Origin: a virus
DNA length: 42,076 bases
Virus record (IMG/VR): IMGVR_UViG_3300042090_000976
Coordinates: 1 to 42,076 of that record
Direction: 5' to 3' (one strand)
This document shows positions 1-42,076 of the stretch, in pieces (the first letter of the stretch is position 1; each line of letters starts with the position of its first letter). A program made the position numbers and the translations under genes. The notes under the pieces are model-generated. The model was not told where the DNA came from, searched no databases, and saw only the letters and a program-made list of their open reading frames with translations.

Positions 1-18
1 GAGTAAGTTCGAGCCAAG

Positions 19-282
19 ATGGAAAATATGAAATCACCGAGAATCTACGAAACGAAAAACGTCGATCTCGCTGCTTTTTTGATGCTTGAGGGGATTAAGT
101 TCCTCGAATGTAAGGTGGATCAAAACTCCGGAAAAGATCTGGTTGTGATACGATTCATCGACGATAAGACGAATTGTTTGGATTTGGAACGAGTATTTAT
201 GACTTCAGAGTTCAAAAAGTACCGGGATTTGACCAAGTACCTTTTGAAAGAAGTCCACGGTAAATTAAGGGAGAAACGCTAA
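19..282 (+). CDS. Small DUF5659-like phage protein
   Basis: An 87-residue protein of unknown function. The pattern Y-x-T-K-x-x-x-L-A-A-F-L near residues 10-21, followed by alternating beta strands and a C-terminal helix rich in Lys and Leu, resembles the small phage DUF5659 proteins; this is pattern recognition, not a search result. The window opens with an in-frame-looking gag-taa, probably the end of an upstream gene, so this gene sits in an operon. The start at 19 has no convincing Shine-Dalgarno sequence, and an ATG at 28 is possible. Its stop overlaps the next start (TAATG), so the two genes are probably translationally coupled. Confidence 0.7.
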   Translation: MENMKSPRIYETKNVDLAAFLMLEGIKFLECKVDQNSGKDLVVIRFIDDKTNCLDLERVFMTSEFKKYRDLTKYLLKEVHGKLREKR

Positions 283-656
283 TGGCGGCACCACAAGATA
301 ACTATGTTCAGTACCCGGTAACGAAAACCGTCGGTCCCGACAAGATGCGGGAACTTCGCTACAACAACGATGCTAAAGCCGACAAAAAAATGGAAGTTCT
401 GGCGACTCCCATTTTGGTGCTCACCGCTTCGCAAGCGACTACAGGTTTCAATGTGGGTATAGGTAATCTCTGTCGAGTATTCGGTACCGCAGGTAGCTCC
501 TTAGTCCAATTCGCAGAAACTATCCCCGGAGCAGTACCTACGACCACTACTCAGACCGCGGCTATGCTTTCACTTTCAGCCCAAGTATTTGTAGCTACAG
601 GTGATTTTATTCGAACTACAAGCGACGTAACTCGCGTCGAAGTTTACGAAGATTAA
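282..656 (+). CDS. Probable small virion protein
   Basis: A 124-residue protein with a charged N-terminal arm (residues 1-40) followed by a Thr/Ala/Val-rich segment with predicted beta strands. It lacks Cys-based motifs, signal peptide or membrane segment. A good ribosome binding site (GGGAGAAA) lies just before the ATG, which overlaps the previous stop by one base. The beta-rich composition and its position in front of other structural genes suggest a decoration or small structural protein. No family is recognised with certainty, so this role is inferred from context. Confidence 0.7.
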   Translation: MAAPQDNYVQYPVTKTVGPDKMRELRYNNDAKADKKMEVLATPILVLTASQATTGFNVGIGNLCRVFGTAGSSLVQFAETIPGAVPTTTTQTAAMLSLSAQVFVATGDFIRTTSDVTRVEVYED

Positions 657-659
657 TCA

Positions 660-704
660 ATGAAATCCGTAATTTATAAGGGAGAAGCCATGATAAGTAT
701 TTAG
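660..704 (+). CDS. Possible 14-codon leader ORF (MKSVIYKGEAMISI)
   Basis: A short ORF begins at ATG 660 and ends at TAG 702-704. An internal in-frame ATG at 690 has its own strong Shine-Dalgarno sequence (GGGAGAAG at 681-688) and would give the four-residue peptide MISI. The last codons form the left arm of the hairpin that covers the ribosome binding site and start codon of the next gene. Ribosomes here would therefore open that hairpin. Translation is not shown by sequence alone. Confidence 0.35.
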   Translation: MKSVIYKGEAMISI

Positions 705-728
705 GAAAACCTAAAGGAGACTTATCAT
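690..728 (+). promoter_or_regulatory. Hairpin sequestering the RBS and start of the 727 gene
   Basis: ATGATAAGT (690-698) is perfectly complementary to ACTTATCAT (720-728). Inside it TTTAGG (700-705) pairs with CCTAAA (710-715) around an AAAA loop. The only unpaired bases are A699 and GGAG (716-719), which is the Shine-Dalgarno sequence of the downstream gene. That gene's ATG (727-729) is largely buried in the outer stem. This geometry fits a translational on/off switch tied to the short ORF in the left arm. Confidence 0.6.
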
Positions 729-1167
729 GTATATTTTACCCGACGCCCGAGAGGCGTACCGCCATTGGTGGGAGGGTCAGGTCGCAACCTATGCGCTCTG
801 GTACGCCTACCGCCATCTCAATATCCCTGCCCTCAATTATATGCCGCGCATCCCACGTCGTCGTTCTTACTGGGGTCGCCGATGGATGGCACCATGGGAC
901 ATATCTACGAGTGGCGAATCCCGCTTCGTTCAAAATGGCTATCCCAGAAAGACCAAAAACCAAGTCCGAGAGGATTGGCGTGCCCATAAGCAATTCACGC
1001 GCGACAAAGCGAAATATGAGCGTCGTAGCGGGTGTCCGCCCTGGCTCAAACGCCAATGCAATCAAGACTACAGAGCCTGGGTCCGAAATTGCATCAAACG
1101 CGGTGATTACGATAAGATCCACATCAAAACTCGCAAGGATTTCTTTGATCCATGGATGTGGGACTGA
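727..1167 (+). CDS. Trp/Arg-rich basic protein, unknown function
   Basis: A 146-residue protein with 11 tryptophans, many tyrosines and a strong excess of Arg and Lys. Dense aromatic/basic runs occur at residues 11-54 (HWW, LWYAYRH, RRRSYWGRRW). Three cysteines (SGCPP, RQCNQ, RNCIK) lie in the second half, without a clear zinc pattern. No signal peptide or membrane helix is seen. The composition would suit nucleic-acid binding or membrane/peptidoglycan interaction, but I recognise no family. AGGAG lies seven bases before the start, inside the regulatory hairpin. The long reverse-strand reading frame over it is a shadow. Confidence 0.65.
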   Translation: MYILPDAREAYRHWWEGQVATYALWYAYRHLNIPALNYMPRIPRRRSYWGRRWMAPWDISTSGESRFVQNGYPRKTKNQVREDWRAHKQFTRDKAKYERRSGCPPWLKRQCNQDYRAWVRNCIKRGDYDKIHIKTRKDFFDPWMWD

Positions 1168-1183
1168 TCTCAGGTCCTGATAT
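1167..1183. promoter_or_regulatory. Operator-like dyad overlapping a promoter
   Basis: ATCTCAGG (1167-1174) and CCTGATAT (1176-1183) form an inverted repeat around T1175, with seven of eight positions complementary. The right arm covers the TGn and the first bases of the -10 at 1181. A dimeric repressor or activator could bind here. None of the other extended -10 sites carries an obvious copy, so chance is possible. Confidence 0.3.
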
Positions 1184-1187
1184 AATT
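1178..1187 (+). promoter_or_regulatory. Extended -10 promoter (TGATATAATT)
   Basis: This is a member of the nine-site TGRTATAATT family in this window, followed by GAG. No -35 match is found 16-18 bp upstream. The expected transcript start is near 1193, about 35 bases before the ATG at 1228, which leaves room for a leader with a good ribosome binding site (TTTGAGGAAA). Confidence 0.6.
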
Positions 1188-1227
1188 GAGATACGGGGTC
1201 GAAGGGTCGATCCTTTGAGGAAATGGT

Positions 1228-1866
1228 ATGGCAATCGAGAAAAGCTGGGAAGCAATTCCCTCGCGCGTATTTACGTCTGATGGCGGCACAGCTCCCGCAA
1301 ACGCAGGTCTCGTGACTCTCGCAACTACCATTGATTTTCGCGTAAAACAGCAAGTAGTCGTCACCGCCAATGCTCTACTCTCTTTAGAACTCGAAGTCAA
1401 ACAAGTGATTTCTGACACTCAAATGTATGTGGGTTCGCCGGGCAACATCGCCAATCGTCAAGATCTTACCGGCTACACAGTAGCTGCCAACGCCGCTATC
1501 TTTGCAGTTCAGCAACCCAGACCTTCGATTCCAGAAAAAGAATACTCTAGGGCTGAATTTGAAGAAGAGCCGGTCGTCGCTAAAAGATCCTTTCTCGTTG
1601 ACGATTATGGGAATCCATATAATTCGGAAAATCCTTTCCCGGTAACGCAAGATAGTGACGGAATTTTACTTTTCAATTTACCTTACGACAGCGGGCAAAC
1701 TACGTATCCGAGTTCAACACAGACTGTTTACACAACATATAAAGGTGGATTCAGCGGAACTCCAGTGCAGCAAGTTACCTTGAATTTTACAGATGCTACT
1801 CAAAACAATCTTTTAAACTGGCAGCGAGCTAATTGGAATGGCTCTGCCTGGATTGTGAGTCTGTAA
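1228..1866 (+). CDS. Virion structural protein, beta-rich
   Basis: A 212-residue protein of beta-rich, Thr/Val/Asn-rich composition typical of phage capsid-surface or fibre-attachment proteins. Residues 1-95 look like a small beta domain. Residues 105-145 form an acidic linker (EFEEEP...). The C-terminus (LNWQRANWNGSAWIVSL) has the aromatic ending often seen at fibre or adapter ends. It has its own extended -10 promoter and a GAGG ribosome binding site. Its stop overlaps the next start (TAATG), linking it to the 107-residue protein and the tail fibre that follow. The role as a fibre-adapter or structural component is inferred from context. Confidence 0.75.
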   Translation: MAIEKSWEAIPSRVFTSDGGTAPANAGLVTLATTIDFRVKQQVVVTANALLSLELEVKQVISDTQMYVGSPGNIANRQDLTGYTVAANAAIFAVQQPRPSIPEKEYSRAEFEEEPVVAKRSFLVDDYGNPYNSENPFPVTQDSDGILLFNLPYDSGQTTYPSSTQTVYTTYKGGFSGTPVQQVTLNFTDATQNNLLNWQRANWNGSAWIVSL

Positions 1867-2189
1867 TGGGCTTCAAGTTTAATCCATTCACGGGAACCTT
1901 AGACATAGCTGGGAGTTCTGGATCAGGAGGCGGAGTGCAAGGTCCGCCAACCTCGACCAATGGAGCGATAGCGACTTGGAATGGAACTTCTGGAAATATT
2001 ATCCAGGACAATCCAAACACGAATATTCAACCTAGCGGAGCGATCGAAGCACAAATGTTTATTACAAAGCAGCAAGTAACCGGAGCAATTGTCATCAATC
2101 AAGATGAATGTGCGATTTCTCCATCGTTAAATATTACACCTACCGGTTCAATTGATTTGACCGGCGGCGGATCATTGGAGATAAGATAA
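1866..2189 (+). CDS. Short fibre-associated protein (MGFKFNPFTG start)
   Basis: A 107-residue protein. I chose the ATG at 1866, which overlaps the upstream stop, rather than the further upstream in-frame ATG at 1833 that lies inside the preceding gene. The N-terminus MGFKFNPFTGTLD followed by a Gly/Ser linker is a pattern I recognise from small phage proteins encoded next to tail fibres. The remainder (residues 30-107) is beta-rich with repeated TGxI elements. It ends TAATG-coupled to the tail fibre gene, so it may be a fibre tip, adapter or assembly partner. No catalytic motif is visible. Confidence 0.7.
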   Translation: MGFKFNPFTGTLDIAGSSGSGGGVQGPPTSTNGAIATWNGTSGNIIQDNPNTNIQPSGAIEAQMFITKQQVTGAIVINQDECAISPSLNITPTGSIDLTGGGSLEIR

Positions 2190-4615
2190 TGGCAATACCA
2201 CAAGGTACAATAGGATTACCACAACTCGGGGCAAAGCCTTCTGCTCCAGGCGCGGGTACGGTCATCATCTACACAAAAACAGATGACGTTCTTTACCTAC
2301 AGGATGACACGGGTACAGAAGTACCATTTGGTTCGGCATCTTCAATCACTTCTTTGACAGGCGACGTTTCTGGAACGGGTCCTGGCGCAGCGGCTACGAC
2401 CGTAAACTCGGTAGGAGGCTATTCCGCATCAGCCATCGCATCATCTGTGGCGGCTACTCAAGCGGCGACTCCTGTAAATACTGCTTCAACTATTGTAAAA
2501 AGAGATGCATCTGGAAATTTTTCAGCCAATTTAATAACTGCAAATTTATCTGGTAATGCCACTACGGCTACTACAGCCGTAAACTTCTCGGGATCTTTAC
2601 TCGGAGATGTGACTGGAACTCAAGGAGCTACCGTAGTTTCTACAGTTGGAGGCTATACTGCATCAGCCATAGCGGCGTCTGTATTGGCTACGCAAGATGC
2701 CACTAGTGTAAACACCGCGAGCACTATAGTCGAGAGAGATGCATCCGGAAATTTCTCCGCAGGCACGATCACCGCAAATTTGACAGGTAACGTCACTGGA
2801 AATGTGAGCGGAAGTTCATCTTCTTTCACAGGCTCTCTCTTAGGGGACGTTACGGGCACTCAAGGTGCAACTGTGGTTTCAACCGTGGGCGGATCTACTG
2901 CAGCTAATATTCATAGTGCAGAAGTTTTAGCGAATGCTGCTACGGCTATAAATACTGCCCTAGCGATCGTGAAACGTGATGCTTCTGGCAATTTTTCTGC
3001 TGGAACTATAACCGCGAGTTTGACCGGTAACGTATCTGGTAATGTGAGTGGAACCTCTGCAAACGTAACCGGAATCGTTGCAATAGCCAATGGCGGTACA
3101 AATAGCTCTACTACTCTAAATAACAATCGAGTGATGCAATCTCTTGGCGGTTCGATAGTTGAAGCTGCAGCAATTCTTCCAAATCAAGCCTTAATTTCAG
3201 ATGCGAATGGAATTCCTACTGCATCGACCACAACTGCTACAGAATTGAGCTATGTTCATGGTGTGACGAGTTCGATTCAAACTCAAATAAATTCGATTAG
3301 CGGTGCCGCCATTACGGCACTCACGGGAGATGTATCAGCTACTGGTCCCGGATCGGTCGCAGCTACTGTTAACTCAGTAGGTGGATCAACCGCCGCCAAT
3401 ATTCACTCTGCAGAGTTAGCTGCGAATGCTGCTACTACTGCAAATACACCAAACACGATTGTAAAAAGAGATGGAAGTGGAAATATTTCTGGAGCCAATT
3501 TTTCAGGTTCTAGTTCCGGAACAAATACTGGCGATGTTACAACTACGAGCACTAATTCAATCACTCTTGGATTTTCGAGTGGACAAACTGGATTAAGCGC
3601 AAACCTAAATCTGTCCGCTGCTGCGGCTGATTCGGGAAATGTGAAAGCCACTTATAGCATTAAGTCGGATGGACTTTTTATTGAACTTCCCTTTGGAACT
3701 CCCGTTCAAATTGGAACATCCAACAGCCCCGGCGCAGCATCTTCATTTTCATTATCAGATCACGTCCACGCAATCACCGCTTCAGTTGTAACTGGTTTGG
3801 CTTTGACTGGTTATACCGTCGGTTCAAATGTGGCTATAGCTGCCACTGATACGATCTTAGCAGCATTCGGCAAGGTGCAAGGGCAAATTAACGCCACGGT
3901 CGGAGCCGCAATAACTGCGTTGACCGGAGATGTGACCGCAACCGGACCTGGCTCAGTAGCAGCAACAATAGCTGTGGGAGCAGTCACCGATACAAAAGCG
4001 TCTCTCGCGACAAAACCCGCCGTTACAGTTGTGGCTACTTCGAATCAAACTTTATCGGGAGTTCCAACTATAGACGGACAATTGACAGCGGCTGGAACAT
4101 CTATCGTTCTCTTGACTGCTCAAACTACTACTTCTCAAAATGGACCCTGGATTGTGCAATCTGGTGCCTGGACTAGACCTACATGGTATCCTTCTGGCGG
4201 AACCAGTCAAGCATTTCAATTCATCACTTGCTTTGTTAGATTGGGCACTACTTATCAAGGTTCAGTCTGGCGTCAAACTGCGCCCGCTCCGATCACGATC
4301 GATACGACTGCAACCACATGGTCGGTCACTCCCACAAGTGGAAACTACAAATCTTCATTCGTGGTAGGTCCTCAAACTGGTTCCAGCGAAGTAGATCTAG
4401 TATTTTCAAATGCGAATCAAGCGACTTTGGGTTGGAATCCGACTTCTACTTTTAAATTACTTTTGCCTCCATCGGTACCGACTGCAGGTCAATTTCTCTC
4501 AGCTTTAGATAATGCGGGAACTTTAGCGTGGAGCAATCCTAATGTGAACATCGATGGGGGAAGTCCTACCTCAGTTTACACTACGGCTCAAACTATTACC
4601 GGCGGAACGCCTTAA
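2189..4615 (+). CDS. Long tail fibre with tandem repeats
   Basis: An 808-residue fibre protein. Residues 1-50 (MAIPQGTIGLPQLG..., YLQDDTGTEVPFG) form a head typical of fibres that display a graphics-like string of modules. Residues 54-310 hold three copies of an 80-81-residue module with the signature GDVTGTQGATVVSTVGG and KRDASGNFSAGTITANLTGN. A fourth and a partial fifth copy appear near residues 379-450 and 579-600. Residues 615-715 match a common phage fibre segment (IDGQLTAAGTSIVLL...NGPWIV...GAWTRPTW...). The low aromatic content and Gly/Ser/Thr/Ala bias fit a trimeric beta-structured shaft. It probably acts in host recognition together with the two adhesins that follow. Confidence 0.88.
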   Translation: MAIPQGTIGLPQLGAKPSAPGAGTVIIYTKTDDVLYLQDDTGTEVPFGSASSITSLTGDVSGTGPGAAATTVNSVGGYSASAIASSVAATQAATPVNTASTIVKRDASGNFSANLITANLSGNATTATTAVNFSGSLLGDVTGTQGATVVSTVGGYTASAIAASVLATQDATSVNTASTIVERDASGNFSAGTITANLTGNVTGNVSGSSSSFTGSLLGDVTGTQGATVVSTVGGSTAANIHSAEVLANAATAINTALAIVKRDASGNFSAGTITASLTGNVSGNVSGTSANVTGIVAIANGGTNSSTTLNNNRVMQSLGGSIVEAAAILPNQALISDANGIPTASTTTATELSYVHGVTSSIQTQINSISGAAITALTGDVSATGPGSVAATVNSVGGSTAANIHSAELAANAATTANTPNTIVKRDGSGNISGANFSGSSSGTNTGDVTTTSTNSITLGFSSGQTGLSANLNLSAAAADSGNVKATYSIKSDGLFIELPFGTPVQIGTSNSPGAASSFSLSDHVHAITASVVTGLALTGYTVGSNVAIAATDTILAAFGKVQGQINATVGAAITALTGDVTATGPGSVAATIAVGAVTDTKASLATKPAVTVVATSNQTLSGVPTIDGQLTAAGTSIVLLTAQTTTSQNGPWIVQSGAWTRPTWYPSGGTSQAFQFITCFVRLGTTYQGSVWRQTAPAPITIDTTATTWSVTPTSGNYKSSFVVGPQTGSSEVDLVFSNANQATLGWNPTSTFKLLLPPSVPTAGQFLSALDNAGTLAWSNPNVNIDGGSPTSVYTTAQTITGGTP
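2351..3970 (+). repeat. Tandem fibre module (four full copies, one partial)
   Basis: The Gly-Asp-Val codons that open each module lie at 2360, 2603, 2843, 3326 and 3926. The first three copies are 243 and 240 bases apart and closely similar; the fourth is diverged and the last truncated. The DNA identity between copies 2 and 3 is high enough to allow recombination that would change shaft length. Confidence 0.75.
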
Positions 4616-4627
4616 CGAGGAAAATTT

Positions 4628-5830
4628 ATGCCAGCAAATACCACAATACAATTGAGAAACGGAACCGCCGCAGCTTGGAGCGCGGCTAATCCAGTATTAG
4701 CTCAAGGAGAAGTAGGTTGGGAATCTGATACCCTACATTATAAAGTGGGCAACGGAACCTCGACATGGTCTTCCTTATCTTATGGTGGATTAGTAGGTCC
4801 AGCAGCTACGAGCGTACTTGAATGTTTCGGAGATGGTTCAGACGGAAACGTGACTATCAGTTCCGGCACAACCACTCTTTCGCGCGACATGTTTTATAAC
4901 AACTTGACAATGAGTGGAACTGGAGTTTTAGTCACCAATGGTTGGCGAGTTTTCGTGGCAGGGATTTTAGATATCACTGCAGCGCAAGCAGGGGCTATTC
5001 AGTTCAATGGAAACAACGGAGGTTCATCAGCGACTACAGGAGCCGGAGCCGCTGGTGTGGTCCTTTCTACCAATACTGTAGGAGGCGGCGGAGTAGGGAT
5101 TGTGGGAAAAGCTGGAGCAGCTACTTCCCCGGCGGCTGGAGGTAGTAGTGCTGCTCAAACAGCTAATGGAAATTTGGCAGGTAGTGCCGGACAAGGTGGA
5201 ACTGGTTCTAGCGGAGCCGGTGCCGCGGGTGGAACTACGGGTGCGATTACGGCATCTCTCCCCATTCGACGATTTGAAACTGACTTGCTCTTGGGAATCA
5301 CTCAACTCTTAGGAGGTATCGGCGCACCTGGAGCCGGAGGAGCAAGTGGAAATGGAACCAATCTCGGAGGCGGCGGAGGCGGCGGCGGATCTGGTGCAGG
5401 GGTTTTAGCTCTTTATGCAAATACGATCAATCGAGGTGCCGGAACTCCCGCAAACTGCATTCAAGTAAATGGAGGCAATGGCGGAAACGGCGGATCTCCA
5501 ACAGTCGGAACAAACAATGGAGGCGGTGGGGGAGCCGGAGGAGCGGGCGGCGGATGGTTATTCCTCATGTACAACACCCTGACTGGGACTACAGCCACGA
5601 ATGCCTTACAAGCTAAAGGCGGTACCGGAGGCAACGGTGGAAATGGAACCGGGACTGGAACTGGCGGAACTGCAGGCAACGGCGGATACGGGGGTAGAAT
5701 TACTCTGCTTCAAGTGACCACATCAACTGGAAGTGAAAGTTTCGGAACTGCTGGATCGACAGGTTCGGGTCCTACTGGAGCAACCGGCGGAACTGGCGGA
5801 GCCGGAAATAACGTGCAAGTGAGTCTGTAA
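4628..5830 (+). CDS. Glycine-rich adhesin with Mtd-like N-terminus (copy 1)
   Basis: A 400-residue protein in three parts. Residues 5-55 (IQLRNGTAAAWSAANPVLAQ, GEVGWESDT, KVGNGTSTWSSL) match the N-terminal domain seen in major tropism determinant-type fibres. Residues 65-130 (FGDGSDGNVTISSG, LSRDMFYNNLT, LDITAAQAGAI) form a beta segment. Residues 130-395 are dominated by GGxG and polyglycine runs interrupted by hydrophobic strands, as expected for a polyglycine-II sandwich used by adhesins for receptor contact. The gene starts 12 bases after the tail fibre stop with a GAGGAAAA ribosome binding site. It is probably a receptor-binding tip. Its neighbour is a paralogue. Confidence 0.85.
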   Translation: MPANTTIQLRNGTAAAWSAANPVLAQGEVGWESDTLHYKVGNGTSTWSSLSYGGLVGPAATSVLECFGDGSDGNVTISSGTTTLSRDMFYNNLTMSGTGVLVTNGWRVFVAGILDITAAQAGAIQFNGNNGGSSATTGAGAAGVVLSTNTVGGGGVGIVGKAGAATSPAAGGSSAAQTANGNLAGSAGQGGTGSSGAGAAGGTTGAITASLPIRRFETDLLLGITQLLGGIGAPGAGGASGNGTNLGGGGGGGGSGAGVLALYANTINRGAGTPANCIQVNGGNGGNGGSPTVGTNNGGGGGAGGAGGGWLFLMYNTLTGTTATNALQAKGGTGGNGGNGTGTGTGGTAGNGGYGGRITLLQVTTSTGSESFGTAGSTGSGPTGATGGTGGAGNNVQVSL

Positions 5831-5833
5831 TTT

Positions 5834-7072
5834 ATGGCAATGCATATCGAACTCAGAAATGGAACTGCTGCAACTTGGACTTCTGTGAATCCAATTCTAT
5901 CCGCTGACGAAATAGGGATAGAAAGTGATACCGGACGTTTTAAGGTTGGTGATGGCACTTCTACTTGGACATTGCTTGCATATAGCGATATCCAAGGCGC
6001 AACTCAAACTTTGACTTACAAAAGTTTTGGGGATGGATCGGACGGTAACGTCACGATTAGTTCTGGTACTACTTCACTCTCACGAGATATGTTTTACAAT
6101 AACTTGACTCTCAATGGAACTGGAGTCATTTCCACAAATGGTTATAAAATTTTCGTTAAAAATATTCTTGATATCACCGCGGCTCAAGCCGGAGCAATTC
6201 AATGGAATGGGTTATCTGGAGGAAATGCTTCCGGAGCAACAGCCGGAAGTCAAGCAGCGGCTCAATCGGGAGGTTCTCTAGGAGCCATAGTGCAAGGAGC
6301 CGTCGGGGTTACAGCGACTACCGCGGCTGGAGCAAATGGAACTTCTGCAGCAAATATTGTCGGAACTAATGGCGGAATAGGCGGAACTGGCGGCAACGGA
6401 GGAACGGGAACCGATGGTACAGGAGGTTCCGGCGGCGGAGGAAGATCCCCAGGTACTAATAATCCAATAAGTCGATTTGAAACAACTTTTCTTTATGGCA
6501 TCGCTTTGATGACGGGAGGACCAGGGGGGTCTGCCGGAGGAGCCGGATCGGGAGATGGAACTAACACGGGAGGCGGTTCGGGTGCAGGAGGAAATGGCGG
6601 AGGAATCGTAGCCATTTTTGCAAATGTCATAGTGAAAAGTTCTTCGACTCCAGCCGGAGTTATACAAGCCAATGGCGGTAACGGTGGAAATGGCGGAAAT
6701 TCATCTGCAGGCGTAACAGGAGGCGGTGCGGGCGGTGGAGGAGGAGCCGGAGGTTGGGTCTACTTGACTTACAATTCAGTTTTTGGACCGACAATATCTG
6801 GACTCATCCAAGCCAATGGTGGAAATGGCGGGAACGGAGGTTCCGGATTCGGCACTGGTGCCACTGGGGGAGCCGGAGGAGACGCAGGAACTGGAGGAAG
6901 AATCAATATATTTAATGTTCCGTTGACTACTTCTAAAAATTTAGAAGGTGGAGTCAATAGTGTAGTTCTAAGTCCAGAATTGCTTGGAACCGTTCCAGTA
7001 ATTAATCAAGGAAGTGTACAATTACCAGGAGGAAACGGAGGGTTTAATGGAAAACTCAACGCTTCTCTTTAA
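5834..7072 (+). CDS. Glycine-rich adhesin with Mtd-like N-terminus (copy 2)
   Basis: A 412-residue paralogue of the gene just upstream. The N-terminal 120 residues follow the same order and many identical stretches (IELRNGTAATW, ESDTGRFKVGDGTSTW, FGDGSDGNVTISSGTT, LSRDMFYNNLT, LDITAAQAGAIQ). The glycine-rich body (residues 125-375) has different spacing and different non-glycine residues. A tandem duplication followed by divergence of the receptor-facing half explains this. Only three bases separate it from the upstream stop, and no strong ribosome binding site is visible, so it may depend on coupling. It probably provides an alternative receptor specificity. Confidence 0.85.
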   Translation: MAMHIELRNGTAATWTSVNPILSADEIGIESDTGRFKVGDGTSTWTLLAYSDIQGATQTLTYKSFGDGSDGNVTISSGTTSLSRDMFYNNLTLNGTGVISTNGYKIFVKNILDITAAQAGAIQWNGLSGGNASGATAGSQAAAQSGGSLGAIVQGAVGVTATTAAGANGTSAANIVGTNGGIGGTGGNGGTGTDGTGGSGGGGRSPGTNNPISRFETTFLYGIALMTGGPGGSAGGAGSGDGTNTGGGSGAGGNGGGIVAIFANVIVKSSSTPAGVIQANGGNGGNGGNSSAGVTGGGAGGGGGAGGWVYLTYNSVFGPTISGLIQANGGNGGNGGSGFGTGATGGAGGDAGTGGRINIFNVPLTTSKNLEGGVNSVVLSPELLGTVPVINQGSVQLPGGNGGFNGKLNASL

Positions 7073-7081
7073 GGAGTAGTT

Positions 7082-7285
7082 ATGAATCTTACAGTAACTT
7101 GTCAAACATGTGGAAAAATCCTTTCGGTCGTGCAGAAAGATCAGATTTCGCAAGATGATATTACGTCTTACGAGCAGAATTCTTTCTGCAATACTGTACA
7201 AGGAACCGGTACAGATGATGATGGAAATCCCATCACGATCTATGATGGTCAAACAAATATTCAAGCGACAATGACGGTAGATTAA
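7082..7285 (+). CDS. Small protein with N-terminal CxxC
   Basis: A 67-residue acidic protein. Residues 7-10 are CQTC (T-C-Q-T-C-G-K), and one more Cys lies at about residue 36, so a stable zinc site is not assured. The ribosome binding site AAGGAG is well placed. It sits between adhesin genes and a small structural-type gene, all same-strand and nearly contiguous. I recognise no family. A fibre-assembly or structural role is only implied by position. Confidence 0.6.
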   Translation: MNLTVTCQTCGKILSVVQKDQISQDDITSYEQNSFCNTVQGTGTDDDGNPITIYDGQTNIQATMTVD

Positions 7286-7286
7286 A

Positions 7287-7637
7287 ATGGCATTAAATCC
7301 AGACGGGTCTCCGACCTACTTTCCATTATCAGGTCCCGTAGGACAGGCAACTTTCAATAAGTGCCTTTCAATAGTTCAACAAGCCCAAGCTACTTGGACT
7401 GCATTAGTAGGTGAATTTGCCGCCGAAAATTTAGCTATGGGAATCACAAGTGAGCAAGCTGCTCTGATCGGTAATGCTCTAAATCAAGTTATGACTTACG
7501 GTGCAGAAGGATCTCTTTGGCTTGCTTTCAACGCTTTAAGTCAAGTACAAGTGACTCCCGAAATGGACCCATTCTTGACTGCGGATCGAATTCAGTGGAT
7601 GAAAAATAAATTAATTGGCGTAATTAGTCAACTTTAA
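7287..7637 (+). CDS. Small alpha-helical protein, unknown function
   Basis: A 116-residue mostly helical protein. A short extended N-terminus (MALNPDGSPTYFPLSGP) is followed by three or four amphipathic helices rich in Ala, Gln and Leu (residues 18-110). There is no signal sequence, membrane helix or catalytic motif. The start is one base after the preceding stop codon, consistent with coupling. It lies just before the permuted NlpC/P60-like gene. Function is unknown. Confidence 0.65.
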   Translation: MALNPDGSPTYFPLSGPVGQATFNKCLSIVQQAQATWTALVGEFAAENLAMGITSEQAALIGNALNQVMTYGAEGSLWLAFNALSQVQVTPEMDPFLTADRIQWMKNKLIGVISQL

Positions 7638-7644
7638 GGAATTC

Positions 7645-8160
7645 ATGAAACAGATAACTATTGGATTTTCCAGAGCCTGCACCTCTTTTCCCATTTTTTC
7701 TTGGGCTATCATGGCTGTACAGCGAACAAATTATTCTCATGTTTATTTGAAATACGTAGATCCCTTTCTCGGAGATACTATGTATTATCAAGCATCCCAC
7801 ACTTTGGTCAATTCGATGTCAGAAGCCACATTCTTGTCCCAAGAAACTGTTGTGAAGGAATTCACCTTCAACGTCCCGGATTCGGCTTTTGCCGCATGGA
7901 TAGCTTTCGCTCATCAAAATTCAGGAAAGCCTTATGGGGTAAAAGAGATTTTGGGATTGGCCGTCGTGGAATTAGCTATGGCTTTTGGAATCAAAGTGAA
8001 TAATCCCTTCAAAGATGCTGGAGCCACTTGGATTTGCAATCAACTGATTACTTCAGGTTTAGAAACCTGTGACAATGTCCAGCCGCCTATGCCACTAAAT
8101 GACATGGACCCAAAGGACACTTTTCAATTGGTGTCCTCATTACCTGCGGATCTTTCTTAA
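7645..8160 (+). CDS. Permuted papain-fold (NlpC/P60-like) enzyme
   Basis: A 171-residue protein. The order His first, Cys later is that of the permuted NlpC/P60 group (YiiX/LRAT type): SHVYL with His32, YYQAS with Gln49, GKPYGVKE near 94-101, and TWICNQLIT with Cys131 in a helix start. Such enzymes cleave or transfer acyl/peptide bonds in cell-wall peptides or lipids. In a phage the likely use is cell-wall degradation for lysis or entry, though activity on another amide substrate cannot be excluded. There is no signal peptide. It begins eight bases after the previous gene (TAAGGAATTCATG). Its stop overlaps the stop of the convergent gene in a shared TTAA. Confidence 0.72.
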   Translation: MKQITIGFSRACTSFPIFSWAIMAVQRTNYSHVYLKYVDPFLGDTMYYQASHTLVNSMSEATFLSQETVVKEFTFNVPDSAFAAWIAFAHQNSGKPYGVKEILGLAVVELAMAFGIKVNNPFKDAGATWICNQLITSGLETCDNVQPPMPLNDMDPKDTFQLVSSLPADLS

Positions 8161-8534
8161 CCCTCTTTAACGATATCTTCGAGCAGAAATAGATCTGCTC
8201 CAGAGAGCACGGTATTTCCCAATTCGGACAATTTTAAGGTCTGGACTAGAATGTCCATGTCGCGAAGTTCTCTATCTCGTTTGACGAATTCGAGTTTTTT
8301 CTCGGGAGAAAGGTCTACGTTGCCTTGATCGTCTTTTTTAACCGCACCTTTGTCATCGCGGTTTGCTAATTCTTCGATGATCGAATTTCTTAGGCTATCA
8401 TATTTAGCCAGTTCGGCGTCAATGGAAATCACAAGTCTCTTCACTTTGAAAGCGACCTCTTTCTGCAAATCTGCTTTGAATATCTTAGTCAGAGCCGCTT
8501 TTACGCCGGGATTGGTAAGTGTGCCTATTTTCAT
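8157..8534 (-). CDS. Small helical protein, DUF1617-like
   Basis: A 125-residue reverse-strand protein. I chose the ATG at 8532-8534 because AGGAG lies eight bases upstream of it; a longer frame to 8564 exists but lacks a ribosome binding site. The protein is helical and charged, with IDAELAKYDSLRNSIIEELA and a short beta insert (KGAVKKDDQGNVDLSP) between helices. This layout resembles the small phage DUF1617 proteins. It is one of only five reverse-strand genes here, and it ends tail-to-tail with the papain-fold enzyme. A sigma-70-type promoter can be proposed upstream. Function is unknown. Confidence 0.65.
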   Translation of the reverse strand: MKIGTLTNPGVKAALTKIFKADLQKEVAFKVKRLVISIDAELAKYDSLRNSIIEELANRDDKGAVKKDDQGNVDLSPEKKLEFVKRDRELRDMDILVQTLKLSELGNTVLSGADLFLLEDIVKEG

Positions 8535-8572
8535 GTGGTTTCTCCTATGAGAAAAGGGTACCAAGTCTCATC

Positions 8573-8601
8573 TTGAAACGCAAGACGATTTTGGTATAAT
8601 T
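8573..8601 (+). promoter_or_regulatory. Extended -10 promoter (TGGTATAATT) with -35-like TTGAAA
   Basis: TGGTATAATT lies at 8592-8601. TTGAAA at 8573-8578 gives a 16-bp spacer, which makes this one of two members of the family with a recognisable -35. It precedes the coiled-coil gene at 8645 by about 44 bases. Confidence 0.55.
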
Positions 8602-8627
8602 ATTACATACCGGCTCCGAAATAACAA
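8599..8627 (-). promoter_or_regulatory. Candidate sigma-70-type promoter for the 8534 reverse gene
   Basis: Reading the reverse strand, TTGTTA (8622-8627) and AATAAT (8599-8604) are 17 bp apart, and the -10 is preceded by TGT. It overlaps the forward extended -10 site at 8592, so the two promoters would compete. The -35 matches four of six and the -10 five of six consensus positions. Confidence 0.4.
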
Positions 8628-8644
8628 AAAGCTAGGAATTGAAG

Positions 8645-9052
8645 ATGTCTGATTCAGACAATTATGTGAAAATACTCGAGAAACTCAGCGAAGTCCGCGA
8701 AGATGTCGGAATCCTGAAAAATGAGTCCCAACACCAAAAAACAGAAATGTGCGAAATGCGCAAAGAAGTCACGAGTATCAAGGAACAAGATATTCATCAA
8801 AACGCCCTTTTAGATGAGCATATTCGCGGAGTTACTACGGCACAGAAAAGATTGGACGTCGAAATTCAAGCCCGCACCGAAGAAAAGGCTTTCAGAGATC
8901 GCCAAATTCAAGAAATGGATGACCGGCTCAAGCGCGCAGAAAAAGTCCCAGATGCGCTACATAACATGAAGAAATTTTTACAATGGTTTTCAGTGGTTAT
9001 CACGGGTCTGGTTGCCCTCGCTGAATACATCAACCATCTCCATCATCCATAA
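8645..9052 (+). CDS. Coiled-coil protein with C-terminal membrane helix
   Basis: A 135-residue protein beginning at ATG 8645, seven bases after AGGA; an upstream in-frame TTG at 8639 is less likely. Residues 5-105 are strongly charged with heptad-like spacing (ILEKLSEV, MRKEVTSI, EMDDRLKRAEK), indicating a coiled coil. Residues 110-130 (FLQWFSVVITGLVALAEYI) form one hydrophobic segment, followed by NHLHHP. A coiled coil with a single C-terminal membrane anchor is the layout of XhlA/BhlA-type holin-associated proteins. With the papain-fold enzyme nearby, a lysis role is plausible but unproven. Confidence 0.68.
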   Translation: MSDSDNYVKILEKLSEVREDVGILKNESQHQKTEMCEMRKEVTSIKEQDIHQNALLDEHIRGVTTAQKRLDVEIQARTEEKAFRDRQIQEMDDRLKRAEKVPDALHNMKKFLQWFSVVITGLVALAEYINHLHHP

Positions 9053-9068
9053 CCTATACAGCCCCGCG

Positions 9069-9078
9069 TGATATAATT
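9069..9078 (+). promoter_or_regulatory. Extended -10 promoter (TGATATAATT)
   Basis: TGATATAATT is followed by TGAGGG. No -35 match is found. It lies in the short gap after the coiled-coil gene, about 32 bases before the ATG at 9110. Confidence 0.6.
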
Positions 9079-9109
9079 TGAGGGTACCTCATAACTTTGG
9101 AGATGCCTG

Positions 9110-9499
9110 ATGATCCTCGGGAAAATGATAAATTCTGCCGCTTCTTTAAATAGTTTCAACTACATAGGCAGTGTAGACTATGTCCTGGGCGATGCAATCA
9201 CTCTGAATTTTCAACTTTTTGATCCCCAGACCAAGATGCGTTTCATCCCTCCGTCGACGGCGATTGTAAAAGTCACGTTCAACAATATGGACACCTCACA
9301 ATTTAGCGAAACCGGAAGTTTCATAAACGCATTGGATCAGTCTTTGATTACGGTGGATTTACCGGGCACAAGCACGATTCAACTTCTAGACGGTAATCTG
9401 ACTTTTACAGTCGACTTACTGGGAGATGGAACAGAGATTGTTCGAGGAATAATTTACAGTGCATTGCATCAAGTGATCACTAACATTTCGATTTTGTAA
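9110..9499 (+). CDS. Probable structural protein with Ig-like beta fold
   Basis: A 129-residue protein. After a short N-terminus the sequence alternates hydrophobic strands (ITLNFQLFD, AIVKVTFNN, LITVDLPG, NLTFTVDLLG, IIYSALHQVI), the pattern of a small beta sandwich such as BppU-type or Ig-like baseplate/neck domains. GGAG lies eight bases before ATG 9110. It is followed after ten bases by a gene for a connector-type protein, so it may be a head-tail or decoration component. The exact role is not recognisable. Confidence 0.68.
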   Translation: MILGKMINSAASLNSFNYIGSVDYVLGDAITLNFQLFDPQTKMRFIPPSTAIVKVTFNNMDTSQFSETGSFINALDQSLITVDLPGTSTIQLLDGNLTFTVDLLGDGTEIVRGIIYSALHQVITNISIL

Positions 9500-9509
9500 G
9501 GACGACTTC

Positions 9510-10562
9510 ATGGCATTTACGATAAATTTTGTAGTCGCCCCGGCGAATGCCACAGTAGGGGCAATCTACACCAACAATTTTCAGACTTTTACCGTGCTTA
9601 CCACGGTTGCTGATAGCGTCGTTCTCTCTTGTATCGCGACCGGGATTCCTTCAGAAGCTGGAACTTTGACTCTTTCATCCGGCACGGGCGATGCCGAAAT
9701 TACCTTCTCCAGCTATACGGCTCAAACCAGTAATGTGTTGGGTTCTAAAGAAGGCATAATTCTCAACAACAAACAGAAGCGCAATGTCGGTCCACTCATA
9801 AATGTTGAGACCTTGAAGCGTGATTATCTTTTCGGAATCGATCTGACCGACGAAGAAGGCAATCCTATGAGTGACGAGACTTACCAACTCGCTCTCGATA
9901 ATGCCACTTCTTGGTTAGAGCACAAACTCGATATACACGTTCTGCCATACTTGGTGACGGAAGACAAAGATTATCGTCTGAATGATTACGCAGACTGGGG
10001 CTACATGTATCTAAATGAGTACCCCGTCATGCAATTCATTCAAATGGAGATGGTTTACTTTCGCGACATTAACGGCATTCCGGAGACTATTCAGATTATT
10101 CCAAATAACTGGATTCGATTACAGAACCACGATGGAATCGTGCGCTTGATTCCGAATGCAAGATTTCCAGCCACTTTGCAAGTCGATCAATCCGGCAACT
10201 TTTTTCCGGAAGTTCTCAGGTCAAATCTCGTACCTCATTTGTGGAGACTCACATATCTAGCGGGCTTCGACGACGGCGCAATTCCAATGATTATAAATCA
10301 AGCCATTGGGCTCTTAGCCGCCATTCAACTGATGGGAGTTGATGGAGTTTCCGTTTATGGTCCTGGCATCGCTTCTACCTCCATTTCATTGGATAGTTTG
10401 AGTGAAAACATTTCCACTACTAACAACTCAGAGAGTTCTGCATACAGTGCCGTGATTGCCGAATATCGTAAACTGCTCTTTGGCGTAGAGAAAGACGACA
10501 GAACAGGACTCATCACTATCCTTGAAACTTATTACAAAGGTCAAGGAGTGGGCGTCATCTAA
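9510..10562 (+). CDS. Connector-type virion protein with added N-terminal beta module
   Basis: A 350-residue protein of two parts. Residues 5-72 are a beta module (NFVVAPANATVGAIYTNNF...GTGDAEITFSSYT) that recurs in the tail protein at 38451. Residues 90-350 (ETLKRDYLFGIDL, DETYQLALDNATSWLEHKLDI, YPVMQFIQMEMVY, LWRLTYLAGFDDG) have the helical start and mixed body I associate with head-tail connector or neck proteins of large myophages. The helical DNATSWLEHKL segment is like gp6-type connectors. The stop overlaps the next ATG (TAATG). The assignment to the neck is inferred. Confidence 0.7.
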   Translation: MAFTINFVVAPANATVGAIYTNNFQTFTVLTTVADSVVLSCIATGIPSEAGTLTLSSGTGDAEITFSSYTAQTSNVLGSKEGIILNNKQKRNVGPLINVETLKRDYLFGIDLTDEEGNPMSDETYQLALDNATSWLEHKLDIHVLPYLVTEDKDYRLNDYADWGYMYLNEYPVMQFIQMEMVYFRDINGIPETIQIIPNNWIRLQNHDGIVRLIPNARFPATLQVDQSGNFFPEVLRSNLVPHLWRLTYLAGFDDGAIPMIINQAIGLLAAIQLMGVDGVSVYGPGIASTSISLDSLSENISTTNNSESSAYSAVIAEYRKLLFGVEKDDRTGLITILETYYKGQGVGVI

Positions 10563-13321
10563 TGAATAAATTCATCGAAACAGCAGAAAGTTTATTTAAA
10601 GCTGGAGACGGCGAAGGCTCAAAAGGCGGGCATGTTATTGGTCACACCAAATCAGGCAAGCCTATCTATGCAAGTTCTAGTCATCCCGAGCACGCAAAAT
10701 TTAGCCCCCAAGAACACACCGAAGCGATGAATCATCATTACGAGATTTGGTCCAAGACTCAAGCCAAGATTGGAAAGATCAAAGAAAAAAGACCAAATTG
10801 GAATCCTCCAAAAGAGATTACTAGCTTTCTCCAGCATCATCATACGCAGATGCAAATGCATCAAAACCGCGCAAGTCGCGGAATGGCGCGTCAAGCGGCT
10901 CCTAAAAACTTCGGAGTCCAGCACGGTACTGCCCCGGCGAAACATCCCTACCATACGCCTCAGAATATCCACAAGGGGTTGAACGATATTGAAGTTCCAT
11001 TCTTAGCGGCGGTCGTAGTCATCAGTCCTGACAAGAAGAAAGTTCTTCTCGGTAAGAGAAGCAAAGATGAAGAATGGGAATCTCCCGCCGGTCACGCGGA
11101 CATCGGAGAGCATCCCGAAGATGTGGTAATCCGAGAATGTTTCGAAGAGTTCAGTGTTCCTTTACGTATTGATCAACTAGAGCAACTACCTATGATGTAC
11201 AAGAAGGATATGACTCCGATACATTGCTACATGGCTATAACTGAACCAGATCAAATCAAAAATGTAAGTTGCGAAGATGATCCTTCAGAAGAGCATACAA
11301 AGTGGAAGTGGTTCGCCTTAGACGAGAAATTGCCAGAACCCATGGAAGATAATCGTTTCAATACTATTATCCATGCCAAGATGAAACTTGCAGGGATTAT
11401 AGTTAAATCTTACATGCAATTAGATGATACTGAAGGTATGTCTCAGATGCACACCACTGAGTTTGCCACGGAGCGCGAACACGATCGCGCTCAACAGGAT
11501 TTCATCGAATCCAAAATGCGCGATTACAAACCAGGAGATGCTCCAGTTGTAATGGGCATTGGAGATGTTACGAATCTGCATCTAGTGAAGATAGACGATG
11601 GTCTTTATTCTGGCTTCGTCAAAAAGGTCGACTCAGACGGTCTCGAAGAAACCGTTGCGAACATTGATAAAATGACGATTCCCTCTATGGTTCAGTTCTT
11701 GCGCGCGAAGCAATTGCTGTGGCCAGTAACTGAAACTCCCGTAGATCATGAAAAACAATTGAAAATCATTTTAGATGTATTGTCGAGCAAGCAGACTGGT
11801 CCAGTGACTATGAAATATGTCAGCATGGATGGAGACAATATCGGTAATCGAGTTGCCCAAGCTGAAGCTGAGAACGATGAACAGCGACTCATGGAAATGA
11901 GCCACAAGATCGAAGCCGGACAATCTGTGTTCCGTACTTGGATCCAAACTGTGGGCGGTGCCGTGATTGAGAGTGGCGGGGATGAGGGCGTAGCCAAAGT
12001 TCCCGAAGCTGCTCTCGATAAAGTCGAAGCGTTTCGAAACCAATATATGTCCGTTTCTGGCGCAACCGTAACAGTTGGGATTGGAAGTACCATATCCGAA
12101 TGCACCCGCGCGCGAGAACTTGGCAAACTTAAAGGTAAGAACCGCGTCGAATTCTTCACTGCCGAATCGGATGCTCAACTCAAAGACATGTTAAAACCAG
12201 TCAATGAGGCTCAAAAAATCATAGAATCTGGAGTTTTGAAACTTTTAAAGGCTTTGGAACATTTCGAAAAAGCCATGGATCTTGAGAAATACGTCGAAGA
12301 TGCAGACCAAGAAGTGGCAAAAAAGACAGAAAAAGAGATCGAACTCGATACCGCCAAAAAATGGGCGGCTCGCGCCATAGCGGCTATAAAATTGGGTAAT
12401 AAGGCGAAAGCCATGCACTATGCGGACGAAGCCTTAGAACATGCTTCTATGGTCAAGGATATGGGCAAAACCGTCGGCGCGATACAGCAAATCCTCTTGG
12501 ACCGAGGCGTTCCCTTCGATGATGATGTGGAAAAGTCTCTGATCCGGATTTTAAGATCAAATGATGAATTTCAGAAGGGTCAAACTCAACCCATTGGTAC
12601 AGTCCGAGTTTGGGCAGATCAGCACTTCCGTAAAGAAGCCTCGGGTCATTGGATGCCCATAGCTGGCGCAAATGGTGCCACAGGTCCAGCAGAAGCTGCG
12701 GGCGGTCCCGGCGGGGCGGCTCCGGACGCGACTGCCGCTCCTTCGAAGGCTCCTAATATCGAAGATGAGCCCAAACCCACTAAAGAAGTAAAGCCCGAAG
12801 CCAAGCATTTAAAGCACCTCTTACCGAAAGAGGGCATGGGCGGGCATGTCACCGCACACTCCCGCGATCTGAAAAACGCTTTAGATCGAGGTCCTTTCTC
12901 CTTGATTTCCAGCGGGCGTAACCACAAAAATGCTGATGACCGAGGGATGACAGATGAACAAGTTTCTCACCGATCTAAAAAATTGGAACAAGATCTTAAA
13001 GATTCAGGGCATAAGTATATGAAAGTTAAAGGAAAGTACAATGGCGGAAGTCATGATTCTTTCCTGACTTTCCACGCGAAGCCCGAACATATGGATGAGT
13101 TGGCGAAAAAGTATAACCAAGAAAGCGTCATCCACAGTGAAGATGGCAAACATCGCCAGCATTTTGTGAACGGCGACAAAGCCGGGAAACATTACAAAGG
13201 TGAAGGACATGTAATGGTTCCGGACGCCGAAGATAACTTCACCGAGGCTAATACTTCGGATGGTAAGAAAATGAAGTTCACCTTGGGCATGGATCAGGGA
13301 AAACTTCACGAAAAAGCATGA
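10562..13321 (+). CDS. Nudix / GGDEF-mCpol-like palm / DUF3293-like fusion protein
   Basis: A 919-residue multidomain protein. Residues 22-36 are the cassette GGHVIGHTKSGKPIY, shared with the next gene, in a His-rich region. Residues 145-285 are a Nudix hydrolase: the box at 177-199 keeps G-x5-E-x7-R-E-x-x-E-E, with Ser replacing the final Gly. Residues 416-535 look like a nucleotide-cyclase palm of the GGDEF/mCpol group: MDGDN at 422-426, SGGDEG at 471-476, VTVGIGST, and LGKLKGKNRVEFF. Both acidic metal sites are present. Residues 550-660 are helical. Residues 677-700 (IGTVRVWADQHFRK, SGHWMPI) form a small module common in phage proteins, and 775-890 resemble DUF3293. It may be an injected or packaged enzyme. 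Activity is inferred. Confidence 0.78.
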   Translation: MNKFIETAESLFKAGDGEGSKGGHVIGHTKSGKPIYASSSHPEHAKFSPQEHTEAMNHHYEIWSKTQAKIGKIKEKRPNWNPPKEITSFLQHHHTQMQMHQNRASRGMARQAAPKNFGVQHGTAPAKHPYHTPQNIHKGLNDIEVPFLAAVVVISPDKKKVLLGKRSKDEEWESPAGHADIGEHPEDVVIRECFEEFSVPLRIDQLEQLPMMYKKDMTPIHCYMAITEPDQIKNVSCEDDPSEEHTKWKWFALDEKLPEPMEDNRFNTIIHAKMKLAGIIVKSYMQLDDTEGMSQMHTTEFATEREHDRAQQDFIESKMRDYKPGDAPVVMGIGDVTNLHLVKIDDGLYSGFVKKVDSDGLEETVANIDKMTIPSMVQFLRAKQLLWPVTETPVDHEKQLKIILDVLSSKQTGPVTMKYVSMDGDNIGNRVAQAEAENDEQRLMEMSHKIEAGQSVFRTWIQTVGGAVIESGGDEGVAKVPEAALDKVEAFRNQYMSVSGATVTVGIGSTISECTRARELGKLKGKNRVEFFTAESDAQLKDMLKPVNEAQKIIESGVLKLLKALEHFEKAMDLEKYVEDADQEVAKKTEKEIELDTAKKWAARAIAAIKLGNKAKAMHYADEALEHASMVKDMGKTVGAIQQILLDRGVPFDDDVEKSLIRILRSNDEFQKGQTQPIGTVRVWADQHFRKEASGHWMPIAGANGATGPAEAAGGPGGAAPDATAAPSKAPNIEDEPKPTKEVKPEAKHLKHLLPKEGMGGHVTAHSRDLKNALDRGPFSLISSGRNHKNADDRGMTDEQVSHRSKKLEQDLKDSGHKYMKVKGKYNGGSHDSFLTFHAKPEHMDELAKKYNQESVIHSEDGKHRQHFVNGDKAGKHYKGEGHVMVPDAEDNFTEANTSDGKKMKFTLGMDQGKLHEKA

Positions 13322-13331
13322 ATTTGAGAAA

Positions 13332-13341
13332 TGATATAATT
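13332..13341 (+). promoter_or_regulatory. Extended -10 promoter (TGATATAATT)
   Basis: TGATATAATT is followed by GAC, in the 48-bp gap between the two long Lys-rich genes. It lies 29 bases before the ATG at 13370, with AATTCGGAGAT giving the ribosome binding site. There is no -35 match. Confidence 0.6.
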
Positions 13342-13369
13342 GACTTATAGAATTCGGAGATATTAACAA

Positions 13370-15466
13370 ATGGCAGACCAAGCAAAAGATTCTAAAGAAA
13401 TCGACAAAGAAATCGGGCAGATAGCTGAGAAGATGGCAAAATCGGTTGTCGATGGAAAACAGGCTCTTTTTGACACTATCATCAATCTTGGACCGGAAGG
13501 TCTCAAGAAAACCTTGCCCACGCTTTCTCCCGCGCAGCAAGAAATTGTGAAATCTGCAATCGCCGAAATGAGCAAAGCTACACACCTTCCTGAAGTCACA
13601 CAAGATGCCGGTGTTCTCACTCCCGAGAAAACTCAGACCAAACATGCCAAAATGAAAGCCGAATCTCAAACTGGTTCTGACAATCAGGATGAGAAGTTGA
13701 TGCAAGACAAAAACAAAGACATCAAACATCAAGGCGGTCCAAGCGATAAACCCGAAGGCTGGGAAGGTCAAGTCATTAAGGCTAAAGAACCCCCGCACAA
13801 AGGTCCTCACGGCGGAGTCATCATTGGTCACACCAAAGACGGCAAACCGATCTATGAACATGCTGGTGCTGAAGAGCACAAAGATTTTACTCCGGGACAA
13901 CATCAAGACGCTTCAGATGCTCACGTTCGCATTTCAGATAAACACTGGGAAGCCAAGCAAAATAGCCCTTATGCATCGGTTGCAGGTTTGCAATCTATGG
14001 GCGGCGACAAGAAGAAATTCGACGAAGCCAAAACTCAACACGCAAAAGACTCGGGCGAACATGAACTTCATCGCGAATCCGCAGCTTTTCACCGCAGAAT
14101 GGCGGACCATAAAGCTGGTATCAAAATCGGCGACATGACTCCGGACGACCACAAAGCACAAGCTGACCGTCACCTAGACCGCGTCAATAAACTCACCGAA
14201 ATGCGTAAATGTGGTTATATGGCGAAAGATATGGGACAAGGCGGCGCAGGCGGCATTGGACTAGCTTGTTCGATGGACAAGTCGCTGGATATCGCTGAAG
14301 ACATTTTGAAGTCTCTTTTTTGCAGTCCCATCAAGATGTATGCTTCGGATAAAGATGTTCCTGAAATGACCAAACAGCAATGTTTGAATGACATCGAGTG
14401 GAAACTCCGCCAAATCAAAGATATGAAAGATATGGCTTGGATGATCCAGGATGAAGTCCCAGAAGCCAAAGAAATGATGGAGAAGAAATTCTCTAAATTG
14501 AAGTCCGAAATTAAAGAACTTTGCGAAAAACATAGTCACTTGAAAAAAGCCTATGAAAATTCGCAGATGATCGCGTCTGAAACTCCCAAATCTGATCTTC
14601 AGAAAAAACAAGGTGTTCCCGAGGGCGTAGATCCCGAGAAGTGGGAACGTGGCGTTAGAGAAGTAAAGGAACAAGGTCATAGTAAGACCTCTGCTATCAA
14701 AATCATTAATTCGACCATCAAAAAAGGTGAAAATATGGAACAGAAGCCCGAAATGACCGAAGAACAAAAACTCGAAAAGAAAAAAATGAAAAAGGCGAAA
14801 AAGATTGCCAAATCGATCCAAAAGATCGTAAAATTGGCTAAAGCCTTAGGTCTTTCGAAGGATGACGTTAAAAAAGCCATCGAAGCTGCCAATGGCGACC
14901 TCAAAGTAGTGAAGAGCGAAATGAAAGATAAAGTCAAAGGCAAGATCAATAAAGAAGAAAATCAGGTTGAGATTAAAACTCAAGATGAGGCGGCTGTCAC
15001 TGCCCCAAAGCCTGATCAATCAAAGGGCGCGCTAGAAGTGAAGCCCGATGAGACCGCCGATGAGGCACTCAAGCAACTTCCCAAGGTTGCAAAATCAATC
15101 AACTGGCAGATGAAGAGTTCAATCGCTGCTGGTTCTTTGGGACGTAACACCCACTGGGATGTAGACGGTTATATCGAGAAATCTGAACAAGAAAAGCAAG
15201 AGATCATCAAAAAAGGCGGCTACTTCGGTGAGAAAGAAGTTGAAGCCCTCAAAAAATCTGAGACTGCTAAAGCCGACCTAAATGATCTCATCGAAAAAGG
15301 CATGGATTACAGCAAAGAAGAGATTGCTCGTATCGAAGGCGTTCGGGACCACAAACCTGATGCTGGTGCCCTCAAAAAATCAAATTATGACGTTGAAATC
15401 GCTCGTTCTATGGGCATGACTCAAGAACAATACGAAGAGATCTTCGGCAAAAACGGCGAAGAATAA
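13370..15466 (+). CDS. Long Lys/Glu-rich protein, possible scaffold or internal head protein
   Basis: A 698-residue highly charged protein with low hydrophobic content. Residues 148-162 (GGVIIGHTKDGKPIY) match the cassette in the upstream fusion protein, followed by the same His-spaced tract (EEHKDF, HQDASDAH). Residues 300-400 and 480-560 are helical, including a Lys-only run (KKKMKKAKKIAKSIQKIVK). Residues about 418-455 (GVPEGVDPEKWERGV, VKEQGHSKTSAIKI) resemble a helical module seen in phage capsid-associated proteins. Residues 620-695 contain repeated KKSETAK, IEKGMDYSKEE, MTQEQYEEIFG helices. No enzyme domain is recognised. Composition and place suggest scaffolding, internal or capsid-associated protein. 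Confidence 0.65.
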   Translation: MADQAKDSKEIDKEIGQIAEKMAKSVVDGKQALFDTIINLGPEGLKKTLPTLSPAQQEIVKSAIAEMSKATHLPEVTQDAGVLTPEKTQTKHAKMKAESQTGSDNQDEKLMQDKNKDIKHQGGPSDKPEGWEGQVIKAKEPPHKGPHGGVIIGHTKDGKPIYEHAGAEEHKDFTPGQHQDASDAHVRISDKHWEAKQNSPYASVAGLQSMGGDKKKFDEAKTQHAKDSGEHELHRESAAFHRRMADHKAGIKIGDMTPDDHKAQADRHLDRVNKLTEMRKCGYMAKDMGQGGAGGIGLACSMDKSLDIAEDILKSLFCSPIKMYASDKDVPEMTKQQCLNDIEWKLRQIKDMKDMAWMIQDEVPEAKEMMEKKFSKLKSEIKELCEKHSHLKKAYENSQMIASETPKSDLQKKQGVPEGVDPEKWERGVREVKEQGHSKTSAIKIINSTIKKGENMEQKPEMTEEQKLEKKKMKKAKKIAKSIQKIVKLAKALGLSKDDVKKAIEAANGDLKVVKSEMKDKVKGKINKEENQVEIKTQDEAAVTAPKPDQSKGALEVKPDETADEALKQLPKVAKSINWQMKSSIAAGSLGRNTHWDVDGYIEKSEQEKQEIIKKGGYFGEKEVEALKKSETAKADLNDLIEKGMDYSKEEIARIEGVRDHKPDAGALKKSNYDVEIARSMGMTQEQYEEIFGKNGEE

Positions 15467-15476
15467 GGATGGCTGA

Positions 15477-16310
15477 ATGGCTGACGAACCCAAGCGGAAG
15501 CCAAGGCCACAGGGCTGGAATCTAACTCCTCCCGTAAGAATACCGGGAAAAAAGGGCTCCAACCGAGTCGACCTTACTCCCGAAAAATTCAGAGAATTGA
15601 TAAATACCAAGGGGACCCGAGTTCGGGTCTTCCGGACTACTTTTTGTCCAAACGTCAAATCGATTGACGGCGCGGAACATAACATCGACTGCGATATGTG
15701 CAATGGGTCGGGCTGGCTCGACGTTCGCCCGATCGAGACTATGGCTTATATCCAAACCCAGAGTTTCGAGAAGATGATCTTTTCCGAAGGTATGTTCGAC
15801 GGCAATTCTGTGGCGGCTACTTTCAATTTTGGTGTGGAACTTCAATATTTCACCTTAGTTGAACTCCTGGACTTTCCCGAGATTTTTTATCAGCGCGTGA
15901 AGCGTCAAAATGGGAACCTCGACGTCTTGAAATATAAAGCCTTGCGGATCAACATTTTGATCGACCAGCACGGTAAAGAGTATTTTGCGGACGCAGATTT
16001 CACCTTAGATCCCAATGGGTCTATCAAATGGAATTCGAATCGAGGTCCTGGCGTAGGCGTTATTTATACGGTCCATTACCAAGCTGCCATGCAATTCCGA
16101 GCGGTGCGCGCTATGCACGTGAATCGATTTACCCAGATCTTTAAACCGGAGAACGGTGGAACGATCGAGCACATTAAATTACCAGAACAGTGGCTTTTGA
16201 TGAAAGAATTCTTAATCAAACGTCGCGATCGGGATGGTAACGAAATCCTGCCAAATCTGATTGCTCCTGGCACTGAGTCGGACGAGCCTCAAGATCCATA
16301 CCAAACTTAA
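15477..16310 (+). CDS. Virion protein with CxxC zinc-like motif, neck region
   Basis: A 277-residue protein. After a basic Pro-rich tail (residues 1-30), residues 50-80 hold TTFCPNV and CDMCNGSGW, giving three cysteines around a CxxCxGxG element that could bind zinc. The remaining 190 residues are mixed alpha/beta (TMAYIQTQSFEKMIFSEGMFDG, FTLVELLDFPEIF, VGVIYTVHYQAAMQFRAVRAMH). I have seen this layout in hypothetical virion genes next to tail-completion genes of large myophages. It follows the Lys-rich gene by ten bases. Its stop is shared in a TTAA overlap with the convergent operon. The neck or tail-completion assignment is an inference. Confidence 0.7.
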   Translation: MADEPKRKPRPQGWNLTPPVRIPGKKGSNRVDLTPEKFRELINTKGTRVRVFRTTFCPNVKSIDGAEHNIDCDMCNGSGWLDVRPIETMAYIQTQSFEKMIFSEGMFDGNSVAATFNFGVELQYFTLVELLDFPEIFYQRVKRQNGNLDVLKYKALRINILIDQHGKEYFADADFTLDPNGSIKWNSNRGPGVGVIYTVHYQAAMQFRAVRAMHVNRFTQIFKPENGGTIEHIKLPEQWLLMKEFLIKRRDRDGNEILPNLIAPGTESDEPQDPYQT

Positions 16311-16552
16311 CGTCCGCGCGCTCTCTTTCTCAGATCGAGCATCACGGCTTCAGCTATGGGTTTTTCGAAAGCCCTATCGATACGATCATCCAATTGATGG
16401 AATGCATGGTAGGGTGAATCTTCGGTGTATTTATCATTCGGAGGATCTTTTATAATTTTCTTTCTATCCGCTTCCATGATGCTGTCAAAAACTTGTTCCA
16501 TGTGACGTCGTATTTTAAAATAGGCTTCTTCAGTCTGCTTTCGGGTTGCCAT
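16307..16552 (-). CDS. Small charged helical protein, unknown function
   Basis: An 81-residue protein, last gene of the reverse-strand operon. It is helical and strongly charged (KQTEEAYFKIRRHMEQVFDSIMEADRKK, LDDRIDRAFEKPIAEAVM), with no membrane segment. AGAGGT lies before the ATG at 16552. Its first 23 bases overlap the end of the CYTH gene, so the two are translationally coupled. It ends tail-to-tail with the neck-type gene. I recognise no family. Operon context links it to the ligase/CYTH set. Confidence 0.65.
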   Translation of the reverse strand: MATRKQTEEAYFKIRRHMEQVFDSIMEADRKKIIKDPPNDKYTEDSPYHAFHQLDDRIDRAFEKPIAEAVMLDLRKRARGR

Positions 16553-17210
16553 TTTTTACCTCTTTGCGATACATTTGGAACAAACTTTTCTTTAATCTTT
16601 TTTGAGCACTAATTCCAATCGGGGCAAGAACCTTTTCATACTTCTCTATCACAGCCCATGCCTGATCTTCCGACATGCTGCCGATTAGAGATTCGTCGAC
16701 TTCGATTTCCACGAAATAATCCGCTTCCTCTGGCTTGCCGAAAGTGGTATCGTAGACGGTGTAAAATACGAGAGTTGCATCTGGGAAATTATAGATATGA
16801 CAATTTTTTACGATCGAACAATTGAAGATCGCGCCCGAATCCTTAATCTGCTCAAGAATAACTTTTTCAGGAGTTCCGCCAATATCCCAATTGTGCTCTT
16901 TGCGCTGAATGTTATTCTTGGAATTCGCCGGTTTATATTTCCAAGTGACCTGGCGGCGTCCTTTGTCGAGCCCAAATGAAGGCTTTCTATAGCGAATGAA
17001 TGTGCCTTCTGGGTCCCACTGCGGCATCGAATTGAACCAAGAATCAGGGTAAGTGAAAAATTGGTCCGGTCCCTCGACGTACACGAATCCCTTGAGTTCG
17101 GTATGAGCCTCTAAAATCTGCTTGAACTCGATGAGCAAGTGATCCGCGACCCGGTATTTGGTCTCAAATTCTACGTGCTCGAGATTGTCGGGGATTTCAT
17201 CTTCAGCCAT
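16530..17210 (-). CDS. CYTH-like triphosphate tunnel metalloenzyme
   Basis: A 226-residue protein with the CYTH signature ExExK at residues 14-18 (VEFETKYRV). Later strands carry charged alternating residues typical of the tunnel: FIRYRK, VTWKYKPA, and YFVEIEVDE. Family members bind a triphosphate and two divalent metals, and include thiamine triphosphatase, inorganic triphosphatase, class IV adenylate cyclase and RNA 5'-triphosphatases. The substrate cannot be told from this sequence. In an operon with a nucleic-acid ligase, an RNA-end or nucleotide triphosphatase role is attractive. GAGGAAA precedes the start, and the gene overlaps both neighbours by several bases. Confidence 0.78.
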   Translation of the reverse strand: MAEDEIPDNLEHVEFETKYRVADHLLIEFKQILEAHTELKGFVYVEGPDQFFTYPDSWFNSMPQWDPEGTFIRYRKPSFGLDKGRRQVTWKYKPANSKNNIQRKEHNWDIGGTPEKVILEQIKDSGAIFNCSIVKNCHIYNFPDATLVFYTVYDTTFGKPEEADYFVEIEVDESLIGSMSEDQAWAVIEKYEKVLAPIGISAQKRLKKSLFQMYRKEVKNGNPKAD

Positions 17211-17493
17211 TTTCCTCGTCTTCTACCACTTTTAAGTGGCATTTTGCCATCCGCGCCTTCACATTCTCTGGGTCAAAATCGATCGAACCTATGCTCTTTT
17301 TGAGTTCCGCGATCAATTGTAAAATGTCCGAATCAGTCAACTTCAGTTTCAAGTAATCTCGAGCCATCATATCTTTGTGGGTCGTGAAGTTCTCCCCAGG
17401 CTCTTTGTTCACCACAATGAATTGGAATCGACGACCATGTTTGTGGTCCCAGATGGGCTCTACCCGAATCTTATCGTTGATATTTACACTCAT
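17203..17493 (-). CDS. Small protein between ligase and CYTH genes
   Basis: A 96-residue protein. I start it at the ATG whose first base is 17493, because GAGGA lies upstream and the ATG overlaps the ligase stop (TAATG); a longer frame would run deep into the ligase gene. The N-terminal half is beta-like (INDKIRVEPIWDHKHGRRFQFIVVN), and the C-terminal half helical (TDSDILQLIAELKKSIGS). One Cys lies near the end (AKCHLKV). No family is recognised. The eight-base overlap with the CYTH gene indicates co-expression. Confidence 0.65.
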   Translation of the reverse strand: MSVNINDKIRVEPIWDHKHGRRFQFIVVNKEPGENFTTHKDMMARDYLKLKLTDSDILQLIAELKKSIGSIDFDPENVKARMAKCHLKVVEDEENG

Positions 17494-18617
17494 TAAATGT
17501 CCTCGCGGATTCGTACTCCGACTGGATGCATGGGGACCGCATACTTGGTCCACCGCTTGAAGCGAACCGTCATGGATTTGCCCTTCCAGATCGATTCATT
17601 GTTAAACGCCTCTTTTAAGAATTCAGTTTTGCCTTCCATTTTTACATCGAACTCGACGCCATCGCAGGTCTTGCATTTGAATGCCCCTACGCATCCTTGG
17701 AGTTTGCCCCGACCTTCTTGAATACCTACGATCTCAAATTCTTGTTCGTAAAACTCTTTCAGTTTCTGTAAATTGTAAGAGCGTTTACCTTCGTAAAAAG
17801 AATCGAGGTTTCGGATAATCGCACCTTCGTAACCCAGTCTGATAAACTCCCGAAAGGCTTCGAGCACTTCTTCGTGATTGTTCACGATCTTAGTTGGAAC
17901 GACTTTGATGAATTTAGCCGACTTTAAAGCCTCGGCTAAAAATCCACTTCGTTGTCCGAATTTGAAACCGTCCTCTTCAACGTCATAAACGTGATACTGA
18001 ACCAGTTCGTGTTCGGGATCGACCTTTTTGGATTGACGCACAATACTTGAAATCTTCTCAAAATCCTCTTTCAATTCGTGATTGTACAATTCACCGTCAA
18101 GTCTAGGAACTTGTTCGGGGAAAATACTCTTAAGTTCAGCCACTATATGTGGAACTGAATTTATGGGTTTATGACCACGGCTCCAAAGAGTCCAGTCTGT
18201 TTTGGTCCGACAGCGATGTCCGTCAAGTTTAGGCTGTACGGCAGCGGGAAATTTGATCTTATGATTACTTTCTGCAGTGAAAACCCCGTTCAAGAGAGTG
18301 CCGTATTCATGGGCAAGCATACACTCTTCGCCCTGGAGGTCATTCTCTTCAGAAGCGGCACGAGTCTTATCTTCGACATATCCCTTTTTGGTTTTCTGTT
18401 TTTCCCACTTGGATTGGGCTTCCGCTTCAGCCTGTTGTTCTGGAGTTGTAGCATTTGCCTTACCTACATTCTTGCCCGCTTTAACAGTATCTTCGGTTCG
18501 TTGAATTTTACCGCCGTCTTGTCCGTGTTCGACAATGATTTTATTGCCTTCTGTTTTGATGAGCCACTGGCGAATTGAACCAGAACTGTCAGCTTTGTAA
18601 AGCATAGGTAATTGCAT
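17493..18617 (-). CDS. ATP-dependent DNA ligase with WGR-like N-terminus
   Basis: A 374-residue nucleotidyltransferase. I chose the ATG at 18615-18617, five bases after AGGAGGC; the frame extends upstream to 18827, but that would cross the divergent promoters. Residues 5-75 (LYKADSSGSIRQWLIKTEGNK...) resemble the WGR-like domain fused to some phage ligases. Residues 128-290 carry the ligase motifs: I QPKLDG (Lys130), III RLDGEL (172-177), IIIa YHVYDV, IV YEGAIIRN (263-270), V LQKLKEF. Residues 290-374 form the OB-fold, with a CKTC pair at 315-318. It would seal nicks in phage DNA during replication or repair. It leads the reverse operon from a sigma-70-type promoter. Confidence 0.88.
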   Translation of the reverse strand: MQLPMLYKADSSGSIRQWLIKTEGNKIIVEHGQDGGKIQRTEDTVKAGKNVGKANATTPEQQAEAEAQSKWEKQKTKKGYVEDKTRAASEENDLQGEECMLAHEYGTLLNGVFTAESNHKIKFPAAVQPKLDGHRCRTKTDWTLWSRGHKPINSVPHIVAELKSIFPEQVPRLDGELYNHELKEDFEKISSIVRQSKKVDPEHELVQYHVYDVEEDGFKFGQRSGFLAEALKSAKFIKVVPTKIVNNHEEVLEAFREFIRLGYEGAIIRNLDSFYEGKRSYNLQKLKEFYEQEFEIVGIQEGRGKLQGCVGAFKCKTCDGVEFDVKMEGKTEFLKEAFNNESIWKGKSMTVRFKRWTKYAVPMHPVGVRIREDI

Positions 18618-18638
18618 GGAGCCTCCTAGATTTGTATC

Positions 18639-18667
18639 AGGATAACTCGTTCGAAAAATAAAGTCAA
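18639..18667 (-). promoter_or_regulatory. Sigma-70-type promoter for the ligase/CYTH operon
   Basis: On the reverse strand TTGACT (18662-18667) and TATCCT (18639-18644) are separated by exactly 17 bp. They match the consensus in five of six and four of six positions. The ligase start lies about 20 bases beyond the -10. The promoter is back to back with the forward promoter at 18675, with only 7 bp between the two -35 boxes. Confidence 0.6.
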
Positions 18668-18674
18668 ATTTTGA

Positions 18675-18703
18675 TTGACAAGCAGAATCAAACGTCCTAA
18701 TCT
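18675..18703 (+). promoter_or_regulatory. Sigma-70-type promoter for the sigma-factor operon
   Basis: TTGACA (18675-18680) is a perfect -35. It is followed after 17 bp by TAATCT (18698-18703), a weak -10 with three of six matches. The GTG start at 18721 follows about 17 bases later. A consensus -35 fits recognition by the host's main sigma factor before phage sigma is made. Confidence 0.55.
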
Positions 18704-18720
18704 GGCTCAAAGGGGGCTCA

Positions 18721-18963
18721 GTGGATCGTTTACAGTACATAGTCAAGGACTTAGGCGTAGAGATACTGCCAGTACATCGTCTCAAATTGAGTTGGTTGAT
18801 GCATCGTAGAACTACCCTCGCCAACAAATATAAAGCGTTTATTCAAAATTTAGATCGTGAATGGTTTGAATGGGAAGCCAAAACTGAGGCACCTTCGATT
18901 CTAGACAGATTGGATCGGGTTTACGAAATCGCAAAAGGCATAAAAAAGGAGTGGGGCGTATGA
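18721..18963 (+). CDS. Small protein co-transcribed with the sigma factor
   Basis: An 80-residue basic helical protein starting at GTG 18721, five bases after GGGGG. It contains [23 protein letters not shown] and [33 protein letters not shown], two or three amphipathic helices with many Trp/Arg pairs. Its stop overlaps the sigma-factor ATG (ATGA), so the two are made together. That coupling makes a sigma-binding or co-regulatory role worth considering, but nothing in the sequence proves it. No family is recognised. Confidence 0.62.
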
Positions 18964-20435
18964 ACGAAGAAACTTCTGGCTCAGATCTGGATATCATAAA
19001 ATCCTACATAGCGAAATTGAACAAAGTCCCGCTCCTCTCAAAAGCGGAAGAGCAAGAGATCTGCAAAGCCATTGAAGTCGGCGAAGACAATATCTTGAAA
19101 GTTTGCATAAAATCCCCGATCATACTTACCCAAATTCTCTCTTATAAGGAGAAGCTGGAAAAAAATCCCGAAGAGATCGTTAGCATGATTCGTTATCTGG
19201 AAGAAGATTCTGAAGAAACTGCCAAGGAAAAAGTTCGAGTAAACCTAGTAAAATTATTCACACACGTTGAAGCGTATCTGAAAAAACCTTCGAATGCTGC
19301 TGGAGCCCGAATAGTAAAAGAACTCCAAGATGCGACTTTCAATACCAAAACGATCATCTCCTTTCTGCAACCTTTTAAAGAATCTTTCGCGCAGATGAAT
19401 GCCATCAAGCGGCGTAGTGCTTTGAATCTCAAAACTCTACAACTCTCGGAAATGGACCAATTCAAAACTCTGGCAGTACGTCTCCACAAAGATACAACGC
19501 CGGAATCGTATAAGGAGAAAATCGGAGCACTATCGAAATCCCTCCAGACTTCCGCCAAGGATGTGGATGAAGCTGTCCGAGATCAAATTGAGGTTCTCAA
19601 GCAACTTCATCAAATGGACCTACTGACTGAGAAGAAAATGTACGCCATGGATGCCATGAACAAAGTTCTCTTTAAGGCGGAGCAAACCGCGATTCAAGCC
19701 AAAAATAAATTGATTGAACACAATCTTCGATTGGTGATGTCGCGCGCCAAACATTTTACGGGCAGAGGCTTGGCTTTCGAAGATCTGATTCAAGAAGGCA
19801 ACATCGGTTTGATAAAAGCAGTCGACAAATTCGAATATAGAAAAGGTTACAAATTTTCGACATACGCAACTTGGTGGATCGATCAAGTCATAGGACGATC
19901 GCTCGCCGACATGTCGCGCACGATTCGACTCCCCGTTCACATGGTCGAAATTGTCAACTCGGTGCGCAAGGCGCGTGCAAAACTCATGCCTCAGACCGGC
20001 GTTGAGCCAAGTATCAAAGAATTGATGGCGGAGACTGAACTCGACGAAAAGACAATCCGCAAAGCCCTTTCTGTGGCAAAAGAGCCTATAAGTTTAGAGA
20101 CTCAGGTAAATTCTAACGATTCTCAGCACGCGACGATTGAAGATTTCATAGCAGATGGAAATTCCGCAGATCCATATCAACTGATTGTTCGAGCGGTTCT
20201 AATGGAGGGTGTTCGAAAAATGCTCGCCAAATTGCCCCCACGGGACGAGAAAATCATACGACTCAGGTTCGGAATCGGCGAACCCAGTGATAACACTCTC
20301 GAGGCTATTGGAGCCCGATTCAATCTCACGCGCGAGCGCATCCGCCAAATCGAAATGAAGTGTTTCGATAAAATGAAAAAAATGCAAAATAAGAGCGAAC
20401 TGTTCAAGCTGCTCTTTCTCAGCGAAGATCTTTGA
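18960..20435 (+). CDS. RpoD-like sigma factor
   Basis: A 491-residue sigma-70-family protein. I start at ATG 18960, preceded by AAGGAG and overlapping the upstream stop, rather than at the in-frame GTG 18951. Region 1.1 is absent. Region 1.2 is at about 10-40 ([20 protein letters not shown]), followed by a 195-residue non-conserved region. Region 2 spans 243-316 ([49 protein letters not shown]), region 3 about 317-395 with PVHMVE, and region 4 about 410-475 ([15 protein letters not shown]). His327 and Glu330 match RpoD residues reading the extended -10. Asp308 and Gly312 replace Arg436 and Thr440 of E. coli RpoD. It likely redirects host RNA polymerase to phage promoters. Confidence 0.92.
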
Positions 20436-20439
20436 AATT

Positions 20440-20468
20440 TTTACAAAAGACATATTTTTGATAAAATT
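20440..20468 (+). promoter_or_regulatory. Extended -10-like promoter (TGATAAAATT) with -35-like TTTACA
   Basis: TGATAAAATT at 20459-20468 differs from the family consensus by one base. TTTACA at 20440-20445 gives a 16-bp spacer. The expected transcript start falls at or next to ATG 20474, so mRNA from here would be leaderless or nearly so. Confidence 0.45.
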
Positions 20469-20473
20469 GAGGT

Positions 20474-21253
20474 ATGTCTGAAATCAACATCAAACTCAAA
20501 GCGCAGGCTTTAGGCAAAGCCCTAGAGGATCTCTCCTACGAGATCACGGACACCTTGAATGAGGCTATCCACGACGCGGTCCAGGCGGGTTACGCGAGCA
20601 TTATAGGCAGTGCCAACCTGGGGCTGAGTTCGACTCGTAAAGACTATCTCAGTGGTCTCAAACTCCACGAATTGGGCGAAAATGAGTACCTCATCATGCT
20701 CGATGGCAAATTCGCAAACTCCCTAGAGAGCGGTTTTACAGGCTTTGATGTTAAGTCTGGGATGCTAAAATCGAAGAAAGTTGTGAACGTCGGCGTGCGC
20801 GCGGGTCAGCCATGGGTTCAACAATCGAAAGCCGATGGGCATAAATTTGCTCACGTCCCTTTTCAACATCGCCCTTTTTCTCGAGAATCGCAGTCGGCGG
20901 ACCTCGGCGCGGCAATCCGCAAACTCAAAGCCGTAAATAAACAGGGCGTGGAACAAAAATTCACCAAATTGTTTACAGATGAGAATGGCAAGGCTCTCGA
21001 GGGCAAAGTCGCCGTAGTTAAAAAAGTCAAAGGATTTCCACAACTTGATCGCATTACCAAATTTCAAAAGACCTACAAAAACGAGAAGACCGGCAAGGAA
21101 ACTGTCCAATCTCTTTACATGACTTTTCGCACGGTATCCGAGCAAGGTTCTGAATGGCAACATCCCGGATTCAAAGGACTCAAGGCATTCGATGACGCGG
21201 AGCAAATGATAGACTCTCAAATAGACGAAATCTTGAACAGGCTGTTACGATAA
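20474..21253 (+). CDS. Tail-completion-type protein (HK97 gp10-like)
   Basis: A 259-residue protein. The N-terminal helix (QALGKALEDLSYEITDTLNEAIHDAVQAGYASI) and the C-terminal SEQGSEWQHPGFKGLKAFDDAEQMIDSQIDEIL, with its W-x-HPG-F, fit the HK97 gp10/tail-completion group. That group forms rings joining head and tail. The middle (residues 90-200) is basic and beta-rich. It lies between the sigma-factor gene and the tail genes, and its stop overlaps the next ATG (TAATG). The start is separated by only one base from GAGG, so ribosome binding from a longer transcript would be poor. Confidence 0.72.
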   Translation: MSEINIKLKAQALGKALEDLSYEITDTLNEAIHDAVQAGYASIIGSANLGLSSTRKDYLSGLKLHELGENEYLIMLDGKFANSLESGFTGFDVKSGMLKSKKVVNVGVRAGQPWVQQSKADGHKFAHVPFQHRPFSRESQSADLGAAIRKLKAVNKQGVEQKFTKLFTDENGKALEGKVAVVKKVKGFPQLDRITKFQKTYKNEKTGKETVQSLYMTFRTVSEQGSEWQHPGFKGLKAFDDAEQMIDSQIDEILNRLLR

Positions 21254-22236
21254 TGGACAAAAATATAGGCGAAGTTTCTTACTATCTACCTGATCTTATT
21301 GTGGAATCTGTTCTACGGGAAGCCTATGGCGTCCTGAAAAGAAATCCGCAATTGATCGACCACATTTTTAGAAGTTTGACCAAGTCCAAAATCATCCGTG
21401 AAAAATACGGTCAAAAAGAATTGGAGCGGATCAAGAAGAACATCGAGAAATACGACTGGTCGTTCGTCCATAGCTTCAATGAAGTTGAAGGCAAAGTCCC
21501 CTGCATCTCCATTCAATTGATGACCGAAGTAGAAGCGAAAGAAACTCACGTCGAAGATCACGATATCGAAGCGCGAATTCCGCTCAGTAGAGAGGAGCAA
21601 GCCTCTTTGATCGTGATTCAAGGCTTCACTCCGACTTCTTACGTAGCCCAATCTGGGGCGATTTTGGTCGCCGACAACGTCGATTTGACCAACGTTCATA
21701 CGAATCTGCTCTTCGTTGACGCCTCGGGAATCATTTTTCCGATTCTTGGGGGCATAGACGAGACGCCTGGTCAACAGCAATTTATGATCGCGGCGAACGC
21801 TACCCCGAATATTTCCGGACCCTGCTTAATCAAATCTGCCATAGATTTCAAGCAAATACAAATCAAAAGTACCATGACAGACGTGAATCTACTCCTGGGG
21901 GTCCACACGAAGGAGCCGCTTTTGACTAAGTATTTCTACATCATTTTGAAATATTTTCTCATGGCTCGAAAGCATGTCTTGATCGAAGAGGGCTTCCTTT
22001 GCTCTAAGTTCCAAGGATCTGAATTCACTAGAAATCTCGAGATTGAGGGTGATGCAGTATTCAATCGATTTTTGACTCTCTCGGGTAAGGTCGAGGACAG
22101 TCTGCGATCTGATGAAACTCAGGTCTTCGATGCGATCGATGTCATTCTTCAAGTGCCCAAGGATGTGGCTACGACCGAAGATTTGAACCTCCAAAATAGC
22201 AGCATCCAAGTCGGTCCAACTTCTCAGGACGAATAA
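21253..22236 (+). CDS. Virion protein, probably neck or tail terminator
   Basis: A 327-residue protein. Residues 1-75 are helical with charged ends. Residues 85-190 are beta-rich (GKVPCISIQLMTEVEAKET, SLIVIQGFTPTSYVAQSGAILV, LLFVDASGIIFPIL), and residues 200-300 mixed. Residues 125-145 look like a turn-rich loop. It has no catalytic motif. Direct coupling to the gp10-like gene upstream and the sheath genes downstream suggests a neck, tail-terminator or sheath-terminator component. I recognise the layout from large-myophage structural regions but cannot name a family. Confidence 0.65.
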   Translation: MDKNIGEVSYYLPDLIVESVLREAYGVLKRNPQLIDHIFRSLTKSKIIREKYGQKELERIKKNIEKYDWSFVHSFNEVEGKVPCISIQLMTEVEAKETHVEDHDIEARIPLSREEQASLIVIQGFTPTSYVAQSGAILVADNVDLTNVHTNLLFVDASGIIFPILGGIDETPGQQQFMIAANATPNISGPCLIKSAIDFKQIQIKSTMTDVNLLLGVHTKEPLLTKYFYIILKYFLMARKHVLIEEGFLCSKFQGSEFTRNLEIEGDAVFNRFLTLSGKVEDSLRSDETQVFDAIDVILQVPKDVATTEDLNLQNSSIQVGPTSQDE

Positions 22237-22255
22237 AAATTGTCCAGCCTCTTTG

Positions 22256-22265
22256 GGGTATAATT
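22256..22265 (+). promoter_or_regulatory. Extended -10-like promoter (GGGTATAATT)
   Basis: TATAATT at 22259-22265 is followed by GAG, but the base usually T in TGn is G here. No -35 match is found. The expected start of transcription (about 22271) lies at the beginning of the next reading frame, so mRNA would be leaderless or have a leader of only a few bases. Confidence 0.4.
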
Positions 22266-22274
22266 GAGATGTAT

Positions 22275-22490
22275 ATGGGAAAGAAAGCCAAATCCGAGAA
22301 AAATGCGGCCCAGAATCCGATTCTCGCCGAAGCGGATAAAGTAACGTTCCCAGTATGGTTTTCCCAGCAAGTAAAGGCAGGGAGACTGAATTTTTGGCAA
22401 GAAAGAGAAGTATCAGTATTTTTCCGAGAAAAAGGATTATCTGATAGAGAAGAAGCAGATAAATATTCAGAACTACTGAAACTTTACTAA
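22275..22490 (+). CDS. Small protein upstream of the tail sheath
   Basis: A 71-residue protein, counted from ATG 22275; an in-frame ATG at 22269 would add two residues. A basic N-terminus (GKKAKSEKNAAQNP) precedes a helical domain (FPVWFSQQVKAGRLNFWQEREVSVFFREKGLSDREEADKY). Similar short helical proteins appear in front of sheath genes in other myophages, in my experience, but no named family is certain. A transcript starting at the TATAATT motif would give almost no leader. Either initiation on a leaderless mRNA or readthrough from upstream is needed. Confidence 0.65.
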   Translation: MGKKAKSEKNAAQNPILAEADKVTFPVWFSQQVKAGRLNFWQEREVSVFFREKGLSDREEADKYSELLKLY

Positions 22491-22508
22491 ACTTAAGGAG
22501 ATTTTTCA

Positions 22509-24392
22509 ATGGGCGGCATTTACGAACAGTTTGCAGGTCAGTCAATCGGTAAGCCTGGTGCTTATTCGGTTTCACAAGTAAGCAACTCGAACGGCTCACA
22601 ACTCAACTCAGATGACACTTTGTTTCTGATCGGTGAATCAACCATCGGTGCTCCCGGCTCGGTGAATGGCATTCAGCAATTTGCCGCTGAAGATCTCAGT
22701 TCTCTTATCGCAACTTACGGATCAGGTCCTCTGGTTGATGCGGCTGTCGCAGCTATCCGAGTTTCGAAAGATCCGACCGTCGGCGGCGCAGGTCAAATTC
22801 AGATCTACAAAACCAACGCTTCTCTGCAAGCTACTGCTGTGGTAAATGAAGCCACAAATACGAATCCTCTTTTGAACCTTTCTGACCCGGCTTGGGGCGC
22901 ACCCGGTAACAACATCTCGATCACTATCGCTGCTGCTGCCGCTCATCAAGTCAATGTGACTATCAACATTTTGGGTCAAGCTGCAAAAGTGCTTGGCACG
23001 AATCCTGCCACTGCGGTTTTGTCGATCACATATACCGGTAACGGTACAGCGGCGACTGCTACTATCAGCGGCTCGACGATGGCGAACAAAACGCTCACCA
23101 CTGCATTGACTGGTCAATCTGACAGTTCTGTGAACTTGACAATTCCTCTCGTGAATTACACGATGAGCCAACTTGTCACTTACATCAATATGCAAGCTGG
23201 CTACACTGCGACTTTGCTCGACCCCACTAAAGCTGCAGTTCAAGCCAATGTTTTGGACCCGATCGCAGCTTCTAGCATTAAGACTTCACCTCTTAGCTTG
23301 TACCGCGTTCAGGGCGAAGTTGTTGATTTGATCAACGGCTCAAACGTTCTTTCTGCAGCTTTGGCGACAGTGCCGGTTGTAGGTCTTCCGTACACGGTCA
23401 CGAACTTGTTCTTGACAGGCGGCGCGCAAGGCGGTTCCACAAATACGAATTTCTCGACTGGTCTAGCAGCTTCTTTAGCTCAAACGTACAATGATGTTGT
23501 ACCTTGCATCTCTCAAGATGCCACGGCTGACATTGCGCTTTTGGCGACTGATCCCTCTTCGACTTACACGATCGCGTCAGTTCAAGCGGCTCTTACGGCT
23601 CACCTGGCTCTGCGCGGTTCGATTAAAAATCGCAAAGAGGCTCAAGCATTCACCGGTTTCCGAAGCAATACCCAAGCCGCTGCTTACGCTGCCGCTGGAG
23701 CAATCGGAAGTCAATATGTGCAAATGGTTATGCAAGACGTTCTCATTTCTGATGTGAACGGCAATTTGACCTGGAAGCAACCGCACGTTCTTGCCGCAAT
23801 GTGCGCAGGCTATCGCTTGGGTACACCGGTTGGTACGCCCTTGACGCACAAATATCTCAATGTGAATGGTTTCGGTCAATACGTGAATGCGACTACTGGC
23901 ATCGCGGGCGGCGACTTTAACCCCGATCTCAACTACGACGCTGCCATCATGGCAGGCGTCACATTCCTCGAAACTGCTTCGGGCGGAAGCCGAATCGTTG
24001 TGGATAATACCACTTACGGTATAGACGCTAGTTTCGTATTCAACCGTGGTTCTGTAATGGCAGCTTCAATCTACGCTGCTCAGAACGTTCGGGACGTAGC
24101 AGAAACGTACTTCGTCGGTAATATCTTGCCGAACGGTAAAGTTTCTGGTGGAAAGATTTCTGGAGGCGGCGCATCTTCTTTGAAGAATGTCATCACTCAA
24201 GAACTCGTCGCTCTTTGGAATGCTCAAGTTTTGGCTACTTCGATCGACGCTCCCCAAGGTTTCAACCCGAGCACTTTCGTTGTAACTGTAACTGGGAACA
24301 CCGCGTTGGTTTATGTTGAAATCAAACCGATCCAAGGTTTGGACTTCATCTTCATCACGTTCACCCTCGGTCAAACGACTACAACGGCGTAA
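22509..24392 (+). CDS. Tail sheath protein
   Basis: A 627-residue contractile tail sheath protein. The N-terminus (KPGAYSVSQVSNSNG, DTLFLIGESTIGAPGS), the middle repeated beta region (residues 100-300), and a long C-terminal domain with TGFRSNTQAAAYAAAGAIGSQYV, FNRGSVMAASIYAAQNVRDVAETYFVGN and LVYVEIKPIQGLDFIFITF match the conserved order of phage sheath families. An extra insert rich in Thr/Ala/Val (residues 120-230) is probably a surface domain. A strong AAGGAG ribosome binding site is present. The tail tube follows two genes later, which confirms the assignment. Confidence 0.9.
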   Translation: MGGIYEQFAGQSIGKPGAYSVSQVSNSNGSQLNSDDTLFLIGESTIGAPGSVNGIQQFAAEDLSSLIATYGSGPLVDAAVAAIRVSKDPTVGGAGQIQIYKTNASLQATAVVNEATNTNPLLNLSDPAWGAPGNNISITIAAAAAHQVNVTINILGQAAKVLGTNPATAVLSITYTGNGTAATATISGSTMANKTLTTALTGQSDSSVNLTIPLVNYTMSQLVTYINMQAGYTATLLDPTKAAVQANVLDPIAASSIKTSPLSLYRVQGEVVDLINGSNVLSAALATVPVVGLPYTVTNLFLTGGAQGGSTNTNFSTGLAASLAQTYNDVVPCISQDATADIALLATDPSSTYTIASVQAALTAHLALRGSIKNRKEAQAFTGFRSNTQAAAYAAAGAIGSQYVQMVMQDVLISDVNGNLTWKQPHVLAAMCAGYRLGTPVGTPLTHKYLNVNGFGQYVNATTGIAGGDFNPDLNYDAAIMAGVTFLETASGGSRIVVDNTTYGIDASFVFNRGSVMAASIYAAQNVRDVAETYFVGNILPNGKVSGGKISGGGASSLKNVITQELVALWNAQVLATSIDAPQGFNPSTFVVTVTGNTALVYVEIKPIQGLDFIFITFTLGQTTTTA

Positions 24393-24403
24393 TTGGAGAA
24401 TAG

Positions 24404-24922
24404 ATGAGCCGCACTTTGGATTGGTCAAAAACTTATAAAAATCCCGTTGGAAATATTCAACGGGGACTCAAGAATCAGAATACCGCTGGTTCGATGAGAG
24501 AGGCTTTTGCAAAAGGTCAAGTCGACATGGCAGAACAACAAAAGGCTATGGAGACTCTTCAAAAAGCGTTGCCCATCATGAAAAACATTCTGCTCCAACG
24601 CATGACCGGTCACAATCCGATTAGAATCGTTAGACCTCTTCCATATACGACTGAAAGTCTTGACGGAGGTAACTCCGAGGAAGAAGACGATGGATTTTAT
24701 GCTATCAAGAAAAGTGAAAGTTTCAACGCCAAGTTCAAGTCAATTCGAAAAGTGATTCCAGTGGGCACCGAATTGACGTTTATGAATCTTGAAAAGTCCA
24801 TGAATCAATTGTGGTTTAAAACTGACAAGGGCGAAGAAATTGGAATCTATCTCGAAGAGCAAAACAATATTTTGATAGCATCAGATATATATGATCTGGT
24901 GTCTAACACTTTGACAGAATAA
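24404..24922 (+). CDS. Protein between tail sheath and tube, unknown function
   Basis: A 172-residue protein. It has a basic helical N-terminal half (SMREAFAKGQVDMAEQQKAMETLQKALPIMKNILL), an acidic linker (NSEEEDDG, residues 90-98), and a short beta C-terminal part (IPVGTELTFMNLEKSMNQLWFKTDKGEEIGIYLEE). GGAGAATAG precedes the ATG. The position between sheath and tube suggests a tail-associated or assembly role; no family is recognised. Confidence 0.65.
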   Translation: MSRTLDWSKTYKNPVGNIQRGLKNQNTAGSMREAFAKGQVDMAEQQKAMETLQKALPIMKNILLQRMTGHNPIRIVRPLPYTTESLDGGNSEEEDDGFYAIKKSESFNAKFKSIRKVIPVGTELTFMNLEKSMNQLWFKTDKGEEIGIYLEEQNNILIASDIYDLVSNTLTE

Positions 24923-24937
24923 TTAAGGAGACTTACA

Positions 24938-25345
24938 ATGAGTCAAGTTTTTACAGGTAGTAAGGCGAGTTTAAAACTCCAAGGACAGAAAGTCGCGTTT
25001 GTTGGCAGCATCAACATCACGCAAGAACTCACTCTGACCGACATCGACATTCTCGACCAACTCGAAATCGGAGAGGCGGCTGAAACAGGCTTTAAGTGTA
25101 ACTTCACAGCGAACCTCTTCAAAATAGATGCCAATTCTGCGATCTCTCTCGGTCTTGAAACCACAAATATCAGTGATTTCTTGTCTCAGGGCGAATTGAC
25201 CATGGAAGTCTACGACAGCGTAGAAGACAAGGTCCAATACACGATGAATCGTGTAAAATGGGAAGGCGGCACCGGTTCCGTTGACGCTCGCGGCGTTTGG
25301 CAAGGCGTATGGAACTTCAAAGGAGTTACCGCTTACGGTTTATAA
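24938..25345 (+). CDS. Tail tube protein
   Basis: A 135-residue protein with the length and beta-strand layout of phage tail tube proteins (F-x-G-S-x-A, VAFVGSINITQELTLTDIDILDQLEIGEAAETG, FKCNFTANLFKI, MEVYDSVEDKVQYTMNRVKWEGGTGSVDA). The N-terminal charged strands and KWEGGTG turn are typical of the tube fold. It has AAGGAG before the start. A stack of RNA hairpins and a terminator follow directly after its stop, separating this very abundant product from the weaker downstream genes. Confidence 0.82.
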   Translation: MSQVFTGSKASLKLQGQKVAFVGSINITQELTLTDIDILDQLEIGEAAETGFKCNFTANLFKIDANSAISLGLETTNISDFLSQGELTMEVYDSVEDKVQYTMNRVKWEGGTGSVDARGVWQGVWNFKGVTAYGL

Positions 25346-25355
25346 TTTGAATTAC

Positions 25356-25424
25356 GAGACTCGGACTAGCTATCCGGGTCTTTAGGTCACTGGGAATGGA
25401 GGCGCGCTTCCGATCCTAGTAACC
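25356..25424 (+). ncRNA. Two-hairpin structured RNA after the tail tube gene
   Basis: Hairpin 1 pairs GACTCGGA (25358-25365) with TCCGGGTC (25373-25380) around loop CTAGCTA. Hairpin 2 pairs GGTCACTGGG (25385-25394) with CCTAGTAACC (25415-25424). It continues inward through AATGGAGG/CTTCCGAT to a CGCG loop. Pairing includes several G-U pairs that would be mismatches on the other strand, so the RNA is read forward. No tRNA cloverleaf is present. It may be a 3' UTR element or an independent small RNA. Confidence 0.5.
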
Positions 25425-25430
25425 GGTTGA

Positions 25431-25467
25431 GGGCTGGGTATCGCAAGGTATCTAGCCCTTTTCTTTT
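25431..25467 (+). terminator. Rho-independent terminator with GCAA tetraloop
   Basis: GGGCTGGGTATC (25431-25442) pairs with GGTATCTAGCCC (25447-25458) over twelve positions with G-U wobbles. A GCAA tetraloop caps it and TTTTCTTTT (25459-25467) follows. The last T is also the first base of the next promoter's TGG, so termination and re-initiation are directly adjacent. Confidence 0.85.
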
Positions 25468-25476
25468 GGTATAATT
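25467..25476 (+). promoter_or_regulatory. Extended -10 promoter (TGGTATAATT)
   Basis: TGGTATAATT is followed by GAAG and abuts the terminator's T-tract. No -35 match is present. It restarts transcription for the chaperone, tape-measure and baseplate genes. Confidence 0.6.
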
Positions 25477-25483
25477 GAAGAAA

Positions 25484-25500
25484 AGCTGGATTTTCCGGCT
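25484..25500 (+). other. 5' UTR hairpin of the chaperone operon
   Basis: AGCTGGA (25484-25490) pairs with TCCGGCT (25494-25500) around loop TTT, including one G-U pair. It would lie at the very 5' end of the transcript from the promoter at 25467. That is a typical position for a stability hairpin. Confidence 0.45.
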
Positions 25501-25530
25501 AAAGAAAAAGATTAAGATGGAGAGAAAAAC

Positions 25531-25944
25531 ATGAATGACGTCAAGGATTTAAAGAAGTCCCTACCAGCAATGGAAAATTCATTTTCACTAGCTGCCGCCG
25601 AGGGCATAATTACCAAAAAGACCTATGACGGTAATTTCACCTGTAAAATTCCGAACATTAAGACCCAATCGCTCATCGAGAAGCACAAAGCTATGTTGAA
25701 TGGCGGCTTGGAACCCAGCCTCGATTTCGCTACCAAACACATGCACAACATGCTGGCTTACCTGCGTTACACCCTTACGGAATACCCGAAATGGTGGAAA
25801 GACGCCGACATGGGCTATGAACTCTACGACAGTAATATTGTCGAAGAAGTGTACACCAAAGTTTTGAAATTTGAGAAGGAATGGTTAGAATCTATCTGGG
25901 GACCCGAGGAAGTGAAGCCCGATGAGTCAGAAAAAAGCCCCTGA
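25531..25944 (+). CDS. Tail assembly chaperone, short form
   Basis: A 137-residue helical protein located between the tail tube and the tape measure, the standard place of the tail assembly chaperone. Its last 23 bases overlap the next reading frame, and an A6G run lies at 25931-25937. The protein is mainly helical (FATKHMHNMLAYLRYTLTEYPKWWKDADMGYEL) with an acidic end (EEVKPDESEK). Chaperones of this kind hold the tape measure during tube polymerisation. A strong ribosome binding site (GGAGAG) precedes the start. The assignment rests on position and overlap more than on sequence similarity. Confidence 0.72.
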   Translation: MNDVKDLKKSLPAMENSFSLAAAEGIITKKTYDGNFTCKIPNIKTQSLIEKHKAMLNGGLEPSLDFATKHMHNMLAYLRYTLTEYPKWWKDADMGYELYDSNIVEEVYTKVLKFEKEWLESIWGPEEVKPDESEKSP

Positions 25945-26320
25945 TCCATTCTATAGACTCAAGTACATGGGGTACTGCCTTTCGCAAATGACCCCAACTG
26001 GAGTCCCGACGACTTTCGAGGATTATGTAAATTATGCAAAATTTCATCTTTCTCTCGACAAGCACGTACTCATGGAAGACCCCATCTGGGATAAATACAC
26101 AGATGAGGGCATTCTCGTTGAGTTTTTCGCCAACATTTTTTCGAAGAGCAAGGAAAAACTAAAGGAATTCGAATCTACCTTCAAGGGGTACATGTCGGAG
26201 ATCGACGAATTCAATGCGTGGGCAGATCGCATGATTGAGAAAAATAAAATAGAACTCGAGGAGAAAGCCAAAACTTTGGAAGACAAAGTCAGCTTCACTC
26301 CTGAGACCATGGGGGAATAA
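25922..26320 (+). CDS. Tail assembly chaperone, extension frame
   Basis: A 132-residue frame that overlaps the end of the preceding gene by 23 bases and runs up to the tape measure. It can start at ATG 25922, which has only a distant GAGGA (11-base spacing), or be joined to the upstream protein by ribosomal frameshifting at A6G. The protein is helical and charged (LSLDKHVLMEDP, FESTFKGYMSEIDEFNAWADRMIEKNKIELEEKAKTL). In the fused form it would be the chaperone's tape-measure-binding tail, as in gpGT-type pairs. Confidence 0.7.
   Translation: MSQKKAPDPFYRLKYMGYCLSQMTPTGVPTTFEDYVNYAKFHLSLDKHVLMEDPIWDKYTDEGILVEFFANIFSKSKEKLKEFESTFKGYMSEIDEFNAWADRMIEKNKIELEEKAKTLEDKVSFTPETMGE
25931..25937 (+). 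other. Candidate frameshift site AAAAAAG
   Basis: In the upstream frame the codons are GAA AAA AGC, with a TGA four codons later. The downstream frame is +1 (or -2) to the upstream one. A slip on the A6 run by +1, or by -2 as reported in phage Mu, would join residue 135 to the second frame and give a protein of about 262-263 residues. Confidence 0.45.
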
Positions 26321-28411
26321 GTGTCACGTTCCATACGTATTACCGCGGATACCGCGCAACTCAAAAAGAACATCTCGGATATTTCGAAGATGGTAAACAA
26401 GGATCTTGGCAAGTCCAAGATCGAATTATTCACTCCGGATACCAAAAAATTCCTTCGTTCTGAAGCGGTCGCTTATGCCAACAATCTAAAGAAGAAAATT
26501 GACGGCATCAAACAGTCGACTCTCGATCACCAGAAAGCCCTTAAAGGTGTGGTAGCTGGCAGTCAAGAAGAACTCAAAATCAAAAACAAAATCCTCAAGG
26601 CTTCAAAAGAGATTGTGGATTCTGAACGAGAACACCAAGACGTAATTGCCGCTACCGCTAATTTGCAACAAAGTGCCTTTCAAAAACAGTTTACCAAAAT
26701 GTCCGGTCTTTCAACCCTAATGAAGGGTCTAAAGGGCATCGGAGGAGAAGGCGGCGGAGCCATGGGAATGATGGGCGGAATGCTCGGGGCGGGAGCCCTA
26801 GCTGCCTTAGCCTACGGCGGATCGCGCGTTATGGCTGGTCGGGATACCTGGAAACAAGGCGTATCAGATCGCTTAAGCCTCATGGGTCGCGGGGAAAACA
26901 ATCTTGAACCGCAGAATGTGGGTGCAATGACTCGAGCCGGTTTGGACGCGCAATCTATGCGTTCGGCTCGTTTGCAGTCTTTGGATGTATTCGGAGCCGC
27001 GGGATCTACTGAAAGTGCAGTTACTCAAAGAGCCGGTTTTGAAAGAGCCCATGGTATCGAAAGTGGAACCATGACCGGCATTGGTGCCGCTTTACGACCT
27101 TCAATGGGCGGAGCGCAAGCCAACAATACCATTATGAAACTTCAGGCTTCTTTGATCGCAAGCGGAATTAAAGACGCCATTGGTCCATATCTGGAAACTA
27201 CAGCTTCCATGCTCACTGAATTGAATGAAAAAGGTTTCACCATGGATGATTCCGTGCTGTCGCTCTTCAATTCAATGGCGAAGACTGGCATGGGCGAAGG
27301 ACGTATTAAACAACTTTCGATGGGTGCGGATCAAGCCATTCGTGGATCTTCTGGTGAGGCAAATGCTTTCTTTCAATCAGCTTTCAATAAAGCTGGTATT
27401 GGCGGCGGTAGCATCGGCGGCGCACAAGCTGCCATGCGAATGGGCGGACTCTTCGGAACTGATCTAAGCAAATACAAAGGCATGAGTGGCTCTGACAAAA
27501 AAATGTTTCAAAGCCTCGGCATAGGCGGTCCAAACCAAATGCAAAAAGTCTCAGGAGCAATCCTAGGACAAATGGATCAGATCTTCAAAGGTCAAAAAGG
27601 ACCACAAAATAGACTTTCTCGACTCCGCTATATCATGAGTACCGGTATGGCGAAGGATGAAGGTCAAGCCGCAGAAGTCGAAGGACTTTTGAAGCGCGCG
27701 AAAACCGCGACACCTGAAGAACAAAAGAAAATCATGACTCAACTCAATAACATTCAGGATGAGAATAAAGACCCAAGTCTCGCTCAGTTGAAAACTATCA
27801 ATAGTTCGACGGCTGGAATTTATGACGTTTTGCAGAAGACTCAGAAAACTCAACTTGATCAACTCGGTGAAGTGACCGGGGGCGTGTTCAATGACATGGA
27901 TAAACTCTTAGTCTCAATCGACGGAGCTATTCTTGCCATCGCCAAGACTTTGACTGGTTACGAGACTCCCGAAGAGCAGAAAGCTGCTCAAACTGATTTC
28001 GAGAAGAAAAGTCAAGATTACGCTGAAGGTATCAAAAAACAAGCCATGCAGGGACAATTAATGGGAGACAGTAGCTCTCTCAAAGACCTTCCAATGGATG
28101 AGCAAGCCCAACTTTATCGTGAAATGAAAACTAAGGCTGATGCCGAAAGTCAAAAAAGTTTCTGGAGTCAGAACAAAACTTATCAAAACGTACTAGACAG
28201 TGGAAACCTGGATGCGGGTAAACGTCAAGCTGACTGGGAAGATAAACGCAAGTCGCAAGGCAAAGACACACACATCATTACTCAACATGAACGTCAGAGT
28301 CTTGAGATTCAAAAACAGATCGCAAAGAATACGAAAGATACTCACTCTGCTGTTAAGAATGTTGGAGGCGCGCCCGCTTCTACCCCTAATACCTCGGGCT
28401 CGGGTCAATAA
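26321..28411 (+). CDS. Tape measure protein
   Basis: A 696-residue protein in the tape-measure position. It starts at GTG 26321 directly after the previous stop, with GGGGGA upstream. Residues 1-130 are helical (SRSIRITADTAQLKKNISDISKMV, ALKGVVAGSQEELKIKNKIL). Residues 140-180 are a Gly/Met/Ala-rich hydrophobic segment (MGMMGGMLGAGALAALAYGG), and 300-400 are Gly/Ser/Met-rich. The remainder is helical and charged. At about 1.5 Angstrom per residue it predicts a tail near 100 nm, moderate for a large myovirus. No lysozyme or peptidase domain is evident. Confidence 0.85.
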   Translation: MSRSIRITADTAQLKKNISDISKMVNKDLGKSKIELFTPDTKKFLRSEAVAYANNLKKKIDGIKQSTLDHQKALKGVVAGSQEELKIKNKILKASKEIVDSEREHQDVIAATANLQQSAFQKQFTKMSGLSTLMKGLKGIGGEGGGAMGMMGGMLGAGALAALAYGGSRVMAGRDTWKQGVSDRLSLMGRGENNLEPQNVGAMTRAGLDAQSMRSARLQSLDVFGAAGSTESAVTQRAGFERAHGIESGTMTGIGAALRPSMGGAQANNTIMKLQASLIASGIKDAIGPYLETTASMLTELNEKGFTMDDSVLSLFNSMAKTGMGEGRIKQLSMGADQAIRGSSGEANAFFQSAFNKAGIGGGSIGGAQAAMRMGGLFGTDLSKYKGMSGSDKKMFQSLGIGGPNQMQKVSGAILGQMDQIFKGQKGPQNRLSRLRYIMSTGMAKDEGQAAEVEGLLKRAKTATPEEQKKIMTQLNNIQDENKDPSLAQLKTINSSTAGIYDVLQKTQKTQLDQLGEVTGGVFNDMDKLLVSIDGAILAIAKTLTGYETPEEQKAAQTDFEKKSQDYAEGIKKQAMQGQLMGDSSSLKDLPMDEQAQLYREMKTKADAESQKSFWSQNKTYQNVLDSGNLDAGKRQADWEDKRKSQGKDTHIITQHERQSLEIQKQIAKNTKDTHSAVKNVGGAPASTPNTSGSGQ

Positions 28412-29970
28412 TGATTAAGAATGACGTAAGCAACATAAATAGTCAGTGTCAGGTTGTTTTCTTCAATTGGAATACTCCTATTTTGATCAATAATTTAACG
28501 GACTCTGATCTCATGGCATCTACGCCACTTGATATCAGTAAGTACCTATTGAATATGTCATTCTCGAAAAATCTAGGAGATCCTGCAGGCACTTTCTCAA
28601 TCTCTCTCCCCAATGACCGAGATTGGAAACAAGTTTTACATCCGGGAACTTGGGGCATCGTTTATATGTCCCAAGATGATGCCTTAGCGATTCCCTCAGG
28701 TACAGATCTTCCCAGCATGACGGCTCTGGCTCTACAGCAAGACAAAATTCGTGGAATCATCTATATAGACCGCGTAGCTGCCGCAGGCAGAGTCGGCGAA
28801 GAGCGCGGAGAATATGACGCCGAATTCGTCGTTAGCGGACGAGATTTTGGAGTAGTTTATGTGGAAAATGAGATCTTTTACAACCGACTTCTCTATGAAG
28901 GAAAGATCCAAGAAGCTGCAGCAGGTCAGTTACGTGTATCTGGTACTCGAAATACTTCAGCATTATTGACTACCTTACATAGAGTTTTCTTCGCACCTGA
29001 TCTCTTAGGCATCAACTTACAGGGCGGAGCCAATCTTCAAAAAGATATTCCGCTCCAATGGATGCTTCCTATGAATCTTTTTACAGCATTGGGGATTACT
29101 CCAAGGAATGGAACTTCTTATTTTGGAGCCATTCCAGAGAATCAACTTTTAAATTTCAGTCCGACACTTTGCAATTTTCCAGTGGATAATCCCATGACGC
29201 AAATCAATGGGAAAGCCTGGGATCGTCTAAAATCTTTCTCTATTGAACCCTTCCATGAACTCTTTACTGAGACTTCTGATCAAGGTCTTCCACAATTGAA
29301 CTTTCGATACATACCGTGGCGCACGAGCGATGGATCATCTTTGGGAAAACTGAAGCCTTTTATTCCCTCCATGGCTACCCAAGTAGCGCAGGTTCCAATC
29401 GATTCTATAGACATTTTAGATTTTGATCTAGGGGAAGAAAATCACAATCGATTCAATTACTTTTTTACGACAATTGATACTTCGCTCTATAGTGCAAATG
29501 ATACGATGGCGAATTTGGCAGACAATGATCCTACGACTGGATTTCCGAGAATTCAAGCCAATAGTATCAAGCGAAATGGTCTGAGACTCATGTACACGAC
29601 CGTAAATGCCCTCATTCAATTGGGTTCTGGCAAACCTTCGGAAGAAGCTGATCCAGATCTCCTTCGACTCCACAATGAATTGATGCTTGAATATTGGAAC
29701 AACGCCGTATTTTTTGAATCCGGAAGCATGACCATTATCGGTCGCAATGATGTAAAACTCGGTAAGGTTCTATCAGTGGCAAGCGGAGTTCCGTACAATG
29801 GTGGAAAAGTTTTCTATATTGAAGGTTATACGGATCATTTTTCGGTCGACGATAAAGGTGCAGGTTTCTGGACTCAAAGTCTAAATCTGACACGCGGGTT
29901 TTATCCCGGCGACATCGGAACTCGTGGAGAAGATTACGTCGATAACGGCGAATTCACGGAGTTTAAATGA
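28411..29970 (+). CDS. Baseplate hub protein (XkdQ/gp27-like)
   Basis: A 519-residue hub protein. The N-terminal domain (SFSKNLGDPAGTFSISLPNDRDWKQVLHPGTWGIVYM, IRGIIYIDRVA) is the typical start of hub proteins in the T4 gp27/XkdQ group. A middle part (PLQWMLPMNLFTALGIT, AWDRLKSFSIEPFHELFTETSD, FRYIPWRTSDG) and the C-terminal GSMTIIGRNDVKLGKVLSV, VFYIEGYTDHFSV complete it. Hubs connect the tape measure and tube to the central spike. Its ATG overlaps the tape-measure stop, and its own stop overlaps the spike gene. Confidence 0.82.
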   Translation: MIKNDVSNINSQCQVVFFNWNTPILINNLTDSDLMASTPLDISKYLLNMSFSKNLGDPAGTFSISLPNDRDWKQVLHPGTWGIVYMSQDDALAIPSGTDLPSMTALALQQDKIRGIIYIDRVAAAGRVGEERGEYDAEFVVSGRDFGVVYVENEIFYNRLLYEGKIQEAAAGQLRVSGTRNTSALLTTLHRVFFAPDLLGINLQGGANLQKDIPLQWMLPMNLFTALGITPRNGTSYFGAIPENQLLNFSPTLCNFPVDNPMTQINGKAWDRLKSFSIEPFHELFTETSDQGLPQLNFRYIPWRTSDGSSLGKLKPFIPSMATQVAQVPIDSIDILDFDLGEENHNRFNYFFTTIDTSLYSANDTMANLADNDPTTGFPRIQANSIKRNGLRLMYTTVNALIQLGSGKPSEEADPDLLRLHNELMLEYWNNAVFFESGSMTIIGRNDVKLGKVLSVASGVPYNGGKVFYIEGYTDHFSVDDKGAGFWTQSLNLTRGFYPGDIGTRGEDYVDNGEFTEFK

Positions 29971-30833
29971 AGCTAAGAGACGGTTCTATACAGTCAGCCA
30001 ACCTTCCGGCATTCAATCGCCTGGCAAAGAATCGAGTCGATCGCGATTTTGGGCTTTATCGTTGTATGATCACTCGAACTTTCTTTGTGGATGATCCAAA
30101 CAATACGACTTTCGAAAATCAGCAAGTGACTTACGAAGCTGTGATTCTCGGCGGAGCAAAAGAGGGTACGATACTTCAGAATGTCAAAGCAATGAGCGAG
30201 TATGGCGGAGAATACAATTATTCTGAAAAAATTTATAGACCGATTTCGACTAAAAACCTTGAAGACAAACCTATTTCTCAGCAGGACGGAGATATAGTTT
30301 TCATACAATTTCTTCAAGGCAATACCCGTGCGCCGGTTATTGTTGGCGCAGGCGTTCAGCCTCAAGATTTAGATTTCACCGGTTCTACCATCGCGGATGG
30401 ATATGTTTCCCAGAGTCAATACAACGGAGTTTATGAACTCATAGACAAAAATGGTAACTACCTACTTCAGATCAAGGGTGGAGCACTGGATTCTGCCTCG
30501 GGAGTTTTCGTACCAGATCAGATGGGAAATTTAGCTTCGCTCAAAATGATGCAGCAACAACTGCTCATGCAAACTCAAAGTGGAGCACAAATCAACGTCA
30601 GCGGTTCTACCATTGCTATAGGTAATAAACAAGCTGAACTTTTTGACCAACTATCAAAGGCTCTCGGCAAGTTGATCACCTTTTTTAATAGTGTGGATTC
30701 TGCTCACACCCATACTGGAAACTTGGGATATCCAACCTCTCCCCCAACTCAAGCATCTCAATTCACCCAACTTGGCAGTGATCTTCAAGCCATTCAAACT
30801 TTGATCAATGGAATCAAGGGGACCCTCGAATGA
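29967..30833 (+). CDS. Baseplate spike/gpV-like OB-fold protein
   Basis: A 288-residue protein. Residues 28-130 form an OB-fold, ending in the signature QDGDIVFIQFLQGNTRAPVIVG that is shared by phage spike and gpV-type proteins. Residues 170-215 (AQINVSGSTIAIGNKQAELFDQL) are beta-helical or linker. Residues 245-265 contain SAHTHTGNLGYPTSPP, a His-x-His region similar to the tip regions of these proteins. No lysozyme domain is fused. The start overlaps the hub stop (ATGA type). It would close the tip of the tube and puncture the host surface. Confidence 0.8.
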   Translation: MKLRDGSIQSANLPAFNRLAKNRVDRDFGLYRCMITRTFFVDDPNNTTFENQQVTYEAVILGGAKEGTILQNVKAMSEYGGEYNYSEKIYRPISTKNLEDKPISQQDGDIVFIQFLQGNTRAPVIVGAGVQPQDLDFTGSTIADGYVSQSQYNGVYELIDKNGNYLLQIKGGALDSASGVFVPDQMGNLASLKMMQQQLLMQTQSGAQINVSGSTIAIGNKQAELFDQLSKALGKLITFFNSVDSAHTHTGNLGYPTSPPTQASQFTQLGSDLQAIQTLINGIKGTLE

Positions 30834-31474
30834 TGGTAGCGGCTGATATGGCAGAATCCATTCGAAGTTCGATGGGTTTTCCATTGCCCGTATCGACGGA
30901 ACTTGTCGGTTGGGCTTCAGGAGTAATTGGGGAAATCACTAGCAATGCCAAGGTAAACAATGCACCCGGTACCATAACAGGCACTTGTCCCTCCGGGGGA
31001 CCTCTCAGTTCCGGAGCCGGAACCGGCGGATTGATCTCGAGCATGAGCGGATCGGATATGGCTTCCTTGGTAAAGTCCGGCGCGGGGTATCCCTCAGTGT
31101 CTTCTGAACTTTCCACGTTCTGTTCTCAGATAGTTTCCCACATTCAAAGTCTCGGGATGGTGACGTTCGCTTCGGGATCTATCACTGGATCTTGCACGAA
31201 CACACCCTTGAGTCCCGGCCCACTCGCGGCGGGAGCCGGTTCTAACGGCGTTATAACAGGGCTCAACGGAACCACACTGGCGACGGCGATCCACTCTTCT
31301 GTGGGTTATCCCGGCTCAGTTTCGACGCCCTTGATCAACTTTTGTACAGCGATTGTAAATTATATAATGGCGAATGCGCAAGTCACTTACGCTTCCGGAA
31401 CGATTTCAGGGCTTTGCCCGCCCGGCGGAGGGTCACTTTCCGCGGGGACCGGCGTCAACGGAACGATAGCTTGA
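30830..31474 (+). CDS. Three-repeat baseplate-region protein
   Basis: A 214-residue protein of three tandem units of about 70 residues. Each has a helix (SIRSSMGFP, SLVKSGAGYP, AIHSSVGYP), an ELxxFxxxIVxxI segment, a beta hairpin (ASGSITG, ASGTISG), a Cys-Pro/Cys-Thr turn, and a Gly/Ser loop (LSSGAGTGG, LAAGAGSNG, LSAGTGVNG). The third unit ends at the C-terminus. No enzyme motif is visible. The gene overlaps the spike stop. It could be a spike-associated or wedge-adapter protein, but no family is certain. Confidence 0.72.
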   Translation: MMVAADMAESIRSSMGFPLPVSTELVGWASGVIGEITSNAKVNNAPGTITGTCPSGGPLSSGAGTGGLISSMSGSDMASLVKSGAGYPSVSSELSTFCSQIVSHIQSLGMVTFASGSITGSCTNTPLSPGPLAAGAGSNGVITGLNGTTLATAIHSSVGYPGSVSTPLINFCTAIVNYIMANAQVTYASGTISGLCPPGGGSLSAGTGVNGTIA

Positions 31475-31477
31475 AGA

Positions 31478-31487
31478 TGATATAATT
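31478..31487 (+). promoter_or_regulatory. Extended -10 promoter (TGATATAATT)
   Basis: TGATATAATT is followed by TAGGG, just after the three-repeat gene. It lies 37 bases before the ATG at 31524, with ATCGGAGAT supplying the ribosome binding site. No -35 match is found. Confidence 0.6.
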
Positions 31488-31523
31488 TAGGGTAGACCAG
31501 ATTCATATCGGAGATTAAGAAAA

Positions 31524-33647
31524 ATGGCTCTCGGGATTAACGATTTAGTCAATAACATCACGGATTCAGTGCAGAATCTCGTGAATCAATTGACTGGTCA
31601 GACAAACAATCAATATCCCTACCCGACGCAAGCGTCAATGGTCGGCACCGCCTTAAACTCCATAAACAAGAAAGCCTGGAATTCTCTCCCCACTCCCTAT
31701 TCGTTTGCAGTCTACAATGGCAACATAGGCTCATTCGATGGCACGCCCTTCAAAGAATTTCAACTTCCTCTGGCTCCTGGCAAAATTAACCAGACCGAAC
31801 ACTTTGCAATCTCGATAAAGCCGACCCAAGGCGGAACTGTAGTTTCTCACTCGGGTAATAAATACAAAACTCTCCTCATCTCCGGTACTACCGGTGTCGC
31901 TCCGTTCCGAGGTGCAGGCGGAGTGGTCAAGGCGACCGGGGAAGCTATAGCCGCGCCAAATGATCTCAAACACAAGTCTGGTTACGAAGTTTTCCAACAA
32001 CTTAGAAATTACTTCAAAGCCTATTACGAATATAAAAGACTTCTGAAAGATCCAAGCGTTCAAGCCGTGCGCCTCGTATTCAAAAACTACAAGGACGGCG
32101 AATTCCTAATTGTGGAACTCTTAGACTTCCAAATGGATCGTCAAGGTCCCCGTAGCTTTTTGTACGATTATAATTTGACTTTCAAAGTGATCGGCAAAGT
32201 GACATTTCAGGCTCCGAATTCAAATCTCACAGCTTTTGAAAATGTTTTAGCTACAGCGTCCTCATACATTGATCTCGCTCGCGGAACTTTCTTACAGGCT
32301 CAAAGTATTCTTCGACAAGTGGAAGCCACATATGATGCTACGATTTTGAATCCCTTACGCCAAGCTGCGCTCGCAGTTAAAGCGTTTCAGGGGATTGGCG
32401 CGACCGCTGCGGAAGTTAGTCATCAAATCATCTCTGATACGACTACAGCTTTAGCTGCATTGGGTATTCTCAAAAAATTTCAGGCGATTCAAACTGCCCA
32501 ATCTACTGGATCGGCACAAGCATCTGCTAGTTCGGGTCCTTCTAATGTAAATGCGAACCAAGTTACCCTACCCACAGATTTAGCCGCGGCTACTTCTAAC
32601 AATCCAGCGCAGTCTGTGATCAATCTCAATCAGGGATTGTTGCTCTTGGCTCCTACGGATTTTCCTCCAGCTACTCAAGCCGCCTTCGCTTTGGATCAAG
32701 CCGCCTCTTTGAATTTGCCGAGATCTTTTTATCAAACTACTTTGGATAATCTTCAGCGTGTTAAAGACAATGCTGAAGATGCCTTTGGACTTAGCTGTCC
32801 AGCTTACGATGCTCTGTTTGATCGAACCTCTACCGTTCCTGCAAGTACCGTGACCTCGACTTCAATCACGGATGCTCAATTTGATGTTTTAGCAGCGTTT
32901 ACTCAAGCTATCCAAGGAATTCAATCCATCATGGCTACTGATGCCATGTTTAAATCCACCTTCGCCGATCAGATCGCGTACATGAACAACGCTTTTGCAG
33001 ACCAAATAGACCTTCAAGCCCTCCCAGCAGTGCAGCAAGTGATCATGCCAGCGAATACTGATCTCGAGAGATTGGCTCAAACTTATTTGAATGATCCTAC
33101 ACGATGGGTTGAAATCGCTGAATTGAATGACCTTCGATCTCCGTTTTTGATTCAAGATCAAAGCGATACTACGAGTAATGTCATCCATCCCGGTCAACCT
33201 ATCTTGATTCCCGTGAATCCGACTGTCGGATTTTCGACGCTTCCAGTGGGCGCAGAGATCACTAGCGAACAATTGACTCAGTTCGAGAAAAGTCTCGGTA
33301 CTGATTTTAAATTGACCAGCAATTTCGACCTTTCGCTCGGAAGTGATCAGGATCTCCAGATCATAAGCGGAACTCAGAACGTAGCTCAAGCCGTGGTTCT
33401 AAAACTTGGAATCGAACAGGGCGAATTAATTAGCAATCCTACTATTGGAGTGGGGATTCAAGTCGGAGGCGTTATTCCAGATTTGAACCAAGTCAGAGAT
33501 GATTTGATCAAGACTTTGACTCAGGATAATAGAATCGCAGGCGTGAATAACTTAACCATATATCAGAAAAATTCTGCTCTATGGATGACTTTTCAATTGT
33601 TTATAAAACAACTCGACATTCCCGTACCGCTGGATATCAAGTTGTAA
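31524..33647 (+). CDS. Baseplate protein with LysM and gp25-like domains
   Basis: A 707-residue protein. Residues 60-220 (FAVYNGN, LAPGKINQTEHFAISI, RLVFKNYKDGEFLIVELLDF) form the front domain seen in LysM-bearing baseplate proteins of the XkdP type. Residues 230-500 are helical and low-complexity. Residues 508-566 (DLERLAQTYLNDPTRWVEIAELNDL, IHPGQPILIP) are a LysM-like module. Residues 590-707 (GTDFKLTSNFDLSLGSDQDL, NVAQAVVLKLGIEQGELI, LIKTLTQDNRIAGVNNL) match gp25/GPW, the sheath-initiating baseplate protein. Fusion of the three would tie the hub to the sheath start. It has its own promoter. Confidence 0.82.
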   Translation: MALGINDLVNNITDSVQNLVNQLTGQTNNQYPYPTQASMVGTALNSINKKAWNSLPTPYSFAVYNGNIGSFDGTPFKEFQLPLAPGKINQTEHFAISIKPTQGGTVVSHSGNKYKTLLISGTTGVAPFRGAGGVVKATGEAIAAPNDLKHKSGYEVFQQLRNYFKAYYEYKRLLKDPSVQAVRLVFKNYKDGEFLIVELLDFQMDRQGPRSFLYDYNLTFKVIGKVTFQAPNSNLTAFENVLATASSYIDLARGTFLQAQSILRQVEATYDATILNPLRQAALAVKAFQGIGATAAEVSHQIISDTTTALAALGILKKFQAIQTAQSTGSAQASASSGPSNVNANQVTLPTDLAAATSNNPAQSVINLNQGLLLLAPTDFPPATQAAFALDQAASLNLPRSFYQTTLDNLQRVKDNAEDAFGLSCPAYDALFDRTSTVPASTVTSTSITDAQFDVLAAFTQAIQGIQSIMATDAMFKSTFADQIAYMNNAFADQIDLQALPAVQQVIMPANTDLERLAQTYLNDPTRWVEIAELNDLRSPFLIQDQSDTTSNVIHPGQPILIPVNPTVGFSTLPVGAEITSEQLTQFEKSLGTDFKLTSNFDLSLGSDQDLQIISGTQNVAQAVVLKLGIEQGELISNPTIGVGIQVGGVIPDLNQVRDDLIKTLTQDNRIAGVNNLTIYQKNSALWMTFQLFIKQLDIPVPLDIKL

Positions 33648-33656
33648 GAGGAAAAT

Positions 33657-36600
33657 ATGGCACAGCTTACAGTAAAAACCGAACGCCAAATCCAAATGGA
33701 CATCTTGACAAAGATCATAGCTTTGTTGGGAATCAACGATATTAACCCGGCTTCGGTTCTCGATATCCTTACTGCTGCGGTCGCTCAGAACGGTTTTCAA
33801 CAATATGTGGCTATGGTTCAAATTGCTCGCTTGGTGGATATCAATGCGATCACTGGACAAGATCTTGACAATAAAGCATTCGAATATGGTCTAACACGTC
33901 AACAACCAGAACCTTCAACCGGTACGATCAATATTCTTCGCCCGGCTGGCTTCGTGATGGTATCGACCTCTTTTTATCCTGGACTTCCGGCTCCGGTCAT
34001 TGGCAATACAACGATCAACGTAAACGATGCCTCAAGTCCCCTGATTGGAACTTCCGGAACTTTAATCTTGGGCTTCGGAACTTCGAACCAAGAAGAAGTC
34101 ACATATACCTCGGCTCCAGTCAATAACACAAATTACTGGACTTTCACGGTATCCCCGCTTGCTTTCAACCATGCGGTTTCTGAAACGGTTATTCTTTCGC
34201 AAGGCTCAAACGAGACCATTCAGGCGGGTACTGTAGTAAGTGTCCCGGCTACAGGCACAACTGCTCAGATCAATTTCACCACAGATAACGACGTGATTTT
34301 ATATGCGGGTCAAGCCCAAGTGACGAATGTCAATGTGACTTGTTCGACTGCAGGTTCTTCCGGTAATATTCCGATTGGAGCTATCTCCGGCACCGCGGCT
34401 TTTCAAACTCCTCCGTTTCCAGGAGCACAGGCTTATAACCCTGTAAAATTTACGACTGGATTGGATCTGGAGACCGACGATCAACTTCGAGATGCTATTC
34501 AAGCCTGGATTCAGTCTTTATCTCGCGGCGTAGTAGCAGCGATCCAAAATGCAATTGTGGGCTTAGTCGATCCTGTAACAGCTAAACGGGTCGTATCAGC
34601 AAATATCATTCTGCCCCAATCCACCAATGAACCGGTCTTAGTTTATATTGATGATGGCACTGGTTTTGAACCTAGCTTCTCTGAGCAAGGCTTCGAAGAC
34701 ATTCTCGACAACTCGGTGGGAGCGGAGACTCGCTTCACTCTTGATAATACTCCATTGGTTAAAGCGCAAATTCAAAGTAATGCGGCAGAACCTTTCAATA
34801 TGTCCGGCGGAACTTCCACTTTGACATACAATGTTGGCATCCAAACTGAGACTATCACTTTTCAATTATCTGATTTTGAATTTCCTAGCAGTGCCACAGC
34901 TTATGAGATCGTGGCGGCAATTAATGAACGTGCGACTTTAATCGAGGCTCGAACCAGCAATGGCGGGACTCAAATCGTTATTACTGCGGTCGCTGATACC
35001 AATGAACAAATTCAAGTCACTGGCGGAACGGCAAACGCGATCATTCTATTCCCGACCAATTTAGTGTCGACTCTTCTTCTTTACGTAGATGACATTTTAC
35101 TTTCTAAAGATGGACAGACTGCCATCATAAATTCTGGGAATATCTCACCGTACAATTTCAATGCAATTGGCGGAGGTCCTTGGACATTGACTCTAGTAGT
35201 AGACGGGAAAACCGCCAATCCACAAACTGTGACTTTCAGTTCGGGAGATTTCGCCAATCCTTCGGCAGCTACCGTAGCTGAAGTAGTAGCCGTGATCAAT
35301 GCTCAATTAGCTGGAGCAACGGCTCTCGCGATCAATAATAGCACCCAAGTTAGAATAGCCTCTAATACGCCACTTTCGGCAGCTTCTCAGATTCACATCA
35401 CGGGCGGCACTGCCAATAATGCGACTTATGGTTTGAATTTCAGTACCACTCCAGTCATTGGAACAAACGGCGACTACACTCTCAATCGCGAACTCGGGAC
35501 CATTCAGTTGAATAGCCCCCTTCCCGCTAATGTAGACGTATCTGCGGGCTCGCTCTACACTCGCGCAAAATTGCGCGCAAGTCTCCCCGAAAACTATGTG
35601 GTCTCAAATGGACAGACCTTAGTTATCGAAGTCGACGGAGGCTCCGCTCAGACTATCACTTTCGATAATACTTTCACAGCAGGTCAAAGCGCAATTTACA
35701 CAGCAAATTTCATAAATGCTCGACTTTTAGGAGCGACTGCAATAGTAAGAACTTCCGGGGGTCTGAATTACATAGAAATCAATACGAATACCTATAATCA
35801 AAGTATAGGTTCCATTGAAATCTTAAGTTCCTCAACTGCGAATGGTGGGTTTGGTTTCACTACAAATGTCTTGGAAACAAATCAAAGTCCGAACCAAGCC
35901 TACGTAGTTGGAAACAACGTTGGTCCTTATTATTTTGCACAGAATGATTCTTTGATCGTGGTTCTAGATAACGATATCGTGAATAATACTTACTCGATCA
36001 ACTTGAGTTATCCTGGAACGGTTACTTCCCACAATACAACTACTCAATTTTCGGCTTCTGGATTGGGCAATGTATTTTTGACTGATGGAGTTTTGGACAA
36101 CTTCTTTCTAGCTTTTACGACTGGAGCAAATACGCTCGCCGGAACTGTAGCATCTGTCACCTTCGTATCGGGAAATACCTGGCAGTATAACTTTTCAGCC
36201 CTTCCTAGTGGTCTAAGTAATTACGCCATCGGAGATCTTGTAAATTTCTCGAATTTTTCGAATGCCGCAGACAGCGGTTACTTCGTGATCACAGGTATTA
36301 GCACGGCTGGCAACGGTTATGTCCAGGTTACAAATACTCAAGGTGTAGCTTCTCCGACGGAATCTGCCAATGCAGTTCTCAGTCAAAAACGTCAAATCAC
36401 AAGTTATACGGCAATTCCAGGTCAAATCACAGTCGGCGCGGCATTTACGACTGCTCCACTTGTGAGCGATCAGTTTATCGTTATACCCTCAACTGTAACC
36501 AATCTCGTCAACTATATTGGCAATATTCGCATTACGGCTTTTAGCCTGGGCGGCACAGTTGCAGGAGTCAACAATAATACTCAGTTGCAACTTTCATCGC

Positions 36601-37082
36601 AATCCCTTGGATCAGATGGTTATACTCAAGTGACGGGCGGAGCGGCAAATTTACAATTAGGCTTTCCGATAACTCTCGTTCAGGGTATCCAAGCGTACAG
36701 TTATTACACTGGACTCTTGAAAATCGTTCACCAGACTATTTATGGCGACGACACCGATCTTGTGGCATATCCGGGTGTGGGTGCAGCGGGGATTACATTT
36801 TATGAACTCGCTCCCACAGTACGAGAAGTCGAAGTCAATGTCACTCTGACTTTAGCTCAAGGGATTACACTCTCTAGTATCGAGAATAGCGTGGCTTCGG
36901 CGATTTCCGGATACATAAACAATCTGGGAGTCGGAGATGAAGTAGTGATCGAACAAATTCGTGCAGCAGTAATAGCGGTACCAGGAGTGACAGACGTAGT
37001 TTTAAATACTCCTTTGGCTAACGTAGCAATCGCTGACAATGAATTGCCGAGAACCAATAATTCTCTCATCACGGTAGGTTAA
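33657..37082 (+). CDS. Giant baseplate J-like protein
   Basis: A 1141-residue protein. The N-terminus (QIQMDILTKIIALLGINDINPASVLDILTAAV, ITGQDLDNKAFEYGLTRQQPEPSTGTINI) and C-terminus (PTVREVEVNVTLTLAQGITLSSIENSV, IEQIRAAVIAVPGVTDVVLNTP) match the baseplate J / gp6-like family, which usually has 300-500 residues. Between about residues 360 and 1000 lie several diverged 80-95-residue beta modules with the pattern TVTFSSGDF...AEVVAVINAQ...IHITGGTAN. These would project outward from the wedge. A GAGGAAAAT ribosome binding site precedes the start. It forms part of the wedge ring around the hub. Confidence 0.85.
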   Translation: MAQLTVKTERQIQMDILTKIIALLGINDINPASVLDILTAAVAQNGFQQYVAMVQIARLVDINAITGQDLDNKAFEYGLTRQQPEPSTGTINILRPAGFVMVSTSFYPGLPAPVIGNTTINVNDASSPLIGTSGTLILGFGTSNQEEVTYTSAPVNNTNYWTFTVSPLAFNHAVSETVILSQGSNETIQAGTVVSVPATGTTAQINFTTDNDVILYAGQAQVTNVNVTCSTAGSSGNIPIGAISGTAAFQTPPFPGAQAYNPVKFTTGLDLETDDQLRDAIQAWIQSLSRGVVAAIQNAIVGLVDPVTAKRVVSANIILPQSTNEPVLVYIDDGTGFEPSFSEQGFEDILDNSVGAETRFTLDNTPLVKAQIQSNAAEPFNMSGGTSTLTYNVGIQTETITFQLSDFEFPSSATAYEIVAAINERATLIEARTSNGGTQIVITAVADTNEQIQVTGGTANAIILFPTNLVSTLLLYVDDILLSKDGQTAIINSGNISPYNFNAIGGGPWTLTLVVDGKTANPQTVTFSSGDFANPSAATVAEVVAVINAQLAGATALAINNSTQVRIASNTPLSAASQIHITGGTANNATYGLNFSTTPVIGTNGDYTLNRELGTIQLNSPLPANVDVSAGSLYTRAKLRASLPENYVVSNGQTLVIEVDGGSAQTITFDNTFTAGQSAIYTANFINARLLGATAIVRTSGGLNYIEINTNTYNQSIGSIEILSSSTANGGFGFTTNVLETNQSPNQAYVVGNNVGPYYFAQNDSLIVVLDNDIVNNTYSINLSYPGTVTSHNTTTQFSASGLGNVFLTDGVLDNFFLAFTTGANTLAGTVASVTFVSGNTWQYNFSALPSGLSNYAIGDLVNFSNFSNAADSGYFVITGISTAGNGYVQVTNTQGVASPTESANAVLSQKRQITSYTAIPGQITVGAAFTTAPLVSDQFIVIPSTVTNLVNYIGNIRITAFSLGGTVAGVNNNTQLQLSSQSLGSDGYTQVTGGAANLQLGFPITLVQGIQAYSYYTGLLKIVHQTIYGDDTDLVAYPGVGAAGITFYELAPTVREVEVNVTLTLAQGITLSSIENSVASAISGYINNLGVGDEVVIEQIRAAVIAVPGVTDVVLNTPLANVAIADNELPRTNNSLITVG

Positions 37083-37084
37083 AA

Positions 37085-38410
37085 ATGGCAGACGATGTAT
37101 TGCAAAGATATTTACGCGCGATCCCTAAGGTCATGAATGCTCAGATCAATCCTGTGATTAACGCACTCCTTCAAGGATTTTCTGTCATGGATAATGAGAT
37201 TGTCGCTCAAACTCAGAATGCCAAAGAGCAACTTTTCGTGGCTACCGCCGAGGGTACTTATCTCGATAAACTTGCAAACTCCTTGGGAGTATCTCGTCCT
37301 GGAGGTCTTGGTTTATCCGATCAACTATTTCAACAGTTAATCCCGAATCTTTCTCTGAAAGCGAAGCAGATCCGAAAAACTTTCTACGATACCGCAAATG
37401 TTTTCTGGGGACCCCTTTTCATATATGCCAACACTCAGACTTTAAATTTTGGTCCTTTCAACGTTTCTCCTGGCGACTCTATCCAAGTGATTATCGACGA
37501 CGGAGCTACTCAAACGATCAAAGCCTTGGTTGGCGACATCGCGGTGCCTGGAGCCGCCACTGCCCAAGAAATCGTGAACATCTTGGATCGAATTAAGCAC
37601 GCTACCGCAGCGATTGAAACGGATTCCTTGACCGGAGACCAATATATCGCTTTGATGACGGAAACGCCTGGTCCGCGAGGATCTGTGAATATTTTACAAA
37701 GTTCCATGGTCAGCCCGACGAAACTCGACTTCAATGTGGGAAAATCTCAACTCATAGAACAGGCTCAACGGGTTTGCGTGTACGAAATCAATCCGAATGA
37801 ACTTTTAATCGAAATCCCGGCGATCGTGCCCGCCTTGCGCAGAACTTTGCTCGGATCAGCCCATTTACATACTGATGGCACCCTATCGCCGCCGGAACCT
37901 CCTGATAATGGAATTTGGCAAGGATCTTTTCTTTTTGACCCACTCGGCACCGAGAGCAGCTATACAATCACTGGGCAAAGTGCCACAACTTCGCAGGCTT
38001 TGGTGAAAGGCAATGTTTACACTGCCGTCACCGTAAATAGCACTGCTGGATTCGTAAATCAGTCCGGTTATCTTATGTTTGGATTGGGTACTCCACATCA
38101 AGAACAGCCCGTCAAGTTCCGAGGGGTTCCGAACTCAAATACCGTTTTAATCGATCCCAGTTACATTTTCAAAAATACGCAACCCGTCGGGACTACGATC
38201 AATGTCCTTTCCAGCTTGAGCCCTTACGCTCCGAGAACGAATGGTCAGGATCTCGCAGTTTACTTGACGTCGCCGTCGGACGCTCGCGCGATCACGCAGA
38301 CCATACTTGCTTCGCTGGCCGCGGCAGGAGTAGTCGTGACTTTCGTAATCCTTCTGCCTAGTTATAAGTATTTGATCGAGAATCCATATTTGATGGACGC
38401 GGATGCTTAA
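37085..38410 (+). CDS. Baseplate wedge protein, gpI/gp7-type
   Basis: A 441-residue protein. The N-terminus (PVINALLQGFSVMDNEIVAQTQNAKEQLFVATAEGTYLDKLANSLGVSRP) is the characteristic start of wedge proteins that accompany baseplate J. Residues 125-205 hold one copy of the beta module used in the J protein (GDSIQVIIDDGATQTIKALVG, AATAQEIVNILDRIKHATAAIE). The C-terminus (DARAITQTILASLAAAGVVVTFVILLPS) is helical. It follows the J gene by two bases and is probably its wedge partner. Confidence 0.75.
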   Translation: MADDVLQRYLRAIPKVMNAQINPVINALLQGFSVMDNEIVAQTQNAKEQLFVATAEGTYLDKLANSLGVSRPGGLGLSDQLFQQLIPNLSLKAKQIRKTFYDTANVFWGPLFIYANTQTLNFGPFNVSPGDSIQVIIDDGATQTIKALVGDIAVPGAATAQEIVNILDRIKHATAAIETDSLTGDQYIALMTETPGPRGSVNILQSSMVSPTKLDFNVGKSQLIEQAQRVCVYEINPNELLIEIPAIVPALRRTLLGSAHLHTDGTLSPPEPPDNGIWQGSFLFDPLGTESSYTITGQSATTSQALVKGNVYTAVTVNSTAGFVNQSGYLMFGLGTPHQEQPVKFRGVPNSNTVLIDPSYIFKNTQPVGTTINVLSSLSPYAPRTNGQDLAVYLTSPSDARAITQTILASLAAAGVVVTFVILLPSYKYLIENPYLMDADA

Positions 38411-38420
38411 AAGCCAGAAA

Positions 38421-38430
38421 TGGTATAATT
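38421..38430 (+). promoter_or_regulatory. Extended -10 promoter (TGGTATAATT)
   Basis: TGGTATAATT lies 21 bases before ATG 38451, the shortest usable spacing among those with a ribosome binding site (AGAGGAAGATT). No -35 match is found. Confidence 0.6.
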
Positions 38431-38450
38431 TTTATTAGAGGAAGATTCAG

Positions 38451-41400
38451 ATGATATTAAGCGCACCCTTATTTTACTCTCAAGAGAGATTGGATTTAGA
38501 AGACATAAATGCGCTTCTGGAATCCGCTAAAACCGATTCCCAGCTTTACACCAAAGAGTTTTTCTCCCCTCAGAATTACATTTTGAAAGGTTTTCAAGTC
38601 TCGGGCATAGGTCTCACCTCCGCTACGATTACGATGGCGGATGCCACTCTGATCATGGGCGCGGGCACCGGAGATTTCTCGTATTTCATCGCTCCTCCAA
38701 GTCCTCCAAACATGACTATCACTGCGGGCAGTCTTGTCGACGGCGTTCGCAATTACATAGAACTCGATCTCAGCTACGTGGCTGAAACTCCGATCACCAA
38801 AGCGTTTTGGGACCCGACTGCTAACGGCGGTCTCGGTGCGGAATTCAATCAAGAAGTCAACACGATGTCCGACGTCAATGCGAATTACGTGGTCGTCACC
38901 GGAGGCTTCACCGGTCTCCCGGATCGCGTACCGCTCGCCATAATCGATGTAAATGGTTCCGGCATCATCACTGTGATTTTGGACCAACGCCCGCTCTTTT
39001 TCCGCGAAGGATTACCCACAAATATTTATCGCAGTTTCACTTGGGCTTCGAACATTGAGCCATCTTACACCGTAGTTCTATCTAGCGAAACAGGAACTTT
39101 CGTAGTGGGCGAAACCGTTACTTTCTCGGGAAGCGGCGTAACAGCTACTTGTACCGTCGGCGGAACTTCGACTATCGCCGTCAACCTTCCTTCATCCCTC
39201 GCTTTTACCGCGGGTGAGACGGCAACTGGCGGAACATCCGCCGCGACCGGAACCGTAGTTTCAATCCTTGAAAGTTTTACAGGTGCAGACAAAGATATCC
39301 ATTGCATCAAAGATTTGATCTTAGCTTTCCAAACAGAGATCAAACGCCTCAAAGGAACTCCTTTCTGGTATTCACTCATCACAATGTCTTCGTCGGGAGT
39401 GGCACAAGCCCTCAATTCGCTGCTCGTGGCGAACAACACGACTGCTCGATTTTCTTGGGATGGTGCGAACCTATCCATCACGGATGCCAATTATGACGTT
39501 GTAAATTTCGTAGTTTCTTCGGCTAATGCAACTGCCGGAGCAATTTATAGTAACAATTCCCAAGATTTCACTGTCGTCACCACGATTTCGGGCGGCGTAG
39601 CTCTGAGCACTACTGCTACCGGGCTTCCAACCGCATCAGGCGTTTTGACCAAGGTCTCGGGGACTGGCGATGCCACAATAAATTTCTCCAGCTATACTAT
39701 CCCCGCTTCTGGTACGGACGTCATTGGACAAGTTGCGCTTCTCTCTTCTGGGCAACAACTGAATCTCCAAAGGATGGATGCGTCGCTTAATACCGGAACT
39801 TCAACTATTCCGATCGGCAACAATCAAGTCCTCTATATTCAACTTCCGACTACCGGAAATCAAAACTATTCCGGCAATGGCAGCGGTGCAGGCAACTATC
39901 AAGTAGCCAATATTGCTTCCTTTGTGGTCGGAGATCAAAACTATTGGCTCGCGTATCGTAACGGATCGACTCTATATGTCCGCGGTCAGAGCGAATTAAT
40001 CGCGGGCGAAAGTTCTGAGATCGGCGAAGACGTTCCCCAGACCTTATTGCAAAACTTAGGTCTAATTGATGTCGTTACTCCGGCAAATTATTCTTCCAAT
40101 ATTCGAGGTACCAACGGTGAAAGTTTGGTCTCTCGACTTGGAGTTTTGACCGATGCTATGGGCGACGAGCAAGAAGATCGCTCGGGATACTTACGCTCGG
40201 ATAGTCTCGTGACTTGGGATGGAACGAATCTCACTTTCACGAGCAATATCATTTTAGAATTCATAAATACGAAGAGTGGTACGATCACTCAACACACGAT
40301 TCCTTCATCTGCTTCACCTCTGCAATTGACAGCCAGCGGACAATCACTTTATTCTCTGATAACCAGAACTGCCACATCTGAAAACCTCACTGTGATCAAT
40401 TCGGGTTCTACTGCGATTCCGGCACAAACTCAGGCTGAAAAAGACGTTTTTGTTCTCTTCCGTCGAGTGGATGCTGGCGGCGTGGCATATCTTCATATGC
40501 CATTTATGAAACAATTGATCGGGCAAGGACAAAGCGTTCGCCTGGGTCAATCTGGAAGTGGCGGCGAAATCACGAAGGTCAATCTGTACGACAACGTGTC
40601 GACTACTCTCCCTACTGGTACATCTTATACTGGCGATGGAGTAGTAATCGCGAATGGGCAGACCGTACTTTTCAGTAATTTAGGTTCTGGCAACGATGAA
40701 GTTTACATGGTTTCGGGTGTTGGAACTTCCCTCGTCTGGACTGCTCAACACGTTTTTACAAATGGTTCGATAACTCCATCAGATGGAGATCAAGTCATAA
40801 TCTTGGATGGTAACTCATTTCAAAATCAAGTAGGAACTTGGGATGGTTCAGCTTGGCTTTTCAATAATACAATCCGTCTTTTCAATGGTTCAAATTATTG
40901 GGAATTGGGCTCGATGCAGACTGCAACGCTTGCCGACAATTCTACGGGTACGATTTTCAGCGTAGGAGCCACTGGTTCTGAAAATATCATAGTTCACTAT
41001 TCCACAATTCGTTCCGGCATCAAGGACACTGGCTTCTTGATTATTTCTCAAAATGATACCACAGCAGAAGTCTCGCAAATGGGCGGCAAGTTGGGAGCGG
41101 ATTCCGGGATCGCATTTTCTGTGGCGATTACATCCGGAAACCTAGTGTTGTCATATACGACTACCTCAATGGGAGTCGGTGCAACTATGAAGTATTTCAT
41201 AGAGCGTTGGTCGGATACTTCGGGTGGACCTGGGGGTCCTCCGAGTTATTCAGTTCCTTCTGGCATGGGCGGTACCGGAGCCGCAGGTTCGACTGGGGAT
41301 ATCCAATACAATATCGGTTCTGGAGTTTTCGGAGCCGATACGAGATTCTCTTGGGATTCGACGGATGGCGCGATCGACATGAACGGCGCACTCTTCGACG

Positions 41401-41711
41401 TATTGAGTAGCTCAATTACACTTCTCGATAACCAGAGTTCCCCGCAGGCTCTCTTAAGTTACAGTCAATCATCTTACATGTTTGCTATAATTGAATATTC
41501 CATAGCTCGAAATGGAAGTAATCAAGTAGGATTCATTCGCATCGTAAATAACGGAACGTCGGTGAATATCGACGATGACAATCTCAATACCTCGAGCACT
41601 GGAATAGTTTTCTCTGCCATTTTAAGTGGCGGAAATGTAGTTTTACAATATACCTCTACAAGCACGGGCTCAAACGCTACGTTCAAATGTATCAAGAGGA
41701 GATGGAGTTAA
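38451..41711 (+). CDS. Large modular baseplate/tail-fibre protein
   Basis: A 1086-residue modular protein. Residues 1-190 (FYSQERLDLEDINALLESAKTDSQLYTKEFFSPQNYILKGFQV) form an attachment domain typical of large baseplate-fibre proteins. Residues 205-275 are beta repeats. Residues 352-422 are the module also present in the connector-type protein at 9510. Residues 440-820 continue as beta modules, including NQNYSGNGSGAGNY. The C-terminus has two copies of a receptor-type beta domain at about 826-920 and 989-1086, both ending in WS. It probably links the wedge to host-surface binding. Confidence 0.8.
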   Translation: MILSAPLFYSQERLDLEDINALLESAKTDSQLYTKEFFSPQNYILKGFQVSGIGLTSATITMADATLIMGAGTGDFSYFIAPPSPPNMTITAGSLVDGVRNYIELDLSYVAETPITKAFWDPTANGGLGAEFNQEVNTMSDVNANYVVVTGGFTGLPDRVPLAIIDVNGSGIITVILDQRPLFFREGLPTNIYRSFTWASNIEPSYTVVLSSETGTFVVGETVTFSGSGVTATCTVGGTSTIAVNLPSSLAFTAGETATGGTSAATGTVVSILESFTGADKDIHCIKDLILAFQTEIKRLKGTPFWYSLITMSSSGVAQALNSLLVANNTTARFSWDGANLSITDANYDVVNFVVSSANATAGAIYSNNSQDFTVVTTISGGVALSTTATGLPTASGVLTKVSGTGDATINFSSYTIPASGTDVIGQVALLSSGQQLNLQRMDASLNTGTSTIPIGNNQVLYIQLPTTGNQNYSGNGSGAGNYQVANIASFVVGDQNYWLAYRNGSTLYVRGQSELIAGESSEIGEDVPQTLLQNLGLIDVVTPANYSSNIRGTNGESLVSRLGVLTDAMGDEQEDRSGYLRSDSLVTWDGTNLTFTSNIILEFINTKSGTITQHTIPSSASPLQLTASGQSLYSLITRTATSENLTVINSGSTAIPAQTQAEKDVFVLFRRVDAGGVAYLHMPFMKQLIGQGQSVRLGQSGSGGEITKVNLYDNVSTTLPTGTSYTGDGVVIANGQTVLFSNLGSGNDEVYMVSGVGTSLVWTAQHVFTNGSITPSDGDQVIILDGNSFQNQVGTWDGSAWLFNNTIRLFNGSNYWELGSMQTATLADNSTGTIFSVGATGSENIIVHYSTIRSGIKDTGFLIISQNDTTAEVSQMGGKLGADSGIAFSVAITSGNLVLSYTTTSMGVGATMKYFIERWSDTSGGPGGPPSYSVPSGMGGTGAAGSTGDIQYNIGSGVFGADTRFSWDSTDGAIDMNGALFDVLSSSITLLDNQSSPQALLSYSQSSYMFAIIEYSIARNGSNQVGFIRIVNNGTSVNIDDDNLNTSSTGIVFSAILSGGNVVLQYTSTSTGSNATFKCIKRRWS
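41484..41492 (+). promoter_or_regulatory. Intragenic TGCTATAATTG motif (uncertain)
   Basis: The bases TTTGCTATAATTGAA (41481-41495) contain TGnTATAATTGA, matching the extended -10 family apart from C in place of A/G. It lies inside the coding sequence (FAIIEYS), 224 bases before the next ATG. Chance or coding constraint is likely. Confidence 0.2.
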
Positions 41712-41714
41712 TAA

Positions 41715-42076
41715 ATGGGCGCACCAAATGCTTCAAATTTTGCACAACCTATAGTAGTCGGTACTTTAACAGCAGATCCAGCAAGTCCCGTAAACGGAGA
41801 GATTTATTATAACTCGACGAGCGGCGTATTTCGTATGTATCAAGCTGGAACGTGGCAAACGACTTCTACCGGAACAAACAGCGCAAATACTTCTCTTTCG
41901 AATTTAATAACTACAGCGATTAACCAATCTCTGATCCCCGGAACTACTGGGTTGACGATCGGTAATTCGGGAAATTTCTGGGATGGTTATTTCACCAATT
42001 TAAAAGATGCATCTCTGACGAGTGCAATTGCCGTCACCAGCAGACTTTTGAAGGACAACGCGGGCACAATTTCTGT
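41715..42076 (+). CDS. Tail fibre-like protein (cut by window edge)
   Basis: The reading frame begins at ATG 41715, three bases after the preceding stop, and remains open to the window end (120 codons). The start MGAPNASNFAQPIVVGTL followed by SPVNGEIYYNSTSGVFRMYQ and GLTIGNSGNFWDGYFTNL matches fibre proteins that use a NGEIYYN/S head and repeated GxxWDxxYFTNL elements. It would continue the fibre set of the baseplate. Because the end is missing, domain order is incomplete. No strong ribosome binding site is seen (GGAG at 41704-41707), and coupling to the upstream gene is probable. Confidence 0.7.
   Translation, partial: MGAPNASNFAQPIVVGTLTADPASPVNGEIYYNSTSGVFRMYQAGTWQTTSTGTNSANTSLSNLITTAINQSLIPGTTGLTIGNSGNFWDGYFTNLKDASLTSAIAVTSRLLKDNAGTIS

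Follow-up and report, generated by a model that had tools for sequence, protein, structure and literature searches.

Mini-CRISPR polymerases (mCpols) have so far been described as bacterial immune enzymes that guard against phage counter-defenses. Those tested to date make cyclic dinucleotides, and the catalytic residues of KpOptS are Asp6 and Asp57 (PMC12657218). Some type III CRISPR systems use SAM-AMP as their signal and also possess SAM-AMP lyases, and lyases of this kind are known from phages as well (PMC12255297). Phages and conjugative elements also encode polyvalent proteins, in which several unrelated enzyme domains share one chain. In the parts of the paper on these proteins drawn on here, nucleotide-signal enzymes (GGDEF, RelA) are present and the GGDEF domains are suggested to interfere with host nucleotide signaling, but neither mCpol nor the combination of Nudix, mCpol, and SAM-lyase-fold domains is found described there (PMC5512222). 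Our search of the literature found no earlier description of a viral mCpol.

The DNA analyzed here, referred to as the window, is a 42,076-nucleotide stretch of the virus record IMGVR_UViG_3300042090_000976, and its features are listed in Table 1. The reading frame of the 919-aa protein is open throughout, and its ATG shares bases with the stop codon of the connector-like gene that precedes it (TAATG). The original prediction read this protein as a fusion of Nudix, palm, and DUF3293-like domains. Pfam profiles and a fold search bear out all three, with Nudix at residues 148-265, mCpol at 419-531, and the DUF3293-like domain at 795-917, and each motif quoted lies where it was placed: the Nudix box at residues 177-199, MDGDNIG at 422-428, SGGDEG at 471-476, VTVGIGST at 503-510, and LGKLKGKNRVEFF at 520-532. 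These are not chance matches, since the Pfam NUDIX (E 1.1e-14) and mCpol (PF18182; 49 bits against a gathering cut-off of 26.4, E 9.4e-13) hits both exceed their gathering cut-offs. Several effector-type domains (Nudix, mCpol, and the SAM-lyase fold) are united in one phage protein, a feature of polyvalent proteins.

Table 1. Features of the 919-aa protein and of the neck module in the window
Feature	Coordinates	Strand	Remarks
Connector-like virion gene, upstream	9510..10562	+	phrog_772, E 2e-37; homologue of Mx1 23551 gene
Multidomain 919-aa ORF	10562..13321	+	N-terminal motif, Nudix, mCpol, helical/TPR-like linker, SAM-lyase-fold (DUF3293-like) domain
N-terminal motif GGHxxGHTKSGKPIY...H	10610..10759	+	Residues 17-66; second copy in next gene, 13796-13945
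Nudix domain	11003..11356	+	Residues 148-265; PF00293, E 1.1e-14, above gathering cut-off
mCpol domain	11804..12190	+	Residues 415-543; D423, D474 = KpOptS D6, D57; S447 = S30; E451 = N34
Weak TPR-like helical repeat in linker	12356..12442	+	Residues 599-627; TPR_2, E 0.012, below cut-off
SAM-lyase-fold (DUF3293-like) domain	12863..13312	+	Residues 768-917; SHDSF at catalytic Glu position, Gln kept (YNQES)
Adaptor / head-completion gene	15477..16310	+	phrog_1004; left border of conserved neck module in relatives
gp10-like neck gene	20474..21253	+	Normally after mCpol in relatives
Neck gene	21253..22236	+	Homologue of Mx1 36563
Tail sheath protein	22509..24392	+	Alignment with annotated Mx1 sheath and relatives

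The palm was originally described as of GGDEF or mCpol type, and only the second half of that description stands. Structure prediction returned a palm fold (AlphaFold, pLDDT 97.6) whose best match in the PDB is Panoptes OptS 9mnr (Foldseek E 5e-9, TM 0.82/0.88, rmsd 1.6 Å); GGDEF and Cas10 rank behind OptS as solved relatives in both sequence and structure. A GGDEF identity was ruled out, since the window gives no match to PF00990 at E 0.01 and OptS is the closer fold. Cas10 palms of type III CRISPR and GGDEF diguanylate cyclases have in common with the window domain the palm fold, a two-acid active site, and a GG[DE] loop, but beyond the palm the window shows neither further Cas10 domains nor a CRISPR context. 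With OptS (PF18182; PDB 9mnr, 9nwn), the domain shares the fold, the DGD motif, and the Ser at S30. Both metal-binding acid sites are kept, as had been predicted, and the spacing of 51 between D423 and D474 in the alignment equals that between Asp6 and Asp57 of KpOptS. Unlike OptS, the window mCpol is one part of a 919-aa fusion encoded in a phage neck module, without a 2TM-beta effector neighbor, and it has GGDE where bacterial relatives have [AG]ADG. It also has Glu (E451) at the position of N34, the second base-selectivity residue, and its product may therefore differ from that of KpOptS.

The Nudix box, GHADIGEHPEDVVIRECFEEFSV, keeps REcfEE, in agreement with the REuxEE pattern, and has its late G replaced by S. 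At the C terminus, the window copy falls just below the Pfam cut-offs for DUF3293 (23.3 bits, cut-off 25) and S-AdoMet_lyase (PF23780; 23.2 bits, cut-off 28), and a homologue in a relative (L003) passes DUF3293 with 26.4 bits. A search of PDB sequences with the DUF3293-like domain profile gave no match; the relationship is settled by the fold search with residues 768-917, in which the T3 SAM lyase (8bb1_E) reached Z 13.0 and the next unrelated structure 7.0. The DUF3293-like domain was thus correctly predicted, but its SAM-lyase fold and replaced catalytic Glu had gone unrecognized. It shares fold and the conserved Gln with the T3 enzyme (gp0.3; PDB 8bb1, 7ock) and with DUF3293/PF23780, and T3 SAM lyase is closer to it in fold than SAM-AMP lyase. 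Most lineage relatives, L028 among them, retain the catalytic Glu (Svi3-3 E69, T3 E68), whereas in the window copy, which is part of a fusion and aligns weakly with T3 in sequence, this position is His and the next residue is Asp.

We surveyed Mx1-like myoviruses by anchoring on the tail sheath, with no selection for an active site. Searching IMG/VR and GTDB with one or two sequences gave at most one relative; the family then became accessible through a pattern of motif spacing. An mCpol gene is present in 36 of the 38 complete neck modules, directly upstream of the gp10-like gene in 28 neck intervals and one gene away in 6. The predicted placement of the 919-aa gene among virion genes, here in the neck module between the connector-like gene and the adaptor and sheath genes, is conserved across the whole phage lineage and is no accident of one genome. 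Myxococcus phage Mx1 (OR576727), the only isolate found with an mCpol domain, has the same gene order, with an mCpol-derived domain before its gp10-like gene and DUF3293-like and Nudix genes nearby, but there the three domains lie in separate genes and both catalytic acids of the mCpol are lost. We conclude that a large group of uncultured phages almost universally carries, next to the tail genes, an mCpol gene that had not been described before.

Across 37 distinct domains, the second catalytic Asp, D474, is conserved in 36/36 and D425 in 34/34; S447 is S or T in 34/34 and K526 is present in 37/37, while the first catalytic position, D423, is Asp in 26 and Asn in 8 of 34 domains. With dN/dS of about 0.04-0.26 where estimable, the viral mCpol domain is, judging by its sequences, under strong purifying selection. 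The viral mCpols form their own clade in the tree, apart from 16 sampled bacterial Panoptes-type mCpols (support 100/100). In the canonical (anchored) form, a conserved C-terminal helical segment is encoded in the same gene as mCpol and is retained where mCpol is lost or degenerate. The window protein lacks this segment and represents an anchor-less (free) subtype. Of the 8 copies of this subtype (window included), 6 adjoin or are fused with a SAM-lyase-like domain, compared to none of 45 copies of the anchored form. One relative (L163) has a DUF3293-mCpol fusion adjoining a Nudix gene, and another (L156) has DUF3293, Nudix, and mCpol in consecutive genes. Free mCpols are also linked to ART/GNAT polyvalent proteins, and they lie in accessory genes and even beside baseplate genes (L165 and L166). 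The mCpol is dispensable in some lineages, being degenerate in Mx1 and in the canonical-site copy of L163, where both catalytic acids are lost, and replaced by a Cys-rich module in L197 and L198. The separate viral clade, the neck-module mCpol across Mx1-like myoviruses, and the anchor-less subtype paired with a SAM-lyase-like domain are new here.

We give an even chance to the explanation that the 919-aa protein is a polyvalent phage protein, with several enzymes arranged around a viral mCpol that is competent for catalysis, and the same weight to the function that this suggests: a nucleotide cyclase made with virion proteins and probably carried into the host, where it would supply or mimic cyclic-nucleotide signals and disarm nucleotide-based immunity. 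The mCpol would dimerize and cyclize two NTPs into a cyclic dinucleotide without an activator, with ATP the likelier substrate because Ser447 matches Ser30 of KpOptS. In the host, sensors of nucleotide-based immunity would be occupied or mis-set by this product, which might for instance hold Panoptes-type effectors in the off state or compete with the signals of CBASS or type III CRISPR. A related nucleotide would be hydrolyzed by the Nudix domain. SAM or an adduct of it would be the substrate of the SAM-lyase-fold domain, which is altered here but probably active in relatives. The position of the gene in a late virion-gene block, together with the joining of the lineage domain to a neck-protein helical segment, makes it probable that the enzyme becomes part of the particle, or is carried by it, and enters the host at infection; the window protein lacks that segment, and this way of being packaged is thus not directly open to it. 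Counted against the explanation as a whole are E451 at the N34 position, the Asn at the first Asp in 8/34 domains, the lost acids in Mx1 and the L163 canonical copy, the replaced domain in L197 and L198, and, in the window, the absence of the helical segment and of the conserved Glu of the SAM-lyase-fold domain.

An intact mCpol as a near-universal phage neck gene reverses the relation in which this enzyme has been described, in that phages may make signals and not only destroy them. With the viral mCpol, interference with CBASS, type III CRISPR, or Panoptes through signal synthesis, perhaps delivered by the virion, becomes open to testing, and its repeated link to a SAM-lyase-like domain is worth testing given SAM-AMP signaling. 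More tentatively, and at rather less than an even chance, a core neck gene of a large uncultured-myovirus lineage may encode a mini-CRISPR polymerase that travels in the virion and introduces cyclic-nucleotide synthesis into the host as infection begins, turning a bacterial immune-signal synthase against nucleotide-based immunity, and that is combined in the window phage with Nudix and SAM-lyase-fold modules.

The fixed place beside the adaptor and gp10-like genes in 36/38 modules, the persistence of the helical segment when mCpol is lost or degenerate, and the degenerate copies at the canonical site in Mx1 and L163 would also fit a role that is structural first, with mCpol an exapted nucleotide-binding fold that aids neck or head-tail joining assembly and catalysis secondary or absent. 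We consider this unlikely, as the catalytic Asp, GGDE loop, Ser, and Lys are conserved near-completely and free mCpols occur in accessory genes and even near baseplate genes (L165/L166); in L197 and L198, the Cys-rich module in place of mCpol implies that the domain is not needed for assembly there. Active-site conservation agrees in turn with phage-borne signaling that benefits the phage by means other than counter-defense, such as altering host cyclic-dinucleotide physiology, lysis timing, or host dormancy, through late synthesis in the cell and no packaging. GGDEF domains are also found in 2 of 20 records searched (Mx1 and G012), and the product of the gene, though encoded in a virion-gene block, may not be part of the virion. 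However, the linkage of free mCpols to SAM-lyase-like and Nudix domains and to ART/GNAT polyvalent proteins is a counter-host pattern, and no effector or receptor was found near mCpol, making this reading quite unlikely.

The pairing of free mCpol with a SAM-lyase-like domain (6/8 versus 0/45), the T3 SAM-lyase fold (Z 13.0), and the existence of phage SAM-AMP lyases (PMC12255297) raise the idea of chemistry like that of the type III CRISPR systems signaling with SAM-AMP, in which the Cas10-like palm and the SAM-lyase-fold domain form and cleave an adduct of SAM and a nucleotide. This is very improbable, given that the mCpols assayed to date produce cyclic dinucleotides (PMC12657218), that T3 SAM lyase is the closer fold, and that the window copy lacks the catalytic Glu. 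Least probable of all is superinfection exclusion or a phage-carried, Panoptes-like defense in which the phage mCpol restrains an effector: OptS is the closest solved homologue, but the viral clade lies apart from sampled Panoptes mCpols, and a phage-borne Panoptes was rejected, as the two-gene arrangement of mCpol with a 2TM-beta (Cap15-like) or 2TM-CARF/SAVED effector was not seen: genes with at least two TM-like segments were absent among 266 neighbors of canonical mCpols and close to the free copies examined. A search of 18 records for the Cap15/OptE receptor family gave no match, but neither did the control genomes, and this search carries no weight by itself.

The GHTKSGKPIY motif was also considered as a lineage-wide virion tag and ruled out, being confined, among fetched loci, to two window proteins. 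Its copies in the 919-aa protein and the next gene are 44% identical over 50 aa. The genes near the 919-aa reading frame in the window are virion, ligase, and sigma genes.

Every motif quoted in the original prediction, which had placed a Nudix box and a separate GGDEF- or mCpol-type palm with both metal-binding acids in one virion-region protein, lies at its predicted position. Profile and structure searches identify the palm as an mCpol (minimal CRISPR polymerase) with intact active-site residues. OptS, the mCpol of the bacterial anti-phage system Panoptes, ranked first for the palm when PDB sequences were searched. An AlphaFold2 model of residues 415-543, built from a 51-sequence alignment of the window and fetched loci (pLDDT 97.6), adopts a palm fold for which Foldseek ranked OptS structures 9mnr, 9pd0, and 9nwn on top, GGDEF domains next, and Cas10 after (best OptS match, E 5e-9, TM 0.82/0.88, rmsd 1.6 A). 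Catalytic residues Asp6 and Asp57 of the reference enzyme KpOptS (PMC12657218) correspond to D423 and D474, with an equal spacing of 51. In the case of the S30/N34 pair responsible for adenine selectivity (PMC12657230), the Ser is kept as S447 but the second base contact is altered (E451), so the product of this mCpol may differ.

Two 2025 papers described mCpol in prokaryotes (PMC12657218, PMC12657230), and we found no mention of viral genomes, Caudoviricetes, or prophage in their text. No other publication joining mCpol and virion was found among the largely non-subscription papers searched, which is no proof that none exists. The protein places known domains (Nudix, mCpol, SAM-lyase fold) in an undescribed setting and combination. 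Ordinary searches for viral relatives returned almost nothing. A DNA pattern encoding DGD[DN]xG, 43 residues, and [GA][GA]D hit 26 stretches of viral DNA, of which profile matching confirmed 16 as true mCpols, along with one true mCpol on a Planctomycetaceae MAG contig; all 17 records had exactly one PF18182 match over cut-off. The proteins of these records are long, at 228-841 aa, compared to 123-161 aa for bacterial Panoptes-type matches of the same pattern. A maximum-likelihood tree of 63 domains groups the window mCpol with L153, L156, and L157 (100/97) and separates viral from bacterial mCpols at 100/100, although the bacterial side contains only pattern-returned sequences and the separation says nothing about the root or other bacterial branches. 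The one clear structural match to the palm in BFVD was an uncharacterized protein of an uncultured Caudovirales phage, and the only match among 50,697 isolate phage records, Myxococcus phage Mx1, has lost both catalytic acids.

As the DNA pattern selects for the active site, relatives were sampled a second time via the tail sheath (alignment A4), keeping the best 80 of 308 sheath relatives. Within these 80, an mCpol gene was present in 36 of 38 complete neck intervals, running from the adaptor gene to the gp10-like and 36563 genes, and encoded 35 distinct proteins; it stood immediately before the gp10-like gene in 28 intervals and one gene off in 6. A gene with a Cys-rich N-terminus took its place in the other two (L197, L198). 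These data identify mCpol as a core neck gene of the lineage. Among the 37 distinct domains of this best-80 survey, conservation was complete for the second catalytic Asp (D474 position, 36/36), the second Asp of the DGD motif (34/34), Ser or Thr at the S447 position (34/34), and K526 (37/37), while the first catalytic position carried Asp in 26 domains and Asn in 8. The domain is under purifying selection, with dN/dS of about 0.04 to 0.26 in pairs with estimable dS, mostly below the rest of the gene, values that are rough because dS is often near saturation.

The canonical gene combines mCpol, an acidic linker, and a conserved helical segment. This segment outlasts mCpol degeneration (Mx1 and a second copy in L163) or replacement (L197, L198), which points to an enzymatic head joined to an anchor for structure or targeting, with the helical segment as the putative anchor. 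The segment is absent from a free subtype comprising the window protein, L153, L156, L157, L158, L163, and the near-identical pair L165/L166. A DUF3293-like domain was fused to or within two genes of 6 of 8 free mCpols (5 of 7 plus the window), compared to none of 45 anchored genes (Fisher p 8e-6 when the window is excluded, with no correction for relatedness). In L156, consecutive genes encode a DUF3293-like domain, a 1585-aa protein ending in a Nudix domain, and mCpol; in L163, a Nudix gene adjoins a DUF3293-mCpol fusion; and L158 carries Nudix, DUF3293-like, and GNAT-mCpol in one gene series. The window protein is a single-protein version of this set, and the recurrent neighborhood and fusion are evidence for a shared pathway.

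A model of residues 768-917 (pLDDT 90.3) had T3 SAM lyase 8bb1 as its sole Foldseek match below 1e-3 and matched it at Z 13.0, far above the next unrelated chain (7.0); sequence-only profile comparison with this lyase was weak. The essential E68 of T3 gp0.3 (PMC7877911) aligns with the Glu of a 'PE' motif kept by most lineage members. Relatives may have SAM or SAM-AMP lyase activity. The window copy reads SHDSF there, with His at the catalytic position and an adjacent Asp, while it keeps the conserved Gln; its activity may be lost or changed.

Panoptes mCpols are constitutive and produce cyclic dinucleotides (PMC12657218, PMC12657230). In one study, polyvalent phage proteins carry several enzymes against the host, and their GGDEF domains were suggested to disturb host nucleotide signaling (PMC5512222). 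We propose that the viral mCpol would make a cyclic dinucleotide, that the window protein would travel with or on the virion, and that the product would dampen nucleotide-based immunity. Alternatively, the mCpol domain may have a structural role, the enzyme could act in phage signaling without packaging, or the protein could carry out SAM-adduct chemistry. A phage-borne Panoptes system is a further, unlikely alternative; no effector gene was found near the viral mCpols examined.

Domains of the window protein and other genes observed in the window and in related records (L and G numbers)
Feature	Location	Strand	Observation
Window protein	10562-13321	+	919 aa; start overlaps upstream stop (TAATG)
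NUDIX	residues 148-265		Pfam E 1.1e-14, over curated cut-off
mCpol	residues 419-531		Pfam E 9.4e-13, over curated cut-off
DUF3293 and S-AdoMet_lyase	residues 795-881		Pfam matches slightly below curated cut-offs
Window gene	13370-15466	+	698 aa; GGxxIGHTKxGKPIY motif common with window protein N-terminus; otherwise without family
Window gene	16530-17210	-	226 aa; EFETKYRV near start, with ExExK that by eye resembles the motif of CYTH triphosphate-tunnel enzymes; no match in Pfam
ATP-dependent DNA ligase	17493-18827	-	inside window neck module
Sigma-70 family factor	18951-20435	+	inside window neck module
Canonical neck genes	L197:5975-7297, L198:5944-7377		repeated CxxC motifs replace mCpol; helical segment kept
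Degenerate mCpol	L163:15272-16525	-	canonical site; intact mCpol-DUF3293-like fusion nearby in same phage
DUF3293-like protein	L003:4262-6973		adjoins mCpol gene; HELSHAL zincin-like motif (by eye)
C39-like papain-fold peptidase	L003:7020-7547	-	adjoins mCpol gene; identified by eye
GGDEF-domain gene, Mx1 (WNM70324.1)	L170:17173-17904		between prohead protease and major capsid genes; Mx1 mCpol degenerate
GGDEF-domain gene, second lineage phage	G012:83888-84271
Mx1 polyvalent region	L004:405-6711		GNAT, ART-PolyVal, and Nudix domains in one 1479-aa protein, then HipA/PI3K-like kinase gene; a rich polyvalent cluster, and the phage is cultured
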